Of a DNA stretch of 64,000 nucleotides, positions 1-64,000 are shown one piece after another. Below the pieces are notes generated by a model, which searched no databases, was not told the DNA's origin, and saw only the letters and a program-made list of their open reading frames with translations. Every line of letters begins with the position of its first letter. Position 1 is the first letter of the stretch. The stretch is from positions 2,356,001-2,420,000 of the forward strand of contig CP114179.1 of assembly GCA_039555135.1 (NCBI GenBank), in the 5' to 3' direction. The position numbers and the translations under genes were made by a program. Source of the DNA: Phycisphaeraceae bacterium D3-23. Its GTDB lineage: Bacteria > Planctomycetota > Phycisphaerae > Phycisphaerales > Phycisphaeraceae.

Positions 1-238
1 CGCCCTCACGTTCTTTTTCCCACAGCGCTTCGCCGCCGACCTCGATCGGGGTCTGGTCGAAGTGGCAGACGTAGGTGAGGCCGGTGATGGCTGGGACATC
101 ACGGCCGCTGGTCGAGGTGTCGGCCGATGTCTTGGTATAGACCAAGACACCTACCCCGACCACTAGGATGACGGGTATCGCCACGATCAGGCGGTAATCG
201 ACGACTTCCTGTTCTTTGATTTTTTCCCAAAAGCTCAT
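1..238 (-). CDS. Membrane-anchored hypothetical protein, 3' part outside the window
   Basis: An ATG at 238 opens a reading frame that runs off the left edge with 79 codons visible and no stop. It begins MSFWEKIKEQEVVDYRLI and has one hydrophobic segment at about residues 17-34, so it is probably a short N-terminal anchor with a soluble domain outside. It is clearly paralogous to the protein at 1998-2420: both have K-x-Q-E-[VI]-V-D-[YF]-R-L-I before the helix and a VCHFD motif about 20 residues after it. No Shine-Dalgarno-like sequence is obvious. The gene points away from the PEP-CTERM gene at 713. Function is unknown; the paralogue suggests a role near the pseudopilin system, which is inference only. 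Confidence 0.6.
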   Translation of the reverse strand, partial: MSFWEKIKEQEVVDYRLIVAIPVILVVGVGVLVYTKTSADTSTSGRDVPAITGLTYVCHFDQTPIEVGGEALWEKEREG

Positions 239-712
239 ATGTCGTGGTATTCGTGTTGGTGGGGCCCGACATCGGGCGATTGCGTCTACTTCTGCGGCAT
301 GACCGCAGTTCAACTTCCAATTCGGGTCAGAGAGCCGTCCAGATCAGCGGTGCGTACAGATTTACCTGTATCAAGTTAGCTCATACTACTAAATATATCA
401 GGCATTACCCTAAGTATCCAGTAGAAAACTAGGAAAATCCTGATTTATCGGGCTGCTGTTGCCTAACAGCCCTCAAGGAGCTCAATTGCCGGGGGGGGGG
501 CATGCCAGTCGGGTGTCTCTCTTGTCGCATCGGCACGGATGGTCAGTTTTTTGGTCTCGGTCAGCTTCTTGGCCGTCGATGACTGGATGGCGTCCTTCGG
601 GCCAACCCAGGGCAAAATATATAAAAATTTGCGAAATCATTGCTTGTCGAATCTTGCGGTGGTAACTTGGGGTATGGCTTGGAGGCCTTTTTCCTCTTTC
701 AAGGAGTTTTCC
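239..712. other. Gene-free 474-bp region with AT-rich tract and G10 run
   Basis: No convincing coding frame is seen. It holds a weak hairpin with GGGCTG/CAGCCC arms at about 449-472, a run of ten G at 491-500, and an AT-rich stretch at about 613-640 followed by a good ribosome-binding site (AAGGAG at 701-706) for the gene at 713. The AT-rich stretch is the best promoter candidate for that gene, but no defined -35/-10 pair can be named with confidence. Confidence 0.4.
491..500. repeat. G10 homopolymer tract
   Basis: Ten consecutive G lie about 210 bp upstream of the PEP-CTERM gene start. It is the longest mononucleotide run noticed in the window. It could vary in length by slippage, but it lies outside any supported gene. 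Confidence 0.7.
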
Positions 713-1699
713 ATGGCGTATCTGACACATTCTTCCCCGATGTCAACCATGGCGGCGGTTGCGCTGCTGGGTGCGGCCCCGACAGTCTTGTTGGCCGGGG
801 GGGCAGAGGCCCAGCAGGACATCCTGGTTCGGTTCGGGACGGCCGGCGGGTCGCCGGGCCTCCCCGCCATCGCTGACGTCTTTATCCCTCAGGGCCAGTT
901 GTCCCCCCTCTCGACCACGGCCCAGGAGCAGAGTTCGGTCGGGCTCGGGCTGCCGAAGTTTGACCCGGCCTGGGGGACACTGGATTCGGTCTCGCTCGAG
1001 ATCGCGCCCCAAGTCCTGAACACCTGGGAGATCACGATCGGCGGCGGCAGCGCTGACGGAGAAGTGACATCAAGCATCTCGGTATCGGTGAACATCCCAC
1101 AAAACACTGGGCCGGATGTCAGCGGGCTGCTTTTTAGCGATTCCTGGGGCGGATTTGCCGACAACGCTGCGGTGGATGGCTGGTTCTCGTCCACGACGGT
1201 GGCCGACTCGGGGTCGGATTACCAGATTCCGTCGCCGATCGTGATGGGGGTGGGCCCGGTCGGCACGACGGCTGCCTACACCGGCGGCGGGATGTTTACC
1301 GTCGATATGGAGACGACCGTGTCGGCTCTACTAAACCATAACCGTTTCAACCACGGCGGGGGCGACCGTGACCACCACGCGGAGATCGCGCCGGTCTCCA
1401 CCAACTTCGCCTGGGTCGAGTATCAGTTCGACAGCACCTCGCTGCTGGCGGGGGATGTGGACCTGGATGGGGATGTGGACGCGGACGACCTGGCGATCGT
1501 GGATGGCAACTTCGGCCAGGCGTTACCGTTCTGGAACGAAGGCGACCTCAACGCCGACGGCCTCGTGGGCAAGCCAGACCGACTTATTGTGAATGCCAAC
1601 ATGGGCGCGGGCGGGACGCGCTCGTCGTCGGTGCCTGAGCCCGGGGCACTGAGTCTGTTGGCGCTGGGCGGGGCCGCGCTGCTTCGTCGGCGTCGGTGA
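713..1699 (+). CDS. Secreted PEP-CTERM protein with dockerin-like repeat
   Basis: A 328-residue exported protein. The start at 713 is chosen because AAGGAG lies 6 bases upstream, and because a signal peptide (hydrophobic MAAVALLGAAPTVLLAGG, cut near AEAQ) follows; in-frame upstream codons have neither. The central part is an unrecognised beta-rich domain. Residues about 243-296 form a dockerin-like pair of Asp/Asn-rich calcium loops (GDVDLDGDVDADD and GDLNADGLVGKPD). The last 22 residues are a PEP-CTERM sorting tail: VPEP, a hydrophobic helix, then four Arg. In this family the tail is cut by an exosortase and the protein is fixed at the surface or in matrix. No exosortase gene is in the window. 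A terminator follows at 1726. Confidence 0.9.
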   Translation: MAYLTHSSPMSTMAAVALLGAAPTVLLAGGAEAQQDILVRFGTAGGSPGLPAIADVFIPQGQLSPLSTTAQEQSSVGLGLPKFDPAWGTLDSVSLEIAPQVLNTWEITIGGGSADGEVTSSISVSVNIPQNTGPDVSGLLFSDSWGGFADNAAVDGWFSSTTVADSGSDYQIPSPIVMGVGPVGTTAAYTGGGMFTVDMETTVSALLNHNRFNHGGGDRDHHAEIAPVSTNFAWVEYQFDSTSLLAGDVDLDGDVDADDLAIVDGNFGQALPFWNEGDLNADGLVGKPDRLIVNANMGAGGTRSSSVPEPGALSLLALGGAALLRRRR

Positions 1700-1725
1700 C
1701 AGGGTGAGGGATCGCAGACTGATTC

Positions 1726-1763
1726 AGCCGGGCGGGGGCAGTCGACCCCCGCCTGGCTCTTTT
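1726..1763 (+). terminator. Intrinsic terminator of the PEP-CTERM gene
   Basis: The stem AGCCgGGCGGGG pairs with CCCCGCCtGGCT across a short loop and is followed by CTTTTC. It begins 27 bases after the stop codon at 1699. Confidence 0.75.
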
Positions 1764-1997
1764 CAGAGGATTCGCCGGCGGCACCCGAACCCGCCGCCCG
1801 CATGCGTTTTTGGCTTAGCCCAGTTCCGAGTCGCCGGCAGTCCTGGCAGCACGGGGTGGTATCGGGACGGGCTGGGCGCAAGGTAATCTGGGGGAGATAC
1901 GCCCTTGATTAGGGGAACGTACTAGGATACGATGCGTTGTGCATCTATTATTGGTTTCTATTGGTTTGTTCAGGCCGAATCTTAGGTAAACGACATT

Positions 1998-2420
1998 ATG
2001 GGCGTCTTGCAGTCACTCAAAGAACAAGAGATCGTGGACTTCCGCCTGATCATCGCGTTAGTGGTGTTGGCTGTGGTTGGGGTGGGCGTCTTTGTCTGGT
2101 CCCAGGCCAGCGCGGGCACCAACGCGATCGGCGCGAATGAGCGGAAGTTTGTCTGCCACTTCGATGACACCGCAGTCGTCATATCGCAGGAAGACCTCTA
2201 CAAGTGGCGCGGCGCGGGGGACGCGATCATTAACCGTAGCCGGGGCGAGGGGGTCCCGACGCGTGTGCGTTGTACCGAATGTAACCGCATGTCCTGCTTC
2301 GAGCTCGACGCCGAAACGGGGGAGAAGGTCGAGGTCGATGACGCATGGGACCTCAGCGAGACCGCGCAGGGCGAGAGCCGTGAGCGCGGTGGCTCACGCG
2401 ACTCGGTCGAACTTGAATGA
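1998..2420 (+). CDS. Membrane-anchored hypothetical protein with Cys motif
   Basis: A 140-residue protein with an N-terminal cytoplasmic stub, one transmembrane helix at about residues 17-34, and a soluble C-terminal domain. The soluble part has a VCHFDDTAV motif near residue 52 and a Cys cluster C92-x2-C95-x4-C100 that could bind a metal (inference). It is a paralogue of the truncated protein at the left edge. The ribosome-binding site is weak. It lies 85 bp upstream of a pseudopilin gene on the same strand, so both may be co-transcribed. No known family is recognised. Confidence 0.7.
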   Translation: MGVLQSLKEQEIVDFRLIIALVVLAVVGVGVFVWSQASAGTNAIGANERKFVCHFDDTAVVISQEDLYKWRGAGDAIINRSRGEGVPTRVRCTECNRMSCFELDAETGEKVEVDDAWDLSETAQGESRERGGSRDSVELE

Positions 2421-2505
2421 AATGATGTCCGTCTCGGCACGTCAGTAACAGGCGTCTTGCCACCCCCGCTGGCCCTGACAGCGGCAGCCACCTAAGGAGT
2501 TTCTT

Positions 2506-3429
2506 ATGAAAGCCCGGAAGACTCAGACAGGATTTACGCTGATCGAGTTGCTGGTCGTCATTTCGATCATTGCGCTGCTGATCGGGATCCTCCTCCCCGC
2601 GCTGGGGGCGGCGCGTAAGTCGGCGCAGAACATCCAGTGCCTGAGCAACATGCGGCAGATCGGGGTCGCGGGCGGTGCCTACCTGACGGATGAGAAGGCC
2701 GGGCACGGCGGCGGCGCGATCGGCAACTTCGGTGGCCTGGGCTGGTACGCCCCACCGACCCTGGGGGGTAAAACCCCTTCGACCGCGAACAACAACGGCG
2801 GCGTGGGCTTCGCCGACTCGCCTGTCCGTGAGGACCGGATGCTCAACGACTACGTCCAGCCGGGCACGGGCACCCCCGAGCCGGCGGGGATCGCGAACCC
2901 GTCTGCGCGCGAAGAGATCGAGGCCTTCCGATGCCCGGGGGAGACGAACTCCGAGAATGACCCCTGGGCTCAGATCGACGGGCTTTACTCCGACCCCCCG
3001 TACTACAGTGCTTATGAAACGGTTGGCACGAGCTACGGGCACGCCTCGGTCGATGCCGTCCTCGACGCGCGTGTCCCGTTCCCCTTCTTGACCAACGCCG
3101 CGATCAAGCTCGCGACCGAACGCTTCGGGCGACACATGGCCGACGCTGCGGGGGCCTCTGAAATGGTCTATGCCGCCGAGATGCCCTTTGTCCACGGATT
3201 CGTCTGGCTGGGCACCGGGGCCCAGGGCGAAACCACGCCCGGCAACCACGGCATCTTCGGCCAGCACAACGCGGTTATGGTCGATGGCAGTGCACGCTCA
3301 GTCGTCGCAGATGAGTACTCCCTCAACCGCCAGTTCCTGCCCCACCCCATCGGATCGACCTCCATCGTCCGCGGCGGCGACGACTGGTCGCTCTACCCCA
3401 GCCCAAGACCGCTCCCCTTCAACCCTTGA
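2506..3429 (+). CDS. Type II secretion pseudopilin-like protein (prepilin-type N-terminus)
   Basis: A 307-residue protein with a class III prepilin leader: short basic stub MKARKTQTG, cleavage before [11 protein letters not shown], Glu at mature position 5, and a long hydrophobic helix ending in [12 protein letters not shown]. This is the standard N-terminus of the large planctomycete pseudopilin family that has a variable beta-rich body and a C-terminal DG motif; here the C-terminus contains [12 protein letters not shown]. After cleavage by prepilin peptidase it would be assembled or retained in the inner membrane. The start has AAGGAG 7 bases upstream. A terminator follows at 3455. It is one of two pseudopilins in the window, the other being at 59048. 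Confidence 0.9.
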
Positions 3430-3454
3430 TCCGAATCCCAATACGCGATCGATG

Positions 3455-3486
3455 GCAGGCCTGTTCCAAACGGGCCTGCTTTTTTC
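3455..3486 (+). terminator. Intrinsic terminator of the pseudopilin gene
   Basis: GCAGGCC and GGGCCTGC pair around a 10-base loop and are followed by TTTTTT. It ends the 1998-3429 transcription unit before aroG. Confidence 0.85.
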
Positions 3487-3565
3487 ATGTACGCTGGCAT
3501 GTTTCGAGACGCCCCGACCTGGCCGCTTGATCCCGGCCCAACGAACCTATAACGCACACTCTCCC

Positions 3566-4675
3566 ATGCCCGAACCGACCCAGACCCATAACCTCAATGT
3601 TGCGTCGCTCACCGCGCTGATCGGCCCGGCCGAGCTTGCCGAGCAGATGCCGATCACCGACGCCGCCCGGCAGACCGTCATCGACGCCCGACGCGAGGTC
3701 GTCCGCATCCTCGACGGCGACGACCCGCGACTCCTGGTCGTCGTCGGGCCGTGCTCGATCCACGACCCCCCGGCCGCGCTGGACTACGCCCGCAAGCTCT
3801 GCACGCTGCGCGAGGAGCTCAAAGAGCGCATGTGCATCGTGATGCGCGTCTACTTCGAGAAGCCGCGCACGACGCTGGGTTGGAAGGGCCTCATCAACGA
3901 CCCCGACCTCGACGGCTCGTTCGACATGGACCGCGGCATCCGCCAGGCGCGCGAGCTGTTGATGCAGGTCAACGCGATGGGGATGCCGGCGGGCACGGAG
4001 TTTCTGGAGCCGATCACGCCGCAGTACCTGGCGGACCTCGTGACGTGGGCCGCGATCGGCGCGCGGACGACCGAGAGCCAGACCCACCGGCAGATGGCGA
4101 GCGGTTTGTCGATGCCGGTGGGCTACAAGAACGGGACGGACGGGAACCTGCAGGTCGCGATCGACGCGATGCTGTCGTCGCAGTCGCCCCACCACTTTTT
4201 GGGGATTGATGATGCGGGCCGGACGTGCGTCGTCGCGACCAAAGGCAACCCGCAGGGCCACGCGATCCTGCGGGGCGGCGCGGGCCAGCCCAACTACCAC
4301 CCGCAGTTCGTCGCCGACGCGGCGCGGCGGCTGTCGGACGCGGGGCTCAACCCGGGCGTCATGATCGACTGCTCGCACGCCAACTCCGAGAAGCAGCACG
4401 CCCGGCAGGAGGCCGTGTTCAAGTCGCTGATCGACCAGCGCGTCGCACGCGCCGCCGGCGCGAAGGCGGCGGGCGCCGCGCTGCCTCGGCCGTTCATCAC
4501 CAGCGCGATGCTCGAATCCAACCTCGAAGAAGGCAGCCAGAAACTCCCCGCCGACGTGACCCCCGGCGACGACGTGCGCCGCAAGCTGAAGCCCGGCGTG
4601 TCGGTGACGGACGCCTGCCTGGGCTGGGCGAAGACGGAAGAAGTACTGCGGGAAGGGTACATGCGCCTGGCGTGA
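3566..4675 (+). CDS. aroG: 3-deoxy-7-phosphoheptulonate (DAHP) synthase, AroG type
   Basis: A 369-residue cytoplasmic enzyme that condenses phosphoenolpyruvate and erythrose 4-phosphate, the first step of the shikimate pathway. Class I-alpha (AroFGH-like) features are visible: GPCSIHD at residues 61-67, YFEKPRTTLGWKG at about 96-108, GARTTESQTHR in the middle, and VMIDCSHANS near residue 270. The length is slightly above the 350 residues of E. coli AroG. The frame is open further upstream, but the family N-terminus matches a start at 3566; no clear ribosome-binding site precedes it. The gene stands alone after a terminator. Whether it is feedback-inhibited, and by which amino acid, cannot be read from the sequence. 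Confidence 0.93.
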   Translation: MPEPTQTHNLNVASLTALIGPAELAEQMPITDAARQTVIDARREVVRILDGDDPRLLVVVGPCSIHDPPAALDYARKLCTLREELKERMCIVMRVYFEKPRTTLGWKGLINDPDLDGSFDMDRGIRQARELLMQVNAMGMPAGTEFLEPITPQYLADLVTWAAIGARTTESQTHRQMASGLSMPVGYKNGTDGNLQVAIDAMLSSQSPHHFLGIDDAGRTCVVATKGNPQGHAILRGGAGQPNYHPQFVADAARRLSDAGLNPGVMIDCSHANSEKQHARQEAVFKSLIDQRVARAAGAKAAGAALPRPFITSAMLESNLEEGSQKLPADVTPGDDVRRKLKPGVSVTDACLGWAKTEEVLREGYMRLA

Positions 4676-4706
4676 TCGGCGGTCCCCATACGATAGACTT
4701 GGCACG

Positions 4707-5018
4707 ATGACGCCCAGGCATCTGATACGAAATCTGCTGATCGGTGTTGTGCTGTCCGCGGCGCCCGCGCTGGTGTGCTGGGGGATCGCGTGGCTGATGG
4801 TGCATGGCGGGTCATCGCCCGGCCAGCTCTCGCCACAGGTGCTTCAGACCCGGCAGAGTTACGCATCGATCATCACCGTGACCGGGGTTGTCATGACGAT
4901 GACGGCGTACTTCTGGCTGCTTCTCTACGCCGTCATCAAGCTGCGCGACATCGGTGTGCGCGGCCGACATGAGCGCAAGCTCGATGCGCTGCGAGAGCGC
5001 GGCGAGATTGATTTCTAA
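4707..5018 (+). CDS. Small two-helix membrane protein
   Basis: A 103-residue protein with two hydrophobic segments (about residues 7-32 and 50-74) and a charged C-terminal tail ending in LDALRERGEIDF. It starts 31 bp after aroG and may share its transcript. It is convergent with the ligase gene at 5037. No family is recognised; the fold suggests a small inner-membrane protein. Confidence 0.6.
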   Translation: MTPRHLIRNLLIGVVLSAAPALVCWGIAWLMVHGGSSPGQLSPQVLQTRQSYASIITVTGVVMTMTAYFWLLLYAVIKLRDIGVRGRHERKLDALRERGEIDF

Positions 5019-5036
5019 CCGTGTCGTGACGCTGCC

Positions 5037-6527
5037 CTACGCCTTGAGCTCCCGCCGGAGGATCTTGCCGGTGGGGTTTCTCGGGAGGGCGTCGATCGGG
5101 CGGATGTCTTTGGGGACTTTGTACTGCGGGAGTAAATCGCGGCAGTGCTGGCGCAGGGCCTTGTCGTCGAAGGTTGCGTCCGCTTCGAGTTCGACGAAGG
5201 CGACGATGACTTCGCCGCGGAGGTCGTCTTGCTTGCCGATCACGGCCGAGGCGTTGACCGAGGCGTGCTGGTTGAGGACTTCTTCGATCTCGCGGGGGAA
5301 GACGTTTTCGCCGCCGACGATGAGCATCTCTTTTTTGCGGCCGGTGATAAAGAGGAAGCCGTCGGCGTCCTGCTTGCCGATGTCGCCCGTGCGGAAGGTG
5401 CGGACGGGCTCGTCCTCGCCGGGCACTTCGAGGTAGTGCATGACCTCCTCGGTCTTCTCGGGCAGGTGCCAGTAGCCGCGCATGACGTTGGGCCCGGCGA
5501 TGAGGATCTCGCCCTCCTCGTCGTGGCCGAGGATGTTGTTCTGCTCGTCGAGGATAAAGATGCGTACGCCGGGCAGCGGTTTTCCGACGGCGTGGACGCG
5601 GTTTTCAAAGGGCGTCGACCAGTTGCTGACGGGTGACGTCTCGGTGAGCCCGTAGCCCTCGAGCAGGTTGACGTTGTAGCGCTCGCGGTAGGCGTCGTAG
5701 GTCGCCTGGGGCAGGGGCTCTGCGCCGCTGACGACGTAGTTGAGCGAGGCGAAGTCCTCGGCCGAGGCGTTCTTGACGCTGAGCAGCGCGCTGTACATGG
5801 AGGGCACGGCGATAAAGATCTCGGGCCGATGCTCTTTGATGAGTTCGACCATGCGTCGGGGGACGAAGCGTGCGGTGTAGACCATCTTCGAGCCCATGTA
5901 CAGGGGCAGGAGCGTGAGCGCGGTGACGCCGAAGGCGTGGAACTGCGGCAGCACGCCGAGGAACGTATCGGCGGAGGTGAGCCGGGCGTGTTCTTTGGCG
6001 CCGAGCACGTTGGTATGGAGGTTGTCGTGGGTGAGCATGACGCCCTTGGGCTTGCCGGAGGTGCCCGAGGTGTAGAGGAGCATGGCCAGGTCGTCGCCGC
6101 GCGGGTTGGCCGGCCAACGCACGGGCGGGATGCCTTTGAAGGACTGCTCTTCGAGCTTGACGATCTTGATGCCGTCGGGGATCGCGTCTTCGCCGCCGAT
6201 GTGGTCCAGGAGCTTGCCGACGGTGAGGATGGTGTCGATCTCGGCGTCGTTGATGACGTATTGGAGGTCTTCGTTGGCGAGGAGGTAGTTGAGCGGGACG
6301 GCGGTTTTTTTGGCCTGCCACGTCCCGAGCAGCGCCATGGGGAACGCGCCGGAGGTCGGGAGCATGATGCCGATGTTCTGCTTCGTGGTCGTCTTGCGGA
6401 TGAGCTTGGCGAGGTGGAAGCAGCCGCCCAGCAGCGCGACGTAGGGGTAGGTTTTCTGGTCGTCGACCACGGCCGTGCGTTTGGGGTGGCACAGGGCCTG
6501 CTTGAGGATGGGGCGGAGGAGGGGCAT
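5037..6527 (-). CDS. AMP-dependent acyl-CoA synthetase/ligase
   Basis: A 496-residue adenylate-forming enzyme. It has the AMP-binding P-loop LLYTSGTSGKPKGV (residues about 150-163), the A5 motif EGYGLTETSP, the A7/A8 region TGDIGKQDADGFLFITGRKKE with the hinge, GENVFPREIEE, and the C-terminal catalytic lysine motif NPTGKILRREL. Such proteins activate a carboxylic acid with ATP and usually transfer it to CoA; it most resembles the long-chain fatty-acid ligase group. The substrate cannot be fixed from motifs. The start at 6527 is chosen because the family N-terminus (LLRPILKQALCHPKRTAV) begins there; the longer open frame upstream is low-complexity GGGTGCCGGGTC text. Confidence 0.9.
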   Translation of the reverse strand: MPLLRPILKQALCHPKRTAVVDDQKTYPYVALLGGCFHLAKLIRKTTTKQNIGIMLPTSGAFPMALLGTWQAKKTAVPLNYLLANEDLQYVINDAEIDTILTVGKLLDHIGGEDAIPDGIKIVKLEEQSFKGIPPVRWPANPRGDDLAMLLYTSGTSGKPKGVMLTHDNLHTNVLGAKEHARLTSADTFLGVLPQFHAFGVTALTLLPLYMGSKMVYTARFVPRRMVELIKEHRPEIFIAVPSMYSALLSVKNASAEDFASLNYVVSGAEPLPQATYDAYRERYNVNLLEGYGLTETSPVSNWSTPFENRVHAVGKPLPGVRIFILDEQNNILGHDEEGEILIAGPNVMRGYWHLPEKTEEVMHYLEVPGEDEPVRTFRTGDIGKQDADGFLFITGRKKEMLIVGGENVFPREIEEVLNQHASVNASAVIGKQDDLRGEVIVAFVELEADATFDDKALRQHCRDLLPQYKVPKDIRPIDALPRNPTGKILRRELKA

Positions 6528-6706
6528 GGGGGCGGGTTCCGGGTGCCGGGTCTGGGGTTTCGAGGGAGGAGTCCGCAGATTTTTCCGTGCGGTGCCGTGT
6601 CTATAGAGTAACGCACCGCAGGTGATAGAATGCAGCCCCGGCGATGGATCGCCGACGGGCCCGACCGCCCGCATCTCCCGCGCGACCGATTGGAAGAGGT
6701 ACCCCG

Positions 6707-7525
6707 ATGAAAAAGACCGCCCCCCTGCTGCTCGCTTTGCCCGCGCTGCTCGCGTTCGCCGGCTGCACGGACTCGACCCTTAAACAGACCTACCTCGAAG
6801 ACACCTACATCGACCGCGCGCCAACCGGCACGATGGACGCCGCGAACAACGCCTACCAGGCCGGCGACTTCTCGGCCGCCTACGCGACGGCCCGGCCGAT
6901 CGCCGAGGACTACCTCAACCCGCGCCACCTCGAAGCCGCCTACGTCGCCGGGCTCAGCGCGCACCAGTTGGGCGACCTGCGTAACGCGGACTGGCTCTTG
7001 CGCAAGGCGATGACGACCGACGACCTGTCGCTCAAGGCCGACGCCGCGGCGCAGCTCGGGCTGGTCTACTCCGCGCAGGGGCGCTACCCCGAGGCACAGC
7101 GCACGCTGCTCTGGGCGGCCGAGCAATTGAGCGGCGAGAGCAAGGCCCAGGCGTTCTACTACGCCGGCATCGCACAGCAGAAACAAGGCCAGTGGTCGCA
7201 GGCCCGCGCGACGCTCTACAACGCGCTGCGCCACACCAGCAACCCCGCCACCGAGCAGCAGGTCCGCGACCAGTTGGCCACCGCCGGCTGGACGCTGCAG
7301 GTCGGCGCGTTCACCCAGCGCGGCTTCGCCGACGACGCCGCCCAGCGCGTCGCCGACGACGCCACCCGCATGGGCCTGGGCGCGCCGCGCCTCGTCGAGG
7401 CCCGCGACGCCAACGGCCGACCGCTGACGCTGGTCCAGGTCGGCACGTTCATGAGCTACCAGTCCGCCGCCCGCTTCCGCGACAACCTCGGCACCGCCGT
7501 GATCATCAAGCCAATCGCGCAGTAG
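6707..7525 (+). CDS. TPR lipoprotein with C-terminal SPOR domain
   Basis: A 272-residue envelope lipoprotein. The start at 6707 has GGAAGAGG upstream and gives a lipoprotein signal peptide whose lipobox ends FAGC at Cys20. Residues about 45-190 are alanine-rich helical pairs typical of TPR repeats (for example AAQLGLVYSAQGRYPEAQRT). Residues about 200-270 form a SPOR-like fold: WTLQVGAFTQRGFADDAAQR ... LVQVGTFMSYQSAARFRDNL. SPOR domains bind denuded peptidoglycan at division sites, so a role in cell-envelope or division-linked processes is likely (inference). It is divergent from the ligase gene. Confidence 0.85.
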   Translation: MKKTAPLLLALPALLAFAGCTDSTLKQTYLEDTYIDRAPTGTMDAANNAYQAGDFSAAYATARPIAEDYLNPRHLEAAYVAGLSAHQLGDLRNADWLLRKAMTTDDLSLKADAAAQLGLVYSAQGRYPEAQRTLLWAAEQLSGESKAQAFYYAGIAQQKQGQWSQARATLYNALRHTSNPATEQQVRDQLATAGWTLQVGAFTQRGFADDAAQRVADDATRMGLGAPRLVEARDANGRPLTLVQVGTFMSYQSAARFRDNLGTAVIIKPIAQ

Positions 7526-7574
7526 GTGCGGGTTTCGGGTGCCGGGTCTCAGTTTTGATTTTCAGAGTGAACCC

Positions 7575-7625
7575 GCGAAGCCCACGGCTTTGCGGCGAGC
7601 AGTCGCGAGCCACAACGCCGTGGGA
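7575..7625. repeat. Inverted repeat, CCCACGG family copy 1
   Basis: Arms GAAGCCCACGGC and GCCGTGGG flank a 28-base spacer between the SPOR lipoprotein gene and the convergent transporter gene. The same core occurs at 9224, 15581, 17183, 18668, 22685 and 37245. Confidence 0.75.
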
Positions 7626-7635
7626 TCGTTGCCCC

Positions 7636-8619
7636 TTACCCCATCGTGTACAGCGCGATCGCCGCCGTCATCACCGCCGCCGCGATGAGTCGGCGGGCGA
7701 TGACGGGCCAGGGGGCGTGGCGTTCGAGGTGGTGGTGGCCCAGGTGCGCGAGTATGAAGCCCAGCGCGATCGACATCAGCCCGCGCGTCGATTGCAGGAT
7801 GCCGCCGAAGACGATGCCGACCAGCGAGAAGCACGAGAACAGGCAGACCATCGACATGAACCACGCCGCCGCGTAGGGCAGGCCGCCGGGCAGGGAGCGC
7901 ATGAACGCCTTGGTGAACCCGTCGCGGTGGCCGTGCAGGACGATGGGCAGCATCGTGACGGCGACGACGCCACACCAGATGTAGGCCAGCGCCATGCCCG
8001 TCATCGCGGCGGTGATGCGCTGGGCCTGGTCGGCGTCCTCAAGCGCGACGCCGGCGGGCAGCCAGGCGGGGATCATCTGCTTGATGAAGAGGTCGGAGAG
8101 GACGAACCCCGCGCAGGTGGCGAGGATCATCGCGAGGGTTTTGAGCGGGAGCTTGCCGCCGGCCGTGCCGAGCATGACGGCCGCGCCGCTGGCCATGACG
8201 ACGGCCGCCCACTGCGCGGCCGAGAAGTCCTCGCCCATGAACAGCTCGACCGTGAGCGCGAGCAAGATGACCTTCATCCCCAGCAGCGGCGCGACGCGCG
8301 ACGCATCGGTCCGTTGGAGCGAGAGGAACAAAAACACATTGCCCAGGAGGTAAAACAGCGCGACGCCGGCCGACATCAACGCCGCGTAAACCGGCCGATC
8401 GACCGGCGTCTCCCGAAGCACGAGGAAGGCCGGGAAGCCGACCCCGCACGCCAGCGCGAGCCAGACGTGGGCCGTGACCAGGAGGCGCAAGGGCGGCCGC
8501 CAGGGCGTCGCGTCGGGCTCATCGCGCTGCGCCCGCACGGCATACCGCCGCGAACACAGGTACGCCAGCGAAGCGCCCAGCGCGCTGAGCAAGCCCAGGA
8601 TGATGCCGACCAACTGCAT
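7636..8619 (-). CDS. EamA/DMT-family membrane transporter
   Basis: A 327-residue very hydrophobic protein with about ten predicted membrane segments in two repeats, as in the drug/metabolite transporter superfamily. Helices such as YAALMSAGVALFYLLGNVF and AAVVMASGAAVMLGTAGGK, and the C-terminal segment ending in GLMSIALGFILAHLGH, fit the EamA pattern. The substrate is unknown. It is transcribed away from the MerR gene region and converges on the SPOR lipoprotein gene across a CCCACGG inverted repeat. Confidence 0.78.
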   Translation of the reverse strand: MQLVGIILGLLSALGASLAYLCSRRYAVRAQRDEPDATPWRPPLRLLVTAHVWLALACGVGFPAFLVLRETPVDRPVYAALMSAGVALFYLLGNVFLFLSLQRTDASRVAPLLGMKVILLALTVELFMGEDFSAAQWAAVVMASGAAVMLGTAGGKLPLKTLAMILATCAGFVLSDLFIKQMIPAWLPAGVALEDADQAQRITAAMTGMALAYIWCGVVAVTMLPIVLHGHRDGFTKAFMRSLPGGLPYAAAWFMSMVCLFSCFSLVGIVFGGILQSTRGLMSIALGFILAHLGHHHLERHAPWPVIARRLIAAAVMTAAIALYTMG

Positions 8620-8785
8620 AGGGCGGGCAGTGTAGAGAGGTTCGGTGCGGGGTGTGCGCTGGCTCGTTTAGCCCCCCAGCGGGCGGAGCGCCGCGGCCAG
8701 CGCATCGCGGTCGAGAGGTGGATGAAACATGATTCGCCGAGTTTGGTGCGTCGAGCTGGACGTGCGCGTTGCGACACGCGCGCAC

Positions 8786-8826
8786 GACACCGCCGCGGGC
8801 ACGTGTCGTCCCGCGGCGGCGTGTGT
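8786..8826 (-). terminator. Strong GC hairpin at the end of the MerR gene
   Basis: ACACCGCCGCGGG pairs with CCCGCGGCGGCGTGT around a 10-base loop, immediately after the MerR stop codon (minus strand). There is no T tract, so it may act as an RNA-stabilising or attenuating hairpin, not a classical terminator. Confidence 0.45.
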
Positions 8827-8828
8827 GC

Positions 8829-9116
8829 TCACCCCGTGCGGTCAGGCCCGGGGTAGGGCGCGTTCATGCCCGAATCGTCATCCGCGTCCTCGGTGTCGAG
8901 GGCGCCTGGCGCGTAGAGCAGCTTGTGGACCGCGTCCATGTGATCGCGGCCGTACCGGCGGTGGCCGCCGGGGGTCCGGTGAGCGGCCGGGATCAGCCCC
9001 GCGCGCTCCCAATTCCGCAGCGACTCCGCGGAGATGTTGAACCGCCGCACCAGCACGCCGATGCTGAAGGTCCGGGCCGAGGTCTCCGGCACAGGCCGGG
9101 TCTGGAGGGATGCCAT
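8829..9116 (-). CDS. Small MerR-type HTH regulator
   Basis: A 95-residue protein that is little more than a MerR DNA-binding domain: FSIGVLVRRFNISAESLRNW (helix-turn-helix) then ERAGLIPAAHRTPGGHRRYG (winged part), followed by a short acidic tail. It lacks the long dimerisation helix and effector domain of classical MerR proteins, like the excisionase-like or BldC-type members. The start has AGGAGG 5 bases upstream. It is transcribed toward the DMT transporter gene and lies beyond the 3' end of the ABC operon. Target unknown. Confidence 0.8.
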   Translation of the reverse strand: MASLQTRPVPETSARTFSIGVLVRRFNISAESLRNWERAGLIPAAHRTPGGHRRYGRDHMDAVHKLLYAPGALDTEDADDDSGMNAPYPGPDRTG

Positions 9117-9223
9117 GATAGGCCTCCTGGTGTTGCGCCAAGAGCAGACCGTAAGCCGATGCCGCGACGTCGCCGCATCAAAGATGTTTTCTTGTTCGTT
9201 TCAAAAACTGAAGTGGTGGCTCG

Positions 9224-9252
9224 GCGAAGCCCACGGTTTCCAACCGTGGGTC
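9224..9252. repeat. Inverted repeat, CCCACGG family copy 2
   Basis: GCGAAGCCCACGGTT and AACCGTGGGTCC form a compact hairpin that ends 3 bases before the stop codon of the FtsX-like gene (minus strand). It is well placed to cap the 3' end of the ABC operon transcript. Confidence 0.75.
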
Positions 9253-9254
9253 CA

Positions 9255-10391
9255 TCACACACCCAGCAGTCGCGGCGCGAGCGAGACCAGCGCCAGTGCG
9301 AGCCCCAGCGCCAGCAGTGCGCTCACCCCCAGCACGATCGCAAGCTCGATCGCCTGGGTTTGCACGATCAGCCAGCGCCCACACCCAAGCATGTGCAAGG
9401 TGTGCCGCTCGGCCGCGCGGAGCTTGAGCGACAGCATCACCACCAGCCCGAGCAGCATCGCCGTCGCGATAGCCACAAGCGCGACATTGGCATCGAAGAA
9501 ACGCTTGATCCGCAGCACCATTCCCATCAATTCGTTCATCACTGCCGGCGGGTCGAGCGCCTGGACGCCCGGCGTGTTCTGGTTGAGACGGGCCGAGAGG
9601 ATCGTCCGCGCCTTGTCGGTCTCGGGGATGACGATCACCGCCGAGATCGGCAGTGCCGCTTTATCCCCGTGGAAGTGGAACGTGTCGGCGTTGTCGTCGG
9701 TGACTTCTACGGCCATGTTCGCCGCGCGGTGGAGCGCTTCGTTGTCGTGAAGCCCGGCCGCGTGGCCGTGCGCGTGGCCGCCGATCAGCCAGGCGGTGTC
9801 GAGTGACACAAATACCGCGTCGTCGTCGGGCGTGTTCGTTTTCTCGAGGATGCCCGTGATCCGCAGGCGGATCGGCATGTTGTGCGCGAGGTCGTAAGGG
9901 TTTTGCTGGTCGGTTGTGACCGCGTCGCCGACGGCGAGGTTGAGGCGGTCCGCGACGGCGTGGCCCAGCACCGCCTGGCCCATGCGGTCGGGCCAGGCGC
10001 CTCGTGCGAGTTGCAGCTCGCGGAACGGCACGTACTGGTCCAGCCGGGTGCCGACGACCGGCGTGTCCTGTGCGGTGTAGCGCACGTGCAGCGGGATCGC
10101 GGCGACGTCTGCTTCGTTGTCGAGGTCCTGCGCGAGTTGCATCTCGACGGTGTCGACACGCCCGGCACGGAAGTAGAGGGCCTGCAAGACGAGGTCGAAG
10201 CGGTTGCCCTTCGCGCCGACTACCATCGGCGTCGCGGCCGCGCGCTCGCCGAGCTTCTTCTCGTACGTTTTTACAAACACCGTCACCGCCAGGGGCAGCA
10301 GCAGCGTGAGCGTCACCGCGGCGACCATCACTGCGGTCTTGCCTCTGTGGTGCCGCATGTAGCAGAGCGCGAGATGGGCGGCGTGTTTCAC
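9255..10391 (-). CDS. FtsX/MacB-type ABC transporter permease
   Basis: A 378-residue inner-membrane permease with one N-terminal helix (about residues 18-40), a large extracytoplasmic domain of roughly 230 residues, and three C-terminal helices, the plan of FtsX-like MacB/LolC permeases. The extracytoplasmic domain carries a His-rich loop GGHAHGHAAGLHDNEALH that might bind a metal (inference). It overlaps the ATPase gene by ATGA and is the last gene of a three-gene operon with 10388-11098 and 11095-12477. It probably exports or extracts an envelope substrate rather than importing. Confidence 0.85.
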   Translation of the reverse strand: MKHAAHLALCYMRHHRGKTAVMVAAVTLTLLLPLAVTVFVKTYEKKLGERAAATPMVVGAKGNRFDLVLQALYFRAGRVDTVEMQLAQDLDNEADVAAIPLHVRYTAQDTPVVGTRLDQYVPFRELQLARGAWPDRMGQAVLGHAVADRLNLAVGDAVTTDQQNPYDLAHNMPIRLRITGILEKTNTPDDDAVFVSLDTAWLIGGHAHGHAAGLHDNEALHRAANMAVEVTDDNADTFHFHGDKAALPISAVIVIPETDKARTILSARLNQNTPGVQALDPPAVMNELMGMVLRIKRFFDANVALVAIATAMLLGLVVMLSLKLRAAERHTLHMLGCGRWLIVQTQAIELAIVLGVSALLALGLALALVSLAPRLLGV

Positions 10392-11098
10392 GGCGTCCCC
10401 CCCGCCGTCGTCATCATGCCTTGCGATACGTCGCCGGCCTCAACCGTGACGACCTGGTCGAATCGCGGCAAGAGCGTACGGTCGTGCGTCAGCACCACCA
10501 GCGTCGTGCCGTGTTCCTCGGCGAGCTCGAACAAGAGGTCGAGCGTGGACGCCGTCGTCGCGTCATCGAGCGCGCTGGTGGGCTCGTCCGCCAGCAGCAG
10601 CTTGGGCCTGCCCGCGAGCGCCCGGCAGATCGCGACGCGCTGGCGTTCGCCCTGCGACAGGTGCTCGGGCTTGCGGCCGAGCATATCGCTCAGCCCGACG
10701 CGCTGCGCGATGGTGTTGATGTGTTCGTGCGCCGCTTTGTCCAGCATCAGCCCCGCGCCCAAACGGTACGGCAGCAGGATGTTGCCCCGCACGTCGAGGT
10801 AGTCGATTAGCTCGATCGTCTGGAACACCATGCCCAGCGATCTGCGTCGAAACCGCCGGCGATCCGCATCGTTCATCGCGCCGAGGTTGTTGCCATCGAC
10901 GACCACCGACCCGCCACTTCCGGGGCGCGGCGTGAGGATGCCCGCGATCAGGTGGAGGAGCGTGGTCTTGCCCGAGCCCGAGGGGCCGACGACGGCGGTG
11001 CGCGAGCGGGCGGGCAGTGCGAGCGCGTCGACCCGCAGCGTAAAGCCGTTGTTGTTGGCCGTTTCGTAAGCGAATTGTACGTCCGTCAGCTCGATCAT
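10388..11098 (-). CDS. ABC transporter ATP-binding protein (LolD/MacB type)
   Basis: A 236-residue ATPase. Walker A is GPSGSGKTT near residue 40, the Q-loop is VFQTIE, the signature motif is LSQGERQRVAICRALA, Walker B is KLLLADEPTSALD, and the H-loop is VLTHD. The start at 11098 is chosen because it gives the canonical MIELTDVQFAYE N-terminus and an ATGA overlap with the upstream gene; the frame is open further upstream without support. It energises the FtsX-like permease at 9255. Confidence 0.92.
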   Translation of the reverse strand: MIELTDVQFAYETANNNGFTLRVDALALPARSRTAVVGPSGSGKTTLLHLIAGILTPRPGSGGSVVVDGNNLGAMNDADRRRFRRRSLGMVFQTIELIDYLDVRGNILLPYRLGAGLMLDKAAHEHINTIAQRVGLSDMLGRKPEHLSQGERQRVAICRALAGRPKLLLADEPTSALDDATTASTLDLLFELAEEHGTTLVVLTHDRTLLPRFDQVVTVEAGDVSQGMMTTAGGTP

Positions 11099-12477
11099 CC
11101 GTCGTCGGTCCCCAGCAGGTTGTCGAGGTCGGGCAGGTCGGCGTCCTCGCCGGGGCGGTCGAGGCGTTCCTGGCTGTGGATCGTGCTGCCGACGATCCGC
11201 CATTCGCCGTGGCGCGGCGCGAGGGTGTAGGTCGCGTCGAAGGCGTTGAGCCGTTCGTGCGTGTGGCCGAAATGGCTGACCAGCCCGCGTACCCGCCAGG
11301 TGCAGCGCACGGCATACGCGGCGTCTTCCTCGCCCGGCTCCAACGCCTCGGGGTCGGGCGCGACGAGGTCGGTCGTGAGGACATCGACGTCCTGCACCTT
11401 GCTCACCGCGCCGCCCTCTTCGCGGAGGATGAGTGAGGCGTAGACGTTGTTGTAGATCGTCTCGAGCTCGGGCCCGGCGACGCTGTTGGCGAGCGCATCG
11501 TAGATCGCGCTGTCGGTGTTGTAGTCGAACGCGCGGTAGATGTTGCGGTGCAACACGGTGAAGGTGTCGATGGCGTCGTCGTCGCTGGGGCGGGCGATCG
11601 GTGCGGGCTCGAGCGTTGTCGTGTTCGTCGTTGTGCGGAAACCGCCCAGCGGAAAACACACGGCCGCACCGGTGAGGGTGATGGGCACGGCCAGCAGCGC
11701 CGCGCCGAACTGACGGCGTGTCGTAAGCGCGACCGCGAAGATGCCGCCGACGGCGAGTAGCGCGAGGGATAGGACGGGGTAGTAGAGGGTTCTTGATATC
11801 TCGCGTTCGCCCGGCACCGGGCAAACGTACAGCCCAATGGATCGGCCCGCCGATTCGCCGTGCCAGGTGTACGCGGGCTCGTTGGGGCTGAAGACGATGA
11901 GGGTGGACTTGCCCAGGGCGGTGAGCTCGGCGACGGCCGGGGCTCGGGGGCTGGGCTGGGCGTTGGGCGGGTCGAAGCCCGTGACGCCACCCAGCGCGAA
12001 GGTGTCGGGGGCGAAGGTCGTCCAGACGAGTTCGACCCGGCCCGGCTCGCCGACGGCGGGGTAGCTCGCGGCGTAGCTCAGGAAGGCGTGGTCGATGAAC
12101 TCGTCGGGCGGGATCGCCGCGTCGGGGATGGCCGAGGGCAGGGTCGTGACAACCCGGCCCGCGACGATCGGTGCGACCGGGACGCCGTCGATCGCGACGG
12201 TATTGTGAGTGGTGTGGTAGTCGGCGAGGGCCCTGTCGGCTTCGAGCGGGTCGAGGGCCTCGTACTGTTCGAGCGTGATGCCGCCGTAGATGTCCATGAG
12301 CGCCAACCGCATCGGGATCATCACTGCGTGCTCGACCTGGTCGGCGGAGATGTGGATCTCGAGGATGACCTGCGTCGAGAGGTCGGCCGGGTGGGCGTGG
12401 ATGCGGGGGGTGAGCGTTGCGCCCAGGGCGAGCAGCAAGAGGCAGGGCAGCAGGCGTGTGATCCTTGTCCGGGGCAT
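11095..12477 (-). CDS. Exported membrane protein, first gene of ABC operon
   Basis: A 460-residue protein with a signal peptide (LLPCLLLLALGATLTPRIHA), an extracytoplasmic N-terminal half of about 200 residues, two hydrophobic helices near residues 235-280, and a C-terminal soluble domain ending in acidic DLDNLLGTDDG. It overlaps the ATPase gene by 4 bp, so it is translationally coupled to the exporter. No family is recognised. The arrangement suggests an accessory or substrate-handling partner of the MacB-like transporter (inference). Confidence 0.75.
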   Translation of the reverse strand: MPRTRITRLLPCLLLLALGATLTPRIHAHPADLSTQVILEIHISADQVEHAVMIPMRLALMDIYGGITLEQYEALDPLEADRALADYHTTHNTVAIDGVPVAPIVAGRVVTTLPSAIPDAAIPPDEFIDHAFLSYAASYPAVGEPGRVELVWTTFAPDTFALGGVTGFDPPNAQPSPRAPAVAELTALGKSTLIVFSPNEPAYTWHGESAGRSIGLYVCPVPGEREISRTLYYPVLSLALLAVGGIFAVALTTRRQFGAALLAVPITLTGAAVCFPLGGFRTTTNTTTLEPAPIARPSDDDAIDTFTVLHRNIYRAFDYNTDSAIYDALANSVAGPELETIYNNVYASLILREEGGAVSKVQDVDVLTTDLVAPDPEALEPGEEDAAYAVRCTWRVRGLVSHFGHTHERLNAFDATYTLAPRHGEWRIVGSTIHSQERLDRPGEDADLPDLDNLLGTDDG

Positions 12478-12502
12478 CGGACTATCTTAGAACGTATACG
12501 AA

Positions 12503-12600
12503 TAGGTGGGGTGGGCATCTTGCCCGCCGTCACGACGAAGTCGTGAACCCGCTTGTTTCCGGCTGCGCCCGAATGGCGGGCAAGATGCCCGCCCCACCTA
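12503..12600. repeat. Long inverted repeat, GGCATCTTGCCCGCC family
   Basis: The arms GTGGGCATCTTGCCCGCC and GGCGGGCAAGATGCCCGCCC are near-perfect and close a loop of about 40 bases. Diverged flanking sequence (TAGAACGTATACGA and TCGTACGTATTCTTAG) extends the symmetry. It lies just upstream of the ABC operon. Confidence 0.8.
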
Positions 12601-12643
12601 AGGCACTTCTCGTACGTATTCTTAGAACGAGAGTGGCCACACG

Positions 12644-12715
12644 TTTAGCCGTCGCCCAACGGGCGGCGCTTGGTTGGCCCAAAGCCGACGCGCCGCCTGT
12701 TGGGCGACGGCTAAA
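12644..12715. repeat. Long inverted repeat, GTCGCCCAACGGGC family copy 1
   Basis: TTTAGCCGTCGCCCAACGGG at the left end is matched in reverse complement (TGTTGGGCGACGGCTAAA) at the right end, with GCGGCGC/GCGCCGC continuing the stem inward. Other copies are at 20621, 46373 and 47051. Confidence 0.85.
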
Positions 12716-12724
12716 AAGGGGAGC

Positions 12725-12744
12725 GGCAGACAGGAATGTCTGCC
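12725..12744. repeat. Short perfect hairpin GGCAGACA/TGTCTGCC
   Basis: An 8-bp perfect stem with a GGAA loop, 10 bp from the preceding inverted repeat. It is a third hairpin type within 250 bp of intergenic DNA. Confidence 0.7.
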
Positions 12745-12870
12745 CCACGGATGCAGCGCCCCCGCCAAACCCGGGGCCGGTCGGTGGACCGGGCCCGGGA
12801 AAAAGCAAAACAGTCTGCTCTTGACTTGTCAAGGATCGTGTCACAAACGCCGCTTTATCTGCGGCATAAG

Positions 12871-12942
12871 TTGCTGGTCCTGGGTTCGAACCAGGGCCTC
12901 CCGGTTTTCAGGCGGGCGCTCTTCCTATTGAGCTAACCAGCA
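12871..12942 (-). tRNA. tRNA-Phe (GAA)
   Basis: A cloverleaf can be drawn on the minus strand: 7-bp acceptor TGCTGGT/ACCAGCA, D-arm GCTC-GAGC with GG in the loop, anticodon loop CTGAAAA (GAA), 4-base variable region, T-arm CCTGG-TTCGAAC-CCAGG, discriminator A. CCA is not encoded. One oddity is that positions 31 and 39 form a C-C mismatch at the top of the anticodon stem (CCCGC/CCGGG), which makes it weaker than usual. Confidence 0.85.
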
Positions 12943-13097
12943 AAAACTCTGTATCGAATCAGCCGGGGCTATGTTTCACAGGCATCTATTTTCTCGCGAG
13001 TTTCTCGGGGACTTGGTATCCAATGGGCGCACCGATCGCGCTCGGGGCCTGGCGTTTGTTTCGGCCCTGCCTGGTACCTTGTGTCCGGGTTGTTCAA

Positions 13098-13171
13098 TGG
13101 CGGTGGCGGGAGTCGAACCCGCGATCTCCGGGGTATGAACCCGACGGGGACGGCCGCTCCCCTACACCGCG
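13098..13171 (-). tRNA. Initiator tRNA-fMet (CAT)
   Basis: The minus strand folds as a tRNA with anticodon loop TTCATAC (CAT). Initiator hallmarks are visible: three consecutive G-C pairs at the base of the anticodon loop (GGG/CCC at 29-31/39-41) and no Watson-Crick pair at 1-72 (C and C). The D stem is GGGG/CCCC and the T arm GCGGG-TTCGACT-CCCGC. CCA is not encoded. Confidence 0.9.
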
Positions 13172-13269
13172 ATCAGTTGTTGAATGGCTGGGTTTCCTGT
13201 GTGAGAGTCGGTGTGCGGATGACAAAGCCCCGGGTGTGGCTGGGCTTGTTCCGATGCCGATGAGGCATC

Positions 13270-13296
13270 AAAAAAGCCGGGCCACGGGGCGGTGGC
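13270..13296 (-). terminator. Intrinsic terminator on the minus strand
   Basis: Read on the minus strand, GCCAC and GTGGC pair around CGCCCC and the stem is followed by CCGGC and TTTTTT. It lies 67 bp downstream of the small reading frame at 13364-13582 and supports a minus-strand transcript there. Confidence 0.6.
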
Positions 13297-13363
13297 GGGG
13301 AAAAAGCGCGCGAAAAAGGCGTTTTTCCTGCGGGGCACGTAGGTTGTGGGTCGGGGGTGGCGG

Positions 13364-13582
13364 TCAGCCGAGCAGTGATGCGTGGTGGCCTGGGATCAGG
13401 CGGTCGCACCAGGGGCTTGACACCGGTCGGGAGCGATTGGCAAACACGGTGTGTTCGCCAAAGGTCGATCCGACCGTTGAGTAATCGGCCGAGACTTGGC
13501 CGAGATACTCGAGACCACCAGCCATCGCCGCACCTTTGGTGCGTAACGCGCTGTTCGAGATGTGTTGTGTGGTGGTCTTCAT
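13364..13582 (-). CDS. Possible small protein, 72 residues
   Basis: A short frame beginning MKTTTQHISNSALRTKG. It is supported by AAGGGA 7 bases upstream of the ATG and by an intrinsic terminator downstream at 13270. There is no signal peptide or membrane helix, and no recognised family. It could also be a leader or non-coding transcript. Conservation in relatives would decide. Confidence 0.35.
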   Translation of the reverse strand: MKTTTQHISNSALRTKGAAMAGGLEYLGQVSADYSTVGSTFGEHTVFANRSRPVSSPWCDRLIPGHHASLLG

Positions 13583-13804
13583 GGATTCATCCCTTACATG
13601 GGGGGTGATTGCGAAGAACGATATCGGCAGATCGCGCGGGATGCAACACTATTCAGGGGATTTTTCGCATCTTTTTTCAAAACACGCGCGTAAGTCCTGT
13701 GTTTACAGGTTTCGTAGATTTGTTGTTTTGTGTTTTTCCACGATTTTGCGGAAGTCGCGTGGTGGTGATTGGGCCGGGCGTGTGATCGGCTCGGCTAACA
13801 GCGG

Positions 13805-14293
13805 CTACTTGCCGAAGCGCTCTTCGAGCCATTTTGCCCGGTAGGCGAAGATTTTTACAACGTCTTTCTGCACGACGAGTTTGTTGATGAGTGGTGCGAT
13901 CGGGCCGCCGGGCGGGCGGTAGCGGACGGTATCGATGCACTGTGTTCCGCCGTCCTTGGGCTCGAAGGCGTGGGTGTGGTGCCAGCGTTTGAAGGGGCCT
14001 TTGGCCTGGGTATCGACGAAGCTGCGGGGCGGGTCCCAGCTTTCGATGTGTGTGGTCCAGCAGATCGGGAGCCCACGGACGCGGAGTTTGTAGTCGATGC
14101 GTGTGCCCGCGTGCATGTCGATGGGGGTGGGTGTGATGATTTTGAACCCGACACTGTCGGGGGTGACCTGCTCGAGGTTGTGCGCATCCCCGAAGAACAC
14201 GAAGAGTTCTTCGGGCGGGAGCGGGAGCCACTGGGTCATGTGGAGGACCCAGTCTTTGCCGTCGCGTGTGATGGTGGGTGTGGTGTTGGGCAT
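13805..14293 (-). CDS. SRPBCC-family (START-like) protein
   Basis: A 162-residue protein with the pattern of the polyketide cyclase/coenzyme Q-binding group: an early PPEELFVFFGDAHNLEQVTP helix, then GFKII, the beta strands TRIDYKLRVRGLPICWTTHI, and WDPPRSFVDTQAKGPFKRW. The C-terminal helix is AYRAKWLEERFGK. These single-domain helix-grip proteins bind hydrophobic ligands in a deep pocket. It is cytoplasmic (no signal peptide) and divergent from the desaturase gene, so a lipid-related role is plausible but unproven. Confidence 0.8.
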   Translation of the reverse strand: MPNTTPTITRDGKDWVLHMTQWLPLPPEELFVFFGDAHNLEQVTPDSVGFKIITPTPIDMHAGTRIDYKLRVRGLPICWTTHIESWDPPRSFVDTQAKGPFKRWHHTHAFEPKDGGTQCIDTVRYRPPGGPIAPLINKLVVQKDVVKIFAYRAKWLEERFGK

Positions 14294-14570
14294 GTTGGCT
14301 TGGGCTGGTGTGTTGCGGTGTGTTTCGCGGGATACGGGCGGGCAGATTCGATGCGTCGCCGTGTGTCGGCCGATAAAGAAAAAATCGGCGTGTTGATCGC
14401 CCCTGGGGCGCTCGGGCGCGGGTTTTGGGCCCGTCGTTGCGGTGGCGGGTATTCTGTGTCGCCGCCGAGACCCCTCGCAGGGCTACCATACCGCCCTGGC
14501 TGGACGACCGGCCCGTGTGTGATCCCGCTTTGCCTGCCTGCCGTGCGTGTCACGGCCTGAGAACTACACG

Positions 14571-15527
<957 letters not shown>

Positions 15528-15580
15528 CGCGATTTTTCTTTCAGATCGAAGATTTCAGATTACAAGACAAGACCCCTGAT

Positions 15581-15616
15581 GCCCACGGCGTTGTGACAGC
15601 AATGCCGTGGGTTTTC
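15581..15616 (+). terminator. CCCACGG-family hairpin with T tract after the desaturase gene
   Basis: GCCCACGGCGTTG pairs with CAATGCCGTGGG and is followed by TTTTC. It is nearly identical to the element at 17183, and both follow a plus-strand gene by 50-75 bp, so this repeat subfamily seems to serve as a terminator. Confidence 0.7.
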
Positions 15617-15741
15617 GTCCGCGTGCAGCACGCGAATCACTCCGCCCGCCCCCGCGCTGTAACATGACCCTTGTCCCCGGCATCCCTCGGGTACGCCTGT
15701 TTCCCGGCCCCTTCCATCCATCACTCGAAAGCGAGCCCGCC

Positions 15742-17109
15742 ATGCCCAAGCCCATCAAACTCACCCGCCGCCGCTTCCTCCAGTCCTCGGCCGCGCTCGC
15801 CGCGACGTCGGCGTGGTCGCTGCCGGCCTCATCGTACAACCGGGTCTACGGCGCGAACGACCGCATGAACATCGCGTTCATCGGCGTGGGCGGCATCGCC
15901 TCGGGCCAGCACATCCCGCAGATGCAGCAGCTCGGCGCGGGCTGCCCGTGTTACTGCGACGCGGACGCCAACCGCTTCGGCGCGGCCGCGAACCGATGGG
16001 CCGACGCCACCGGCTACACCGACTACCGCGCCATGTACGACGCGCAGCACGCCGACATCGACGGCGTCATGGTCGGCACGCCGGACCACCACCACTACCC
16101 CGCGTCGATCATCGGCATGATGCTTGGCAAGCACATGTACACCCAAAAGCCCCTCGCGCACACCGTCTGGGAATCGCGCCAGCTCAAGCTCGCCGCCGAG
16201 CGCTACCAAGTCGCCACGCAGATGGGCAACCAGATGCACGCCAACGAGGGCAACCGCCGCATCGTCGAGTGGGTCCGCTCGGGCGAGCTCGGTGTCATCA
16301 AGGAGGCGCACATCTGGACCAACCGCCCGATCTGGCCACAGGGACGTGAAGCGCCCGATGGCCAGAGCGAGGTCCCCGAGAAGCTCGACTGGGAGAGCTG
16401 GGTCGGCCCGGCCCCGATGCGCCCCTTCGTCGGGCGCGACGGCCGGGGCCCCTACCACCCGTTCAACTGGCGCGGCTTCACCGCCTTCGGCACGGGCGCG
16501 CTGGGCGACATGGGCTGCCACACCACCGACGGGTTCTACTGGGGCATGGACCCGGGCTACCCGACCTCTGTCGAGCTCTTGAGCAACAACCCCATCCACG
16601 ACGCCGACATGTTCGACAGCCAGGGCACGGTCAAGTTCGAGTTCCCCGAAAAACTCTCACGCCCCGCCTTCGACTACTACTGGTACGAGGGTGGGCTCAA
16701 GCCCGAGAAGCCCGAGTGGGTCGAGGGCGACGAGCTTTCCAGCTCCGGCGGGCTCATCATCGGCGAACGCGGCGCGATCCAGTACCTCGACGACTACGGC
16801 AACAACATCCGTGTCTACAACTTCGACGACAACGAGCTCAACGAACCGGAAAAAACACTCGAACGCTCCGAAGGCCACCACAAAGAGTGGTTCGACGCCT
16901 GCAAGGGCGAACACGACTACACCTACCCCCGTTCGAACTTCGGCTACGCCGCGATGCTCACCGAGTCTGTCATCCTCGGCACGATCGCGCAGAAGACGGG
17001 CGGCCGGCTTGAATACGACTGGGTCAACCAGCGCATCACCAACAACGAAGCCGCCAACCAGTACATCACCAAGCAGTACCGCGACGGCTGGGAATTCAAG
17101 ATGGATTGA
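15742..17109 (+). CDS. Tat-exported Gfo/Idh/MocA-family oxidoreductase
   Basis: A 455-residue NAD(P)-dependent oxidoreductase of a type expanded in planctomycetes. The N-terminus KLTRRRFLQSSAALAATSAW is a twin-arginine signal peptide, so the protein is exported folded. The Rossmann motif is IAFIGVGGIASGQH; the conserved cofactor/substrate motif is QKPLAHTVWE (equivalent to EKP); DMGCHTTDG and the C-terminal ITNNEAANQYITKQYRDGW are family features. It probably oxidises a sugar or sugar derivative; the substrate is not predictable. It is a single gene flanked by two CCCACGG hairpins. Confidence 0.9.
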   Translation: MPKPIKLTRRRFLQSSAALAATSAWSLPASSYNRVYGANDRMNIAFIGVGGIASGQHIPQMQQLGAGCPCYCDADANRFGAAANRWADATGYTDYRAMYDAQHADIDGVMVGTPDHHHYPASIIGMMLGKHMYTQKPLAHTVWESRQLKLAAERYQVATQMGNQMHANEGNRRIVEWVRSGELGVIKEAHIWTNRPIWPQGREAPDGQSEVPEKLDWESWVGPAPMRPFVGRDGRGPYHPFNWRGFTAFGTGALGDMGCHTTDGFYWGMDPGYPTSVELLSNNPIHDADMFDSQGTVKFEFPEKLSRPAFDYYWYEGGLKPEKPEWVEGDELSSSGGLIIGERGAIQYLDDYGNNIRVYNFDDNELNEPEKTLERSEGHHKEWFDACKGEHDYTYPRSNFGYAAMLTESVILGTIAQKTGGRLEYDWVNQRITNNEAANQYITKQYRDGWEFKMD

Positions 17110-17182
17110 TGCAAGAAGTCAGGAGATCGTAGACGGAAGAAAGAACAGGCCGCGAAGAAGCGAGCCGTTACAAGACTTTCAT

Positions 17183-17220
17183 GCCCACGGCGTTGCGAAA
17201 GCAATGCCGTGGGTTTTCTT
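17183..17220 (+). terminator. CCCACGG-family hairpin with T tract after the oxidoreductase gene
   Basis: GCCCACGGCGTTG pairs with CAATGCCGTGGG, followed by TTTTCTT. It is the second copy of the same terminator-like repeat; compare 15581. Confidence 0.7.
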
Positions 17221-17276
17221 ATGTGATTCACCCGCGCATTATGCAGAGCCGTTCAATCTGAACATCGCACATCCCA

Positions 17277-17921
17277 TCACCGCGCCCCCACCGCCTGCTC
17301 GATCAGCGTATCGACGATCCCCGCGCGGTCGAACGCCGTGTGCCGACGGCGACACCCTGCACACGCCCGGCAGGGCCGCTCACCCGGACGGTTGCAGGAC
17401 CACGCCAACGTCCAGTCCACGCCCAGCTGCCCGCCCAGCTCGACGACCTGTGCATCGGTAAACTCGGCCAAGGGGGTGTCGATGCGTGGCGCGGGCTCCT
17501 GCTCGGTCTGCGCGAGGTGTTCGCAGAGCATCGCCTGCTCGGTCGCCTGCGCCGCCGGCTTGGTTTGGCCGTTGACCGAGACGGGCCAGACTACTGTGCC
17601 CGCCTGCTGATGCCGCGCCTCCGCCAGGGCCGCGAGCAGTAGCTGCGGCTGCGCAAGGACACCCATCGGCCCGCCGTCGGGCAGCCGGCCGTAGCCGTGG
17701 CCGTACAGATGCGGGATCGACAACTCCGTCACCCGCGTCAGGGCAAGCGACTTCGCTTGGCGGCGCACAAACGTCACACGCGTCGCCCGGGCCTCTCGGC
17801 CGTCGTCGACATGCAGCAGCGTCACACGCGGGGCCGGGTCTTCGCCCCGCGCCATCGCCGTCGCCACCAGCGACCGCAGCCCGCCGTTATTCAGGACCAT
17901 CACATGGGGCGTCGTGCTCAT
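17277..17921 (-). CDS. QueC-like protein with degenerate PP-loop
   Basis: A 214-residue protein related to 7-cyano-7-deazaguanine synthase (QueC). The C-terminus has the QueC zinc site: W-S-C176 then C184-x2-C187-x2-C190 and the typical RRRHTAFDRAGIVD. The N-terminal nucleotide-binding loop, S-G-G-x-D-S in active QueC, reads NNGGLRS (residues 11-17), so the catalytic-looking Ser and Asp are replaced. It may therefore not adenylate its substrate in the usual way. Start 17921 is chosen because the fold begins there. Other queuosine genes are absent here. It sits beside a phage-type repressor, so a link to DNA or tRNA deazapurine chemistry is possible (inference). Confidence 0.7.
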   Translation of the reverse strand: MSTTPHVMVLNNGGLRSLVATAMARGEDPAPRVTLLHVDDGREARATRVTFVRRQAKSLALTRVTELSIPHLYGHGYGRLPDGGPMGVLAQPQLLLAALAEARHQQAGTVVWPVSVNGQTKPAAQATEQAMLCEHLAQTEQEPAPRIDTPLAEFTDAQVVELGGQLGVDWTLAWSCNRPGERPCRACAGCRRRHTAFDRAGIVDTLIEQAVGAR

Positions 17922-18143
17922 GCCTCTGTTATCGGCCACGTCCGTTCTGCCGGGCGAATGTTGCCGGGCCGTGCGCACAACACGCGGCGCTGCCTATGCG
18001 CATGCCCGGGAACCCACTGCGCTCTAACCCGCGCCCCCACAACGATCAATAATCATTGAACTACGCTGCGCGTGAGGCCGTGCGCACAACCCTGGCCGCC
18101 GGGCCAAGAGGGGGAGCCACACCAACTACGCATCCCGGGGGGC

Positions 18144-19268
18144 CTACAGCCGGCTCATCCGCCACACCGCCCGGAACATCCCCGCCACCTGCTCGCGGTC
18201 CACCGTCCTGGGCTCAAACTCCGGGTTCAGTGGTTGCAAACGGATCCGCCCCGCGTCCTCGTCCAGAAACACCCGCTTGAAAGTTGTCTCATGGTCCGGC
18301 TCCAATCGCACAAAGCAGTCGCACCCGTCGACCACATCCGCCAAGGGCGAAAACACAACGATGTCGCCCTCGCTGTAGCCCGGCTGCATCGACGCCCCAC
18401 ACACCGTCGCCGCGAACGCATCGGGGTCGTTGCCGCCATGCACCCCGGTGTAGCCCGGCACGACAACCAGCCCGTCCCCCACCCGCGCGGGGTAGTCGAG
18501 GTCGGTGAACCCGGCCGGGTACCCCGCCGCGACCTTGTTGATCAGCGGGACGGATGCGGGCGAGGTCTCGGGCCTCGGGTCTTGGGCCTCGGGTTTCGGG
18601 AAAGACAGCCACGACGTTTTTTGACCCCCGAAACCCACGGATCCCCCGGATTGAACGGTCTCCCCCTCGAAGCCCACGGATTCCATCCGTGGGTCCGCCC
18701 CGTTTTCATCGATGCCAAGTCCGCCATCGACAGCAGCACCCGCCACGCCCCCGCGTGTGACGCGGCGGCTACCTTCGGCCGCTTGTTTCGACACGCCCGG
18801 CGTTTCTTCTCCGCCCTGCGACCCTTTACGGCCCCCCCCGGTTTTCTCGCCTCGCGCCTGACGCCTGTCTTCTCCCGACAGCACCGTGTTCACGCGCCGA
18901 CCCAGCTGCCCGCTTCGGTACAGCGCATCAAGGTTTTTGCCCGTCCCGCGGTCGCGTTTGGACGCCACTTGGCGAAGCCACTGCGCAAGCTCGCGCCCCC
19001 GGCTGGCGCGTTCCTCCGCCTCCGCCAGACGGGCGCGGATGGCGGGCGGGGTGCGCTCCCACTGCGCGGCGCGTTCGAGCTCGCCGGGGTTGAGTTGCAG
19101 CACGGTGCCGAGCTTCGTGAGGATCTTGGCCGAGGGCGGATTCTCGACGCGGTGGTTCTCGATCATCGACAGGTAGCTTCGGGTGACGCCCGACGCCTGG
19201 GCGACGTCGGAGAGCGTTAGCCCCAGCGACAGGCGTCGTTCACGGAGCTGGTTGCCGAGCTGCTGCAT
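18144..19268 (-). CDS. XRE-family repressor with S24 (LexA/CI-like) peptidase domain
   Basis: A 374-residue regulator. Residues 5-60 are an XRE helix-turn-helix (TLSDVAQASGVTRSYLSMIE). Residues about 250-374 are a LexA/CI-type S24 domain with GASMQPGYSEGDIVV (putative nucleophile Ser293) and TTFKRVF (general-base Lys331). Such repressors are released by self-cleavage after DNA damage. The linker between them, about residues 105-240, is unusually long and low in complexity; residues 190-202 are encoded by a CCCACGG intergenic-type repeat and residues about 221-237 by GGGTCTCGGG-type text. It is divergent from the gene at 19417 and probably controls the phage-like island. Confidence 0.82.
   Translation of the reverse strand: MQQLGNQLRERRLSLGLTLSDVAQASGVTRSYLSMIENHRVENPPSAKILTKLGTVLQLNPGELERAAQWERTPPAIRARLAEAEERASRGRELAQWLRQVASKRDRGTGKNLDALYRSGQLGRRVNTVLSGEDRRQARGEKTGGGRKGSQGGEETPGVSKQAAEGSRRVTRGGVAGAAVDGGLGIDENGADPRMESVGFEGETVQSGGSVGFGGQKTSWLSFPKPEAQDPRPETSPASVPLINKVAAGYPAGFTDLDYPARVGDGLVVVPGYTGVHGGNDPDAFAATVCGASMQPGYSEGDIVVFSPLADVVDGCDCFVRLEPDHETTFKRVFLDEDAGRIRLQPLNPEFEPRTVDREQVAGMFRAVWRMSRL
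18668..18696. repeat. Inverted repeat, CCCACGG family copy 5, inside a coding region
   Basis: CGAAGCCCACGGAT and ATCCGTGGGTCC form the same hairpin as at 9224 and 37245, but here it lies in frame within the repressor gene and encodes GADPRMESVGFEG on the minus strand. Confidence 0.75.
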
Positions 19269-19416
19269 CGTGGGTCTCGGGTGCGGGCCGGTCGGCCCCG
19301 TGGGTGATCGAACGTTTCAAAATCCACTGAACCCCGGCTTGACGCGGCCGGGCGCCTCGCCGATAATACCGTACAAATACCAAACCTGTCTCACGCCGTC
19401 AACCCCGGAGGGCCCG

Positions 19417-19827
19417 ATGAACCTGAAACACGCCACCCGAGACGACCAGCGACGCCGGTCTGACCTCCGGCTGGCCCCCGAACAACTGGTCCGCCTCGCC
19501 GACGCCCTGCCCGACGAGGAGGCCCGGCTGATCCGCGCCCGCTATGGCGAAGGGCTCACCTACCGCGACCTCGCGCGGCGCTACCGCTCCGAGCCCCGCC
19601 GTATCCGCCGACGCATCGACCGCATCGCCGACCGGATGCAGTCGGCCGAATTCCGCTTCACCCTGCTCCACGAAAACGAGCTCACCCCCAAGCTCCGCAA
19701 GACCGCCAAGCTCCTCTTCCTCCAGGGATGCAGTCTCCGCCACACCGCACAGGCCACCCACAGCACCCTCCACCGCATCCGCACCGACCGCGCCACCCTC
19801 CAGACCCTCGCCCGCGCGGCGGGATAA
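19417..19827 (+). CDS. Sigma-70 region 4-like HTH protein
   Basis: A 136-residue protein with a sigma region 4-like helix-turn-helix: LPDEEARLIRARYGEGLTYR and DLARRYRSEPRRIRRRIDRI, followed by a second helical unit with a similar look (TAKLLFLQGCSLRHTAQATH). There is no region 2, so it is unlikely to be a complete sigma factor. The start at 19417 has CCGGAGGG upstream. It is divergent from the S24 repressor gene, with a 148-bp intergenic region that probably holds the operator. It is the first gene of the plus-strand island. Confidence 0.65.
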   Translation: MNLKHATRDDQRRRSDLRLAPEQLVRLADALPDEEARLIRARYGEGLTYRDLARRYRSEPRRIRRRIDRIADRMQSAEFRFTLLHENELTPKLRKTAKLLFLQGCSLRHTAQATHSTLHRIRTDRATLQTLARAAG

Positions 19828-19921
19828 CGCGGTCAATCACAACGAAACCAGACATCGGAACAGCCGGCGGACCACGGACGCCGGTTGTCCGTGTCTTGCC
19901 CTTGGAGTTGCTCGATAGCAC

Positions 19922-20626
19922 ATGCCCACACCCATCACCCTCCAACTCGAACACAGCGTCACATGCCATGCCGCCGCGTCGCCGCGCACCGCGCAGGTCG
20001 CGGGGATGTTCGGGCTCGACCCGGCGGGCGACCGCGATGTCGTCATCATCCCGCCGACCGAGCTGACCCTCGGCCCGGGCAGGGTCGTCTTCATCACCGG
20101 CGCATCAGGCGGCGGCAAGTCCACGCTGCTCCGATTGATCGCTGACGGGATCACGCAGCAGCCCGCAGGCGGTCGGCCGGCGGTGATCCAATTCGACGCG
20201 CTCGCGCCGGACGTTGGCCAAGCGCTGGTCGATGGGTTTGACGCCGATGTACCGCTGAAGGATGTGCTGCGTTGGCTGAGCGTGGCCGGGCTTAGCGATG
20301 CGCGGGTGATGCTGCGCCGGCCCGGCGAGCTGTCCGACGGCCAACGGGCCCGGCTGCTGCTCGCGCACGCCATCGCTCAGGCCGAGCGGTGCGACGCACC
20401 GTGGGCGGTGGTGTTGGCCGACGAGTTTGGCGCGACGCTGGACCGGCCCAGCGCCAGGGCCGTGGCAGCGGGCGTGCGTAAGTGGGCGTCGCGCGCGGGG
20501 GTCTGTGTGGCCGCCGCGACGACACATGACGACCTGTTGGAGCCGCTGTGCCCGGACACGCTGATCGACAAGGGCCCGGGTGCCGCGATTGAGGTGCTGG
20601 AGCGCGAAGTGTCCCGTCCTGTTTAG
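19922..20626 (+). CDS. ABC-type ATPase of phage-like GNAT-associated group
   Basis: A 234-residue soluble ABC ATPase. Walker A is GASGGGKST (about residues 60-67), the signature is LSDGQRARLLLAHA (137-150), Walker B is WAVVLADEF (161-169) and the H-loop is TTHDD. No membrane helices or permease partner exist, so it is not a classical transporter. It is followed by a GNAT gene; COG2401 proteins, as known from archaea and phages, fuse such an ATPase to an acetyltransferase. The last codons and the TAG stop lie inside a GTCGCCCAACGGGC inverted repeat that separates the two genes. It is part of the island with ParB- and terminase-like genes. Confidence 0.78.
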   Translation: MPTPITLQLEHSVTCHAAASPRTAQVAGMFGLDPAGDRDVVIIPPTELTLGPGRVVFITGASGGGKSTLLRLIADGITQQPAGGRPAVIQFDALAPDVGQALVDGFDADVPLKDVLRWLSVAGLSDARVMLRRPGELSDGQRARLLLAHAIAQAERCDAPWAVVLADEFGATLDRPSARAVAAGVRKWASRAGVCVAAATTHDDLLEPLCPDTLIDKGPGAAIEVLEREVSRPV

Positions 20627-20728
20627 CCGTCGCCCAACGGGCGGGCGCGCGTTCGACCGCGCTGAAGTCAGATGTGTACGAGTACCCGGCGCGTCGTCGA
20701 CGCGCCGCCCGTTGGGCGACGGCTAAAC
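20621..20728. repeat. Long inverted repeat, GTCGCCCAACGGGC family copy 2
   Basis: GTTTAGCCGTCGCCCAACGG at the left is mirrored by CCGTTGGGCGACGGCTAAAC at the right. The left arm supplies the TAG stop of the ABC ATPase gene, and the element fills nearly all the gap to the GNAT gene. Confidence 0.88.
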
Positions 20729-20746
20729 AATCGCCTGTGCGCACTT

Positions 20747-21547
20747 ATGCCGATCCACCTCGACACAGCCTGTCTGGCCAAACGCTTCGCCGCGCTGCCC
20801 GCGCCGGCGCAGGGCGATCGGCTTGACCTGGTGCCGGGCACCGCGGCCGACTACGCCGCGCTCGCCGCGCATCACTACCGCTCGGCTCGGCCGGCGACGA
20901 TGATGCGCATCCTGACGCTGCGCGACCCCGGCGCGACGGTCGTGGACCGTTTCCTGCACCGCCCGCCGCAAGGCAGCCCGGTCGCGGTCCTGGTCGAGTC
21001 GCTGCCGACGCTGTCGTGCAAGCTGCGCGACCTGGCGCTGGATCGGCGCTACGCCGACCTGCCCGCCCGGATGCGCGGCAAGCTGATTAACCAGGAGGTG
21101 CGCTGCATCAGCCGGGTGATCGTCGACCCGCGCTACCGCGGACTCGGGCTCGCGGTCGAGCTGGTGCGTCACGCGCTGGCGACCGCGACGACGCCCTACA
21201 CCGAGGCGCTCGCGGCGATGGGCGCGGTAAGCCCGTTCTTCGAGAGGGCGGGCATGCTGGCGTACCGCCGGGAACGCCACGCGCACGACGAACGCCTGCT
21301 CGCGGCGCTGGGTTCCGTCGGGCTCAAACCCGAGGCACTCAATCAGCCGGCGCGACATCGGGCCGCGCTGGCCCGGCTTACGGATAGCCAACGCGCGTGG
21401 GTCGAGCGCGAGCTTGGACGCTGGTATCGCTCGGCGGTCGGACGCGGCGGCGGCGCGTCGCGCGACCCGGCCGAGCACTGGGCTACGGCACGGCAGAAGC
21501 TGATGTCGCTGCCCGTGTACTACCTGAGCGACAACCGTAACACCTGA
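20747..21547 (+). CDS. GNAT-fold protein paired with the ABC ATPase
   Basis: A 266-residue protein. A GNAT-like core is recognisable: CISRVIVDPRYRGLGLAVEL (beta4 and the acetyl-CoA pyrophosphate loop R-x-x-G-L-G) followed by FFERAGMLAYRRER, which resembles the beta6-alpha4 end of acetyltransferases. The C-terminal 80 residues are helical and of unknown role. It is preceded by a long inverted repeat and followed 14 bp later by the ParB-like gene. In COG2401-type proteins this domain is fused to the ATPase, so the two gene products probably act together. The acetyl acceptor is unknown. Confidence 0.7.
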   Translation: MPIHLDTACLAKRFAALPAPAQGDRLDLVPGTAADYAALAAHHYRSARPATMMRILTLRDPGATVVDRFLHRPPQGSPVAVLVESLPTLSCKLRDLALDRRYADLPARMRGKLINQEVRCISRVIVDPRYRGLGLAVELVRHALATATTPYTEALAAMGAVSPFFERAGMLAYRRERHAHDERLLAALGSVGLKPEALNQPARHRAALARLTDSQRAWVERELGRWYRSAVGRGGGASRDPAEHWATARQKLMSLPVYYLSDNRNT

Positions 21548-21561
21548 CCCCGGAACCCGCC

Positions 21562-22149
21562 ATGCCGACACCGCTCCCGATCACACGGCTCTGCGCCCAC
21601 CCCGCGAACAGCAACGTCATGCCGGCGAAGCTGCTCAAGAAACTCGCCACCCACATCGAGCGATCGGGACGTTACCCGCCGGTGATTGTCCGGCCCTTCG
21701 AGGGGGCGTACCAGATCCTCGATGGCCACCACCGCGTGAAGGCGATTGAATCCCTGGGCCACACCGAGGCGCAGTGCGAGCTGTGGGAGGTCGACGACCG
21801 CGAGGCGTTGGTGCTGTTGACAACGCTGAACCGCTTGGAGGGCAGCGACGACCCCAAGAAGCGCGGGGCGCTGGTGAGTGCGTTGATGGAGGGGATTGAG
21901 CTGCCTGCTTTATCAAAACTGCTGCCCGAGGACTCGGGCCGGCTGCGGGCACTGGCTTCGCTGCATACCACCCCGCCGCCGCGCCCGATGCGTCCCGAGG
22001 CGTTGAAGGCGTCGCCCGTCGCGGTGACTTTCTTTGTCACGGCGGACCAACGCAAGGCCTTAGAGCGCCGATTGCGTGAGGCCGGGGGCTCGCGCGAATG
22101 CGCTTTGCTTGAACTGACAGGAGTGCTCGATGCGACCCAAACGCAGTGA
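21562..22149 (+). CDS. ParB/sulfiredoxin-fold protein
   Basis: A 195-residue protein with an N-terminal ParB-like domain: LCAHPANSNVMP, PVIVRPFEGAYQILDGHHRV, KAIESLGHTEAQCELWEVDD. DGHHR corresponds to the nucleotide-binding box II of ParB (G-x-x-R). The C-terminal half is a helical extension. In chromosomes ParB binds parS and CTP; in phage-type operons this fold can act as a nuclease or in modification systems. Here it sits between a GNAT and terminase-like genes and has no ParA partner nearby, which argues against a partition role. It overlaps the next gene by 20 bp. Confidence 0.8.
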   Translation: MPTPLPITRLCAHPANSNVMPAKLLKKLATHIERSGRYPPVIVRPFEGAYQILDGHHRVKAIESLGHTEAQCELWEVDDREALVLLTTLNRLEGSDDPKKRGALVSALMEGIELPALSKLLPEDSGRLRALASLHTTPPPRPMRPEALKASPVAVTFFVTADQRKALERRLREAGGSRECALLELTGVLDATQTQ

Positions 22150-22666
22150 CAGGGACGCGGCTGCCCCGGGCGGCGAAGATGGCCATGTCGAGCCGCCCGG
22201 TCCCGCGACGTCGGTGGTGCTGCTGCACGAGCTGGCGCGGGCGGAGGACGATGTCCTTGCGCTGGGCGAGCGGCATGGCGTCGGGCTGTCCAAGCTCTCT
22301 GCCTGGGCGGCGCAACCCAAAACGCAGCGCACCGTCGCGGGGCTGTGCCTGCTCGCGGACCTGCAGACCCAGCTCCTGCTGTCGCGCTACCGCCTGGTCG
22401 CGGCGACCCGTCTGGTCGGCCAAGCCACGGGGCAGGACGATTCACTCAGCCCCGAGCAGGTGCGCAAGGCGTGTGTCGACCTCTTGAAGATCGAGCTCGA
22501 CCGCGTCGCAGCGGTGTCGCTGGACGCGGTCGAAGCGCTGGACGACCCGGCGTTTGAGTCGTTGAAGCGCGCGGTATTGGGGGAGGGAGTGTCCACAGAT
22601 TTCGCAGATGGGGAAGGGTCAGAACCAGTAGGCAAGGGTGGAGAAGTACTGGGAGATGGTGCGTGA
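22130..22666 (+). CDS. Terminase small-subunit-like protein
   Basis: A 178-residue mainly helical protein. It contains HELARAEDDVLALGERHG, a probable helix-turn-helix around GVGLSKLSAWAAQPKTQR, and a long central helix ending in ARKACVDLL-like QVRKACVDLLKIELDRV. Size, composition and position immediately upstream of a terminase large subunit fit a small terminase subunit that recognises DNA and recruits the motor. The start has ACAGGAG upstream and overlaps the ParB-like gene by 20 bp, so translation is coupled. The C-terminal 40 residues are Gly/Glu rich and may be unstructured. Confidence 0.55.
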   Translation: MRPKRSDRDAAAPGGEDGHVEPPGPATSVVLLHELARAEDDVLALGERHGVGLSKLSAWAAQPKTQRTVAGLCLLADLQTQLLLSRYRLVAATRLVGQATGQDDSLSPEQVRKACVDLLKIELDRVAAVSLDAVEALDDPAFESLKRAVLGEGVSTDFADGEGSEPVGKGGEVLGDGA

Positions 22667-22684
22667 CGTCGGTGCGGCGCGCTC

Positions 22685-22715
22685 GACACCCACGGATGGA
22701 ATCCGTGGGCTTCGG
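22685..22715. repeat. Inverted repeat, CCCACGG family copy 6
   Basis: ACACCCACGGAT and ATCCGTGGGCTTCG lie in the gap between the small and large terminase-like genes. The gap also has an AT-rich stretch at about 22737-22785 that could carry a promoter. Confidence 0.75.
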
Positions 22716-22820
22716 CGTCGGGTGTGTTGTTGAAGTGACGTGTTTTTATGATTTTTCCCTCATTTTTGTTTTCTATCGGTGTCATCTGTGGAATCTGAGG
22801 GGCGCTCCCCTCTACCGACC

Positions 22821-24461
22821 ATGAAGCAACGCATCCAAAAAACAACACGCCGATCGGGCCTGCGTCTGCGTCAGTTGCAGCAGCTTCGGCCGCGCACGGC
22901 GGGTGAGTTGCACCGATTTGTGGAGTCGGCGTTCGGGCTGTCGGTGCCGACGCGGTCGGTGTCGGGGCTGGGGTGTTCGCCGTTTGATTACCTGCGCGAC
23001 AGCTACTTCGGCGCGGTGGATGCGTCGGGCGGGCCCGGCTCCGGGGGCGGCGGCGATGCCGTGGTGTGGGCCAGCCGAGGCGGGGGCAAGACGATGCTCG
23101 GGGCGGCGGCGACGCTGCTGGATTTGTTGTTTCGGCCGGGTGTGCAGGTGCGGGTGCTGGGCGGCTCGCTCGCGCAGAGCGAGAAGATGTATGAGCACCT
23201 GCGGACGCTGCTGGATCGCCCGGTGCTGCAAGGCGGGGGCGGCGTGCTGCGGGGCGAGCCGACGGCGCGGCGGGTGGTGCTCGCCAACGGCAGCCGGGTG
23301 GAGTTGCTTGCGGCGAGCCAGCGGAGCGTGCGCGGCACGCGGGTCCACATCCTGCGGTGTGACGAGGTCGAGGAGATGGACCTTGCCGTGTGGGAGGCGG
23401 CGCAGCTCGTGACGCGGTCGGGACTGTGCGGGGGCGAGCTCGTCCACGGCCGGGTCGAGGCGTTGTCGACGATGCACCGTACGGGCGGGCTGATGTCGGC
23501 GTTGACGACCGCGGCGCAGCCGACGGGTAACACAGCCGGAGATCAAAATGATGCTGCCACGCCGCTGGCGGTTGGCCCGGCCGGGCACGTCGGCCGTCGG
23601 CTGTACCGCTGGAACGCGCTGGATGTGGTGGCGCGGTGCCCGGCCGAGCTGCCTTGCGAGGGGTGTGCACTGTGGTCGGACTGCGGCGGGCGGGCGAAGC
23701 AGGCGTCGGGTTTTGTGTCGGTCGAGGACCTGCTGCGGTCGCGCAGCCGTGTGAGTGACCGGGTGTGGGATTCGGAGATGATGTGCCGTCGGCCGCAGAC
23801 GCGAGACAGCGTGTACTACCAGTTTTTGCGGGACAAACACGTGCTTCGGGATGATGATCCGCGTCTTCGCGTTGCTCAGACACGGCATGGTGGAGGGGAT
23901 ATAGGCGGTGACTTGCGGGACGGGTATTGGGTGGGCGGGATGGATTTCGGGATGCGGGGCGAGACGACGTTGTTGTGGGCGTGGGTGGCGGGGCCGGGCC
24001 CGGACGCGGCGGTGCATATCGTCGCGGAGTATGCGGCGGCGGAGCGGACGGTGTTGGCGAACCTCGACGCGGCCGAGGCGTTGGCGGACCGGCTCGGGTT
24101 GCCCGGGCCCGCAGGGATGCGCTGGCTCTCGGTCGATCCGTCGGGGGATCAAAGGAACGGCCAGACGGGCGACACGAACCTCGCGGTGCTCCGCGCGGCG
24201 GGCTGCAAGGTCAAGGCCCTGCGCTCCCGGCTGTCGGTCGGGATCGAGCGCGTGCGCAGCCGACTCGACCACGGGCTGCTCACGCTGCACCCGCGTTGTG
24301 AGCGGATGGCTGCGGCGCTGGAGGCGTACCACTTCGACCCCAAGCACCCGCACCGCGAGGAGCCGGTGAAGGACGGGCCCGACCACCTCTGCGATGCGCT
24401 GCGGTATCTGGTGATCGCGCAGGACGCGGGGGGTCGGGGTGTGACGGTCCGGGACTATTGA
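22821..24461 (+). CDS. Terminase large-subunit-like ATPase/nuclease
   Basis: A 546-residue protein with the two-domain plan of a phage DNA-packaging motor. ATPase: Walker A WASRGGGKT (residues 83-91), Walker B HILRCDEVEEMD with D181/E182. RNase H-like nuclease: acidic residues in GGMDFGMRGETT (D375), LSVDPSGD (D439) and KDGPDHLCDALRYL (D521 or D525). An insert with four Cys (273, 279, 282, 288) may bind zinc. Key residues are intact, so it is probably active. No portal, capsid, protease or tail genes are near, suggesting a domesticated or satellite-type module. ATG 22821 lacks a good ribosome-binding site; GTG 22779 would add 14 residues. Confidence 0.82.
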   Translation: MKQRIQKTTRRSGLRLRQLQQLRPRTAGELHRFVESAFGLSVPTRSVSGLGCSPFDYLRDSYFGAVDASGGPGSGGGGDAVVWASRGGGKTMLGAAATLLDLLFRPGVQVRVLGGSLAQSEKMYEHLRTLLDRPVLQGGGGVLRGEPTARRVVLANGSRVELLAASQRSVRGTRVHILRCDEVEEMDLAVWEAAQLVTRSGLCGGELVHGRVEALSTMHRTGGLMSALTTAAQPTGNTAGDQNDAATPLAVGPAGHVGRRLYRWNALDVVARCPAELPCEGCALWSDCGGRAKQASGFVSVEDLLRSRSRVSDRVWDSEMMCRRPQTRDSVYYQFLRDKHVLRDDDPRLRVAQTRHGGGDIGGDLRDGYWVGGMDFGMRGETTLLWAWVAGPGPDAAVHIVAEYAAAERTVLANLDAAEALADRLGLPGPAGMRWLSVDPSGDQRNGQTGDTNLAVLRAAGCKVKALRSRLSVGIERVRSRLDHGLLTLHPRCERMAAALEAYHFDPKHPHREEPVKDGPDHLCDALRYLVIAQDAGGRGVTVRDY

Positions 24462-24595
24462 CGGGCTGGCGCGTCTGGGTGCGCTCGCTTCGCTTGTTCT
24501 TTTTGTAAATGCTTCAAGCGGCGCGGCTGCGCGTCCGAAAACTCCGGGGTAAGCAGGCATTTCAACAACAGGCAACGAACAAGCGAGGAGATGGG

Positions 24596-25435
24596 ATGAG
24601 TCAGGGCTGGATGCGGGTACGGGAAGCGGCGCACCTGATGGGGGTGAGTCAGACGACGGTCCGCCGTCGGATGGAGGCCGAGGAGTTGCGTAGCCGGGTG
24701 GGTCGATCGGGACGCCAGGAGGTGTTTCTGCCGGCGAAGCTTCGGCGAGCGCTGGAAGCGGCGCAGACGACGCCTTGCCCGCCCGGGCACCTGGAGCGCG
24801 CCAAAGCCAATCAAGACGACGCTGCAGCATCGGCGGGTGGGCCGGTGAATGCGGCGCAGGCCGCGCCGGGCGGCTCCGGCCACTCGGAGGCCGGCTCGAC
24901 ATCCAGCGATACAACGACCCACGACGCAGAGCCGCCGGTGCCCCCGGGCATCGACATGGTCCGGCGGTACGAACGGCTGGCGGGCGGGAGCCTGATCCTG
25001 GCCCAGCAGCACAGCGACGAGCTCCAGAAGCACACGGCGACGGCCTTCGAGCAGCTGGCCCACACGCGGAACCAGCTGCGCGAGGTGCGGCGGGTGGCGC
25101 TCACGGGCTGGGCATGTTGCGCGGCGGCGTTGGTGTTTGGGCTGTTCTTTTCGATCACGTTCGGCGTCGGCATGAGCCGGGCCCAGGCCGCGGCCGCGGC
25201 GAGCGAGGCCTATGCCGAGCAGGCGGAGAAACACGCGGCGGCGCAGGAGCGTGAGTACCGCCGCAGCTTGCCGGTGCAGGCGGCGCAGCAGGCCAGCCAA
25301 GGCATCCCCGCGGTGGCGGTGACACCCATTGTCTCCGAGACGGCGTCGCGCCCTGTGCGTGGGCAGCGCGACCCGCGTTTGGTGGACCGGACGCAGAGCG
25401 GGCCGACCGCGTCTGTACCGACGGTAACAGACTAG
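24596..25435 (+). CDS. HTH protein with membrane anchor, end of phage-like island
   Basis: A 279-residue protein. Residues about 5-50 look like an excisionase-type helix-turn-helix (MRVREAAHLMGVSQTTVRRR, then a recognition of GRSGRQEVFLPAK). A disordered Ala/Gly/Pro linker follows. Residues about 155-190 form a coiled-coil-like helix leading into one membrane helix (WACCAAALVFGLFFSITFGV), then a charged helix EAYAEQAEKHAAAQEREY. The start at 24596 has AGGAG 6 bases upstream. A DNA-binding domain linked to a membrane anchor next to a terminase could tether DNA to the membrane (inference). It converges on the peptidase gene at 25442. Confidence 0.6.
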   Translation: MSQGWMRVREAAHLMGVSQTTVRRRMEAEELRSRVGRSGRQEVFLPAKLRRALEAAQTTPCPPGHLERAKANQDDAAASAGGPVNAAQAAPGGSGHSEAGSTSSDTTTHDAEPPVPPGIDMVRRYERLAGGSLILAQQHSDELQKHTATAFEQLAHTRNQLREVRRVALTGWACCAAALVFGLFFSITFGVGMSRAQAAAAASEAYAEQAEKHAAAQEREYRRSLPVQAAQQASQGIPAVAVTPIVSETASRPVRGQRDPRLVDRTQSGPTASVPTVTD

Positions 25436-25441
25436 CGCAGA

Positions 25442-27178
25442 TTACTGGAGGGCTTCGATGGCCTGTGCGACGTCCTGCATCAGCGGGGCGAGCGTGCTTT
25501 GGCTGAAGTCGAACCGGATGTCGGCGGCCTCGAAGAGCTCGGGCAGTGTGCGCGTCCCGCCCAGCGCGAGGGCCTTGCGGTAGTTGGCCAGCGCCTGTCC
25601 GGGGTCGCTGCGGTATTGCTGCCAAAGCTGGAGCGCGCCGAGCTGGGCGATGCCGTACTCGACGTAGTAGAACGGGTAGTGGTAGAGGTGGATCTGGCGT
25701 TGCCAGTAGCTGTCGAGCTCGGCGTCGAGGCCGGCCCAGTCGGTGCCCACGCCGCCGTGGCGTGTGCCGTAGGTGTCGGTGATGCTGCGCCACGCGGCGG
25801 TGCGCTCGTCGGGGGTGTGCGTCGGGTGGGCGTAGAGCCAGTGCTGGAAGCGGTCGATCACGGCCATCCACGGGAAGAAGCGGACGATGCCTTCGAGCAT
25901 GCTGAGCTGGGCGCGTCGTGATGCGTCGTCGTCGCCGGGGTAGAACCGGCCAAGCTTATTGAGCCCGAAGAGTTCCATCGACATCGAGGCGACCTCGGCG
26001 AACTCCATCGGCGGGCGCTGGATGAAGAGGTTGTCCTGCGCATGACTCGCCCACTGGTAGTGGAAGGCGTGGCCGGCCTCGTGGAGGAGGACACGGATAT
26101 CGATCTGCCGGCCCGCAGTGTTCATAAAGATGAACGGCTCGCGGCGCTCGGGCAGTGATGCCTGGAACCCGCCGCCGCGCTTGCCTTTGCGCGCGACGAG
26201 GTCGAGGTTGCGTCCCGGCTTGAGCTGACCAAAATCCTCGGCGAGCCGCGTGTCGATCGACGCGAAGATCGCGTGGCAGCCCTGGACTAGCGGCTTGGCG
26301 TCGTCGGCGGGGAAGGGGTTTAGCGGCGGCCGGCCCAGCGCGTCCGCGTTCGCGTCCCACGGCCGAAGCGAATCGACACCCATCTGCTGCCTGCGCTTAG
26401 CGTTGAGCGCGCGTTCCATCGGCACGCAGACGGCCGCGATCGCGTCGCAGAAATCGGCGCAGTCCTGAGGGGTGTAGTCGTGCCGGCCCTTGTCGGCCCA
26501 GGTCCACTCGATATAGCTCGGTAGGTCAGCGTTTACCGCCATCTGGTCGCGCAGCGCGAGCTGCTCGTTGAAGATGCGGTCGTTGTCCTCCCGCACACCC
26601 AGCCGTTGTTCCGCGTCGAGCCGCCAGCATTCCTCGCGCGTCGCGCGGTCGGCGTCCTCCTGAAACTTCGCGAGCTGGGGCAGGTTGTACGTCTCGCCGC
26701 GGAACGCGACGGTCAGCGCGCCCATATTCTTGTCGTAATCGCTTGCCAGCTTCGTGAGTTTGGTTTGCAGCACGACGTTGTCGGCGCGGAACAGCTCGAC
26801 CCCCGTGCGCCAATTGCGGACCATCACCGCGAAGCGTTCTCTGGGCAGCTCGTCCGCGAATCCCGAGTCGAGCAGCTTGCGTTCGAGCGCATCGCGGATC
26901 GGCTTGAGCTTGGGCTCGATCGCCTCGACCCAGTGGAGGAAGGCCTTGTCGACGTCGCCCGACTCGGTGTCGCAGGCCTTGTCGATGTTCGCCCGGCTGC
27001 CGTACTCGGACACGACGCACATCAATTCGCTGTAGTCCTTGAGCCAGGCCTCGGCCTCCTCGGCGGTCGACAGTGTGCGCGACAGCAGCGACGCGAAGAG
27101 GGGCTCGACGCTGTCCCAAATGGACGGGTCGAGGTCGGCGGGGACGAAGGAACGGGTGAGCGCGGCGGCGACGGCCAT
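25442..27178 (-). CDS. M3-family oligoendopeptidase
   Basis: A 578-residue zinc metallopeptidase of the thimet oligopeptidase/PepF group. The active-site motif HEAGH is in IDIRVLLHEAGHAFHYQWAS, with the downstream Glu in FAEVASMSMELFG. The C-terminal helices have YWQRQIHLYHYPFYYVEYGI typical of the family. No signal peptide, so it likely degrades peptides in the cytoplasm. The start at 27178 lies 4 bp after the stop of the upstream gene 27183-27734, making a two-gene operon. Confidence 0.9.
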   Translation of the reverse strand: MAVAAALTRSFVPADLDPSIWDSVEPLFASLLSRTLSTAEEAEAWLKDYSELMCVVSEYGSRANIDKACDTESGDVDKAFLHWVEAIEPKLKPIRDALERKLLDSGFADELPRERFAVMVRNWRTGVELFRADNVVLQTKLTKLASDYDKNMGALTVAFRGETYNLPQLAKFQEDADRATREECWRLDAEQRLGVREDNDRIFNEQLALRDQMAVNADLPSYIEWTWADKGRHDYTPQDCADFCDAIAAVCVPMERALNAKRRQQMGVDSLRPWDANADALGRPPLNPFPADDAKPLVQGCHAIFASIDTRLAEDFGQLKPGRNLDLVARKGKRGGGFQASLPERREPFIFMNTAGRQIDIRVLLHEAGHAFHYQWASHAQDNLFIQRPPMEFAEVASMSMELFGLNKLGRFYPGDDDASRRAQLSMLEGIVRFFPWMAVIDRFQHWLYAHPTHTPDERTAAWRSITDTYGTRHGGVGTDWAGLDAELDSYWQRQIHLYHYPFYYVEYGIAQLGALQLWQQYRSDPGQALANYRKALALGGTRTLPELFEAADIRFDFSQSTLAPLMQDVAQAIEALQ

Positions 27179-27182
27179 GGTG

Positions 27183-27734
27183 TTACTCCGGGCTGGGTTC
27201 GATTGAGATCGGTGGGCTGTCATCGATCGGCGCGTCGATCCGCTCGCTGGGGACGATGGCGAGGGTCTGGACTTTGGTGGTCAAGGTCCCGGCCGAGCCC
27301 GAGACGCGGGCGTCGATATCCCCCGACCATGAGCCGGCGTTGACGGCCTGCATCCGGAAGGCGACCTGCGCGTTTTTGCCGGGCTCGATGGGCAGGTTGA
27401 ACTCGAAGGCGCGGAACAGCCGGCCCTCGTCCTGCGTGAGGTACTCGGGCGTCGTGGCGAAGAGGACGAACCCCTCGCAGTAGCTGACGGCGAGGTCGAG
27501 GCCGTTGAGGTTGACGGCCTGGTCGGTGTTGTTCTGGAGGATGACTTTGAGCTCGAAGATTTCGCCTTCTTCGACTTGTGTTGGCGCGATCGCTTCGACG
27601 AGCACCTGTCGGACCGCGACTTCGGGCTGGTTGTAGATGTAGTAGACGATGCCTGCGCCGACGCCGATGGGCACGAGCAGCGTGAGGGTCACGAGGGCGG
27701 TGGCGAGGAGGGTGTGGGTTTGCAGTTTGGCCAA
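27183..27734 (-). CDS. Membrane-anchored beta-sandwich hypothetical protein
   Basis: A protein of about 183 residues with one N-terminal helix (LLATALVTLTLLVPIGVGAGIVYY) and an extracytoplasmic domain that looks like an Ig/CARDB-type beta sandwich (GEIFELKVILQNNTDQAVNL ... PIEPGKNAQVAFRMQAV). No ATG is available before the helix. TTG 27734 is chosen because CGGAG lies 6 bases upstream; TTG 27767 would add 11 residues. It is followed at once by the oligopeptidase gene. Function unknown. Confidence 0.62.
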   Translation of the reverse strand: MAKLQTHTLLATALVTLTLLVPIGVGAGIVYYIYNQPEVAVRQVLVEAIAPTQVEEGEIFELKVILQNNTDQAVNLNGLDLAVSYCEGFVLFATTPEYLTQDEGRLFRAFEFNLPIEPGKNAQVAFRMQAVNAGSWSGDIDARVSGSAGTLTTKVQTLAIVPSERIDAPIDDSPPISIEPSPE

Positions 27735-27831
27735 GGCCGACTCCGGGGCTGCACGGGGCGGTGGCAACGATCCGCGGTCAGCTTAACGCGGTCGGCCTCG
27801 CTCGATCAAACACAAACGCGATTCGGGCCGC

Positions 27832-29076
27832 TTAGCCGTGGTAGCCCTGCTTCGCGCCGCGGACCTGCATGGGGAGCCCGAAGAGGTCGATAAACCCGCG
27901 GGCGGCGGTGATGTCGTACCCGTCCATCGCGAAGCTGGCGAGGTCGGCGTCGTAGAGCGAGCTCTTCTTCGCGTCGGCCTCGATGGCGACGGCCCGGCCC
28001 TTGAAGAGCTTGACCTTGACCGTGCCGTTGACATGCTCATTAGACTCGTCGACAAAGGCCTGGAGCGCTTCGCGCAGCGGGTGGAACCACTGGCCGTTGT
28101 AGACGATCTGGCCATACTTGAGCGCGAGCTGCTGCTTGGCATGGTAGAGGTCGCGTTCGAGGCAGAGCTGTTCGAGGGCCTTGTGCGCTTCGTAGAGGAT
28201 CGTCCCGCCGGGCGTCTCGTAAACGCCGCGTGACTTCATGCCGACCAGCCGGTTTTCGACGAGGATGGTCTGGCCCACCGCGTGCTTGCCGCCGATGGTG
28301 TTGAGCGACTCGATCATCACGTCGCCGCGCAGGACCTTGCCGTTGAGCTTCCACGGCGTGCCGCGCTTGAAGGTGATGGCGACCGTCTCGGCTTTCGCCG
28401 GGGCCTTCTCGACGGGCACGCTCATGACGAGGCAGCGCTTCCAGTCCGGCTCTTGCTCGGGGTGTTCGATCTCGTCGCCCTCGTGCGAGATGTGCCAGAG
28501 GTTTCGGTCACGGGAGTAGATCTTCTTCTTGGTCTGCTCGATGGGGATGTTGTGTTTTTTGGCGTAGTCGACTGCGGTCTCGCGGTCGGTCAGGCCGTCG
28601 TCGATGAAGGCGTGGTCCTTCCACGGGCTGACGATCTGGAGCTTGGGCGCGAGGGCCTTGTAGGTCAGCTCGAAGCGGACCTGGTCGTTGCCTTTTCCGG
28701 TCGCGCCGTGGCCAAGCGCGTCGGCGCCCGTCTTCTTCGCGGCGAGGACCTGGTGCTTGGCGATCAACGGCCGAGCGATCGAGGTGCCCAGCAGGTAGTC
28801 GCCCTCGTACGTCGCGTGGGCGCGGAGCATGGGGTAGCAGTACTGCTCGGCGAATTCGCGGCGGAGGTCTTTGACGATGACTTCATCCGCGCCGCTGGCG
28901 TAGGCCTTCTTCTCGATGCCCTTGAGCTCGTCGCCCTGGCCCAGCTCGGCGGCGAAGCAGACGAGCTTCACGCCGGGGTATCGCCCCTTGAGCCAAGGGA
29001 GGATGACGGAGGTGTCCAGCCCGCCGGAGTAGGCGAGGACGATTTTCTTGGGGTGTTTTTGGTTTGGCGCGGGCAT
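27832..29076 (-). CDS. argG: Argininosuccinate synthase
   Basis: A 414-residue cytoplasmic enzyme that joins citrulline and aspartate with ATP, the penultimate step of arginine synthesis. The ATP PP-loop is AYSGGLDTSV (residues 15-24); GHGATGKGNDQVRFE (citrulline/aspartate binding), SPWKDHAF and SRDRNLWHISHEGDE are all present, and the length is normal for the family. The gene is monocistronic here; no other arg gene is adjacent. Confidence 0.97.
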   Translation of the reverse strand: MPAPNQKHPKKIVLAYSGGLDTSVILPWLKGRYPGVKLVCFAAELGQGDELKGIEKKAYASGADEVIVKDLRREFAEQYCYPMLRAHATYEGDYLLGTSIARPLIAKHQVLAAKKTGADALGHGATGKGNDQVRFELTYKALAPKLQIVSPWKDHAFIDDGLTDRETAVDYAKKHNIPIEQTKKKIYSRDRNLWHISHEGDEIEHPEQEPDWKRCLVMSVPVEKAPAKAETVAITFKRGTPWKLNGKVLRGDVMIESLNTIGGKHAVGQTILVENRLVGMKSRGVYETPGGTILYEAHKALEQLCLERDLYHAKQQLALKYGQIVYNGQWFHPLREALQAFVDESNEHVNGTVKVKLFKGRAVAIEADAKKSSLYDADLASFAMDGYDITAARGFIDLFGLPMQVRGAKQGYHG

Positions 29077-29305
29077 CGCGGTACCTGTGGGTTCGGGGGG
29101 CGAAACCGCACAGGATAGCGGGGGATGTGGGCGAGGGATATCCCAAGGCGATAGCGCTCGCGGGGCTCACTTCTACGGCGTGGGCTTGGGGCTCAAAAAG
29201 CGGCGAATGAGGCGATCGCAAGAATCCCACCGACCGGAGAAAATGCCGGTCTGCACGTAAGCCGAAAGTCATACGCATCCCAGTTGATTCGCGCGCGTAT
29301 CTTCC

Positions 29306-29411
29306 GGGGTGCCACACAACTGCCCGTAGGGCTGCTGTGTGCGACAACCCGATGCCATTGATCATCTCGACACACAGCAGGCCTGCGGACAGGCCAGTTG
29401 TGTGGCACCCC
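29306..29411. repeat. Long inverted repeat, GTGCCACACAACTG family copy 1
   Basis: The ends GGGGTGCCACACAACTG and CAGTTGTGTGGCACCCC are a perfect 17-bp inverted pair; inner arms GGGCTGCTGTGTG and CACACAGCAGGCC continue the stem around a spacer that differs between copies. Other copies: 41224, 42279, 63169. Confidence 0.88.
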
Positions 29412-29681
29412 AGAGCGCGTGTTCTTTCGGGGATGCGTATCACCCGGGCCGGACCACCTTGATCCCGGTCAAGGCGAGAAGCAATTTGTAGCAAGCCCGT
29501 CGCGTCACGACACAACCACGGCCGCTGCGTTCGGATCGCTTGTCCAGGTGGGATGCCTGCCGAGCAGTCTTGAGTAGCCGCGTTGCGGCGCAACACCGGT
29601 GCCTTGCGGCCAGACCGGCACCGTGAAGCGGTGCGGCGAATGAAGGCGGAGTGATGTGAGTTCGGGGCGCGATGTATAGCA

Positions 29682-29723
29682 CCGCTTCCGGCTTAGCGCG
29701 TCGATACGCTAAGCCGGAAGCGG
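29682..29723. repeat. Palindrome CCGCTTCCGGCTTAGCG
   Basis: CCGCTTCCGGCTTAGCG and CGCTAAGCCGGAAGCGG are perfectly complementary around a short loop, 36 bp downstream of the stop codon of the minus-strand gene at 29760. A half copy (GGCTTCCGGCTTACG) is at about 47024. Confidence 0.8.
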
Positions 29724-29759
29724 CGGGGACTCTTCAGATCACGTTCTCGAAGACGATGC

Positions 29760-30488
29760 TCAGCGCATCACATCGGTCTCTTCTTCGAGACGGATGGACT
29801 GGCGTTGGGGGTTTCGGATCGTGCCGGGGGTGACGAAGCGGAGCATGCGGTTTCGTCGGAGGTAGATCGGGCGTGTCTCGGGCTCGCCGTTGGCGTCCAT
29901 CACGGGCTCGCCGGTGCGGGGGTGGGTGACGCGCTCGGTCATGGGTTCGCCGGTGATCGGGTGGGGGACGGTGCAGGTCTCGCCGTAGATCCCGGCGATG
30001 AAGATGCTGAACTCATCGACATCTTCGTCGGAGACGGGCCAGATCGCGACGCTTTCCTTGATGAAGTCTTCGCCGGGCAGCATGTTGCCCGAGACCTGGG
30101 CGGGCGATTCGAGCAGGTCGTTGCGGAGCAGGTCCTTGATCGCGGGGAACACGCGGGGGCTGATATCGCGGTTGGCGTGGATGATGCCGCCGCGGTCGTC
30201 GGCGATGATGATGTCGGGGATGAAGAGGATCGACTCGCGGTTGTTGTTGCGGATGCGCGGGTCGTTGAGCACCTTGTAGGTCATGAACCAGTACCACTGC
30301 GTGCTGCCGTCGGCCATCTCAATCGGGATGGTGCGTGGCGTTTCGTAGGTGAACGTCAGCATCCACGACGAGGTCACCAGCTCGGGCTCGGGGGCACCCG
30401 ATTCGTTCTCATCTTGGGCTGAAACCGATGTCACGGCAGAGAAAGAGAGGCCGGCAACAAACAACATCGCAACGAGAATACGCTTCAT
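29760..30488 (-). CDS. Secreted hypothetical protein
   Basis: A 242-residue exported protein. MKRILVAMLFVAGLSFSAVT is a signal peptide cut near VSAQ. The mature part has no recognised domain; it contains a beta-rich region with WMLTFTYETPRTIPIEMADG and WYWFMTYKVLND, and Pro/Arg/Glu-rich GEPMTERVTHPRTGEPVMDA. The start at 30488 has GGTGAAC upstream. The gene is isolated, with a palindrome downstream. Confidence 0.72.
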   Translation of the reverse strand: MKRILVAMLFVAGLSFSAVTSVSAQDENESGAPEPELVTSSWMLTFTYETPRTIPIEMADGSTQWYWFMTYKVLNDPRIRNNNRESILFIPDIIIADDRGGIIHANRDISPRVFPAIKDLLRNDLLESPAQVSGNMLPGEDFIKESVAIWPVSDEDVDEFSIFIAGIYGETCTVPHPITGEPMTERVTHPRTGEPVMDANGEPETRPIYLRRNRMLRFVTPGTIRNPQRQSIRLEEETDVMR

Positions 30489-30730
30489 CTTCAGTTCACC
30501 GGGGTGTTTATGGAATCCAAGCAGGCCAAATCTTGCTTCACAGCCGCTCCATTGTACGATCAGCCGGCTGGGGGTCAATCCTCAGGCCAAGAATGCACGA
30601 CGGACCGCCGATAAGCCAGCCCAGAGCCGTCGAAACCATGGTTTTTCCCCGGCACTCCACGAATGATCCCCGATCACCCAACCCTCCGTCCGCTGACCAA
30701 CGATCACCCACTCCGCCAGGAACCGCGCTC

Positions 30731-31705
30731 ATGGCCAGCCTGACCGACCTCCCCAGCCCCGCCCGGCCCGGCGACGATGGCCTGTTTCTGGGCCGAGTAC
30801 CCCGGGAACGTCGGCGAGCGGCGCTCGCGCAGCTGCTTACCGGTCGCCCGCGCGAGGACGATTCGGCCGTGGCGCACTTCGAGCAGTTCGCCCGGGACCA
30901 GGGGCTCAACACCGACGGGGTCTGGGTCGCCTGCTCGGGCGGGCCCGGGGGTCGTATCCTCGCGGCCGCGCTGGTGGTCCCCAACGCCGGGGCGACGGCG
31001 ATGCTCTTCCCCGGCTCGGCCGCGGGCTGGCACGACCACGCCATCGCCCAGCGTCTGATCGAGCGGGCCTGCGCCGCCGCCGAAAACCCGGGCGTGTGTG
31101 TCGTCCAGGCCCTGCTCGACCCCGGTCAGGTGCTCGAAGGCCGGGTCTTGGAGCAGGCCGGGCTCACCAAGCTCGCCAAGCTGGTGTACATGCAGTGTGC
31201 GACCGACCCCAAGGACCACCGGATCGGGCTGCCGATGTCGCTGGGCCGGGTGGCGGTCAAGGCCTACCGGGGCGACGAGGAGCACATGGCCCGCTTTTGC
31301 CGGGCGGTCGAGGCGAGCTACGAGGACACGCTGGACTGCCCCGGGCTGCTGGGGCTTCGGCCCATCGAGCAGGTCGTGGCGGGCCACCGCGCGACCGGGC
31401 GGTTTACGCCGGCGCTCTGGCAGGCGTTTTACGACGCCGAGGACCGGCCCGTGGCGGTGCTGCTGCTCGCGGAGGTCGCCCAGGGCGGCTCGCACGAGGT
31501 CGTGTACCTCGGCGTCGCCAAACCCTTTCGCGGTCGAGGCGTGGGCAGCCAACTCATGGCCTACGCCCTGTCGACTACGACCCGCTGCGGCGGCAGCCGG
31601 CTGTTCCTGGCCGTCGACGACCGCAACGAGCCGGCCGTCCGGCTCTACCACGGCCTGGGGTTCCGGGCGACGGCCCGCAAGATCGCGTACGTCATGCCGC
31701 GGTGA
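30731..31705 (+). CDS. Tandem-GNAT acetyltransferase
   Basis: A 324-residue protein. The C-terminal GNAT domain is clear: VVYLGVAKPFRGRGVGSQLM carries the acetyl-CoA loop R-G-R-G-V-G, and VRLYHGLGFRATARKIAYVM is the terminal strand-helix. The N-terminal half has the outline of a second, degenerate GNAT fold (ALVVPNAGATAMLFPGS ... GVCVVQALLDPG ... LEQAGLTKLAKLVYM). Tandem GNATs include mycothiol synthase-like and aminoglycoside acetyltransferases; the substrate here is unknown. ATG 30731 is preferred over earlier in-frame codons, which give low-complexity sequence. Confidence 0.82.
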   Translation: MASLTDLPSPARPGDDGLFLGRVPRERRRAALAQLLTGRPREDDSAVAHFEQFARDQGLNTDGVWVACSGGPGGRILAAALVVPNAGATAMLFPGSAAGWHDHAIAQRLIERACAAAENPGVCVVQALLDPGQVLEGRVLEQAGLTKLAKLVYMQCATDPKDHRIGLPMSLGRVAVKAYRGDEEHMARFCRAVEASYEDTLDCPGLLGLRPIEQVVAGHRATGRFTPALWQAFYDAEDRPVAVLLLAEVAQGGSHEVVYLGVAKPFRGRGVGSQLMAYALSTTTRCGGSRLFLAVDDRNEPAVRLYHGLGFRATARKIAYVMPR

Positions 31706-32440
31706 GACGCAGTTGGACAGCCGGTGGTCTAAGGACGCCGACGAAGCAAAATGCTCGTCACGTTCTCAGAACACATTTCACCGACGCACCCCGGTCATCC
31801 CAAGTTGCGCGACGCGCACACGGCCCGTACACATGCGCCGCGCGACTTGACACCGAAAACCGCGCGCTCCGCAACGCGGACACTTAGGCCCACATCGCGC
31901 GCACCTCGAAGCCGACTAAGAAACGCAAACAACGCGACTTGCGACGATGCGCAGCGCAGCGCGCGGCGCGCAACACGGATCGCATACCACCCACGGCCGT
32001 GCGTTTTTCGCCTGTATAGCAGTGTTTTATTTTCCACACGTTGTTCCACCGCGTGAGCGTCGCGCTAAAAAAGTTTTTCGCACGTAACGGCTTGATAAAC
32101 AACGATTCGACACCGCGCGCGCGCCATAAATCGCACAACGCGCGGGTTGAACTACGCCGCAAACTCCCTATCTTGTTGCTCGTCGGCAACGGATTCTGCC
32201 GACCCGCACGCATCACGCGGACGCGAACACCTCACGGGAAATTCCCGTCGCCCACACCCGACCACGGGACGGCGAGCCCAGCGGGGTTGAGGCAACAGCG
32301 CGGCGCAGCGTCTCTCCTCTTGTGCGGATCGTGGGACGGACCCATCTCGACCCCGGCGGCGCGCCACCACGCCCCGCCCCATCACGACCCACTCGGCCCG
32401 ATCAGGGGCCGTGTCGATTTCGAACGCGAGGACCCTGCCT
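31706..32440. other. Gene-free 735-bp region upstream of dnaA
   Basis: No supported gene. The region is rich in CGCGC-type words between short AT-rich stretches (about 32005-32035 and 32065-32105) and contains one match to the DnaA box at 32030-32038. Its position directly before dnaA fits a promoter region, possibly an origin, but too few DnaA boxes are visible to call oriC. Confidence 0.4.
32030..32038 (+). promoter_or_regulatory. DnaA-box match upstream of dnaA
   Basis: TTTTCCACA fits the consensus TTWTNCACA exactly. It lies about 400 bp before dnaA at the end of an AT-rich run, where it could mediate dnaA autoregulation. Confidence 0.45.
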
Positions 32441-32820
32441 GTGCCCACGACAACTCCGGTGAAAGCGATCGCTGCGCGCGTCGCGCAGCGCGTCGAGCAA
32501 ATGCTCGGCCCCCAGAAGTACGCCACCTGGTTCGGGCGGTCCGCCCGGTTCCAGCATGAAGCAGGCGAGGACACCCTCGTCCTCGCCGTGCCCAGCCGGT
32601 TCATCGCCGACGGCATTACCAAGCGCTTCCGCGCCGCCCTCGACGAAGCGCTGGAAGCCGAGGCCGGGAACGACGTACGTCTTGCGATCCGCATCGAGCC
32701 CGAGCAGTGTCATACCGCCAGCGGGGCTGCGACGACTAAAGCGGCAGCCCAAGCGGCAACCGGGCCGACCCCGCGCGCGCCTCGGCGAACCCATCCCCCG
32801 AAGCCCGCCCCGCCAATCCC
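32441..32820 (+). pseudogene. dnaA: dnaA, N-terminal part in a different frame (frame break before 32821)
   Basis: This stretch encodes domain I and part of the domain II linker of DnaA: AQRVEQMLGPQKYATWFGRS, LVLAVPSRFIADGITKRF. GTG 32441 is the likely start, with GAGGA 8 bases upstream. The frame continues past 32820 as nonsense-like Pro/Ala/Ser sequence, while the AAA+ domain continues in the -1 frame, which is open from 32740. One missing base between 32740 and about 32850 would join them; a C5 run lies at 32795-32799. Because the break is in a flexible, GC-rich linker, a sequencing indel, a true mutation or recoding are all possible. The first is most likely for an essential gene. Confidence 0.75.
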
Positions 32821-33924
32821 ATGCGCAAGAAACGCGCCGGCTCGCCCTACCGCCACCGGCTCGAACGCTTTATCGACGGGCCCAGCAACCGGCTCGCGCT
32901 CGCCGCCGCCAAACGCCTGGCCGACCTCGACGACCCCACCGCCAGCCACCCCGTCTTCCTCCACGGCATCTGCGGCGTGGGCAAGACCCACCTCCTCCAG
33001 GGCATCTGCAACGCCACGCTCGCCCTGCGCCCGGATGCCAAGGTCGTCTATCTCACCGGCGAGCAGTTCGCGAATCAGTACATCACCGCCGTGCGCCAGG
33101 GCAAGCTCGACGCCTTCCGCAAGCACATCCGTCGGCTGGACCTGCTCGCGATCGACGATATCCACTTTGTCGCCAGCCGGGAAAAGACCCAGCAGGAGTT
33201 TCTGCACTGCTTCGAGGAGAACGAGTTGGCCGGCGCACGCGTCGCGCTGGCCAGCGACCGCCACCCGCGCGACATCGACATGTTCAGTGAGGCGCTGGTC
33301 TCACGCTGCGTGCGCGGGCTCGTCGTCGAGATGACCGAGCCCGACCCCGCGACGCGCAAGGCCATCATCGCCGAGCTCGCGCATCGGCGGGGGCTGTTCC
33401 TCCAGCCGGCCGTGGTCGACCAGCTCGCCGAGCGCTACGACGGCTCGGTCCGCGAGATCGAGGGCGCGCTCGCCAAGCTCCACGCCCTGGCGACGCTCAC
33501 CGACCAGCCCGACCGGCGAAACCCCGCCCAGCCGATCAACGTCGGCCGGGCGCTGCTCGAACAGCTCCCCGAGCTCGCCCAGCCCAAGGTCCGCCGGCCC
33601 GTGAAGTTCACCGAGATCACCCGCGTCGTGTGCGAGCGCCTCATGCTCGAGCCCGTCCAGCTCACCGGCTCGTCGCGCAACAAGCAGGTCGTCCTCGCGC
33701 GTTCGCTCGTCGTCCACCTCGCGCGGGAGCTCACCCCGATGAGCTACCCCGAGATCGCGCACGCGATGGGCCGAAAGACCCACTCGACCGTGATCACCGC
33801 CTGCCAGCGGATGGGCCGGCTGCTCAAGGCCGACGCCCCGCTGCTGCTGCCCGGCGGCACGGGCCAGACCACGCCCGGCGCGCTGTCGTCGTCGCTGCGC
33901 CGCGAGCTGCTGCGGGCTAGTTGA
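32821..33924 (+). CDS. dnaA: Chromosomal replication initiator DnaA, AAA+ and DNA-binding domains
   Basis: A 367-codon frame with the complete core of DnaA. Walker A is HGICGVGKTHLLQ, Walker B LLAIDDIHF, sensor I region VALASDRHPRDIDMFSEALV, box VII-like LVSRCVRGLVVE. Domain IV has the helix-turn-helix and the signature GRKTHSTVITACQRM, which reads DnaA boxes. DnaA binds ATP, assembles at oriC and melts it. The ATG at 32821 is only the first start codon in this frame; the real protein should begin at 32441, in another frame. DUE-melting and ATPase residues look intact. Confidence 0.92.
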   Translation: MRKKRAGSPYRHRLERFIDGPSNRLALAAAKRLADLDDPTASHPVFLHGICGVGKTHLLQGICNATLALRPDAKVVYLTGEQFANQYITAVRQGKLDAFRKHIRRLDLLAIDDIHFVASREKTQQEFLHCFEENELAGARVALASDRHPRDIDMFSEALVSRCVRGLVVEMTEPDPATRKAIIAELAHRRGLFLQPAVVDQLAERYDGSVREIEGALAKLHALATLTDQPDRRNPAQPINVGRALLEQLPELAQPKVRRPVKFTEITRVVCERLMLEPVQLTGSSRNKQVVLARSLVVHLARELTPMSYPEIAHAMGRKTHSTVITACQRMGRLLKADAPLLLPGGTGQTTPGALSSSLRRELLRAS

Positions 33925-33945
33925 GGCACTCTCCCCCGCCACCCC

Positions 33946-33982
33946 AAACAAAACCGCCCCGCGTCTTGCGACGCGGGGCGGT
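33946..33982 (-). terminator. Intrinsic terminator of tRNA-Tyr
   Basis: A 12-bp perfect stem (ACCGCCCCGCGT/ACGCGGGGCGGT) followed, on the minus strand, by TTTGTTT. It ends tRNA-Tyr and may also block dnaA read-through from the other side. Confidence 0.8.
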
Positions 33983-33987
33983 CTCAG

Positions 33988-34070
33988 TGGGCAGTGTTGG
34001 ATTCGAACCAACGTAGGCATAAGCCAGCGGAGTTACAGTCCGCTCCAATTGGCCGCTCTGGCAACTACCC
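33988..34070 (-). tRNA. tRNA-Tyr (GTA)
   Basis: A class II tRNA on the minus strand, with acceptor GGGTAGT/ACTGCCC, anticodon arm CGGACTGTAACTCCG (GTA), a long variable arm (GCTGGCTTATGCCTAC) and T arm GTTGG-TTCGAAT-CCAAC, discriminator A. CCA is not encoded. It is convergent with dnaA. Confidence 0.95.
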
Positions 34071-34284
34071 GGGCGGTTTCGCCGAAGGCCGGCGAGCAGG
34101 GCATTTAACCACGGACGGGCGGGGGAGTCAACCCTGCAAGCCCCGCGATTTCCACAGATTCCGTCTTTGGGTGCACCGCCGCGAACGATCCCAAACGCAT
34201 TCCTGACCCAAAACCCGTTGCCTTTGCCCGATCCACCCGGTAGGATTCTTTGGACCCCTTTCACCCGCGATTCGCAACCAACCG

Positions 34285-34989
34285 ATGGACGCCACCGCCT
34301 CCGCCCTCAACGAGCACGTGCTGGTCCTCAACAAGATGTGGATGGCGGTCCGTGTCATCGACGCCCGCCGGGCGTTTGCGATGCTGCTCAGCGGGCTGGC
34401 CGAGGCGATCCGCGTGGACGACGGCTCGTACACGGGCTACGACTTCGCCGACTGGACCGACCTCTCGCTTGCACAGCGCCGGCTGTTCCCCGAGCCGACG
34501 CGGGGGCCGCTGCCGGGGGAGCCGACACCCGACTCGACACCCGACGCGACGATGCCGGCGGTCGATGACCCCTACGCCTTTGTGCGCACCGTCCGCATGC
34601 ACCTGGCGGTGCCCAAGGTGATCCGGCTGCTGGGCTACGACAAGCTGCCGCGCACGGGCGTGAAGCTCAACCGGCGCAACATCTTTGCGCGCGACCACAA
34701 CCATTGCCAGTACTGCCGACGCAAGTTCCCGATGACCGACCTCTCGCTCGACCACGTCGTGCCGCGCAGTCAGGGCGGGGGGACGTCCTGGGAAAACCTC
34801 GTGTGCTGCTGCGTGAAGTGCAACACCAAAAAAGGCGGCCGCACCCCCAAGCAGGCGCAGATGCCGCTCGCGCAAAAACCCGTCAAGCCCAAGACCAACC
34901 CGGTCCTCTCCATCCGCATCGGCAAAGGCAAGTACAAGAGCTGGAAGGCCTTCCTCGACAACGCGTACTGGTCGGTCGAGCTGAAGTGA
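34285..34989 (+). CDS. HNH endonuclease
   Basis: A 234-residue protein of the common bacterial HNH family. The nuclease is at about residues 135-185: RRNIFARDHNHCQYCRRKF (first C-x2-C), LDHVVPRSQGG (catalytic His), WENLVCCCVKCNTKKGGRTP (Asn and second Cys pair). The N-terminal domain beginning LNEHVLVLNKMWMAVRVIDA is the usual N-terminal part of this family. These stand-alone HNH proteins are near-universal in planctomycetes and related groups; the biological role is unknown. It begins about 215 bp after tRNA-Tyr. Confidence 0.9.
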   Translation: MDATASALNEHVLVLNKMWMAVRVIDARRAFAMLLSGLAEAIRVDDGSYTGYDFADWTDLSLAQRRLFPEPTRGPLPGEPTPDSTPDATMPAVDDPYAFVRTVRMHLAVPKVIRLLGYDKLPRTGVKLNRRNIFARDHNHCQYCRRKFPMTDLSLDHVVPRSQGGGTSWENLVCCCVKCNTKKGGRTPKQAQMPLAQKPVKPKTNPVLSIRIGKGKYKSWKAFLDNAYWSVELK

Positions 34990-35009
34990 CGGCGAACGTG
35001 GGGACGGGA

Positions 35010-35152
35010 GTAGCCACAGATTGTCACAGATGAACACAGGCGGGAGTGCGTAGGGAGAACTCCACACGCGCCACCCGGTCTCTGAATGACGATTCAAATC
35101 GGCAGATTCATCCAATCCAGAATCTGTGCTGATCTGTGTCAATCTGTGGCCA
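35010..35152. repeat. Inverted repeat, CACAGATT family
   Basis: The left arm TAGCCACAGATTGTCACAGA and right arm TCTGTGTCAATCTGTGGCCA pair over about 30 bases with mismatches, enclosing about 80 bp. Fragments with the same word occur at about 22593, 22786 and 34150. Confidence 0.7.
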
Positions 35153-35191
35153 CGATTCCTACTCTGCGCCCTCCGCGCACTCTGCGGTGAG

Positions 35192-36304
35192 CTACTCTGC
35201 CGGCACCGGCGGGGGTGGCGGGACATCCGCGTTGAATAGTGCCGCAGTCGCAGGCGCTTCGCCCGCCTGGGACCACCCCGCCATCCCCGCGGTCCACACC
35301 AGCGACGCCCGCGTCACCCGGCCCTCGCCGACCATCGCGCGCAACACGTTCTCATCGAACGGCCCGTGCCGGTGCCCCTGCTCCGCCAGGTAGAACGAAC
35401 GCGGCAGCGGCGGCGGCACCGCGTGCGGCTGCGATCCGGGGGCACCCGCCGCGCCCGCCATCTGGCCGGCCATCTGGTTGCCCATCGCGAAGCCCATCCC
35501 CATCCCCATCATCGAACCCGCCGCGCCGCCGTCCTGCTTCGCGGCATCGCCCAGCGCCTCGGCCGACTTCAGCTTCATGTACGCATCCATATCCCCAAGC
35601 ACCCCCATCTTCGACCGCTCATCCAGCGCCTTCTCTACCTGCTCGGGCAGCGAGATGTTCTGGATCAGCAGCCCCGCGAGGATCAGGCCGTAGCCCGACA
35701 TCTCCGCCGACATGCGTTCGCCCACCGTCACCGCCAGCTCATCGTACTTCGACGCCAGCTCGTAAAGCGGCACCCGGCTCTCGCCCAGCACATCCGCAAA
35801 ACGCGACACGATCGAATGCCGAAGCTGGTCCGTGATCTGCCCGGTGACGAATCGCCCATCGGTCCCGACCACCTCGCGGATCAACACCGCCGGGTCGCCC
35901 GCGCGGAAGCTGTACGTCCCAAACGCGCGGATCCGCACCGGCCCGATCGACGGGTCGCGCAGGATCACCGGGTTCGTCGTCCCCCACTTGCGGTCGGTGA
36001 ACTGCCGGGTGCTGACAAAATACACCTCGGCCTTGAACGGGCTCTCGAAGCCGTACTCCCAGCTCATCAGCTTCGTCAGGATCGGCAGGTTCTTGGTCTC
36101 AAGCTCGTAACGCCCCGGCCCAAACACGTCGGCGATCTGGCCCTCGTTCACAAACACCGCCGCCTGGCCTTCGCGCACCGTGAGCTGCGCGCCGTACTTG
36201 ATCGCGTGGTCGCGGTCCTCGAAGCGGTAGACCAGCGTGTCGTTGGTGTCGTCGAGCCACTCGATGACTTCGACCAACTCGTTGCGCAGCTTGTCCCAGA
36301 TCAT
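35192..36304 (-). CDS. SPFH-domain protein with C-terminal GYF-like domain
   Basis: A 370-residue protein. Residues about 30-230 match the SPFH/YdjI-like (virion core-like) group: QLTVREGQAAVFVNEGQIAD, VFGPGRYELETKNLPIL, PVRIRAFGTYSFRAGDPAVL. A Met/Gly-rich linker (GSMMGMGMGFAMGNQMAGQM) follows. The last about 60 residues form a GYF_2-like domain: FYLAEQGHRHGPFDENVLRA then TRASLVWTAGMAGWSQAGE. No signal peptide, so it is probably membrane-associated on the cytoplasmic side. SPFH proteins scaffold membrane microdomains; the client here is unknown. Confidence 0.85.
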   Translation of the reverse strand: MIWDKLRNELVEVIEWLDDTNDTLVYRFEDRDHAIKYGAQLTVREGQAAVFVNEGQIADVFGPGRYELETKNLPILTKLMSWEYGFESPFKAEVYFVSTRQFTDRKWGTTNPVILRDPSIGPVRIRAFGTYSFRAGDPAVLIREVVGTDGRFVTGQITDQLRHSIVSRFADVLGESRVPLYELASKYDELAVTVGERMSAEMSGYGLILAGLLIQNISLPEQVEKALDERSKMGVLGDMDAYMKLKSAEALGDAAKQDGGAAGSMMGMGMGFAMGNQMAGQMAGAAGAPGSQPHAVPPPLPRSFYLAEQGHRHGPFDENVLRAMVGEGRVTRASLVWTAGMAGWSQAGEAPATAALFNADVPPPPPVPAE

Positions 36305-36389
36305 GGGCGTGCTCCCAGGGCGATGGTAAAATATCCACCCGCACGGTAGGGGAATCGTGCGCGGGTGTCTAGAGTGATTGGCTCAGGAT

Positions 36390-37232
36390 TCACAGCCCAT
36401 AGATATCGGGCATGCGGTTTCGCAAGACTGGGATCGCCGCGCGGACGCGATCGACTTCATCGAGGTCGATCTCGGCGTAGCCGACGCCTTCCCGGTCGTC
36501 CATCTCGAGCAGCACGCGGCCCCACGGGTCGATGACGGCCGAGTGGCCGTAGGCCGTGAACCCCCCGCCGCCGGGCCCGGTGAAGGCGCCGCACTGGTTG
36601 GGGGCGACGATGAACGCGGCGTTCTCGATCGCGCGGGCGCGCAGGAGCGTCATCCAGTGCGCCTCGCCGGTCGTCTTGGTGAAGTTCGCGGGGACGGTGA
36701 TGAGCCCCGCGCCGCGCAGCGCGAGCGCGCGGAAGAGCTCGGGGAATCGCAGGTCGTAGCAGATCGTGAGCCCGACATGGACGGGCTGCCGGCCGAGCGT
36801 TGTCTCTACGCTGACCACCTCACCGCCCGGCATAAAACGCTTGGACTCCTGCTCGGCCACGGTGTCGGCGACGTTGACATCGAACAGGTGGACCTTGCGG
36901 TATCGGGCGAGCGTCTTGCCCTCGGGGCCGATGAGGACCGAGGTGTTGTAGACGCGGTGGGGGTCGGGGCTGGGCTCGGTAATGGAGCCGGCCAGAAGCG
37001 TGATGCCCCAGTCCGCGGCGGTCTCCGCTAGCGTTGCGATCGTCTTATCGAAATCCGTCGCGGTCTCGAGGTAGCGTCGACCCGCGCCTTTGCCGACGCG
37101 CAGGTGGAATACCTCGGGCAGCGCCACGAAAGACGCCCCCGCACTCGCCGCGTCGCCCACGTAACCTGCGGCCGCGTCAAGGTTCGCCGCAACATCGCCC
37201 TGCGCATCGAGCTGGATCACCGCGATCTTCAT
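36390..37232 (-). CDS. Carbon-nitrogen hydrolase (Nit1-type amidase)
   Basis: A 280-residue nitrilase-superfamily enzyme with the complete Glu-Lys-Cys triad: Glu in VALPEVFHLR (about residue 40), Lys in ARYRKVHLFDV (about 110), Cys in LTICYDLRFPELFR (about 155). The sequence most resembles the Nit branch, whose members remove ammonia from deaminated glutathione or other omega-amides. The exact substrate is inference. Cytoplasmic. Its 5' end is followed upstream by a CCCACGG double hairpin at 37245. Confidence 0.9.
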   Translation of the reverse strand: MKIAVIQLDAQGDVAANLDAAAGYVGDAASAGASFVALPEVFHLRVGKGAGRRYLETATDFDKTIATLAETAADWGITLLAGSITEPSPDPHRVYNTSVLIGPEGKTLARYRKVHLFDVNVADTVAEQESKRFMPGGEVVSVETTLGRQPVHVGLTICYDLRFPELFRALALRGAGLITVPANFTKTTGEAHWMTLLRARAIENAAFIVAPNQCGAFTGPGGGGFTAYGHSAVIDPWGRVLLEMDDREGVGYAEIDLDEVDRVRAAIPVLRNRMPDIYGL

Positions 37233-37244
37233 GCGGGCATCTTA

Positions 37245-37303
37245 GCGAAGCCCACCCATTGCATGGGTGGGACACCCACGGATGAAATCCGTGGGCTTCG
37301 CGC
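37245..37303. repeat. Double inverted repeat, CCCACGG family copy 7
   Basis: Outer arms GCGAAGCCCAC and GTGGGCTTCGC enclose two hairpins, CCCACCCATTGCATGGGTGG and CCCACGGATGAAATCCGTGG. It looks like two half-diverged repeat units joined, in the gap between two minus-strand genes. Confidence 0.8.
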
Positions 37304-37331
37304 GGTGGTATTCGATCGTCTGGACGGCACG

Positions 37332-38441
37332 CTACTCTTCCAGCGCCGGCGGCAGCGGGACGTCCTCGCCCAAGAGCGCCAGCACCGACATTGCGGTGCC
37401 GAAGTTGGCGGATCGCTCGAACACGCGGTCGTTCCACGTGCCGTCGTCGGCCAAGGTGCGCAGGAGTTTTTCGAGCAGCTTCTCGTGCTCGGCGGCGCGT
37501 TGGTCCTCGGGCAGCATCGCGATCGCCTGGGCGAGGTAGCGGTGGCCGTAGTAGAAGTAGTACGGTGCGACGCCGTAGGGCGCGACGTGCGTGCCGGTCT
37601 GGGCCCGGCGTTTTTCGAGCTCGTCCCAGTGCTCGTGGAACGCGTCGACCTGCGCCTGCAACTCGTCTTCCGACACCGGCTCGCCGAGCAGGCCCAGCGT
37701 CACATCGCTCACGGGCGAACGCGCGATCGCACCCGGAAGCAGCGGCCTGCGTGCCCGGCCCGAATACTCGTACGCCCCGTCCCCGCCCCGGCCGACCTGC
37801 AGCGCCATCGCCGCCCGGCCGAACAGTTCATCATCGACCTCTTCCCCCTGCGACTTCGCCCACAGCAGCGCCTGCACGGCGGGCGACGTCACGAACGGCG
37901 CGTGGGCGCGTTTGCCCGCGTAGTTCCACCCACCACCGCGCACCTCTTCGACTTGGAGCGCAGCAATCAGCTCGACGATCGCCGCATCGATCTGATCGAT
38001 CGCGTGGGTCTCGTGGTCTGTTTCGCGCAGCCGGCAGAAGAAGTCCAGCGCGTAGATGTGCCCCCAGACGCGGACGTCGTAGGCGTCTTCATCGGACGCG
38101 GCCATGAGCGGGTGGTCGAGCTCTTCGAGGATCCGCGCGATGCCGCGGTCGATCGCGGCGGCCGCGTCTTCGTCGCCGCGATCGGCGGCGTAGAGCAGGG
38201 CCGTGCAGACGATCGCGGTCCCGCCGACGCGGTACCCGACGGGGATCTGCCGGCGGACCCGGTAGACGCCCTCGTAGGGCCAGGCCCCGTCGTCCTCCTG
38301 CATCGCGATCAGCCGCTCGACCGCGACCTCGGTGAGCTGCTCGGCCGTCGGCGGCTCATCCTGCGCCGACGCGGGCACCGACCAGGCACACGAAAACAAC
38401 ACAGCGGACAGGCCAAGCGCGAAACAGAGGGCACGGTTCAT
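37332..38441 (-). CDS. Secreted alpha/alpha-toroid (terpenoid cyclase-like) protein
   Basis: A 369-residue exported protein. A signal peptide (ALCFALGLSAVLFSCAWSVP, cut near ASAQ) is followed by repeats typical of the prenyltransferase/squalene oxidase toroid: AVERLIAMQEDDGAWPYEGV, VGGTAIVCTALLYA, VEEVRGGGWNYAGKR, FVTSPAVQALLWA and a final DDGTWNDRVFE ... FGTAMSVLALLG. No DxDD catalytic motif is seen, so it is unlikely to be a cyclase; secreted toroid proteins of this kind are frequent and uncharacterised in planctomycetes. The start has GGAG upstream. Confidence 0.8.
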   Translation of the reverse strand: MNRALCFALGLSAVLFSCAWSVPASAQDEPPTAEQLTEVAVERLIAMQEDDGAWPYEGVYRVRRQIPVGYRVGGTAIVCTALLYAADRGDEDAAAAIDRGIARILEELDHPLMAASDEDAYDVRVWGHIYALDFFCRLRETDHETHAIDQIDAAIVELIAALQVEEVRGGGWNYAGKRAHAPFVTSPAVQALLWAKSQGEEVDDELFGRAAMALQVGRGGDGAYEYSGRARRPLLPGAIARSPVSDVTLGLLGEPVSEDELQAQVDAFHEHWDELEKRRAQTGTHVAPYGVAPYYFYYGHRYLAQAIAMLPEDQRAAEHEKLLEKLLRTLADDGTWNDRVFERSANFGTAMSVLALLGEDVPLPPALEE

Positions 38442-38635
38442 CGCAAGACTCCATGAGGGGGCGGGGCAGGACGGATCATACCGCCGGGCGTCGCGGGATC
38501 CATGCCGGGCCGCGTTGCAAGGCCGAGAATCCGGGTTTCGATACCATCGACGGAACCGGGTCATTCCCCGGTATAGTGTTTGACCCGCCCCGCAGTGTTG
38601 CCGGGCCCCCCTCCCCGCTTTTTTGGAGAAGCACG

Positions 38636-38992
38636 ATGAAGCGAATCATGCCCCTGTTTGTTCTGCTCGTAATGTTGTTCTCGGCCCCGGCGCTTGCGCA
38701 GGCCGACTCGCCGCTGGTCGGTGCCTGGGACGCGGTGTCTCAGAACGGCGAGGAGATCCCCGCCGAGTTCTCGATGTGGATCGACAACCACGACGACGGC
38801 TCGGGCACGATGCACATCGGCGAAGAAGAGTTCCCCTACACCTGGTCCCACGACGAAACCGCCGAGACCTGTACGATCGTCGCCGACGGCGAGACGATGG
38901 TCTTCAAGGTCGCGATCGACGGGGACGAAGTTACTTTCACCGGCGTAGACAACCCCGACGACACGATGGTGATGCGTCGGCGTCCGGAGTAA
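38636..38992 (+). CDS. Small secreted protein, lipocalin-like
   Basis: A 118-residue protein with a signal peptide (MPLFVLLVMLFSAPALAQA). The mature domain is beta-rich: LVGAWDAVSQNGEEIPAEF, SGTMHIGEEEFPYTWSHDE, CTIVADGETMVFKVAIDGDE, resembling small lipocalin-like or copper-resistance-type barrels of unknown function. The start has TGGAGAA upstream and a strong terminator follows at 39024, so it is a complete single-gene unit. Confidence 0.75.
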   Translation: MKRIMPLFVLLVMLFSAPALAQADSPLVGAWDAVSQNGEEIPAEFSMWIDNHDDGSGTMHIGEEEFPYTWSHDETAETCTIVADGETMVFKVAIDGDEVTFTGVDNPDDTMVMRRRPE

Positions 38993-39023
38993 GACAGACC
39001 GCGTTTTTTAGTGAATGTTCTAA

Positions 39024-39056
39024 AGCCCGGCGGTGGCCACCGCCGGGCTTTATCTT
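39024..39056 (+). terminator. Intrinsic terminator
   Basis: An 11-bp perfect stem (AGCCCGGCGGT/ACCGCCGGGCT) with a 4-base loop followed by TTATCTTT ends the small secreted protein gene. It also lies just beyond the stop of the convergent MscS gene. Confidence 0.85.
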
Positions 39057-39065
39057 TGCGCCGCG

Positions 39066-41099
39066 CTACTGCGGATCGCGCGCGTCGTGCCCGACCTCGC
39101 CGGGGCCCGGCTCGATGTGCGGCGGCTCTTCCGCCACCTCCAGTGGCGGCGCGGCGGCGCCGGGCTCGGTCTTGTTCTCCTTCTCGACCAGCGTCTCGTT
39201 GCCCGCCTCGTCGAGCTCGATCGCCATCGGCCCCGTCGCAAGCTGCACCGGGCCCGGCGGGTTATCGAGCCAGGGCTGCTTCTCGACCAGCGCCCGCGCG
39301 GCGCGGAGCCCATGCACCATCGACCGCCGGTCCGTCGAGCTGCCCGGGATGTCGTGCGCCGGCTCGGTCTCGCTCCCGGGTGCGGGCTTTTCTTCCTTGA
39401 ACAGGTGCACCGTCTGCGTCGGGAACGCGAACTGCACGCCTAAGCGATCCGCAAGCCGGACGATGTCGATGAACATGCGCTCGCGTTCGCGCAGCTCGGT
39501 GTTCCAGTCGGGCACCTCGAAGAAGATGTAGAGCAGGATGTCCATCGACGACGCGGACCACTGGTGCATCCAGACCTGGTAGTAGTCCTTGCGGGTGTAG
39601 GGGTGGGTGCGGACGAGCTCGCGGATGCCCTCGGTAAACGCGATGAGTTTTTCGGGCGGGGTGTCGTACTGTACGCCCAGGTGGGTCTTCCACCGGCGGT
39701 ACTTGCGTCGGCCGTAGTTGTCGACGGTGGCGCGGACGAGGGTGGCGTTGGGCACGGTGATCTGCGAGTTATAGAAGGTACGGATGCGGGTCGAGCGGAA
39801 GCCGAGTTCTTCGACCGTGCCCTCGGTCTTGCCGTCGATCAGGACCCAGTCGCCGACCTCGAAGGGGCGGTCGAGGATGACGGCGACGCTGCCGAAGAAG
39901 TTTTCGATGGTGTCCTTGGCGGCGAAGGCGAACGCGAGGGAGCCGAGCCCGAGCGACGCGAGCATCGGCCCCAGCGGGATCGTCAGCGCCTCGGCCGCGT
40001 ACACCACGCCGACCGCGACGACGAACAGCTTGGCCGCCTTGGTGATGAGCGGGATGAGTACGTCGTCGAACTTCGTCTCGGTGCGCTTGGCCTGGTTGGC
40101 GACGACCTCGCTGATCAGGTCGATGACCCGCCAGGCCGCCCAGATCCCCGCGAGGACGAGGAAGATCCCGACCGCCCCGCGCAGCAGCGCGTGAGCCCCC
40201 GGCGGCAGCGCGAGCAGCGGCAGGAGCATCTGCCACACCACCGCCGACACAAACAGCCCGATCGGCCGAACCATCTTGCGGAGCGAGTCGCGGTCCGCGG
40301 TGCTGCCCCGCCGGCGGATGAGCCCGACCGCGAGGGTGCGCACGATAAACCGCAGCGTGTAGTCGACGACGATACCGAGCAGGATCAGCGCGAACAGCCC
40401 GATCCACTGCCAGTACTCCATCGACAGCAGCACATGCCCGTCGCCGCGCAACGCCTCGGGGACCAGCGGGCGGACGACCGAGTCGCCCAGGTGCTCGAGC
40501 CCCTCGGGCGGGGCGTGGCCCAGCGCGCCGTTCTCGTCCACGGCCGAGGGCATCGTGCGGACCTCGGCGTACATCGCGGGGATCGACGCGACCGTCTGCG
40601 CGGAGAAACGCCAGCGGCCTTCGCTGTCGGGCAGCAGCCGGATGCGGGCGTTGGCGGGCAGGTCGATCTGGCGCAGGGTCGCGTCGTGCTCGGCGTTGCC
40701 GGTCTTGGGGAAGAGCGTGAACCGGCGGAACACCGACGCGCCCGTCTGCCCCGGCAGCTCGTCGACCTCGATCAGCCCGACGACACGGTTGAGCGTCTGC
40801 CAGAGCATCTCCGCGCGGTCGCGTGCGTCGTTGGAGTCGGGATCGACCTCGGCCCCGGCGAAGTCCATGGTCTCCAAGACCTCGGGCCAGCGCTCGACGT
40901 CGCCTTCGTTCACGGCGTTGATCGCTTCGAGGAACTGGCGGATGGTCTCGCGCGGCGAGGACAGCGCAGCCGGCTGCTCACCTAGGGCCGGGGGGTTGGT
41001 GATGACCGTGCGTTCGGGCTCATCGCCGGGCTGCGCGACGCTTAGCGGCGCGGCCAGGCAGGACAGCAGCAAGAGGAAGACGCAGGCGAAACGTGGCAT
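39066..41099 (-). CDS. MscS-family mechanosensitive channel with exported N-terminal domain
   Basis: A 677-residue inner-membrane channel. A signal peptide (MPRFACVFLLLLSCLAAPLS) leads to a periplasmic domain of about 190 residues. Five or so membrane helices follow, then the MscS core: pore helix LGPMLASLGLGSLAFAFAAK, the beta domain GSVAVILDRPFEVGDWVLID and RSTRIRTFYNSQITVPNATL, and a C-terminal alpha/beta domain. A Pro/Glu-rich tail ends the protein. MscS channels release solutes on hypo-osmotic shock; long members like this may have extra gating input from the periplasmic domain. A start at 41099 is chosen for the signal peptide. Confidence 0.9.
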   Translation of the reverse strand: MPRFACVFLLLLSCLAAPLSVAQPGDEPERTVITNPPALGEQPAALSSPRETIRQFLEAINAVNEGDVERWPEVLETMDFAGAEVDPDSNDARDRAEMLWQTLNRVVGLIEVDELPGQTGASVFRRFTLFPKTGNAEHDATLRQIDLPANARIRLLPDSEGRWRFSAQTVASIPAMYAEVRTMPSAVDENGALGHAPPEGLEHLGDSVVRPLVPEALRGDGHVLLSMEYWQWIGLFALILLGIVVDYTLRFIVRTLAVGLIRRRGSTADRDSLRKMVRPIGLFVSAVVWQMLLPLLALPPGAHALLRGAVGIFLVLAGIWAAWRVIDLISEVVANQAKRTETKFDDVLIPLITKAAKLFVVAVGVVYAAEALTIPLGPMLASLGLGSLAFAFAAKDTIENFFGSVAVILDRPFEVGDWVLIDGKTEGTVEELGFRSTRIRTFYNSQITVPNATLVRATVDNYGRRKYRRWKTHLGVQYDTPPEKLIAFTEGIRELVRTHPYTRKDYYQVWMHQWSASSMDILLYIFFEVPDWNTELRERERMFIDIVRLADRLGVQFAFPTQTVHLFKEEKPAPGSETEPAHDIPGSSTDRRSMVHGLRAARALVEKQPWLDNPPGPVQLATGPMAIELDEAGNETLVEKENKTEPGAAAPPLEVAEEPPHIEPGPGEVGHDARDPQ

Positions 41100-41223
41100 A
41101 GGCGGGGCATCCGGTGAATAGCGCGGACGGGGATTGTAAAGCAAACCCGCGCGGCGATTCCCGCAATCAGAACAGCCGCCGCGTCACACGCGGAGAGGAC
41201 GAGGCATATCGGTGTACGTCCAA

Positions 41224-41335
41224 GGGGTGCCACATAACGACCCGAAGGGCTGCTGTGGGCGGGACTCTACGGCGTTGTTCCATCCCCACACAGCAGCCCT
41301 GCGGACAGGGCAGTTGTGTGGCACTCGCGAATCGC
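41224..41335. repeat. Long inverted repeat, GTGCCACACAACTG family copy 2
   Basis: Left GGGGTGCCACATAACGACCC is diverged from right CAGTTGTGTGGCAC, but the inner arms GGGCTGCTGTGGG and CCACACAGCAGCCC pair well. It sits upstream of the MscS gene and downstream of 41342 (both minus strand). Confidence 0.82.
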
Positions 41336-41341
41336 GCGGCC

Positions 41342-41839
41342 CTACACCGGCGGCGCGTGCGCCTCGGGCGGGATCAGGTCGGCCTCGGTGATGCCGAGCT
41401 GCGCCAGGTGCTGGCGCGACCCGCACTCGGGGCAGACCACGTGCTCGTCGCGCGCAACTTGGCCGATGAGGATGTACCTGCAGGCGAGGCAGCGCACGCG
41501 GTCGATGGCGTAGTCGATCGCCTGGACTAAGCGCTTACGCAATACAAAATCACGCAGCCCCAAACAGATCGCGGCCGGCACACCGAGCACCACCCCGACC
41601 GACACGGCGTCTACCCCCATCTGGTACGCGCTGGCGATCTCCGCGCCCGCCAACACGGCCAGGAGTACGAACAACACAACAAACAGCAGCACGATGTACA
41701 GCACGACCAGCGACAGGTTCCATGTCACGTTCGTCCCGATACGCAGCTTCACACGCCGCATCAACCGTTCGCACTGCTCGTCGGTGAAGTCGTCGAGCTC
41801 GGCGAAGGCTCGGTAGATCTTTGTGGTTGGGATACGCAT
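41342..41839 (-). CDS. Two-helix membrane protein with zinc-ribbon tail
   Basis: A 165-residue protein. A cytoplasmic N-terminal region (KIYRAFAELDDFTDEQCERL) is followed by two membrane helices (NLSLVVLYIVLLFVVLFVLL and MGVDAVSVGVVLGVPAAICL) and a C-terminal rubredoxin-like knuckle with C-x2-C pairs in RCLACRYI and VVCPECGSRQH. No family is recognised. ATG 41839 is preferred to TTG 41881. It is followed by a long inverted repeat. Confidence 0.68.
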   Translation of the reverse strand: MRIPTTKIYRAFAELDDFTDEQCERLMRRVKLRIGTNVTWNLSLVVLYIVLLFVVLFVLLAVLAGAEIASAYQMGVDAVSVGVVLGVPAAICLGLRDFVLRKRLVQAIDYAIDRVRCLACRYILIGQVARDEHVVCPECGSRQHLAQLGITEADLIPPEAHAPPV

Positions 41840-41890
41840 CAGACCCCCGGCCCCACGACCCTGGAACAAGTGAGTCGGCAAACGAGACGC

Positions 41891-42199
41891 CTAGCGTTCG
41901 ACGACGCGGACGTTCTCCCGGCCGTCGTCGGCCTGGGGACGCGGCGCGAGGTCTTCGGGCGTGACCGTCTTGCCGGTGAGCGAATCGATCAGCTTGCCGA
42001 AGAACGAGAAGATCACCCAGGCGACGCCCGTGACGGCCAGCGCCGAGAGCAAGAGCAGCGCGAGCGCGACCAGCGGGATCGCGAAGGTGACAATCGCGAC
42101 CACGGCCGTGGCCTTCAGGACCCAGGGCGGCCGGCCCGTGGCGAGGCGGACGTACTGCCCGTAGCGCGGGTCGGATTGCATGGTTTGGTACCAGGCCAT
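41891..42199 (-). CDS. Small membrane protein
   Basis: A 102-residue protein with one long hydrophobic region, possibly two helices (ATAVVAIVTFAIPLVALALL and SALAVTGVAWVIFSFFGKLI), and a charged tail PQADDGRENVRVVER. It precedes the zinc-ribbon membrane protein gene by 51 bp on the same strand. No family is recognised. Confidence 0.6.
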   Translation of the reverse strand: MAWYQTMQSDPRYGQYVRLATGRPPWVLKATAVVAIVTFAIPLVALALLLLSALAVTGVAWVIFSFFGKLIDSLTGKTVTPEDLAPRPQADDGRENVRVVER

Positions 42200-42278
42200 G
42201 CGGTGATGCTAGGCGCGGTCGAGCCCGGGCACAAGCACCAGCGCATGGGAATGTGAGATTAGGGGGGTTTAGAGATCG

Positions 42279-42403
42279 GGTGCCACACAACTGCCCGGTC
42301 CGCCGGGCTGCTGTGTGCGATTGAAACATTCTTGTTGCGAGTACAAAGACCGTTGTATCCCGCACACCGCAGCCCTCCGAGCCGGGCAGTTGTGTGGCAC
42401 CCG
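42279..42403. repeat. Long inverted repeat, GTGCCACACAACTG family copy 3
   Basis: GGGTGCCACACAACTGCCCG and CGGGCAGTTGTGTGGCACCC are a perfect 20-bp inverted pair; inner arms GGGCTGCTGTGTGCG and CGCACACCGCAGCCC continue. The spacer is unrelated to those of the other copies. It fills most of the divergent gap before 42535. Confidence 0.88.
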
Positions 42404-42534
42404 GCATCGAACCTACAGGCCCCAGCCCCGTGAAAAACCCAAACCTTTTCTTAGCGGCGACAACCCCCGGCGCGTTAGAATACGCCCGCAATTCACTGGT
42501 GGACTTCTTCCTACTACGCCCAAGGGGTGAAACG

Positions 42535-44850
42535 ATGCGACAACGATTGAACGGTGTGTTTTGGCTGGCGCTGGCGGTGCTGCTGGTGCCGATGACCGCG
42601 ATGGCCCAGCCGATGGCGGACCTGACGCCCGACGAGGCGATCCTCTACATGGGGTGGCGCGGGGCCAACGACATGGGCGACGACTACGAGGGCTCACTGA
42701 TGCAGGGCATGGTCGAGCAGACCGGGCTCCTCGATGCGCTGCCCGAGCTTTTGAGCGCGGCCGAGTCGTTCGCCGCAGAAGAAAACGCGGGCGACGAAGA
42801 GATGATGCGGGTGCTCGAGTCGATGTCCGCGATCGGGCAGTCGGCGTGGAGCAACGGCGCGGCGGTGTACGTGCTTGCGCCTGAAGACGCGGTCAACGGC
42901 CCGCCGTTCCCGCGCATCGCGTTCCTCTTCCGGCGTGGCGGCGCGGACGAGCCCGAGCTCCGCGCCGCGCTGGCGGACCTCGTGCAGATGGCGAACGAGG
43001 CCGAGGAAATCCCGATGTTCATGGGCGTGACGGGCGATGCGTTGTTCCTGTCGATCGGCTTCGACGCGGCCGAGCTTCCCGACGACAACATGCTCGCCGA
43101 CGCCGCGCCGTTCCAGGACGCGCTCGAACAGGTGCAGGCCGACGCCGCGATGGTGCTCTACCTCAACGGCGCGGAGATGATCGAACAGATTGACGCGTTT
43201 GTCGCGGGGCTCAAGGAGCAGGCCGAGGAATGGGGCGAAGAGCCCGACCCGTCGCTCGAGCTTTGGCCGACGATGCGGGACGTGACCGGTCTGGGCGGAG
43301 TGAACCAGCTCATCATGACCGCGGGCATCGTCGAGCGCCGGTGGGAGACGCGGATGTTTATGGACGCTCCCGCGCCGCGCACCGGCATCCTCTCGCTGAT
43401 CGATAACGACCCGATCGACGCCGACCAGCTCCTGCATGTGCCCAAGACCGCGACCTTTGTTCAGGCCGGCTCGGTCGACCCGTCCCGCGTGCTTGAAGTC
43501 ACCCGCGACATCCTGGGCGCGATCGACCCGGGCATGGTCGACGAGCTCGACAACGCCCTCGAAGACGCCAGCGAGGAGGTCGGCTTCGATATCGAACGCG
43601 ACCTGGTCAACGGCATCGGCCCGACGTGGAGCGTCTACATCGACCCGATGATCGCGGGCAACAACCTGGCCAGCATCGTCATCGTCAACGAGCTGCGCGA
43701 CGCCGACGCGGTCGCGACGGCGCTGATGCGGCTGTGCAACATGGGCAACGACCTGCTGGAAGACGAGATGTTAGATGAGCCCATCAACATCCGATTCCTC
43801 AGCCGGCAGATGGGCGGCGAGTCGATCGTGTCGCTGGGCGTGCCGTTCGTGTCGCCCTCGTGGATGGTGCACGACGGCAAGCTGTACTTTGCGCTGTACC
43901 CGCAGGCGCTGGAGATGGCGCTCGACCAGTCGGGCGACGCCGACGACTCGATCCTCGCCAACGCGACGTTCCGCGAGACGATGGCGCGGCTGGGCCAGAC
44001 CCATGTCGTCGGCGAGCCGCAGGCCGGCTCGCCCGCGGCGACGGCGATCAGCTTCACGGACCTGCCCGAGACCGCGCCCGACGGCTACGGCATGATGCTC
44101 ATGATCGCGCAGGCCATCGGCGGCGCGGCCGAGATGACCACCGGCGAACCCGCCACGTTCCAGCTCCCGCCCATCGGCAAGCTGATGCCCTTCCTCGAAC
44201 CCGCCGGGCAGGCCGCCTGGATCGACGAGGCCGGCCTCCACGCCCGCGCGATGGAGCCGTTCCCCGGCTCGTCACTGCTCGGGCCGGGCAAGGGCATGGA
44301 GAGCAGCGCGCTGGTCGCCGCGCCCATGGCCGTGGGCGTCATGCTCCCCGCGATGGGCGCCGCACGACAGTCCGCTCGACGCATGCAAGCCCACACCCAG
44401 GCCCGCGGCATCGGGATGGGCATGATCATCTACGCCGAAGGCAACAATGATGAAGCGCCCGACGACATCGCCCTGCTGGTCCAAGGCAACTTTGTCACGC
44501 CCGAGTACCTTGTCGCGCCGAACTCCCTGCGTGCCCAGCCGATCCCCTTCGGCTTCGACGACTGGGAAGCAGACCGGCAGATGCGCTTCCACCGCGAGAA
44601 CAGTTCGTTCGTCCTCGTGCCCGTGGGCGACATGGGCGAGATCGATGAGCCGTGGAACACCCTCCTCCTCTTCCAGCGGCCCGACGACGCCAACGGCTGG
44701 GGCGAGGGCATCGTCGTCGTCTGGGGCGACGGCCACACGACCTGGGAGCACGACGTCGACTGGATCGACCACATGCTCGAAGAGCAGACCGACATGACCA
44801 TGGACGAGCTGATCGAGCGGCAGGTCGGGTTCGAGGGGGACGGCGAGTAG
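42535..44850 (+). CDS. Large secreted protein with pseudopilin-like C-terminal domain
   Basis: A 771-residue exported protein. A signal peptide (FWLALAVLLVPMTAMAQ) is followed by about 550 residues that resemble the DUF3352-type extracytoplasmic domains (VPKTATFVQAGSVDPSRVLE, DIERDLVNGIGPTWSVYIDP, LASIVIVNELRDADAVATAL). The last 170 residues copy the body of a planctomycete pseudopilin without its membrane helix: LPAMGAARQSARRMQAHTQA, EGNNDEAPDDIALLVQGNFV, VVVWGDGHTTWEHD. Normally that body follows a prepilin leader, so this is a domain fusion. The start has AAGGGG upstream and a terminator follows at 44907. Function unknown. Confidence 0.82.
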   Translation: MRQRLNGVFWLALAVLLVPMTAMAQPMADLTPDEAILYMGWRGANDMGDDYEGSLMQGMVEQTGLLDALPELLSAAESFAAEENAGDEEMMRVLESMSAIGQSAWSNGAAVYVLAPEDAVNGPPFPRIAFLFRRGGADEPELRAALADLVQMANEAEEIPMFMGVTGDALFLSIGFDAAELPDDNMLADAAPFQDALEQVQADAAMVLYLNGAEMIEQIDAFVAGLKEQAEEWGEEPDPSLELWPTMRDVTGLGGVNQLIMTAGIVERRWETRMFMDAPAPRTGILSLIDNDPIDADQLLHVPKTATFVQAGSVDPSRVLEVTRDILGAIDPGMVDELDNALEDASEEVGFDIERDLVNGIGPTWSVYIDPMIAGNNLASIVIVNELRDADAVATALMRLCNMGNDLLEDEMLDEPINIRFLSRQMGGESIVSLGVPFVSPSWMVHDGKLYFALYPQALEMALDQSGDADDSILANATFRETMARLGQTHVVGEPQAGSPAATAISFTDLPETAPDGYGMMLMIAQAIGGAAEMTTGEPATFQLPPIGKLMPFLEPAGQAAWIDEAGLHARAMEPFPGSSLLGPGKGMESSALVAAPMAVGVMLPAMGAARQSARRMQAHTQARGIGMGMIIYAEGNNDEAPDDIALLVQGNFVTPEYLVAPNSLRAQPIPFGFDDWEADRQMRFHRENSSFVLVPVGDMGEIDEPWNTLLLFQRPDDANGWGEGIVVVWGDGHTTWEHDVDWIDHMLEEQTDMTMDELIERQVGFEGDGE

Positions 44851-44882
44851 CGAGCCGTCACCGTCGCGAGTCGATCCGCTTC

Positions 44883-44896
44883 CTATCTATAGATAG
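44883..44896. promoter_or_regulatory. Perfect 14-bp palindrome CTATCTATAGATAG
   Basis: A perfect palindrome without a loop, 33 bp after the stop of the gene at 42535 and 11 bp before its terminator. Its 10-bp core ATCTATAGAT recurs at 54959, 35 bp before the sigma factor gene. It may be a protein-binding site; the 3' location makes this uncertain. Confidence 0.35.
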
Positions 44897-44906
44897 AGAT
44901 CCAACA

Positions 44907-44937
44907 AGCCCCCGCCCCACCCGGCGGGGGCTATTTT
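44907..44937 (+). terminator. Intrinsic terminator
   Basis: AGCCCCCGCC and GGCGGGGGCT pair around CCACCC-type loop sequence and are followed by ATTTTC, ending the gene at 42535. Confidence 0.85.
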
Positions 44938-45123
44938 CGTGGGTCCACCGCCGCTTGCGACTTTGCGCGGCGTTGATCCGGGCTTTCGCGGGCTCAGGCC
45001 CCGGCGTGGCTGCGAAACTGCTGCAAAACGCCCTGTACACCCTAAAAACTAGGGGTATGCACATTTTTCTTGTCGCCTGGGAACACAAACCGTACGATAC
45101 ATGTCCAAGAGGGCCCCGGAGAG

Positions 45124-45174
45124 AGGCCGCCGCCCGGCGGCCTGTGGAATTCGCGACACCCGTCCTTCGGGTGT
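45124..45174 (+). promoter_or_regulatory. Two strong hairpins in the leader of the TGA-containing gene
   Basis: AGGCCGCC/GGCGGCCT (45124-45143, loop GCCC) and ACACCCG/CGGGTGT (45156-45174, loop TCCTT) lie in the 5' region before the ATG at 45229. Neither has a T tract. They could be part of a regulated leader or an attenuator. Confidence 0.45.
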
Positions 45175-45202
45175 TGACCCCACGTTGACCCTACCTTGAC
45201 CC
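45174..45202 (+). promoter_or_regulatory. Three TTGACCC direct repeats, 11-bp period
   Basis: TTGACCC occurs at 45174, 45185 and 45196, each separated by four bases, so the copies are helically phased. They end 26 bp before the start codon at 45229. Phased direct repeats of this kind are typical of binding sites for response regulators or other tandem-binding activators; the regulator is unknown. Confidence 0.45.
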
Positions 45203-45228
45203 AGAGCCGACCTACCCCAAGGATCACC

Positions 45229-46191
45229 ATGCTCAGAAAGATGAAACCCACGACCAACCTGATGGCGGCGGCCTTGATCGGGCTGCCCGCGATGCTCACC
45301 GCCCAGTCCGCTTCGGGGGGCTGAGGCTCTTCGGGTGTCTGCACGGGCGTGCAGAATAGTATTGCGTCGGCCCAGAGTGTCATCGAACATGGCGAACTCG
45401 CAACTGCGTACGACCGTTTACGTGCCGTCATCACCGAGGCCGAGGAAGCTAATGTCGCGCGTGTTCGCGACATCCGAGGTCCGCTGAGCGACCTCGTCAA
45501 GACGCTCGAGCACCGTGCGATGGCCGCGTTCGAGGAAGCACACGCCGACTACTTCGCGGGCAACCACGAAGCGGCGCTGGCGGCGTTTGAAGAACTCGCC
45601 GCGCTCGAAGGCCTCGAAGCCGCGCGCGAAGCCGTTGGCGAGCTGCGTAAAGAAGACAGCCGTGTCGAGTGGCGCACGCTCCGCGACACCGTCACGAGCC
45701 AGATCGATCAGGCCGACTTCGCAGCAGCGAACGAGGGGCTCCGCGCGATGGAACGCCGCGCCCGCGGCGTCGGTTACAAAGACACGATGGACGAACTGAT
45801 CGTCGCGTACAGCGATGTTGCTGCATCACACGTCGAACAGGCCAGGGACGCCATCGAAGCCGAGCGCTACGACGACGCCTACGGCACACTGCTCGAAGTC
45901 TCCCGCCTGACCCCGCTCCGCGCCGCCGCCGTTGAAGCACGCCAGCTCCTAGGTCAGTACCGCAACGATCCGGGCATGCGGCAGGCCCAGCTCGAGTACG
46001 AGTCGGCCGATATGCTCGCCGACATCAAGCAGGAACTCGACGACGCCGATGGCCGCAACAACGCCCAAGCGGTCCGCGAAGGCGCACAGCGTAAGCTCAC
46101 CCAGCTTGTCACACGCTACGAGGGCACCCGCGCCGCCGCAGAAGCCGAACGCCTTGCCGGCGAATTGAGCGAACAGCTCGCGGCCCGCTAA
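45229..46191 (+). CDS. Secreted helical protein with in-frame TGA; candidate selenoprotein
   Basis: ATG 45229 has AAGGA 6 bases upstream and encodes a signal peptide (NLMAAALIGLPAMLTAQSA). Codon 32 is TGA (45322-45324), giving SGG-U-GSSGVC in the same frame as 289 further sense codons. The rest is an acidic helical domain with TPR-like pairs (YFAGNHEAALAAFEELAALE, IEAERYDDAYGTLLEVSRLT). A perfect 7-bp hairpin with loop GGGC begins 13 bases after the TGA. Three readings are possible: selenocysteine insertion, a nonsense mutation, or a separate start (GTG 45349) without signal peptide. Intact frame on both sides and a good ribosome-binding site favour read-through or a very recent mutation. Sec biosynthesis genes are not in the window. 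Confidence 0.6.
45338..45355 (+). promoter_or_regulatory. SECIS-like hairpin downstream of the in-frame TGA
   Basis: TCTGCAC pairs perfectly with GTGCAGA around the tetraloop GGGC. The loop starts 20 bases after the TGA and begins with G, which fits the general description of bacterial SECIS elements (a stem-loop within the coding region just 3' of UGA with a G early in the loop). The match is by geometry only. Confidence 0.4.
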
Positions 46192-46255
46192 GCGGACCAC
46201 ACGCGAAGTGGACCACACGCAAAGCAACATCTGTACCCTTGCTTTTCTCCTCCTG

Positions 46256-46288
46256 CAGCCCGGCGCATCAGTGCCGGGCTGTTTTTTT
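46256..46288 (+). terminator. Intrinsic terminator
   Basis: CAGCCCGGC and GCCGGGCTG pair around GCATCAGT and are followed by seven T, ending the TGA-containing gene. Between the stop and the terminator is a short direct repeat (GGACCACACGC twice, at about 46195 and 46210). Confidence 0.9.
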
Positions 46289-46372
46289 GCACGCGATTCA
46301 GGGGCAACGACCGAAATAACCCGCCACGCTACGGAGTTATGCCCGTAGGATGCAGGCGCACCGTCGGGCCCC

Positions 46373-46446
46373 GTTTAGCCGTCGCCCAACGGGCGGCGCG
46401 TCATCCGCAACTCGACGTCGCGCCGCCCGTTGGGCGACGGCTCAAC
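46373..46446. repeat. Long inverted repeat, GTCGCCCAACGGGC family copy 3
   Basis: GTTTAGCCGTCGCCCAACGG at the left and CCGTTGGGCGACGGCTCAAC at the right, with GCGGCGCG/CGCGCCGC inside. It lies 44 bp upstream of the thioredoxin gene; copy 4 lies just downstream of it. Confidence 0.88.
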
Positions 46447-46489
46447 GGCCACCGAATCCCTGCAATTTGTAGACAGAAACCCCGCCCTC

Positions 46490-47018
46490 ATGGACGCACA
46501 CCCCCCCACCCCCGACGCGCCCGCTACGAAGCCCGGCCGCCCCGCCTACCTGGGCTGGGGGATCGCGTTCCTCCTCGTCGCGCTGTCGTGGGTCGGTGCG
46601 TGCGCCCTGCGTGGCAACACCGCGCCCGGTACATCTCGACGGCTGGCAGTCCGGGCTCGACGCGGGCATGGCCGCCGCGCAGGAAGCCGACCGCCCGATG
46701 CTCGTCATGTTCACCGCCGACTGGTGCGGCCCCTGCCAGGTGCTCAAGAAGGAAGTCCTCCAGACCACCCCCGCCGAGCAGGCGATCGCCGACGGCTTCG
46801 TGCCCGTCATGGTCGACCTCACCGACCAGTCTTCCAACAACCCCAACATGCCCGCCGCCCAGCGCTACGGCGTCACGGGCATCCCGCACCTCATCCTCAC
46901 CGACACCCGGGGCAACAAGATCCCCAACACGCTGCCCTACCCCAACCGCACCTACCCCCGCACCCCCGACGGGTTTGTCGACTGGCTCAACAGCGCCAAC
47001 CGCACCGCCGCGCGGTAG
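46490..47018 (+). CDS. Membrane-anchored thioredoxin-like protein, frameshifted by one base
   Basis: ATG 46490 opens a frame with an N-terminal anchor (LGWGIAFLLVALSWVGACAL); the thioredoxin domain continues in the +1 frame. Removing one C from the CCC at 46625-46627 joins them as RGNTAPVHLDGWQSGLDAGM. The domain has the redox motif FTADWCGPCQVLKKEVL, a cis-Pro loop TGIPHLILTD, and a usual thioredoxin length, so it is of the periplasmic DsbD/TlpA-like disulfide reductase type. As written, only 46596-47018 (GTG start) encodes the domain without anchor. A sequencing insertion is the simplest explanation; a pseudogene is possible. It is flanked by two copies of the same long inverted repeat. Confidence 0.78.
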
Positions 47019-47050
47019 GGTCGGCTTCCGGCTTACGTTGCAAACTCAAT

Positions 47051-47132
47051 GTTTAGCCGTCGCCCAACGGGCGGCGCGTCGGCCCATCAGGCGTGGTGAA
47101 ACACGCGGGCCCCGTTGGGGCACCGGCTAAAC
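47051..47132. repeat. Long inverted repeat, GTCGCCCAACGGGC family copy 4 (right arm diverged)
   Basis: The left arm GTTTAGCCGTCGCCCAACGG is intact; the right arm CCCCGTTGGGGCACCGGCTAAAC has several changes. It lies between the thioredoxin gene and the minus-strand YheU-like gene. Confidence 0.8.
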
Positions 47133-47166
47133 GTTGGACCCGTCACCCTGAACCGACGCCATCCCC

Positions 47167-47388
47167 TCACACCCCCAACCGCTCCGCGTCTTCTTTACGC
47201 AGGATCGTGCAGGTCTCGCTCTCCTCGTCGAACGTGATCACCACTCGGCCCGCGTCGAGCAGTTTCCTGACCTGGTCGATGCTGTGGTAGGCCTCGGCCG
47301 GGTCGGTGCCGTCGCGCGTGACGAACTCCTCGATCAGGGCGTCGAGGGTGTCGGCCGGGAGCTGGTCGTGGGGGATCCGCAGGGGCAT
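47167..47388 (-). CDS. YheU/UPF0270-like small protein
   Basis: A 73-residue protein that matches the UPF0270 pattern: IPHDQLPADTLDALIEEFVT then RDGTD, followed by a helix QVRKLLDAGRVVITFDEESE. In E. coli YheU the corresponding LIEEFVTRDGTDYG block is the family hallmark. The fold is known to be small and alpha/beta, and the function is not known. ATG 47388 is chosen because the family starts there. It is divergent from the oxidoreductase gene at 47701. Confidence 0.82.
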   Translation of the reverse strand: MPLRIPHDQLPADTLDALIEEFVTRDGTDPAEAYHSIDQVRKLLDAGRVVITFDEESETCTILRKEDAERLGV

Positions 47389-47700
47389 GGGGGTGGGTGA
47401 ACCGTCAACGGTGGGTAGTGAACAGGTGGGAAGGCGGGAAAGTGGGCAATCTCGGCCGCTACGGGGTATCCCGGGCTGCAATCGCTTCCATCGGTCGGGC
47501 CGGGCTGGTATAGTGTATCGGTCTTGGAGGAAGGCCCGAGGCGACGCAAGCTACGGGATTTTTTGTTCCGACCGGTGATATACACCGCGCCGCGAACGTC
47601 ATTGTGGATACGTTGTACCCCGAGCGTTGGCCCGAAGGAGGATCTTCTAGCCAGGCTCACAAGGACTGTTGCCCGACGGGCACGGAAAGGTAAGAGACGG

Positions 47701-49047
47701 ATGCAGGATCGTAAATCAATCAATCGCCGGTCGTTCCTCCAGGGGGCCGCGGCGGTCACGGCCGGGGCGGCATGGATCAACCCGAGCTGGCTCAAGGCCG
47801 AGGGCGGCAACAAGCTCCGCGTCGTCGGCGTCGGCGTCGGCGGGCAGGGCGCACACGACATCGTGCAGGTCTCCGAGCACGCGGACACGACCATCGTCGG
47901 CTGCGTGGACGTCGACATCCGCTCGGCCGAGCGCGCCGCGGGCCGGTTCGAGTGCGACGCTTGGCAAGACTACCGCGAGGCGTTCCGCGACCTGGGCGAC
48001 GGGTTTGACGCGGTCGTCGTCTCGACGCCGGACCACATGCACGCCCCGATCGCGATGGCGGCGATGAACATGGACAAGCACGTCTACTGCCAGAAGCCGC
48101 TGACGTGGTGCGTGGCCGAGTCGCGTGCGCTGAGCCAGATGGCGCAGGCCAAGAACCACCTCGCGACGCAGATGGGCACGCAGTGGGCCTCGCGCGGGAT
48201 CAAACGCCAAGTCATCCGCGCGATCCAGGAAGGCATCATCGGCAAGGTGCAGAAGGTCTACGCGTGGTCCGACCGTCCCGCGGGCTGGTGGCCCCAGGGC
48301 GTCGAGATCCCCGCCGGCGAAGACACCGTCCCCCGCCATCTGGACTGGGACCTCTGGATCGGCGGCGCACCGATGCGCCCCTACAAAGAAAACACCTACG
48401 CCCCGTTCAAGTGGCGCGGGGTCAAAGACTTCGGCACCGGCGCGATCGGCGATATGGCCTGCCATATCGCGGACGTCCCGTTCTACGCGCTGGGCCTCAC
48501 CAACCCCACCTCTATGATCTCGCAGGCCAACGACGTCAACGACGACACCTACCCGTCCAGCCAGAACATCACCCTCACCTTCGCCGGCAACGACAAGATC
48601 GACGGCGACACGCTCAACCTCTACTGGTCCGACGGCGATATCAAGCCCTCGGCCGAGGACCTGGGCGCGCCCGACGGCTTCGAGGTCCCGCAGAACACCT
48701 GCTTCCTCATCGGCACCGAAGGCACGATCGGCATCCGCCACGAGGACGCCACGGTCTGGCTCTGGAAGGACGGCGAAGAGGTCGCCTTCGAAGGCAACAG
48801 CCGACTCCGCGACCGCAACCACTACCACCACTGGGTCGACGCCGCGATGGGCTGGGGCGAAACCGAAACCCACTTCGCATTCGCCAGCAAGCTCACCGAG
48901 TCGATGGTGCTGGGCACGCTCGCCTCGCGCTTCGCCGGCACCCGCCTCGAGTGGGACGCCGACAACATGCGCGTCACCAACCACGAAGCGGCCAACGCCT
49001 TCATCGCCCGCGACTACCGCGAGGGATGGGAAGTCGACGGCCTGTAG
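47701..49047 (+). CDS. Tat-exported Gfo/Idh/MocA-family oxidoreductase
   Basis: A 448-residue relative of the protein at 15742. SINRRSFLQGAAAVTAGAAW is a twin-arginine signal. The Rossmann motif VVGVGVGGQGAHDI, the cofactor motif QKPLTWCVAESRAL, KDFGTGAIGDMACHIADVPF and the C-terminal VTNHEAANAFIARDYREGW are conserved. It should oxidise or epimerise a sugar derivative in the periplasm with a tightly bound NAD(P). The start is ATG 47701; upstream in-frame sequence is not protein-like. A terminator follows at 49079. Confidence 0.9.
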   Translation: MQDRKSINRRSFLQGAAAVTAGAAWINPSWLKAEGGNKLRVVGVGVGGQGAHDIVQVSEHADTTIVGCVDVDIRSAERAAGRFECDAWQDYREAFRDLGDGFDAVVVSTPDHMHAPIAMAAMNMDKHVYCQKPLTWCVAESRALSQMAQAKNHLATQMGTQWASRGIKRQVIRAIQEGIIGKVQKVYAWSDRPAGWWPQGVEIPAGEDTVPRHLDWDLWIGGAPMRPYKENTYAPFKWRGVKDFGTGAIGDMACHIADVPFYALGLTNPTSMISQANDVNDDTYPSSQNITLTFAGNDKIDGDTLNLYWSDGDIKPSAEDLGAPDGFEVPQNTCFLIGTEGTIGIRHEDATVWLWKDGEEVAFEGNSRLRDRNHYHHWVDAAMGWGETETHFAFASKLTESMVLGTLASRFAGTRLEWDADNMRVTNHEAANAFIARDYREGWEVDGL

Positions 49048-49078
49048 CCCCCGGAAGTCTGACAAGCAACGCTCACCC

Positions 49079-49110
49079 AAGCGCCCGGCAACCGCCGGGC
49101 GCTTTTATTA
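49079..49110 (+). terminator. Intrinsic terminator
   Basis: AAGCGCCCGGC and GCCGGGCGCTT pair around AACC and run into TTTATTA, ending the oxidoreductase gene. Confidence 0.88.
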
Positions 49111-49531
49111 CCCGCGCAGGCGCGATCGTGTCGCACCGGCCGTTTTACGAAGGCCCTGACGCAATAGCACGGCGGCAATCTGAGCGAGGGCATCGCCATC
49201 CCGCGCATCAAAAATACAAAAAACAGCCCCGGCCAGCGTGTAGGGGGGGGTCGGGTTCACGCCAACCGGGGCCAAATGGAAAGCCGGTCCTCCCGGACTA
49301 GCCGACCGCTTTGCTTGAGGTGCCGCATAGCAAAAAGAATGACACCTGAGTCCAAGTCTTGCTCTACCCACTGTTCGGCACAACACCATGGAGAACTTTG
49401 CCCACATGCGCGGTTTTCCACACGGATTTCGTGTTTTGCATGCAAATTCAGGGCATCACCCTAGCCGGGCTAACCCCGTACGCCGTGTTGCCGTACGATG
49501 CGCAACACGAAACCAACGGAGTGCTGTGGCG
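49111..49531. other. Gene-free 421-bp region, possible coding relic
   Basis: No supported gene. A minus-strand frame of 62 codons (49257-49445) ends in QSGRLVREDRLSIWPRLA and looks mildly protein-like, but it has no ribosome-binding site; it may be a relic. A run of eight G is at about 49239-49246 and a DnaA-box-like TTTTCCACA at about 49422. Confidence 0.35.
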
Positions 49532-50560
49532 ATGAAGAAGATCGGTGTGATGGGGTGCGGCGTGGTCGCGGAGTATGGCCACCTGCCGCCGTTGCGCGAC
49601 TCGGAGCGGTTCGATTTGCACGCGCTGATGGACCCCGACAAAGCGCGCGTCAAGGACTACGCCAAGCGTTTCGGCGTGCCCCACGCGCATACCGAGCCCG
49701 AGGCGTTCTACACCAGCGGGATCGAGGCGGCGTCGTTGTGTTCGCCCGCGCCGTTCCATCTCGACAACGTGCGCGGCTGCGCAGAGCACGGCCTGCCCGT
49801 GCTCTGCGAGAAGCCCCTCGCGATGGACGCCGACGAGGCCAGCCAGATCGTCGATCTCATGGGCCGGGCGAAGCTCCCGCTCTACGTCGGGTTCTGCTAC
49901 CGCTTCGCCGGCTGTGCGCAGACCATCCGCAACCTCGTGCAGGATGGCGCGATCGGCGACGTCCGCGCGCTTCGGCTGATCTACAACTGGGACTGCCACG
50001 GCAAGTACGAGCAGGGCCCCGACGGCAAGTGGCGCGTCTACCAGCGGCGCGCCGACCGCATGCACGAGGGCGGGCCCATGGTCGACTGCGGCGTCCACCA
50101 GGTCGACCTCGCGCAGTGGTGGCTCGACAGCCCGGCCGTGCGCTGCCACGGCCACGGCGCATGGGTCGACGACTTCGCCGCGCCCGACCATATGTGGCTC
50201 CACCTCGACCACGAAAACGGTGCGCACACCTGCATCGAAATCTCCTACTCCTACGGCCACACCACGAAACAAAAATACAACGAGTTCATCTACGAACTCG
50301 TCGGCAGCGACGGCATCATCCGTTATGAACGCAACACCGACCTCTTCGAGCTCCGCACCCACCAGGGCACCGAGCCCCTCGACCACACGGGCGAGAAAGA
50401 CTTCGGCCGCATGTACGACGCCTTCGCGGATGCGCTCGAGTCCGACAAGCCCGGCGACCTGTGCACCGGCGAAGAGGCGCTCCGCGTCACCGACATCGCA
50501 CGCACCGCGACCCAGCGCGTCATCCGCGAACGCATCGAGTCGCCGGCCGTTTCATCATGA
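49532..50560 (+). CDS. Cytoplasmic Gfo/Idh/MocA-family oxidoreductase
   Basis: A 342-residue dehydrogenase without signal peptide. The Rossmann motif is KKIGVMGCGVVAEYGHLPPL; the catalytic/cofactor motif is LCEKPLAMDADEA with the family Lys; HEGGPMVDCGVHQVDLAQWW carries the Asp and His expected in the active site. It is the cytosolic counterpart of the two exported relatives in this window. It overlaps the aminotransferase gene by ATGA, so the two enzymes are co-expressed. Oxidation of a sugar followed by transamination is one possible combined role (inference). GTG 49526 is an alternative start. Confidence 0.88.
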   Translation: MKKIGVMGCGVVAEYGHLPPLRDSERFDLHALMDPDKARVKDYAKRFGVPHAHTEPEAFYTSGIEAASLCSPAPFHLDNVRGCAEHGLPVLCEKPLAMDADEASQIVDLMGRAKLPLYVGFCYRFAGCAQTIRNLVQDGAIGDVRALRLIYNWDCHGKYEQGPDGKWRVYQRRADRMHEGGPMVDCGVHQVDLAQWWLDSPAVRCHGHGAWVDDFAAPDHMWLHLDHENGAHTCIEISYSYGHTTKQKYNEFIYELVGSDGIIRYERNTDLFELRTHQGTEPLDHTGEKDFGRMYDAFADALESDKPGDLCTGEEALRVTDIARTATQRVIRERIESPAVSS

Positions 50561-51810
50561 GCACACCGACCGCTGACGAGCTTGATGCGCGGTTCCCCGC
50601 GATCGCGCCAACAGCGTGGTCGCTCGACCCCGAGTGCGCCTTCCTCAATCATGGCTCGTTCGGGGCAACACCCCGCGTCGTGCTCGCGCGACAACAGGCG
50701 CTGCGCGATCAGCTCGAACATAATCCGCTGCGGTTCCTGCTCGACGCGGCCCCGCCGATGATCGAGCGGTCACGCGCCGCGGTGGCGCAGCTCATCCACG
50801 CGCCGCCCGAAGACGTCGTGTTTGTGCGCAACGCGACGGCCGGGGTGAACGCCGTGCTGCGTTCGCTATGGTTTAGGCCGGGCGACGAGATTCTGTACTT
50901 CGACCACGCCTACAACGCCTGCGCGAATGTCGTGCGGTTTGTGGCGGAGCGTTCAGGTGCGAAGTCGGTCGCGGTTGCGCTGCCCTGGCCGATCGAAGAT
51001 CCGCGGCAGGTGACCGACGCGGTGCTCGCTGTGGTCACGCCGCGCACGAAGCTCGCGATGCTCGACCACATCACAAGCCCGTCGGGCCTGGTCCTGCCGA
51101 TCGCGGACATCGTCGCCGAGCTCAAGCGGCGCGGTGTCGAGACGCTCGTCGATGCCGCGCACGCCCCGGGCATGGTGCCCATCGATATCGAAACCATCGG
51201 AGCGGCGTACTACACCGCCAACTGCCACAAGTGGCTATGTGCCCCCAAAGCCGCCGCGTTCCTACACGTCCGCAAGGACAAGCAGGACGGGATCGAGCCC
51301 GACATCATCAGCCACGGCACCAACAACTACGGCGCGGGCGAGGCCGACTTCCAGATGCGGTTCCTCTGGCCCGGGACGAACGACCCGACCCCGGTCGTCT
51401 GCATCGCCGACGCGATCGGGTTCCTCGAATCGCTCCTGCCCGGCGGCCTGCCCGCGCTGATGCAACGCAATCATCACATGGCGGTCGCGCTCCGCCGGGT
51501 CGTCTGCGACGCATGGGCGATCCAACCGCCCTGCCCGGAAGACATGCTCGGGTCGATGGCGACCCTCCCCCTGTTCAAGGGTCGGCCGAGGTGGGAAGAC
51601 GCCGGCGCCACCCGCGCGCAGGACGAAATCTTCGACCGCGTCCAGCGCAAGCTCAAAGTCGAAGCCCCCCTGATCGACATCGGCACCTCGCCCGACGCGA
51701 CCGTGATCCACACCCGTTTCTCGTGCCAGGCCTACAACCACGGCGGGCAAATCGTCCGCTTCATCGACGCGTTTCGCGACCTCATCGACCCCGCGGCGCT
51801 CGTCGGCTGA
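50557..51810 (+). CDS. Class V aminotransferase-like PLP enzyme (isopenicillin N epimerase type)
   Basis: A 417-residue fold-type I PLP enzyme. Features: FLNHGSFGATPRVVLARQQA near the N-terminus, RNATAGVNAVLRSLWFRPGD, ETLVDAAHAPGMVPIDIETI with the PLP-binding Asp, and YYTANCHKWLCAPKAAAFLH with the Schiff-base Lys. This branch includes isopenicillin N epimerase and many uncharacterised desulfurase/aminotransferase relatives; substrate unknown. ATGA overlap with the Gfo/Idh gene indicates translational coupling. Confidence 0.9.
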   Translation: MSTPTADELDARFPAIAPTAWSLDPECAFLNHGSFGATPRVVLARQQALRDQLEHNPLRFLLDAAPPMIERSRAAVAQLIHAPPEDVVFVRNATAGVNAVLRSLWFRPGDEILYFDHAYNACANVVRFVAERSGAKSVAVALPWPIEDPRQVTDAVLAVVTPRTKLAMLDHITSPSGLVLPIADIVAELKRRGVETLVDAAHAPGMVPIDIETIGAAYYTANCHKWLCAPKAAAFLHVRKDKQDGIEPDIISHGTNNYGAGEADFQMRFLWPGTNDPTPVVCIADAIGFLESLLPGGLPALMQRNHHMAVALRRVVCDAWAIQPPCPEDMLGSMATLPLFKGRPRWEDAGATRAQDEIFDRVQRKLKVEAPLIDIGTSPDATVIHTRFSCQAYNHGGQIVRFIDAFRDLIDPAALVG

Positions 51811-51903
51811 TCCGATCCCGCCCCGCTTTCTGCGGGAAACTCAGGCAGTTCGCCGATAGCGCAGCATCACGTGAATCGGCTTCATTTCTCCCGAGGCGAC
51901 CGC

Positions 51904-52143
51904 ATGGCCCTGCCTGTTGAAACCAGCACGCCCGATCACAAACGCCCCGTTCGCCGCTGGCTTTGGACCGCCGCGCTGCTCGCGTGCTTCCTCGCGTCCG
52001 GGGCACTCGCGGGGCAGTGGCTCGCGACGCAGAACCATGGCGTTGCCGGGCGTGATGCGCAGCGCGATTCGTCCACCGAGCCGGTGTCGAATGCGCCTGC
52101 GGGCGTGGTTGAAGACGAACCGGGACATGCGCCTACCGATTAG
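51904..52143 (+). CDS. Small single-pass membrane protein
   Basis: A 79-residue protein with a basic N-terminus, one helix (WLWTAALLACFLASGALAGQ) and an acidic hydrophilic tail. The ATG at 51904 has GAGGCGACC upstream; GTG 51871 would add 11 residues. It follows the aminotransferase gene by 93 bp. No family is recognised. Confidence 0.5.
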   Translation: MALPVETSTPDHKRPVRRWLWTAALLACFLASGALAGQWLATQNHGVAGRDAQRDSSTEPVSNAPAGVVEDEPGHAPTD

Positions 52144-52238
52144 CACGCGGGGCATGAGCAACAAGATCACTCCGCACAAAGCTCGCGGACTCGCGATGTG
52201 GCACCCGGAGGGGTGGCATCCCGAGGGGAAACACCCGG

Positions 52239-53399
52239 CTACTCCGCGCCGCGTGTGCGGTCGATGGCCTGGGTCACACCCGCCGCATCGCGCGCCACCG
52301 CAAACTCCAAGACCACCTCGTGCCAAGTGCCGGGCTTGAGTCTGAGTAGCCGGCCCGCGTCGCGTTCGACGGGGCGTGGGTTGGGCAGTGTGGTGCAGGG
52401 TTCGAGGCCCGTGACGTAGCCGTCGCGCTCGTCGTGCAGCGCTTTCCACAGCGCGAAGTGTGGCAGCTGGTTTTTTAGCCAGCGGATCGACACGGCTTGG
52501 TCCTTTGCGCTGCTGTGCAGCAGGACGCCGGTTTCGCCGTTTTCGTCGGCGGGGAGGTCGAGGAAGAAGACCTGCTCGGGGCTGGCCGGGCGCGGGGCGC
52601 TGTAGTGGGCCCAGCGTTCGACATCGTTGTCGGTGTAGCCCGCGTCGCGCGGCGTGGCATGGGTGCCGGCGGGGGTGACGAGCTGCGCATCTTTTTCGAG
52701 CAGGGGTCGGCCGTGGTTGAGGTGGTAGAGGATGCCGCATTCCTGCGTCTGCCCGCCGCGGTTGGTGATGCGGTCGCGCAGGGTGAAGCCGGGTTTGCCG
52801 GGGATGAATGAGAGTTCGGTGGCGAGCTCGAGTTTAGGGCCGTACATGGAGCGTTCGTGGACGACACCGCGCAGCGTGACCCGGTACGGCGGGGCTTGCT
52901 CGGCGACTAGTTCGACCTTGCTCGCGGGTGTGTTGGCGATCTTGCCGTGCAGCGTGGTGTTGGCGGCAGGCGGCTCGCCGACGGCGGCGTGGTGCGTGTC
53001 TTCGCACGGCGGGCCGAGGAACTCGAGCCCGCAGCGCACGAGATATTCGTTGAACCCATCAAGCCAGCCCGTGCCGCCGCGTGCGCCCAGGTCGATGAAG
53101 TTGGGGTGGACGATTTCCTGCACCGGCGAGTCCCAGCCGAGGCGATAGGCCCCTGAATCACCGCCTGTCCGGACATCCAGAATGCCCATCCCACGTGTTG
53201 GGATCACGCGGATTACCAGTGAGCCGGTGATCAACGTGATGAGGTCGACGCCTTCCTGCTTGCCGCCCCGCAGCCGTGTTTGGTTGAATCCCCACGGAAA
53301 GTCTTTGGCCGGTGTGTGGTCGTTGAGTGCGACGGCACAGTCCCCCGCGTGGTGGTTCGTCGCGGCGTCCAGGAAGGTGAAGCGGTAGGGATCGGGCAT
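52239..53399 (-). CDS. DUF4432 aldose 1-epimerase-like protein
   Basis: A 386-residue beta-sandwich protein of the galactose-mutarotase superfamily. Typical DUF4432 features are LITLITGSLVIRVIPTRGMG, the segment GTGWLDGFNEYLVRCGLEFL, LYHLNHGRPLLEKDAQLVTP with a possible catalytic His, and GYVTGLEPCTTLPNPRPVER near the end with the Glu. It probably acts on the anomeric carbon or on an intermediate of sugar catabolism in the cytoplasm; substrate not known. It is divergent from the cupin-like gene at 53554, with a shared 154-bp control region. Confidence 0.85.
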   Translation of the reverse strand: MPDPYRFTFLDAATNHHAGDCAVALNDHTPAKDFPWGFNQTRLRGGKQEGVDLITLITGSLVIRVIPTRGMGILDVRTGGDSGAYRLGWDSPVQEIVHPNFIDLGARGGTGWLDGFNEYLVRCGLEFLGPPCEDTHHAAVGEPPAANTTLHGKIANTPASKVELVAEQAPPYRVTLRGVVHERSMYGPKLELATELSFIPGKPGFTLRDRITNRGGQTQECGILYHLNHGRPLLEKDAQLVTPAGTHATPRDAGYTDNDVERWAHYSAPRPASPEQVFFLDLPADENGETGVLLHSSAKDQAVSIRWLKNQLPHFALWKALHDERDGYVTGLEPCTTLPNPRPVERDAGRLLRLKPGTWHEVVLEFAVARDAAGVTQAIDRTRGAE

Positions 53400-53553
53400 A
53401 TGCGGAGTCTACCGCGCACCATCGACATGCCGAGTTGAACGGTGCCGCGCAGCGTCCCGTGCTGTCACACTTCGGTGTCTCTCACGGGCTGCGGCGGGTC
53501 GCCCGCTACACGGTATCATTCGCGCTGCGAAACACGCCGAAAGGAACCTACCC

Positions 53554-54822
53554 ATGACCGCTATGCAGGCCACCACCACCCACGAACTCAAGACCCTCGA
53601 CACGAATGTGAAAGCCGCCGCAGAGCTGGCACTCGAAGCGACCGGCGGGCTGCTCCGGCTTGCGCCCAACTGGGTCCCGCGCTCTTTCCTCCAGCCCGGC
53701 CTCCGGCTCAAGCTCCACCCCGACGACACCTACGCCTACGGCCTCAATCGCGGCGGCATCGACGAACGCTGGTTCGGCTCCACCACCGAGGCCGCCAACG
53801 ACGGCCGCGTCCACGACGAGGGGCTCAGCTACTGCGTCCACCACGGCCAGCGCTTCCTCCTCCGCGACGTCGTCACCGAGCTCGGCGGCGACATGATCGG
53901 TAGCGGGATGTGGGACACCTACGGCAAGTGGCCTGTCTACTCCAAGTTCTTCGACAACATGGGGCCCATCCCCCACCACATGCACCAGTCGGCCGAGCAG
54001 GCCAAGCTCGTTGGCCAGGAAGGCAAGCCCGAGTCGTACTACTTCCCGCCCCAGCACAACAACGTCGGCAACAACTTCCCCTACACCTTTATGGGTTTTG
54101 AGCCCGGCACAACCAAGGCGCAGGTCCGCGAGTGCATCGCCAACTGGAACAAGGGCGACAACGGGATCCTGAATCTCTCGAAGGCCTACAAGCTCAAGCC
54201 CGGCAGCGGCTGGCTCATCCCGCCGTGCGTGCTGCACGCCCCGGGCTCGCTTTGCACGTACGAGCCGCAGTGGGGCAGCGACGTCTTCGGCATGTACCAG
54301 AACCTCGTCGAAGGCCGAGAGGTCCCCTGGGCGTTGCTCGTCAAAGACATGCCGGCCGACAAGCATCAAGACATCGACTTCATCGTCGACCAGCTCGACT
54401 GGGACGCGAACGTCGATCCGAACTTCAAGGACAACCACTACCTCGAGCCCATCGTCGATACGACTGATGACGCCCACGCCGACAAATGGATCGTCTACGG
54501 CAAGGTCGCGGGCGAACAACTCTTCAGCGCGAAAGAGCTCACCGTCAAACCCGGCGGGAAGGTCACGATCAACGACCACGGCGCCAGCTCGATCACGGTC
54601 GTCCAGGGCGGCGGCACCCTCAACGGGCTCACGCTCGACTGCCCGAAGCTGATCCGTTTCCACGATCTGACGCTGGACGAGGTCTTCATCACTGCGAAGG
54701 CCGCCGAGGCGGGGCTGACATTCGAGAACACGTCGGATGTCGAGGATCTGGTGGTGCTGCGGTACTTCGGGCCCGAGGTGAACCCGGCTGCGCCGGAGGT
54801 CGGGGATTACAAGAAGGCGTAG
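53554..54822 (+). CDS. Large cupin-like protein, related to class I mannose-6-phosphate isomerase
   Basis: A 422-residue cytoplasmic protein. HHMHQSAEQAKLVGQ and YYFPPQHNN carry His/Glu residues arranged as in the metal site of phosphomannose isomerases, and GSGWLIPPCVLHAPGSLCTY is a typical second half of the cupin metal motif. The C-terminal barrel is GEQLFSAKELTVKPGGKVTI ... GGGTLNG. It is not a standard ManA by overall sequence. Context with mutarotase-like and Gfo/Idh genes suggests sugar isomerisation (inference). The start has AAAGGAA upstream. Confidence 0.8.
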   Translation: MTAMQATTTHELKTLDTNVKAAAELALEATGGLLRLAPNWVPRSFLQPGLRLKLHPDDTYAYGLNRGGIDERWFGSTTEAANDGRVHDEGLSYCVHHGQRFLLRDVVTELGGDMIGSGMWDTYGKWPVYSKFFDNMGPIPHHMHQSAEQAKLVGQEGKPESYYFPPQHNNVGNNFPYTFMGFEPGTTKAQVRECIANWNKGDNGILNLSKAYKLKPGSGWLIPPCVLHAPGSLCTYEPQWGSDVFGMYQNLVEGREVPWALLVKDMPADKHQDIDFIVDQLDWDANVDPNFKDNHYLEPIVDTTDDAHADKWIVYGKVAGEQLFSAKELTVKPGGKVTINDHGASSITVVQGGGTLNGLTLDCPKLIRFHDLTLDEVFITAKAAEAGLTFENTSDVEDLVVLRYFGPEVNPAAPEVGDYKKA

Positions 54823-54958
54823 TTCTTGCCGGGGAGTCGTTCATAAGTCCATTATATTACATAGCTTAGATCGATTTCTGCCGCGAACACGGCGTCTGTC
54901 GCATGTTTTGTTTCAAAAAAATTGGGCTGCCTCGACTGATTTCGGGCGCGGTCGGCAT

Positions 54959-54968
54959 ATCTATAGAT
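54959..54968. promoter_or_regulatory. 10-bp palindrome ATCTATAGAT before the sigma gene
   Basis: A perfect palindrome 34 bp before the sigma factor start, within an AT-rich control region (about 54837-54930). It shares its core with the palindrome at 44883, which makes an operator plausible but unproven. Confidence 0.35.
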
Positions 54969-55002
54969 GTAGAGGCACTGCGATACCCCTCCTCAGATCA
55001 TC

Positions 55003-55551
55003 ATGCCGGAATCCAGCGACCCCAACGCGTTCGACATGGGCCACTTCGCCCGTGCATGGTCGGCCAGCCAGGACCTGATCCGGCTGTACGTCGATTCGGT
55101 GGTGTGGGACCCGCACGACGCGGAGGATGTGGTGCAGAAGGTCGCGTACCAGGCGGGGAAGAACTACCAGACGTATGACGCCGATCGTCCTTTCGCGGGC
55201 TGGGTGCTGGGGATCGCCAAGAACGAGGTGAGGATGTACCTGCGTGGCCGATCGCGCGACCGCCATGTTTTTGGGGACGGCGTGCTGGACCTGATGGCGA
55301 CGACGGCGGCGCAGGAGGCCGACGCCTTGGCCCCGCGGACCGTCGCGCTGCGGGACTGCATGAAGCAGGTGCCCGATTCGAGCAAGGCGCTGCTGCGGAT
55401 GCGCTATGCGGAGAGCCTGAAAGGGCCCGTGCTCGCCGACCGGCTGGGGCTGTCGCACAACGCGGTGCTGCTGCGTCTGCGTCGGCTGCGGGCGGCGTTG
55501 GCCAAGTGCATCGAAGAGCGTCTTGCCCGTCAGGGGGCGCGTCATGACTAA
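55003..55551 (+). CDS. ECF-type RNA polymerase sigma factor
   Basis: A 182-residue sigma-70 family protein of the kind common in Rhodopirellula and Verrucomicrobia. Region 2: LIRLYVDSVVWDPHDAEDVV then QKVAYQAGKNYQTYDADRPF and AGWVLGIAKNEVRMYLRGRS. Region 4: VPDSSKALLRMRYAESLKGP, DRLGLSHNAVLLRLRRLRAA. It overlaps the FecR-domain gene by 8 bp, which suggests that protein is its anti-sigma or sensor partner. It probably directs transcription of the downstream surface-protein and sulfatase genes (inference). Confidence 0.9.
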   Translation: MPESSDPNAFDMGHFARAWSASQDLIRLYVDSVVWDPHDAEDVVQKVAYQAGKNYQTYDADRPFAGWVLGIAKNEVRMYLRGRSRDRHVFGDGVLDLMATTAAQEADALAPRTVALRDCMKQVPDSSKALLRMRYAESLKGPVLADRLGLSHNAVLLRLRRLRAALAKCIEERLARQGARHD

Positions 55552-57325
55552 GCCGACCGACCCCAACCCGCTCGACCTGGTTGAGCCGATGCTGTTGGGC
55601 GAGCTGGACGATGCGCAGCTCGAAGCGATCGAGCGCTGGCTGGCCGAGGACGAAGCGCACCGCGCCGCGTACCTGCGTGAGGTACAACTTTGCAGGGGGA
55701 TCCGCCGGGCTTTGTTTTCTGAGGAGAGCAGCTTGGCGCTCGATGATTCGTGGGATGAGGACGATCTCGAAATCGTGTCTGACGCGGCCGAGCCCGACGT
55801 GCTGAGCGAAGTCATCGGCGCGGCGTTGGCGGAGCGTCGTCGTCACGAGGTCGAAGAAAAGGCGCAGCGTCTGCTGCTGGAAAACCAGGCGAAACACCAG
55901 CCGCGCCGTCGGCCGGCACCGGGTCACGAAGCCAAGCCGCAGTGGGTGGTCCCGCTGCCGCTGGTGGTGGGCGCGATGGCGGCGATGCTGCTGGTCGTGG
56001 TGTATGTGTTCGCCCCCGGCGACGATGGCTCGGCCGGCGACCCGCTGGCGGGCACGGACGGGCCGACGACGCGTCAGCGCACGCCGCGCGGCGGTGACGC
56101 GCCGGTCTCGATCTCGGTCGCGTCGGTCGAGCAGTCGCACGAAGCGCGATGGGCCGGAGGGGCCTCATCGCTTCGCCCGCAGCCCGACGGGCAGATGGCC
56201 GCCGGCGTTTATGCGCTCACTTCGGGCGCGGTGCGGCTTCGTACCGAGCACGGCGCGGTGCTGATGATCGACGGCCCGGCCCGGTTCGAGCTGAGGCACG
56301 ACAACACCGGCCGACTGATCTCGGGCCGACTCACCGCCGATGCCCGCGACGCCGAGCCGGGCTTCCGCCTGACCACGCCGACCGCGACGATTGAGAACCT
56401 CGGCGCGACCTTCGGCGTACAGGTCGGCCGGTCCGGGCAGACCCAAGCCTACGTCTTCGCCGGCCGGATCGACCTGTCGGGGCTGCACACCAGCGCGGCC
56501 GGCGGTGATAGCATCCGCCTGTCGACCGACGACAGCGCTGTAGTCGATTCCACCGGCGGCGCGCCGCGTGCGACGCCTGTCGCATCCGAGCAGTTCGCGC
56601 TGGAGATGGCCGCGCTCACCGGCGAGCCCGTCGTCGCCGGCGACGCCGACTACCACCGCCACATGCCGAGGACCGTCGTCATGAACCGCGGGCCTCAGTC
56701 GCCGCGCGCCTGGGTCGTGCTCGAATCCTCGGGCAGGCCGCTGCAGCGCGGCACCGACTGGGCCCAGGGCTACCCCGAACGCCCGCGCATGCTCACCGAC
56801 CCCGAGGGCCGGGTCGTCGACAGCTACCTCATCGTCTTCGACCCCGACGACGAGACACAGCAGTTCAAGACCGCCGACTTCACGCTGACGTTCCCCGGCG
56901 AAGTGCTCACCGTCATCACCGAGGACGCCGGGCTCGCCCAGAGCCACGGCTGGTACGGCGACCCGGACACGCAGTACACGCTGGGGCCACGACAAGTGGA
57001 CGGGCTCGAGGGCGAGCCGGGCCGCAGTAACCCCGTCGACTTCGTGCCCGACACGGTCGAGTTCAGCGTAGACGGTCGGACGCTCCGCGTGTTCCTGGGC
57101 GTCCACAACGGCGCGGACGTGCTGCGTGTGTTGGTGGTCCGGCGGGGCGCGGTGGGGAGCCGGGCCGCCCGGGAGGAGACGACGCGCATCGCCGGCGCTT
57201 TGGCACCGACCTCGTCGGGCCTTATGGATTTACGACTGTTTTCGACTACCCCAAACTGGGGATTTACATCACCGCGGCCTGTCGCCGCAAGGATCTCTTT
57301 GAAAGGAGAAAAGTATGATGGTTAA
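55544..57325 (+). CDS. FecR-domain membrane regulator, sigma factor partner
   Basis: A 593-residue protein. The first 90 residues are an anti-sigma-like helical region (LLGELDDAQLEAIERWLAED). One membrane helix follows at about 146-166 (VVGAMAAMLLVVVYVFAP). The FecR domain is at about 225-310: TSGAVRLRTEHGAVLMIDGP, GRLTADARDAEPGFRLTTPT, IENLGATFGVQV. The remaining 270 residues contain a beta-rich sensor-like part. FecR proteins carry an outside signal to an ECF sigma. The reading frame runs through the ribosome-binding site of the next gene and overlaps it by 11 bp, so the last about 30 residues may be non-functional read-through. Confidence 0.87.
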   Translation: MTKPTDPNPLDLVEPMLLGELDDAQLEAIERWLAEDEAHRAAYLREVQLCRGIRRALFSEESSLALDDSWDEDDLEIVSDAAEPDVLSEVIGAALAERRRHEVEEKAQRLLLENQAKHQPRRRPAPGHEAKPQWVVPLPLVVGAMAAMLLVVVYVFAPGDDGSAGDPLAGTDGPTTRQRTPRGGDAPVSISVASVEQSHEARWAGGASSLRPQPDGQMAAGVYALTSGAVRLRTEHGAVLMIDGPARFELRHDNTGRLISGRLTADARDAEPGFRLTTPTATIENLGATFGVQVGRSGQTQAYVFAGRIDLSGLHTSAAGGDSIRLSTDDSAVVDSTGGAPRATPVASEQFALEMAALTGEPVVAGDADYHRHMPRTVVMNRGPQSPRAWVVLESSGRPLQRGTDWAQGYPERPRMLTDPEGRVVDSYLIVFDPDDETQQFKTADFTLTFPGEVLTVITEDAGLAQSHGWYGDPDTQYTLGPRQVDGLEGEPGRSNPVDFVPDTVEFSVDGRTLRVFLGVHNGADVLRVLVVRRGAVGSRAAREETTRIAGALAPTSSGLMDLRLFSTTPNWGFTSPRPVAARISLKGEKYDG

Positions 57326-58037
57326 GACGTTTTCACTATTAGCCGCAGGCGCACTCGTCGCAGGCAGCGCCCAGGGCGCGGTCCTGGCGGACTGGGACTT
57401 CAGCGGGCTGGACTGGCGCGACGGCCAGGGCAGCGGGCTGATGCTCAACGACCCGGCCCCGAACCCGATCCTCGCGGCGGCGCAGGCCAACGCCGCCGCC
57501 GGGCTGAGCTCGTCGGACCTGACGCCTTCGGGCGACCCCGACGGCGCGGGCCCGCAGAACGGCTTGGCCGTCGTTGTCAACCCCAACACAGGCGCGGGCG
57601 AAGCGGACATCCGCGACTTCGACTACGGCTCCGACGGCGTCAATGAGAACTTCATGGAGTTCACCCTGACCGCCGATGTCGCGGGCACGCTGAACATCGA
57701 CAGCATCTCGATCTCCGAGTGGCGCAACGGCGCCGGCGCGGCGAACGGCATGGCGTTTGACGTGAGCGTCAATGGCGGTGCCTATGTCCTCTACGACTCG
57801 GTCCAGATCGACGCGAACTCGGGCGACTTCGGCTTCGACACCTTCACGTTCACCGAAGCCATCGTCGGGGCCGACTCCGTCGGGATCCGCTTCACCCCCC
57901 GCAACGCCGGCCAAGGCTCGACCGGCAACATCCACGTCAACGGCCTGACGGTCAACGGCAGTGTCGTCCCCGAGCCCGGCTCGTTGGCACTGCTCGGCCT
58001 GGGTGGCCTCGCGCTGCTGCGTCGGCGTCGTGCGTAA
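57315..58037 (+). CDS. Secreted PEP-CTERM protein
   Basis: A 240-residue exported protein with a signal peptide (KTFSLLAAGALVAGSAQGAV), a beta-rich body (VLADWDFSGLDWRDGQGSGL, MEFTLTADVAGTLNIDSISI) and a C-terminal PEP-CTERM tail: VVPEPGSLALLGLGGLALL then RRRRA. AAAGGAG precedes the start. The body resembles discoidin-like or carbohydrate-binding beta sandwiches without a firm assignment. It is the first target gene after the sigma/FecR pair. Confidence 0.87.
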   Translation: MMVKTFSLLAAGALVAGSAQGAVLADWDFSGLDWRDGQGSGLMLNDPAPNPILAAAQANAAAGLSSSDLTPSGDPDGAGPQNGLAVVVNPNTGAGEADIRDFDYGSDGVNENFMEFTLTADVAGTLNIDSISISEWRNGAGAANGMAFDVSVNGGAYVLYDSVQIDANSGDFGFDTFTFTEAIVGADSVGIRFTPRNAGQGSTGNIHVNGLTVNGSVVPEPGSLALLGLGGLALLRRRRA

Positions 58038-58047
58038 GTTCAACCAC

Positions 58048-58077
58048 CACACCCGGCGGTTCGCGCCGCCCGGTGTG
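58048..58077 (+). terminator. Hairpin after the first PEP-CTERM gene
   Basis: CACACCCGGCGG and CCGCCCGGTGTG pair around TTCGCG. Only a weak T-containing tail (CTTCG) follows, so termination may be partial. Confidence 0.65.
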
Positions 58078-58142
58078 CTTCGTCCGCCCCATAGAGACGG
58101 GGCAATTCACAACACTCCCCCATCATGATCAAAGGAGAATCG

Positions 58143-58964
58143 ATGATCATCCGCAACCTCACCGTCCTCCCCGCCGCGGCCGCCGCCCTCGCCTTCGCCG
58201 GCGGGGCCAGCGCCGCCAACCTCGTCAACTATTGGAGCTTCGAGGCCGGCTTCGGCGACTCCGTCGGGTCCGGCGGCGGCACCGCCGGCAGCGAAGTCAC
58301 CACCGGCACCGGGCACGACGGCAACACCGCCGCCGTCTTCCCCGCCGCGCTCAGCGGCGGTGGCCCGTACAACGCCGACGGCTACGTCGATACCACCGGC
58401 GTCACCGTCTCGGGCGCGTTCGCCTTCAGCTACTGGTTCAACATCAGCGACGACGGCACGACCGACCCCCGCGGCATCTTCGACATGAGCGGCAACGGCG
58501 GCGACGGCCCGCAGTCCCTCTACATCGGCAACAGCGACTCGCTCGCCTTCCGCGTCGACGGCGACGGTGGCACGGGCGGCGCGGCGCTCTACGACAACGG
58601 CGGCGCGGGCTTCGAGGACGGCCAGTGGCACTTCGTCGTCGGCAACTACGACCCCGTCACCGGCATCACGCTCCACGTCGACGGCTCGGGCGTCGACGCC
58701 AGCGCCGGCGGGTTCGGCAACGCAACCTTCGACGCCGACCAGTACCTGGGCGCGTTCAATGTCGGCGACCCCGTCACCGGCCCCGCCGTCCGCGGGCTCA
58801 ACGGCTCGCTCGACGACGTCGCCCTCTACAGCGGCACCCTCACCGCCGCCGAGATCGACGGCCTGTTCGCGGGCACGATCCAGCCCACCGATATCCCCGA
58901 GCCCGGCTCGCTCGCGCTGCTCGGCCTGGGCGGCCTGGCGCTGCTGCGCCGGCGTCGTGCGTAA
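58143..58964 (+). CDS. Secreted LamG-domain PEP-CTERM protein
   Basis: A 273-residue exported protein. Signal peptide LTVLPAAAAALAFAGGASAA; then a concanavalin-like LamG_3 domain (LVNYWSFEAGFGDSVGSGG, GQWHFVVGNYDPVTGITLHV, RGLNGSLDDVALYSGTLTAA); then a PEP-CTERM tail, IPEPGSLALLGLGGLALL with RRRRA. LamG domains commonly bind glycans or cell-surface ligands. AAAGGAG precedes ATG 58143; an earlier ATG at 58125 overlaps that ribosome-binding site and is less likely. The PEP tail is almost identical to that of 57315. Confidence 0.9.
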   Translation: MIIRNLTVLPAAAAALAFAGGASAANLVNYWSFEAGFGDSVGSGGGTAGSEVTTGTGHDGNTAAVFPAALSGGGPYNADGYVDTTGVTVSGAFAFSYWFNISDDGTTDPRGIFDMSGNGGDGPQSLYIGNSDSLAFRVDGDGGTGGAALYDNGGAGFEDGQWHFVVGNYDPVTGITLHVDGSGVDASAGGFGNATFDADQYLGAFNVGDPVTGPAVRGLNGSLDDVALYSGTLTAAEIDGLFAGTIQPTDIPEPGSLALLGLGGLALLRRRRA

Positions 58965-58977
58965 CCCGATCCTCCTT

Positions 58978-59013
58978 CACACTCCGGTCGGCTCGCGCCG
59001 GCCGGGGTGTTTC
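58978..59013 (+). terminator. Hairpin after the LamG PEP-CTERM gene
   Basis: CACACTCCGGTCGGC and GCCGGCCGGGGTGT pair imperfectly around TCGC and are followed by TTT. Together with the hairpins at 58048 and 59890 it punctuates every gene in this run. Confidence 0.65.
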
Positions 59014-59047
59014 CCCTCCCCACCGTCATCCGTACAGGAACACTCCC

Positions 59048-59848
59048 ATGAAACGCACCCACGCCTTCACCCTCATCGAACTCCTCGTCGTCATCTCCAT
59101 CATCGCGCTGCTCATCGCGATCCTATTGCCCGCGCTGGGCGCAGCACGGCGGTCGGCGCGCAGCATGCAGTGCATGAGCCAGCAGAAACACATGGGCACC
59201 GGCTGGCACATACAGGCCGCCGAGAACAAGGGCCAGGCCTTCTCCGCCAGCCAGGGCACCCAGGGCGTCAACTGGTCGATGTTCCTGGTCAACGACTTCC
59301 TCAACGACGAGATCGACGCGATGAACTGCCCGCGCGTCACCGGCTCGCCCGTCAAGACCGACAACACCGGCTCCGCCGAGACCGGCGCTTTCGACCGTCC
59401 GTGGGTGCTGGGCTCGGTCGCGATGAACCAGGCCTACGCCAACCTCGGCGGGTTCAATGACAACATTTTCTACCACGGCACCTACAGCTACAACAACTGG
59501 CTCGAAGGCCCCAAGAGCTCTTACATCAACGGCCGGCCCCACGAAGCGCCCAAGGCCCTCTCGAGCATCGAGGACGACGTCCCCACCTCCGAGGTGCCGA
59601 TCTTCGCCGACGGCATCTGGTCCGCCATCGGCTGGGTTCAGGAAACCAACACCATCCCCGCCGACCGTCAGAACCCCAACCCCGTCCGAAACGCGACGGG
59701 CAACGCGATTTCCCATGTCGCCGTCGATCGGCACGACGGCAACGTCAACATGGTCTACATGGACGGCTCGGGCTCGCCCGTCGACCTTGACGAACTGCTC
59801 GAACAACACTGGCACCGTCAGTGGGACCAGTCGCTTGTGAGCCCGTAA
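59048..59848 (+). CDS. Type II secretion pseudopilin-like protein, H-X9-DG type
   Basis: A 266-residue protein with prepilin leader MKRTHA, cleavage before [20 protein letters not shown], Glu at mature position 5, and the conserved [15 protein letters not shown]. The C-terminus has the H-X9-DG motif in DRHDGNVNMVYMDGSG. Body segments (GTYSYNNWLEGPKSSYINGR) vary between paralogues. Such proteins are proposed surface or secretion-system pilins often encoded beside extracellular enzymes; here the neighbours are sulfatases. There is no strong ribosome-binding site. Confidence 0.9.
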   Translation: MKRTHAFTLIELLVVISIIALLIAILLPALGAARRSARSMQCMSQQKHMGTGWHIQAAENKGQAFSASQGTQGVNWSMFLVNDFLNDEIDAMNCPRVTGSPVKTDNTGSAETGAFDRPWVLGSVAMNQAYANLGGFNDNIFYHGTYSYNNWLEGPKSSYINGRPHEAPKALSSIEDDVPTSEVPIFADGIWSAIGWVQETNTIPADRQNPNPVRNATGNAISHVAVDRHDGNVNMVYMDGSGSPVDLDELLEQHWHRQWDQSLVSP

Positions 59849-59889
59849 GGAACGCGCCGCCGCGTACGTCTTGTCCGCAACGTTCGATC

Positions 59890-59923
59890 ACGGGGCGGCT
59901 AAACGCCGCCCTGTTTTCTTTTG
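59890..59923 (+). terminator. Intrinsic terminator
   Basis: ACGGGGCGGC and GCCGCCCTGT pair around TAAAC and are followed by TTTCTTTT, ending the pseudopilin gene. Confidence 0.82.
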
Positions 59924-59955
59924 CCTTCCCGCCGTTTCATACCAAGGCTCAACCG

Positions 59956-61428
59956 ATGAAAAGACTCCTGCTCTGCTGCGTCGCCATGCTCTTGCTGATG
60001 CCGGGCCGCCCGTCGCTCGCACAGGGCGCGGCCAACGACGCCGCGCCGCTCAACGTTTTGTTCATCATCTCCGACGACCTCACTACCGAGGCGCTGTCGT
60101 GCTACGGCAACGAGGTCTGCCAGACGCCCAACATCGATGCGCTCGCCGCGCAGGGCACGCGGTTTACCCGCACCTACTGCCAGTTTCCCGTGTGCGGGCC
60201 GTCGCGTGCCTCGTTTATGTCGGGCTACTACCCGCATGCGACCGGCGTGTTCGGCTACACCTCGGGCCGAGAGGGCATCGGCGACCGCGCGACCTGGTCC
60301 GAGCTGTTCAAGGACCACGGCTACTATAGCGCGCGGGTCAGCAAGATCTTCCACATGCCCGTGCCGCGCGGGATCGAGCTGGGGACCGACGGTGCCGACG
60401 ACGCGCGCTCGTGGAGCGAGCGCTACAACAGCCAAGGCCCGGAGTGGACCGCGCCTGGCGAAGGCGCGCTGCTCGAAGGCAACCCCGACCACGACAAGCC
60501 GCAGTTCGGCCGCAACAACTTCGCCTATGTCATCGCCGACGGCGACGACCTCGTACATTCCGACGGGCGCACGGCGCAGAAGGCATGCGAGCTGCTTGAA
60601 CAACGCGCGGCCGACGGCCAGCCGTTCTTCCTCGGCGTGGGCTTCGTCCGCCCTCACGTCCCGTTTGTCGCGCCGGCCCGATACTACGAGCCCTACCCCT
60701 TCGACGAGATGGTCCTGCCCGGCGGGGAACAGGACTGGGATGTGATCCCCGACGACTGGGACGACATCCCCCGAGCCGGCATCAACTACAAGACCTCGCA
60801 CAACATGCAGATGGATCTCGGGCAGCGCCGCGCGGCGGTGGGCTCGTACTACGCCTCGGTGAGCTACGTCGACGCGATGGTCGGGCAGATCGTCGCGAAG
60901 CTCGAAGCCGAAGGGCTCGCCGACAACACGATCGTCATCTTCACCAGCGACCACGGCTTCCACCTCGGTGAGCACGACTTCTGGGCCAAGGTCTCGCTGC
61001 ACGAAGAGTCCGCCCGCGTCCCGCTCATCATCCGCTATCCGGGCAAAGCGCCCGCCGTGTGTGACAGCTTCACCGAGCTCATCGACCTCTACCCGACCCT
61101 CGCCGGGGCGTGCGGGCTCGAAACGTCCGAGCACCTGCAGGGCCACGACATCGGGCCGATGCTCGACGACCCGGCCTATACCGTGCGTGATACCGCGTTC
61201 TGCGTCAACGGCGGCAACAACGGCTTCCTGTTGCGCGACGCCGACTGGGCCTATATCCAGTACGGCGAAGACGCCGGCCGGGGCATCGAGCTTTACGACA
61301 TGAACGAAGACCCGCAGCAGCTGACCAATCTCGCGCAGCGGCCCGAGTACGCCGGGGTCGTCGCGGAGTTCCGACAACGCCTCGCCGACAAGCTCGCCGA
61401 GGTGCGTGACAACGACCTGGGCGAGTGA
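59956..61428 (+). CDS. Secreted sulfatase, iduronate-2-sulfatase-like
   Basis: A 490-residue exported enzyme. Signal peptide LLLCCVAMLLLMPGRPSLAQ; metal-binding NVLFIISDDLTTEALSCYGN; formylglycine motif C-G-P-S-R in QFPVCGPSRASFMSGYYPHA; the second metal/phosphate-type site VIFTSDHGFHLGEHDFWAKV. GFVRPHVPFVAPARYYEPYP is typical of the iduronate-2-sulfatase group. The Cys must be converted to formylglycine by a separate enzyme not found here. It hydrolyses sulfate esters, probably on marine or algal polysaccharides (inference). Confidence 0.92.
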   Translation: MKRLLLCCVAMLLLMPGRPSLAQGAANDAAPLNVLFIISDDLTTEALSCYGNEVCQTPNIDALAAQGTRFTRTYCQFPVCGPSRASFMSGYYPHATGVFGYTSGREGIGDRATWSELFKDHGYYSARVSKIFHMPVPRGIELGTDGADDARSWSERYNSQGPEWTAPGEGALLEGNPDHDKPQFGRNNFAYVIADGDDLVHSDGRTAQKACELLEQRAADGQPFFLGVGFVRPHVPFVAPARYYEPYPFDEMVLPGGEQDWDVIPDDWDDIPRAGINYKTSHNMQMDLGQRRAAVGSYYASVSYVDAMVGQIVAKLEAEGLADNTIVIFTSDHGFHLGEHDFWAKVSLHEESARVPLIIRYPGKAPAVCDSFTELIDLYPTLAGACGLETSEHLQGHDIGPMLDDPAYTVRDTAFCVNGGNNGFLLRDADWAYIQYGEDAGRGIELYDMNEDPQQLTNLAQRPEYAGVVAEFRQRLADKLAEVRDNDLGE

Positions 61429-61480
61429 GTGCTCGCATCGACGGCCTGATCGCGGAATCATCATTCAACGGAGCTTGAGT

Positions 61481-63160
61481 ATGCAGCATCCCAACCGCCC
61501 GACCCTCACCGCCCTGCTGATCGGCGTCTTGGCGACATTGCTTGCCGCGCCGCACGCGCCCGCCGCCCCGGCCCCGCTCCCCGGCGATGCGGACGCGGAC
61601 GGCGATGTTGACGGCGACGACATGCGTATCGTCATCGACCACTTCGGTGCCTCGCAGGCCCAGCAACGACGCAGCCGACGCGCCGGCCTCCCCGGCGACA
61701 TCACGGGCGACGGCCAGGTCAACATCGACGACCTCGACATGATCCTCTCGCACTGGACCGGGCCCGCGCCCGAGCGCATCGCCCAGCCCAACATCGTCAT
61801 GATCTACGTCGATGACATGGGCTACGGCGACGTCGCGGCATTCGGGGCGACCGACCTCACGACGCCGAACCTCGACCGCATGGCCGACGAAGGCGTCATG
61901 CTCACGCACTGCTACAACTCCTCCTCCGCCTGCTCGACCTCCCGCGCTGCGCTGCTCACCGGCTGCTACCACTCCCGCGTCAGCATCCACACCGTCTTCT
62001 CGCCCAGCTCCAGCCGAGGCCTCAACCCCGACGAGATCACCATCGCTGAGCTTCTGCAGGATGTGGACTACGACACCGCGATGGTCGGCAAATGGCACCT
62101 GGGCCACCCCGACTCGCTGATGCCCTACAACCAGGGCTTCGAGCGCTTCTACGGCATCCCCGTCTCGCACGACTATAAGAGTGTGCCGGGGTTCAACAAC
62201 CGCGTCCCGCTCTACGAGAAACTCCCGGGCCAGCCCGTCACGGTCCTCGACACGATCGCGTGGAACGACACGGGCCCCAACGGCGAGGTGCAGTTCTATA
62301 CCGAGCGATTCACCGATGAGGCCGTGGATTTTATCGAGACCAACCGCAAAGCGCCGTTCTTCCTGTACGTGGCGTACTGCATGCCGCACGTCGCGCTCGC
62401 GGTGACACCGCCGTTCGACGGCGTCTCGCAGCGCGGGCTCTACGGCGACGTGATGGCGGAGATCGACGCGGGCATCGGTGATATCCTGCAGGCCCTCGAA
62501 GATGAGGGCATCGACGGCGACACCGTCGTGGTCTTCGCCTCGGACAACGGCCCCTGGCTGAGCTTTGGCAACCACGCGGGTTCGCCCGGGCCGCTGCGCG
62601 AGGGCAAGCGCACCGTGTTTGATGGCGGCATCCGCACGCCGTGCATCGTGTACTGGCCGGGGCAGGTGCCCGCCATGCCGTGCGATGCGCCCGTGGCGGT
62701 GATGGATTTCTACGCGACCTTCGCCGCCTGGGCCGGGGCAACGGTCCCCACCGACCGCACGGTCGACGCGGTCGATCTGTCCCCGTTGCTCCTGCGCGAC
62801 ACCTCGGCCGAGGACTACGACGACGAGCGCCCGATCGCGCTCTACGACTACCGCAGCCGGACGCTGCACGCGCTGCGCATGGGCAAGTGGAAACTCGTGT
62901 TCCCGCACAACTATGAGACCGTCAACAACGCGGGCAACAACGGCAGTAACGGCAGCTACAGCTTTGTGCCCACGCCGCTTGCGCTGTTCGACATGGAGAA
63001 CGACCCGGGCGAGACGACCAACCGTGCCGCGCAAAACCCGGCGATCGTGCAGCAGCTTACCGCCGCAGCCAATATCATCCGCGCGGACCTGGGCGACAAC
63101 GCCACGGGCACCCCGGCGAGCAACCAGGTCCGCCCGATCGGGCAGGACGCGGGGCAGTAG
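61481..63160 (+). CDS. Secreted sulfatase with N-terminal dockerin repeats
   Basis: A 559-residue exported protein. After the signal peptide (TALLIGVLATLLAAPHAPAA) come two dockerin-type calcium loops, GDADADGDVDGDDM and GDITGDGQVNIDDLDMI (residues about 35-90). The sulfatase domain has NIVMIYVDDMGYGDVAAFG, a modification motif reading C-S-T-S-R (NSSSACSTSRAALLTG) where most families have C-x-P-S-R or C-x-A-S-R, VGKWHLGH and VVVFASDNGPW. The P-to-T change may still be modified; this is uncertain. Dockerins usually bind cohesins, but no cohesin is seen here. It lies 52 bp after the first sulfatase gene. Confidence 0.9.
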   Translation: MQHPNRPTLTALLIGVLATLLAAPHAPAAPAPLPGDADADGDVDGDDMRIVIDHFGASQAQQRRSRRAGLPGDITGDGQVNIDDLDMILSHWTGPAPERIAQPNIVMIYVDDMGYGDVAAFGATDLTTPNLDRMADEGVMLTHCYNSSSACSTSRAALLTGCYHSRVSIHTVFSPSSSRGLNPDEITIAELLQDVDYDTAMVGKWHLGHPDSLMPYNQGFERFYGIPVSHDYKSVPGFNNRVPLYEKLPGQPVTVLDTIAWNDTGPNGEVQFYTERFTDEAVDFIETNRKAPFFLYVAYCMPHVALAVTPPFDGVSQRGLYGDVMAEIDAGIGDILQALEDEGIDGDTVVVFASDNGPWLSFGNHAGSPGPLREGKRTVFDGGIRTPCIVYWPGQVPAMPCDAPVAVMDFYATFAAWAGATVPTDRTVDAVDLSPLLLRDTSAEDYDDERPIALYDYRSRTLHALRMGKWKLVFPHNYETVNNAGNNGSNGSYSFVPTPLALFDMENDPGETTNRAAQNPAIVQQLTAAANIIRADLGDNATGTPASNQVRPIGQDAGQ

Positions 63161-63168
63161 GGCGCGGT

Positions 63169-63273
63169 GGGGTGCCACACAACTGCCCGTAGGGCTGCTG
63201 TGTGCGACAACACCAAACCGCTTGAAGCCGCCGCACACAGCAGGCCTGCGGACAGGCCAGTTGTGTGGCACCC
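63169..63273. repeat. Long inverted repeat, GTGCCACACAACTG family copy 4
   Basis: GGGGTGCCACACAACTG and CAGTTGTGTGGCACCC at the ends; inner GGGCTGCTGTGTG and CACACAGCAGGCC. The arms are nearly identical to copy 1 at 29306; the spacer differs. It separates the sulfatase gene from the CotH-like gene. Confidence 0.88.
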
Positions 63274-63298
63274 ATGCATGGGTCGTTATCGATAAGCG

Positions 63299-64000
63299 CT
63301 AGCGCGCGTCCTTGTCGACCGCCTCGAGCGCGGGGTGTTCCGCGAGGTATTCGTGGCGGGCGTCGAAGAAGCCACGTAGCGAGCTGAGCCCCACACCGCC
63401 CTCGATCGCACGGTCAAACCCCGCGGTGCCCGGCCCCAGCGGGTCCTGCGCCACGGCGTCTTCGATCAGGATGCGGTAGCCCTCGATGACCGGGCCGATG
63501 CGCTGCCAGTCCATCCACTCGCGGTTGATTTGCGCAACATGTGCGAGGTACGTGTCACGCCACTCGGGCACGGATAAGAGCGCGTGGATCAGCGGCCGAC
63601 CGTCGTTGTCCGCGTGCTCCAACGGGTCACGCATCGACTGCCACCCGCCGCCGCGCCCGGCCGCTCCGGGCCGCCCACATCCGGCGGCCCGCCAGGCCCA
63701 GCGGGTCCGCCGCGCCCGCCCCGCCCGCCCCGGCCCCCGGGCCCGCCGCGCCCACCCGGCCCGCCGCGCCCGGCCATGAACCCCTCGTTGTTGTCGTACG
63801 TCAGCAGGTGGAACCGGCCCGACGGGTCTTTGTAAAGCCCGTAGTCGCTGCCCCGGCTGTAGTAGCCGTCCTGGTCCATCAGCACGTTGTCCAGCGCCAA
63901 AAACCACAGCGCCTCTTCAACATCCAACACTGCGGGGAGCACCTCGGGCAAGTCCTCGGAGGATGTCTCTTCAAGCAATCGACAAAGCGCTTCGAGGTCG
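63299..64000 (-). CDS. CotH-like kinase family protein, partial and frame-broken
   Basis: The 3' part of a gene that enters from the right edge. The upstream segment reads VEEALWFLALDNVLMDQDGY, SDYGLYKDPSGRFHLLTYDN and NEGF, matching the CotH secretory kinase-like family. Its frame then runs into a Gly/Arg/Pro-rich tract (about 63655-63775), beyond which the family C-terminus (DPLEHADNDGRPLIHALLSV, EWRDTYLAHVAQINREWMDW) appears in another frame, to the stop at 63299. One missing base between about 63625 and 63700 would restore the frame. CotH proteins phosphorylate secreted or surface proteins; in planctomycetes they are common extracellular proteins. Confidence 0.75.

Follow-up and report, generated by a model that had tools for sequence, protein, structure and literature searches.

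Packaging genes and a separate head cluster probably form a domesticated-phage, gene-transfer-agent-like system in Phycisphaerae

Introduction

In the RcGTA-type gene transfer agents of Alphaproteobacteria, the virion genes are chromosomal, apparently vertically inherited and dispersed over more than one locus, and the capsid of RcGTA belongs to the Phage_capsid family. To our knowledge, gene transfer agents have been described from few lineages so far. PICI satellites carry phage genes without a full phage. A third point of comparison is provided by the siphophages BUCTxx99, hairong and RHph_X66, labelled T5-like here, in whose annotated records ParB, ABC ATPase, a GNAT-like gene and the large terminase gene (TerL) are clustered just before portal and capsid.

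The genome of Phycisphaeraceae bacterium D3-23 consists of one contig of 4.62 Mb, of which we analysed a stretch of 64,000 nucleotides (contig positions 2356001-2420000), referred to as the window. A first-pass annotation had described a block of seven genes in it, including terminase genes, and had offered several identities, from a domesticated packaging motor to a defence system. Our preferred reading is that this block provides packaging and regulation in a domesticated-phage system split over two loci, the second of which is a head cluster outside the window. Judging from sequence comparison, we put at roughly three in four the probability that both together constitute a domesticated-phage, gene-transfer-agent-like system common to Phycisphaerae. 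The published literature, as far as it was accessible and with preprints outside its scope, yielded no such system under gene transfer agents in Phycisphaerae, planctomycetes or Planctomycetota, under independently evolved agents or under T5-like packaging genes; a class-wide system of this kind in Phycisphaerae appears, on our best reading, to be unreported so far.

Results

Genes of the packaging module

All seven co-directional open reading frames of the block were confirmed at window positions 19417-25435. The conserved unit, however, begins one gene earlier, with a divergent S24/XRE repressor gene (18144-19268), and ends at TerL; the repressor thus belongs to the unit, and the membrane HTH gene that closes the described block does not. 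This packaging module spans contig positions 2374144 to 2380461, and its conserved form consists of the divergent repressor followed by sigma-like HTH, ABC, GNAT, ParB, TerS and TerL genes. The genes are as follows, in window positions:

18144..19268, minus strand: S24/XRE (LexA/CI-type) repressor, divergent first gene; Peptidase_S24 E 1.5e-15 and HTH_3
19417..19827, plus strand: small sigma-70 region-4-like HTH protein; Sigma70_r4 E 2.1e-7
19922..20626, plus strand: ABC ATPase; ABC_tran E 4.3e-11, phrog_293 E 2e-24
20747..21547, plus strand: GNAT acetyltransferase-like protein; weak in Pfam, phrog_886 E 6.9e-9
21562..22149, plus strand: ParB/Srx-like protein; phrog_723 E 1.6e-13, DGHHR invariant
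22130..22666, plus strand: candidate small terminase (TerS); position before TerL, all-helical model
22821..24461, plus strand: large terminase TerL (ATPase and nuclease); phrog_2 E 5e-14
24509..25435, plus strand: HTH and single-TM protein, neighbour only; weak HTH_17, hydrophobic stretch near residue 202

Pfam and PHROG matches bear out the HTH, ABC, GNAT, ParB-like and TerL assignments of the first-pass annotation, whereas the candidate TerS matches no Pfam or PHROG family and owes its name to its position before TerL (compare the T5-like phages), not to family or fold. Structure prediction, which had been proposed for both terminase subunits, gave TerL a phage terminase fold (AlphaFold pLDDT 82.0; top Foldseek match, the large terminase of phage D6E, E 2.3e-15). 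The TerS model is all-helical with one long helix (mean pLDDT 76.9), and its comparison with PDB folds returned nothing significant, the best being the phage protein 2ao9 at E 1.6. The Walker A/B and nuclease catalytic residues of TerL, initially described as intact, are indeed invariant across 18 aligned rows, and of 77 TerLs subjected to a strict motif test, 70 passed; a PF03237 profile search did not detect the TerL of D3-23 itself.

The repressor keeps its self-cleavage residues in 12 aligned rows, namely the Ala-Gly site, the Ser (G.SM.P) and the Lys (TFKR), and the small sigma-70 region-4-like HTH protein is a probable activator. No transporter partner was seen for the ABC ATPase. Homologues of the membrane HTH gene occur in three other genomes among 100 loci (L035-L134, a partly redundant sample with some genomes present in both sets): one genome represented by both L035 and L055, one by L056 and, weakly, one by L045. 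Since this gene is not conserved, the idea that it anchors DNA at the membrane finds no support. A PADLOC scan returned generic ATPase, HTH and ParB-type matches in the local region and no specific defence-family match, which leaves the suggestion of a defence system unsupported.

The head cluster

The initial statement that portal and capsid are missing holds inside the window, but both are encoded elsewhere in the D3-23 genome, just outside it; the island appeared to be without virion genes because the window edge hid the head cluster. This cluster extends from the portal to a lipoprotein-like gene (contig positions 2337044-2349811) and ends 24 kb before the packaging module. A search for capsid genes elsewhere in the genome, as had been advised, located one strong copy of an SU10-type major capsid gene (PF17236 search, E 2.6e-91) at 2339316-2340410, about 16 kb before the window start and about 38 kb from TerL. 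Family matches of the head genes are SPP1_portal (E 1.4e-17) and SU10_MCP (E 2.1e-91). Besides portal, scaffold and major capsid, the cluster holds about ten further genes, among which the following can be described:

Lectin-domain protein; lectin-like domain E 1.2e-17 (in D3-23)
TIGR03790 protein; NCBIfam match above its cut-off
Small membrane coiled-coil protein of about 90 aa; hydrophobic N-terminus (by eye)
Possible tail-like protein
212-aa protein; gene clustered with portal and capsid
Lipoprotein-like protein, last gene of the cluster (to 2349811); by eye

In a survey of 20 stretches from 19 genomes, portal, capsid and a gene for a 212-aa protein were found together in 19 of 19 genomes fetched, with a clustered scaffold gene in 18 of the 19. 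Searches against Pfam, PHROGs, NCBIfam and PDB sequences gave no convincing tail machinery among the head-cluster genes and no convincing assignment for the remaining ones. A baseplate-hub identity considered for one gene was set aside, the weak match being present in one of nine members. A neighbouring sigma-54-type activator gene prompted a promoter search. No sigma-54 promoter upstream of the portal was supported by it; of the 27 regions that contain a candidate site, one (L298) scored above most of its shuffles, as chance expects.

Other virion families are scattered among the 201 genomes of the order that were screened (PF05065 in 28, PF04860 in 29, phrog_12 in 25), and none of the three has a match in D3-23. 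The reading that virion genes are missing altogether, drawn from their absence, was overturned by the capsid cluster of another genome (G449), and the PF17236 capsid proved to be present in 109 of the 201 genomes.

Linkage and co-occurrence of the two loci

TerL was detected in 112 of the 201 genomes, mostly as a single copy, and its occurrence coincides with that of the capsid: 102 genomes have both and 82 have neither, against 10 with TerL only and 7 with capsid only (Fisher p 4.5e-36, without correction for relatedness). The GNAT profile, positive in 106 genomes (two of them weakly), follows TerL in the same way (103 both, 9 TerL only, 3 GNAT only, 86 neither), whereas the control families are not associated with TerL (PF05065 p 0.68, PF04860 p 0.31, phrog_12 p 0.40). 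In the other orders of the class, all ten genomes among the matches listed have a strong TerL, with no negative among these. Across 170 genomes of the class, TerL was found in 116, a count that includes many weak, phage-like matches, and the capsid in 78.

In some genomes, the two halves are physically joined. G568 (family f108) has a single locus of about 23 kb, in which the S24 gene and an HTH-ABC-GNAT-TerS-like-TerL series continue into portal, scaffold, capsid and the 212-aa gene, and then into later genes up to a membrane protein and a lipoprotein. A few other genes are interspersed in this locus, and its flanks look housekeeping-like (names by eye). A CI-like repressor is present, and no integrase, replication or integration genes were recognised by eye in locus or flanks. 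G576 likewise has GNAT, TerL, portal, scaffold and capsid side by side. In G449 (family f9), the HTH-ABC-GNAT part lies about 30 kb from TerL with portal, a scaffold-like gene and capsid in between, so that the halves fall within about 32 kb (SPP1_portal E 4.5e-13, SU10-type capsid E 3e-81).

The packaging module can also persist alone, since G025 and G026 have no capsid in the PF17236 search and, apart from one lipoprotein-like gene in G026, the stretches fetched around their TerL contain no head gene. A scan for words common to the regions upstream of the repressor and of the portal revealed no shared operator: the real sequences did not clearly exceed shuffled ones, the shuffles preserving two-letter blocks only and gene starts being estimated.

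Conservation of the module

Around TerL relatives, 20 stretches of 16-20 kb retain the gene order S24, HTH-ABC-GNAT-ParB-TerS-TerL with gaps in single loci, and their surroundings differ. The synteny check that had been called for thus points to the domesticated side, the order being common to genera, families and orders, and the block is not confined to complete prophages. Where recognised by reading the sequences, the flanks of the module look like housekeeping genes.

Gene counts refer to 71 of the 100 loci, those in which the sequence upstream of TerL exceeds 5.5 kb: GNAT is present in 68, HTH and ABC in 64 each, S24 in 56, ParB in 46 and TerS in 44. ParB is sometimes a remnant of 57-75 aa, and several f2-type loci combine such a remnant with the absence of TerS. 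This loss of ParB and TerS, with TerL and ABC-GNAT kept, suggests that packaging became sequence-independent; it is in line with packaging that needs no recognition site, which is what defines a gene transfer agent. ABC and GNAT form a single fused protein in 17 of the 54 named loci in which both domains could be placed, which agrees with the COG2401 link drawn in the first-pass annotation and suggests that the two act together.

As to inactivating mutations in relatives, named at the outset as evidence against the proposal, in-frame stops were flagged in two genomes among the TerL matches listed (G011 and G079). Decay of the module does happen, as G011 has a stop in TerL and has lost most of its capsid gene, which is reduced to a fragment beside a remaining portal and scaffold.

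Descent and selection

Trees of TerL, capsid and RpoB were built from the same 27 genomes. TerL and RpoB have 19 of 24 splits in common (rho 0.80; maximum of 999 permutations 0.38), compared with 11 of 24 for capsid and RpoB (rho 0.63; permutation maximum 0.41). In each of the three trees, a single branch separates the order from the remaining genomes, support for this branch being low in the capsid tree; the latter does not recover family f1, which the AU test does not reject (p 0.08). TerL thus gives a stronger signal of vertical inheritance than the capsid does. Median dN/dS is 0.15 for TerL (55 pairs), 0.16 for the capsid (90), 0.21 for the portal (70), 0.24 for GNAT (22) and 0.17 for ABC (26), where pairs are not independent and those with dS of at least 3 were omitted; with these low values, the five genes are under purifying selection.

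An insert in the capsid gene

In all six genomes that were checked (L277-L282), an insert of 10.5-11.6 kb separates the first 57 or so codons of the capsid gene from the rest. The inserts have a common gene content, which includes a large serine recombinase and a capsid gene of the Phage_capsid_4/gpT-like type. At the junctions, all six C-sides hold CAGACGGG, and five of the six N-sides hold its complement. These data suggest that the insert is a parasite of the system which uses one exact site in the capsid gene. The PF17236 capsid table suggests several more interrupted capsid genes.

Discussion

TerL, portal and capsid genes lie on the chromosome, the 27-genome trees indicate vertical inheritance for TerL and, less strongly, for the capsid, and dN/dS indicates purifying selection, all as expected for a gene transfer agent. 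Of the identities first offered, the domesticated packaging motor and the gene-transfer-agent-like module are those upheld, by synteny, mostly single copy number, vertical signal and intact active sites.

LexA/CI repressors undergo RecA-stimulated self-cleavage upon DNA damage. If the two halves function together as their genes suggest, the system could be induced and expressed in the following way: The S24 repressor would keep it silent until a probable self-cleavage of the same type lifts repression of the HTH-ABC-GNAT-ParB-TerS-TerL operon. Next, the sigma-like HTH protein would turn on the genes and may also activate the head cluster. ABC, GNAT and ParB, together with TerS, could prepare, mark or choose DNA ends or start sites, whereupon TerL would dock on the portal, pack chromosomal DNA into small heads and cut it. 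The resulting particles, released with the help of the membrane protein and the lipoprotein of the head cluster, would transfer host DNA between cells.

The cultured strain ZRK32 (CP066225), which carries both modules, could offer a view of such particles. In the presence of nitrate or ammonium, this strain reportedly sheds hexagonal particles about 30 nm in size while its cells stay alive, and a 21.9-kb extrachromosomal phage is reported as well (PMC10945688, which also names the RNA read sets PRJNA694614 and PRJNA768630 of the strain). None of the module profiles match the sequence of this phage (OP650935; 21,900 of 21,911 bases, unannotated). A 30-nm head would, by our estimate at usual packing density, presumably hold about 3-4 kb. 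Given so small a capacity, the particles may not be the 21.9-kb phage, and we infer that the agent described here is a candidate for them.

A bolder version of the gene-transfer-agent reading appears possible, and we propose it tentatively. It envisages a gene transfer agent that is ancient, present throughout the class and mixed in origin, with T5-like packaging genes and an SU10-type head, in which ABC-GNAT-ParB license chromosomal DNA for packaging. This agent would be parasitised at one exact capsid-gene site by serine-recombinase satellites that bring a separate capsid gene and perhaps take over the packaging machinery; the ZRK32 particles could be this very agent, as a 21.9-kb phage should not fit into so small a head.

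The strongest competing explanation sees the two loci as remnants of cryptic or satellite prophages, pieces of mobile phages or satellites that enter genomes time and again and then degenerate. In its favour are the phage character of every part, the proximity of ABC, GNAT and TerL in the T5-like phages, the decay in some relatives (G011) and the existence of distantly related viral contigs. The sporadic distribution expected of a prophage or satellite, however, is not what we observe in the genome screens and trees: more than half of the sampled order genomes are positive, mostly with one copy, TerL carries a vertical signal, dN/dS is low, flanks look housekeeping-like, and neighbours are conserved across genera and families. 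By eye, neither locus revealed an integrase or attachment site. Close phage relatives did not emerge either. Phage records gave one TerL match (29.5% identity over 17% of the query), 16 portal matches (21.5-24.8% among the matches listed) and 203 capsid matches, all below 60% and 32.9% for the best covered; plasmid records gave no TerL match, and TerL relatives on viral contigs are at most 38% identical, many of them split into short ORFs. We therefore consider remnants unlikely.

Slightly less probable still is a capsid tamed for another use, such as a storage compartment, a killing particle or an anti-phage decoy. This would agree with a head cluster that shows no clear tail, and the lectin-domain and TIGR03790 proteins could serve binding or digestion, but an empty compartment needs neither a portal nor a packaging motor, and both are retained here, the motor intact, under purifying selection and in co-occurrence with the capsid. 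A stand-alone DNA-processing or defence module free of capsid, which the ten TerL-positive order genomes without capsid and the loss of TerS and ParB in some lineages might suggest, is highly improbable in view of the capsid in 102 of 112 TerL-positive genomes, the contiguous G568 locus and the lack of a specific defence match.

If our reading of a gene-transfer-agent-like system is correct, it adds a further independent taming of phages, based on another capsid lineage and with an attached ABC-GNAT-ParB device, and it would provide a route of gene exchange in a widespread group of Planctomycetota. Satellites aimed at the capsid gene would then mean that such agents are themselves parasitised. 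The two modules furthermore offer a setting for asking what the ABC-GNAT-ParB genes of phages do, and they illustrate how a compact island may turn out to be one of two parts, with the other lying beyond the stretch under study.

Comparison with known systems

The T5-like phages have the same ABC, GNAT, ParB and TerL homologues before their portal. Phycisphaerae profiles matched their proteins with E-values of 1e-60 and 6e-58 for ABC, 3e-27 to 5e-25 for TerL, 7e-20 to 4e-12 for GNAT and 2e-12 for ParB, in a database of 19 proteins for which the bit scores of 36-195 are a better guide than E. These phages differ in being complete, with genomes of 109-120 kb, and in a portal and capsid unlike the Phycisphaerae head profiles: their portal and capsid did not match our new portal and capsid profiles at E 0.1, and D3-23 is without a phrog_12 portal. 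At the level of protein sequence, the packaging genes thus resemble those of T5-like phages, and the capsid does not.

For the capsid, the relatives are SU10-type phages, which share the major capsid family PF17236; the capsid also has relatives among solved structures. Capsids in phage and viral collections are at most about 37% identical, except for two viral-collection contigs at 64%. One of these two (L338) holds the whole head cluster and looks like bacterial DNA.

PICIs differ from the two loci described here, which are widespread and vertically inherited, not sporadic, and in which an integrase or attachment site was not noticed. RcGTA has a capsid of the Phage_capsid family, whereas that of D3-23 is SU10_MCP, with no PF05065 match in the genome; it belongs to another host class, and the Phycisphaerae system, known here from its genes alone, additionally combines ABC-GNAT-ParB with TerL. 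Both nevertheless share the same arrangement, a chromosomal virion gene set of TerL, portal and capsid that is distributed over more than one locus.

The terminase and its neighbours

The large terminase (TerL; window 22821-24461) carries four conserved cysteines clustered between its two domains, of which three are invariant and one near-invariant across 18 aligned rows. By pattern, the cluster is absent from a subset of more distant relatives, and it may represent a metal-binding insert. In the viral contigs L135-L176, relatives of TerL often stop after about 310 aa and lie amid many copies of an ORF of 165-185 aa, which groups with TerL pieces in clustering (94 members) and of which the one member tested had no PHROG match. 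These short TerL relatives and ORFs are perhaps homing elements or split terminases.

The module is adjoined in the window by the following gene, found beside it in only one other of 20 compared loci:

17277-17978: QueC-like gene (PADLOC QueC model, E 6e-7)

Insertion and apparent decay in the head cluster

Six genomes, drawn from families f1, f2 and f3 (loci L277-L282), have their SU10-type capsid gene split by an element of 10.5-11.6 kb, for example:

L277:5505-16507: element that brings its own capsid gene and also encodes a large serine recombinase and an AAA-domain protein

The insertion site, at about codon 57 of the capsid gene, is identical in all six genomes; CAGACGGG occurs at the C-side junction in 6/6, and the complement of CAGACGGG at the N-side junction in five of the six. 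The table of our capsid search across genomes of the order hints at further capsid genes with an insert. In genome G011 (L459, G011:C33) the whole system appears to be decaying: the portal, scaffold and later genes are retained, only a fragment of the capsid gene is left, and a stop is present in TerL.

Several f1 genomes and one f9 genome have a further gene next to the portal, assigned by eye:

L270:1-849, divergent from the portal: sigma-54-type activator gene; also in L272, L273, L276, L283, L288, L454, L459 and L232

A search of the portal upstream regions found no sigma-54 promoter.

Relatives in phage sequences

The deposited phage sequence of the cultured strain ZRK32, which carries both modules, is a partial record marked unverified and without annotation (Poriferisphaera phage ZRK32, OP650935, L453); scanning this partial record with profiles of the system's genes gave zero matches. 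A phage-like viral contig (L334:6734-18057) encodes a capsid 64% identical to that of G000, the genome of the window, amid otherwise unrelated phage-type genes; a phage may have exchanged genes here, or the contig may be a further satellite. A second viral contig, L335, has a TerL relative (176 bits) as well as a capsid relative (37% identity), and is a candidate for the type of phage ancestral to the system.

Follow-up and report, generated by a model that had tools for sequence, protein, structure and literature searches.

An in-frame TGA behind a signal peptide predicts an exported, all-helical selenoprotein in Phycisphaerae

Most of the 119 bacterial selenoprotein families listed in a 2026 inventory are thioredoxin-like proteins carrying a UxxC or CxxU motif (PMC13188914). 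Selenocysteine (Sec) insertion is there described by a bacterial SECIS (bSECIS) model, which has a loop of 3-9 nt whose first or second base is G, a stem of 4-16 bp, a spacing of 16-37 nt and an energy of at most -7.5 kcal/mol (PMC13188914). Here we compare with these systems a gene that lies in a window of 64,000 nucleotides of Phycisphaeraceae bacterium D3-23 (contig CP114179.1, positions 2,356,001 to 2,420,000), the whole stretch of DNA that was analysed.

A preliminary description of the window had proposed that positions 45229-46191 encode either an undescribed exported selenoprotein or a gene with a recent nonsense mutation. When the sequence was read again, the ribosome-binding site, the ATG at 45229, the signal peptide, the TGA at codon 32 and the open frame to the TAA were all found as described, and the Cys placed six residues past the TGA is C38; the number of sense codons following the TGA had been given as 289 and is 288. 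The TGA is the single in-frame stop and lies just past the signal-peptide-like N-terminus. From the comparisons set out below, the gene very probably encodes a genuine selenoprotein in which this TGA is read as Sec. The features of the locus are as follows.

45219 to 45223, + strand: AAGGA, a Shine-Dalgarno-like sequence 5 nt upstream of the ATG at 45229, from sequence.
45229 to 46191, + strand: predicted selenoprotein gene, 320 residues including U32, TAA stop at 46189-46191; orthologues of near-full length at 56% (TGA) and 37% (Cys) identity.
45229 to 45315, + strand: signal peptide, residues 1-29, from sequence, unstructured in the AF2 model; the cleavage site is putative.
45322 to 45324, + strand: predicted Sec codon TGA (U32); TGA in one orthologue (G002), TGC in the other (G003).
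45334 to 46185, + strand: all-helical body, residues 36-319, with 13 predicted helices; AF2 model, mean pLDDT 72.8, pTM 0.46, built from a two-sequence alignment and of moderate confidence.
45338 to 45355, + strand: hairpin resembling a bacterial SECIS, stem of 7 bp, loop GGGC, -9.7 kcal/mol; within four of four bSECIS constraints (PMC13188914).
45340 to 45342, + strand: candidate resolving Cys C38 (TGC), invariant in three of three orthologues.
45781 to 46173, + strand: C-terminal helical domain, approximately residues 185-315; hhalign probability 96%, a value inflated by the picking of partners with the same profile.
46256 to 46288, + strand: terminator-like hairpin with a T run between the selenoprotein and thioredoxin genes, seen by eye; a similar structure follows the orthologue in L012.

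Orthologues were searched for in 101 genomes, namely the window's own (G000) and 100 relatives, and two were found besides the window's own. The first (G002; contig JAUHZU010000002.1, a Phycisphaerae MAG) belongs to another species of the genus, shares 56% protein identity and likewise has TGA, in frame, at the position matching codon 32. The second (G003; 37% identity) is an uninterrupted ORF with its signal peptide in frame and has TGC at that codon (SCKSGSC). Cys is the typical counterpart of Sec. The alignment of homologues at codon 32, put forward earlier as a check, returned TGA and TGC and no random sense codon. The local sequences read SGG-U-GSSGVC in the window, AGQ-U-SSGAC in G002 and AKS-C-KSGSC in G003, so that the U/C32 column (U read as C) and C38 are invariant in all three and the motif can be written U-x4-5-C. 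Signal-peptide cleavage follows the -3/-1 rule, by which the peptides would be cut between SAS and GGU, TAA and GQU, and VLA and KSC, respectively, placing U or C at mature residue 3 in each protein.

The genes of G000 and G002 have diverged to a dS of ~1.1, with dN/dS of ~0.24 for the codons preceding the TGA and ~0.35 for those following it, both values a sign of purifying selection. A neutral stop, alone in its frame, would not be expected to persist at this divergence. What rises above chance is the retention of TGA, frame and hairpin at dS ~1.1, together with Cys at the same column of a third genome. No further full-length member was recovered from ~400 genomes each in the order, the class and the phylum, plus 51 of the family. 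The known distribution comprises three genomes of one genus, and the family may be wider. Two kinds of more distant candidate were set aside. An N-terminal match in G126 (L041) was judged to reflect the signal peptide; this ORF, of 211 aa, begins like a lipoprotein and lacks a second Cys in the vicinity. L060 and L061, each scored with one TGA in frame, end at that TGA as a normal stop.

The search for selA, selB, selC and selD that had been suggested found all of them in the host genome. They form a cluster (L013, 5226-13624) in the order selD, putative selenate ABC transporter, selB, selA and tRNA-Sec (anticodon TCA); SelB scores over its cut-off, as does the transporter embedded between selD and selB (TIGR04553). 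SelD has an in-frame TGA of its own (DCGG-U-AGK) and is itself a predicted selenoprotein. The arrangement is conserved in G002, where selD to selA follow one another as in the host and tRNA-Sec lies just after selA. VPGUxxT-type thioredoxin-like proteins with an in-frame TGA also occur in both genomes (L047 ~1615 and L046 ~1615), both as partial matches below the NCBIfam cut-off. In G003 neither SelA nor SelD was matched, and every match to the SelB model falls below cut-off; with the genome 89% complete, the Sec genes are likely, but not certainly, absent. G000 and G002 have Sec genes and TGA, and neither was found in G003; hence TGA or Cys goes with presence or absence of the Sec genes in the three of three genomes that have the gene. 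This history of Sec and Cys rests on few points, three orthologues in one genus. Taken together, two species with TGA, a Cys counterpart and the Sec genes support Sec insertion at codon 32 on comparative grounds.

The hairpin downstream of the TGA (UCUGCAC-GGGC-GUGCAGA) falls within the codons for V-C-T-G-V-Q-N. Its seven perfect pairs, its GGGC loop and the loop start 20 nt past the TGA are as first reported, and folding, at -9.7 kcal/mol, keeps it within all limits of the bSECIS model. The hairpin of the G002 orthologue (6 bp, loop AGGU, 17 nt, -8.5 kcal/mol) lies within all of these constraints as well, and the Cys gene of G003 lacks a hairpin fitting the model. By itself the hairpin is weak evidence, consistent with a SECIS and not decisive: a perfect stem of at least 7 bp, in range and with G as the first or second loop base, accompanies ~2% of the TGA triplets in the window, and a 6-bp stem in range accompanies ~5%. 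Folding z-scores against shuffled sequences were not significant and the energies are ordinary. The stem is unchanged between the two TGA genes, differences being confined to the loop and the outermost pair, and the comparison therefore yields no compensatory evidence for the hairpin. The first of the two earlier proposals, an exported selenoprotein family not described before, is supported by the conserved TGA, the Cys of G003, the host Sec cluster and the bSECIS-fitting hairpins.

In the AF2 model the protein has no strands and no helix before residue 36, and residues 1-31 are of very low confidence. No Pfam or NCBIfam family scored over cut-off for the protein, nor did Pfam give any thioredoxin-type match. 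Searches of the PDB by sequence and by fold returned no convincing match; the structure matches were weak and TPR-like, none with E < 0.001, and the only TPR family found in Pfam was TPR_20 in the Cys orthologue, at 13.8 bits against a gathering threshold of 25. The C-terminal domain aligns with that of exported-looking thioredoxin/TlpA-like proteins in three genomes (G058, G848 and G847).

We propose that the hairpin starting 13 nt past the UGA would direct SelB with Sec-tRNA(Sec) to decode codon 32, and that the 320-residue product would be exported and its signal peptide cut off. The mature helical protein would then carry Sec within its first few residues and the invariant Cys 5-6 residues further on. 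A flexible N-terminal tail may hold U32 and C38, the latter invariant in all three sequences, as a reversible selenenylsulfide. Such a tail could carry out redox reactions of the thiol/disulfide or peroxide type outside the cytoplasm, and the helical body, which resembles modules joined elsewhere to thioredoxin-like domains, might bind a partner or substrate. A redox role as a thiol or selenol is probable, judging from the U...C pair, although the protein has neither a thioredoxin fold nor a solved homologue. The N-terminal U/C pair could instead serve as a ligand for a metal or metalloid, or as a selenium carrier, a role also compatible with a selenoprotein. The predicted mature N-terminus sets Sec or Cys at about residue 3, near the free amine, in a possible metal-binding arrangement, and the protein has no thioredoxin fold and a tail that is unstructured in the AF2 model; however, no further invariant ligand residues lie nearby, and the C-terminal domain resembles ones joined to thioredoxin-like domains. 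We regard a ligand or carrier role as unlikely.

Several features of the neighbourhood were also recorded. The exported thioredoxin-like gene downstream (46596-47018) was considered as an operon partner and rejected. The terminator-like hairpin separates it from the selenoprotein gene; its orthologues in G001 and G004 stand in genomes that yielded no relative of the selenoprotein gene, and in G003 it is not adjacent to the Cys gene. Given the hairpin and this occurrence without the selenoprotein gene, the adjacency of the thioredoxin gene does not make a good case for partnership. This gene (CGPC; window 46479-47018) shows an apparent frameshift near 46600-46630 relative to the intact G002 orthologue (L043, 10533-11066), which may be either a sequencing error or decay. 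Upstream, an ORF of 818 aa (42394-44850) matches no Pfam family and is missing from the corresponding region of G002, which is syntenic in other respects.

Three further readings dispense with Sec at codon 32. The locus could yield two products: translation of a short leader would stop at the TGA, and a cytoplasmic protein would arise from an internal start; an ORF of 280 aa does begin at GTG 45349. Yet the Cys orthologue is a single uninterrupted ORF with its signal peptide in the same frame, conserved residues (SSG-C-TG) lie between the TGA and that GTG, and the coincidence of TGA, hairpin and Cys would be left unexplained; two products are thus very improbable. The gene could also be broken by a recent nonsense mutation, or the TGA could be an artefact replacing a sense codon, as the frame holds one stop only and the frameshifted-looking thioredoxin gene ~400 bp downstream suggests small errors or decay nearby. 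Against this, a genome assembled independently has TGA at the corresponding codon despite a dS of ~1.1, purifying selection acts on both sides, and the third genome has Cys. The same TGA in an independent genome at 56% identity excludes the recent nonsense mutation first considered, and as a whole, mutation or error is scarcely credible. Ordinary suppression, with Trp or some other residue inserted, would restore the frame, as would any readthrough, but this reading is hardly tenable: the TGA-less orthologue has Cys at this position, tRNA-Sec and SelB are present in the host, and TGA tracks the Sec genes in all three gene-bearing genomes.

Decoding of codon 32 as Sec adds a new family to the predicted bacterial selenoproteome in Phycisphaerae, and it offers a clean comparison of Sec and Cys inside one genus, where the absence of Sec genes accompanies Cys in the same protein. 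Read with the standard code, the gene falls into a 31-residue fragment and a truncated ORF, and such genes are therefore easily missed. The protein also suggests redox chemistry on an N-terminal tail and not within a thioredoxin fold.

The locus shares with known bacterial selenoproteins an in-frame UGA followed by a SECIS-like hairpin, a Cys homologue and Sec genes in the genome, but no listed family has the motif in an exported all-helical protein (PMC13188914). None of the 119 families and subfamilies of that inventory was alike when compared by names, domains, motifs and NCBIfam models rather than by member sequences (PMC13188914). Set apart by names, domains and motifs, the family is undescribed in the selenoprotein lists searched. 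The VPGUxxT family (NF041382) is likewise a selenoprotein family with an in-frame TGA in both TGA genomes, and its C-terminus weakly matches that of the G002 orthologue (E 0.23, 10.7 bits against a curated 350); the NF041382 model gave no match to the window protein. NF041382 has a thioredoxin-like domain and the VPGUxxT motif, whereas the new protein has neither. Planctomycete thioredoxin/TlpA-like proteins (L040, L060 and L061) are exported-looking too, and their C-terminal helical domain aligns with residues 185-315. They possess an N-terminal thioredoxin- or redoxin-like domain and no recoded TGA; in its place the new protein has a short U-x4-5-C tail and extra helices. This may amount, somewhat tentatively, to a new architecture, namely an exported helical selenoprotein without a thioredoxin fold, with Sec at about mature residue 3 in a mobile selenenylsulfide arm, borne by a helical module that is elsewhere attached to thioredoxin domains.
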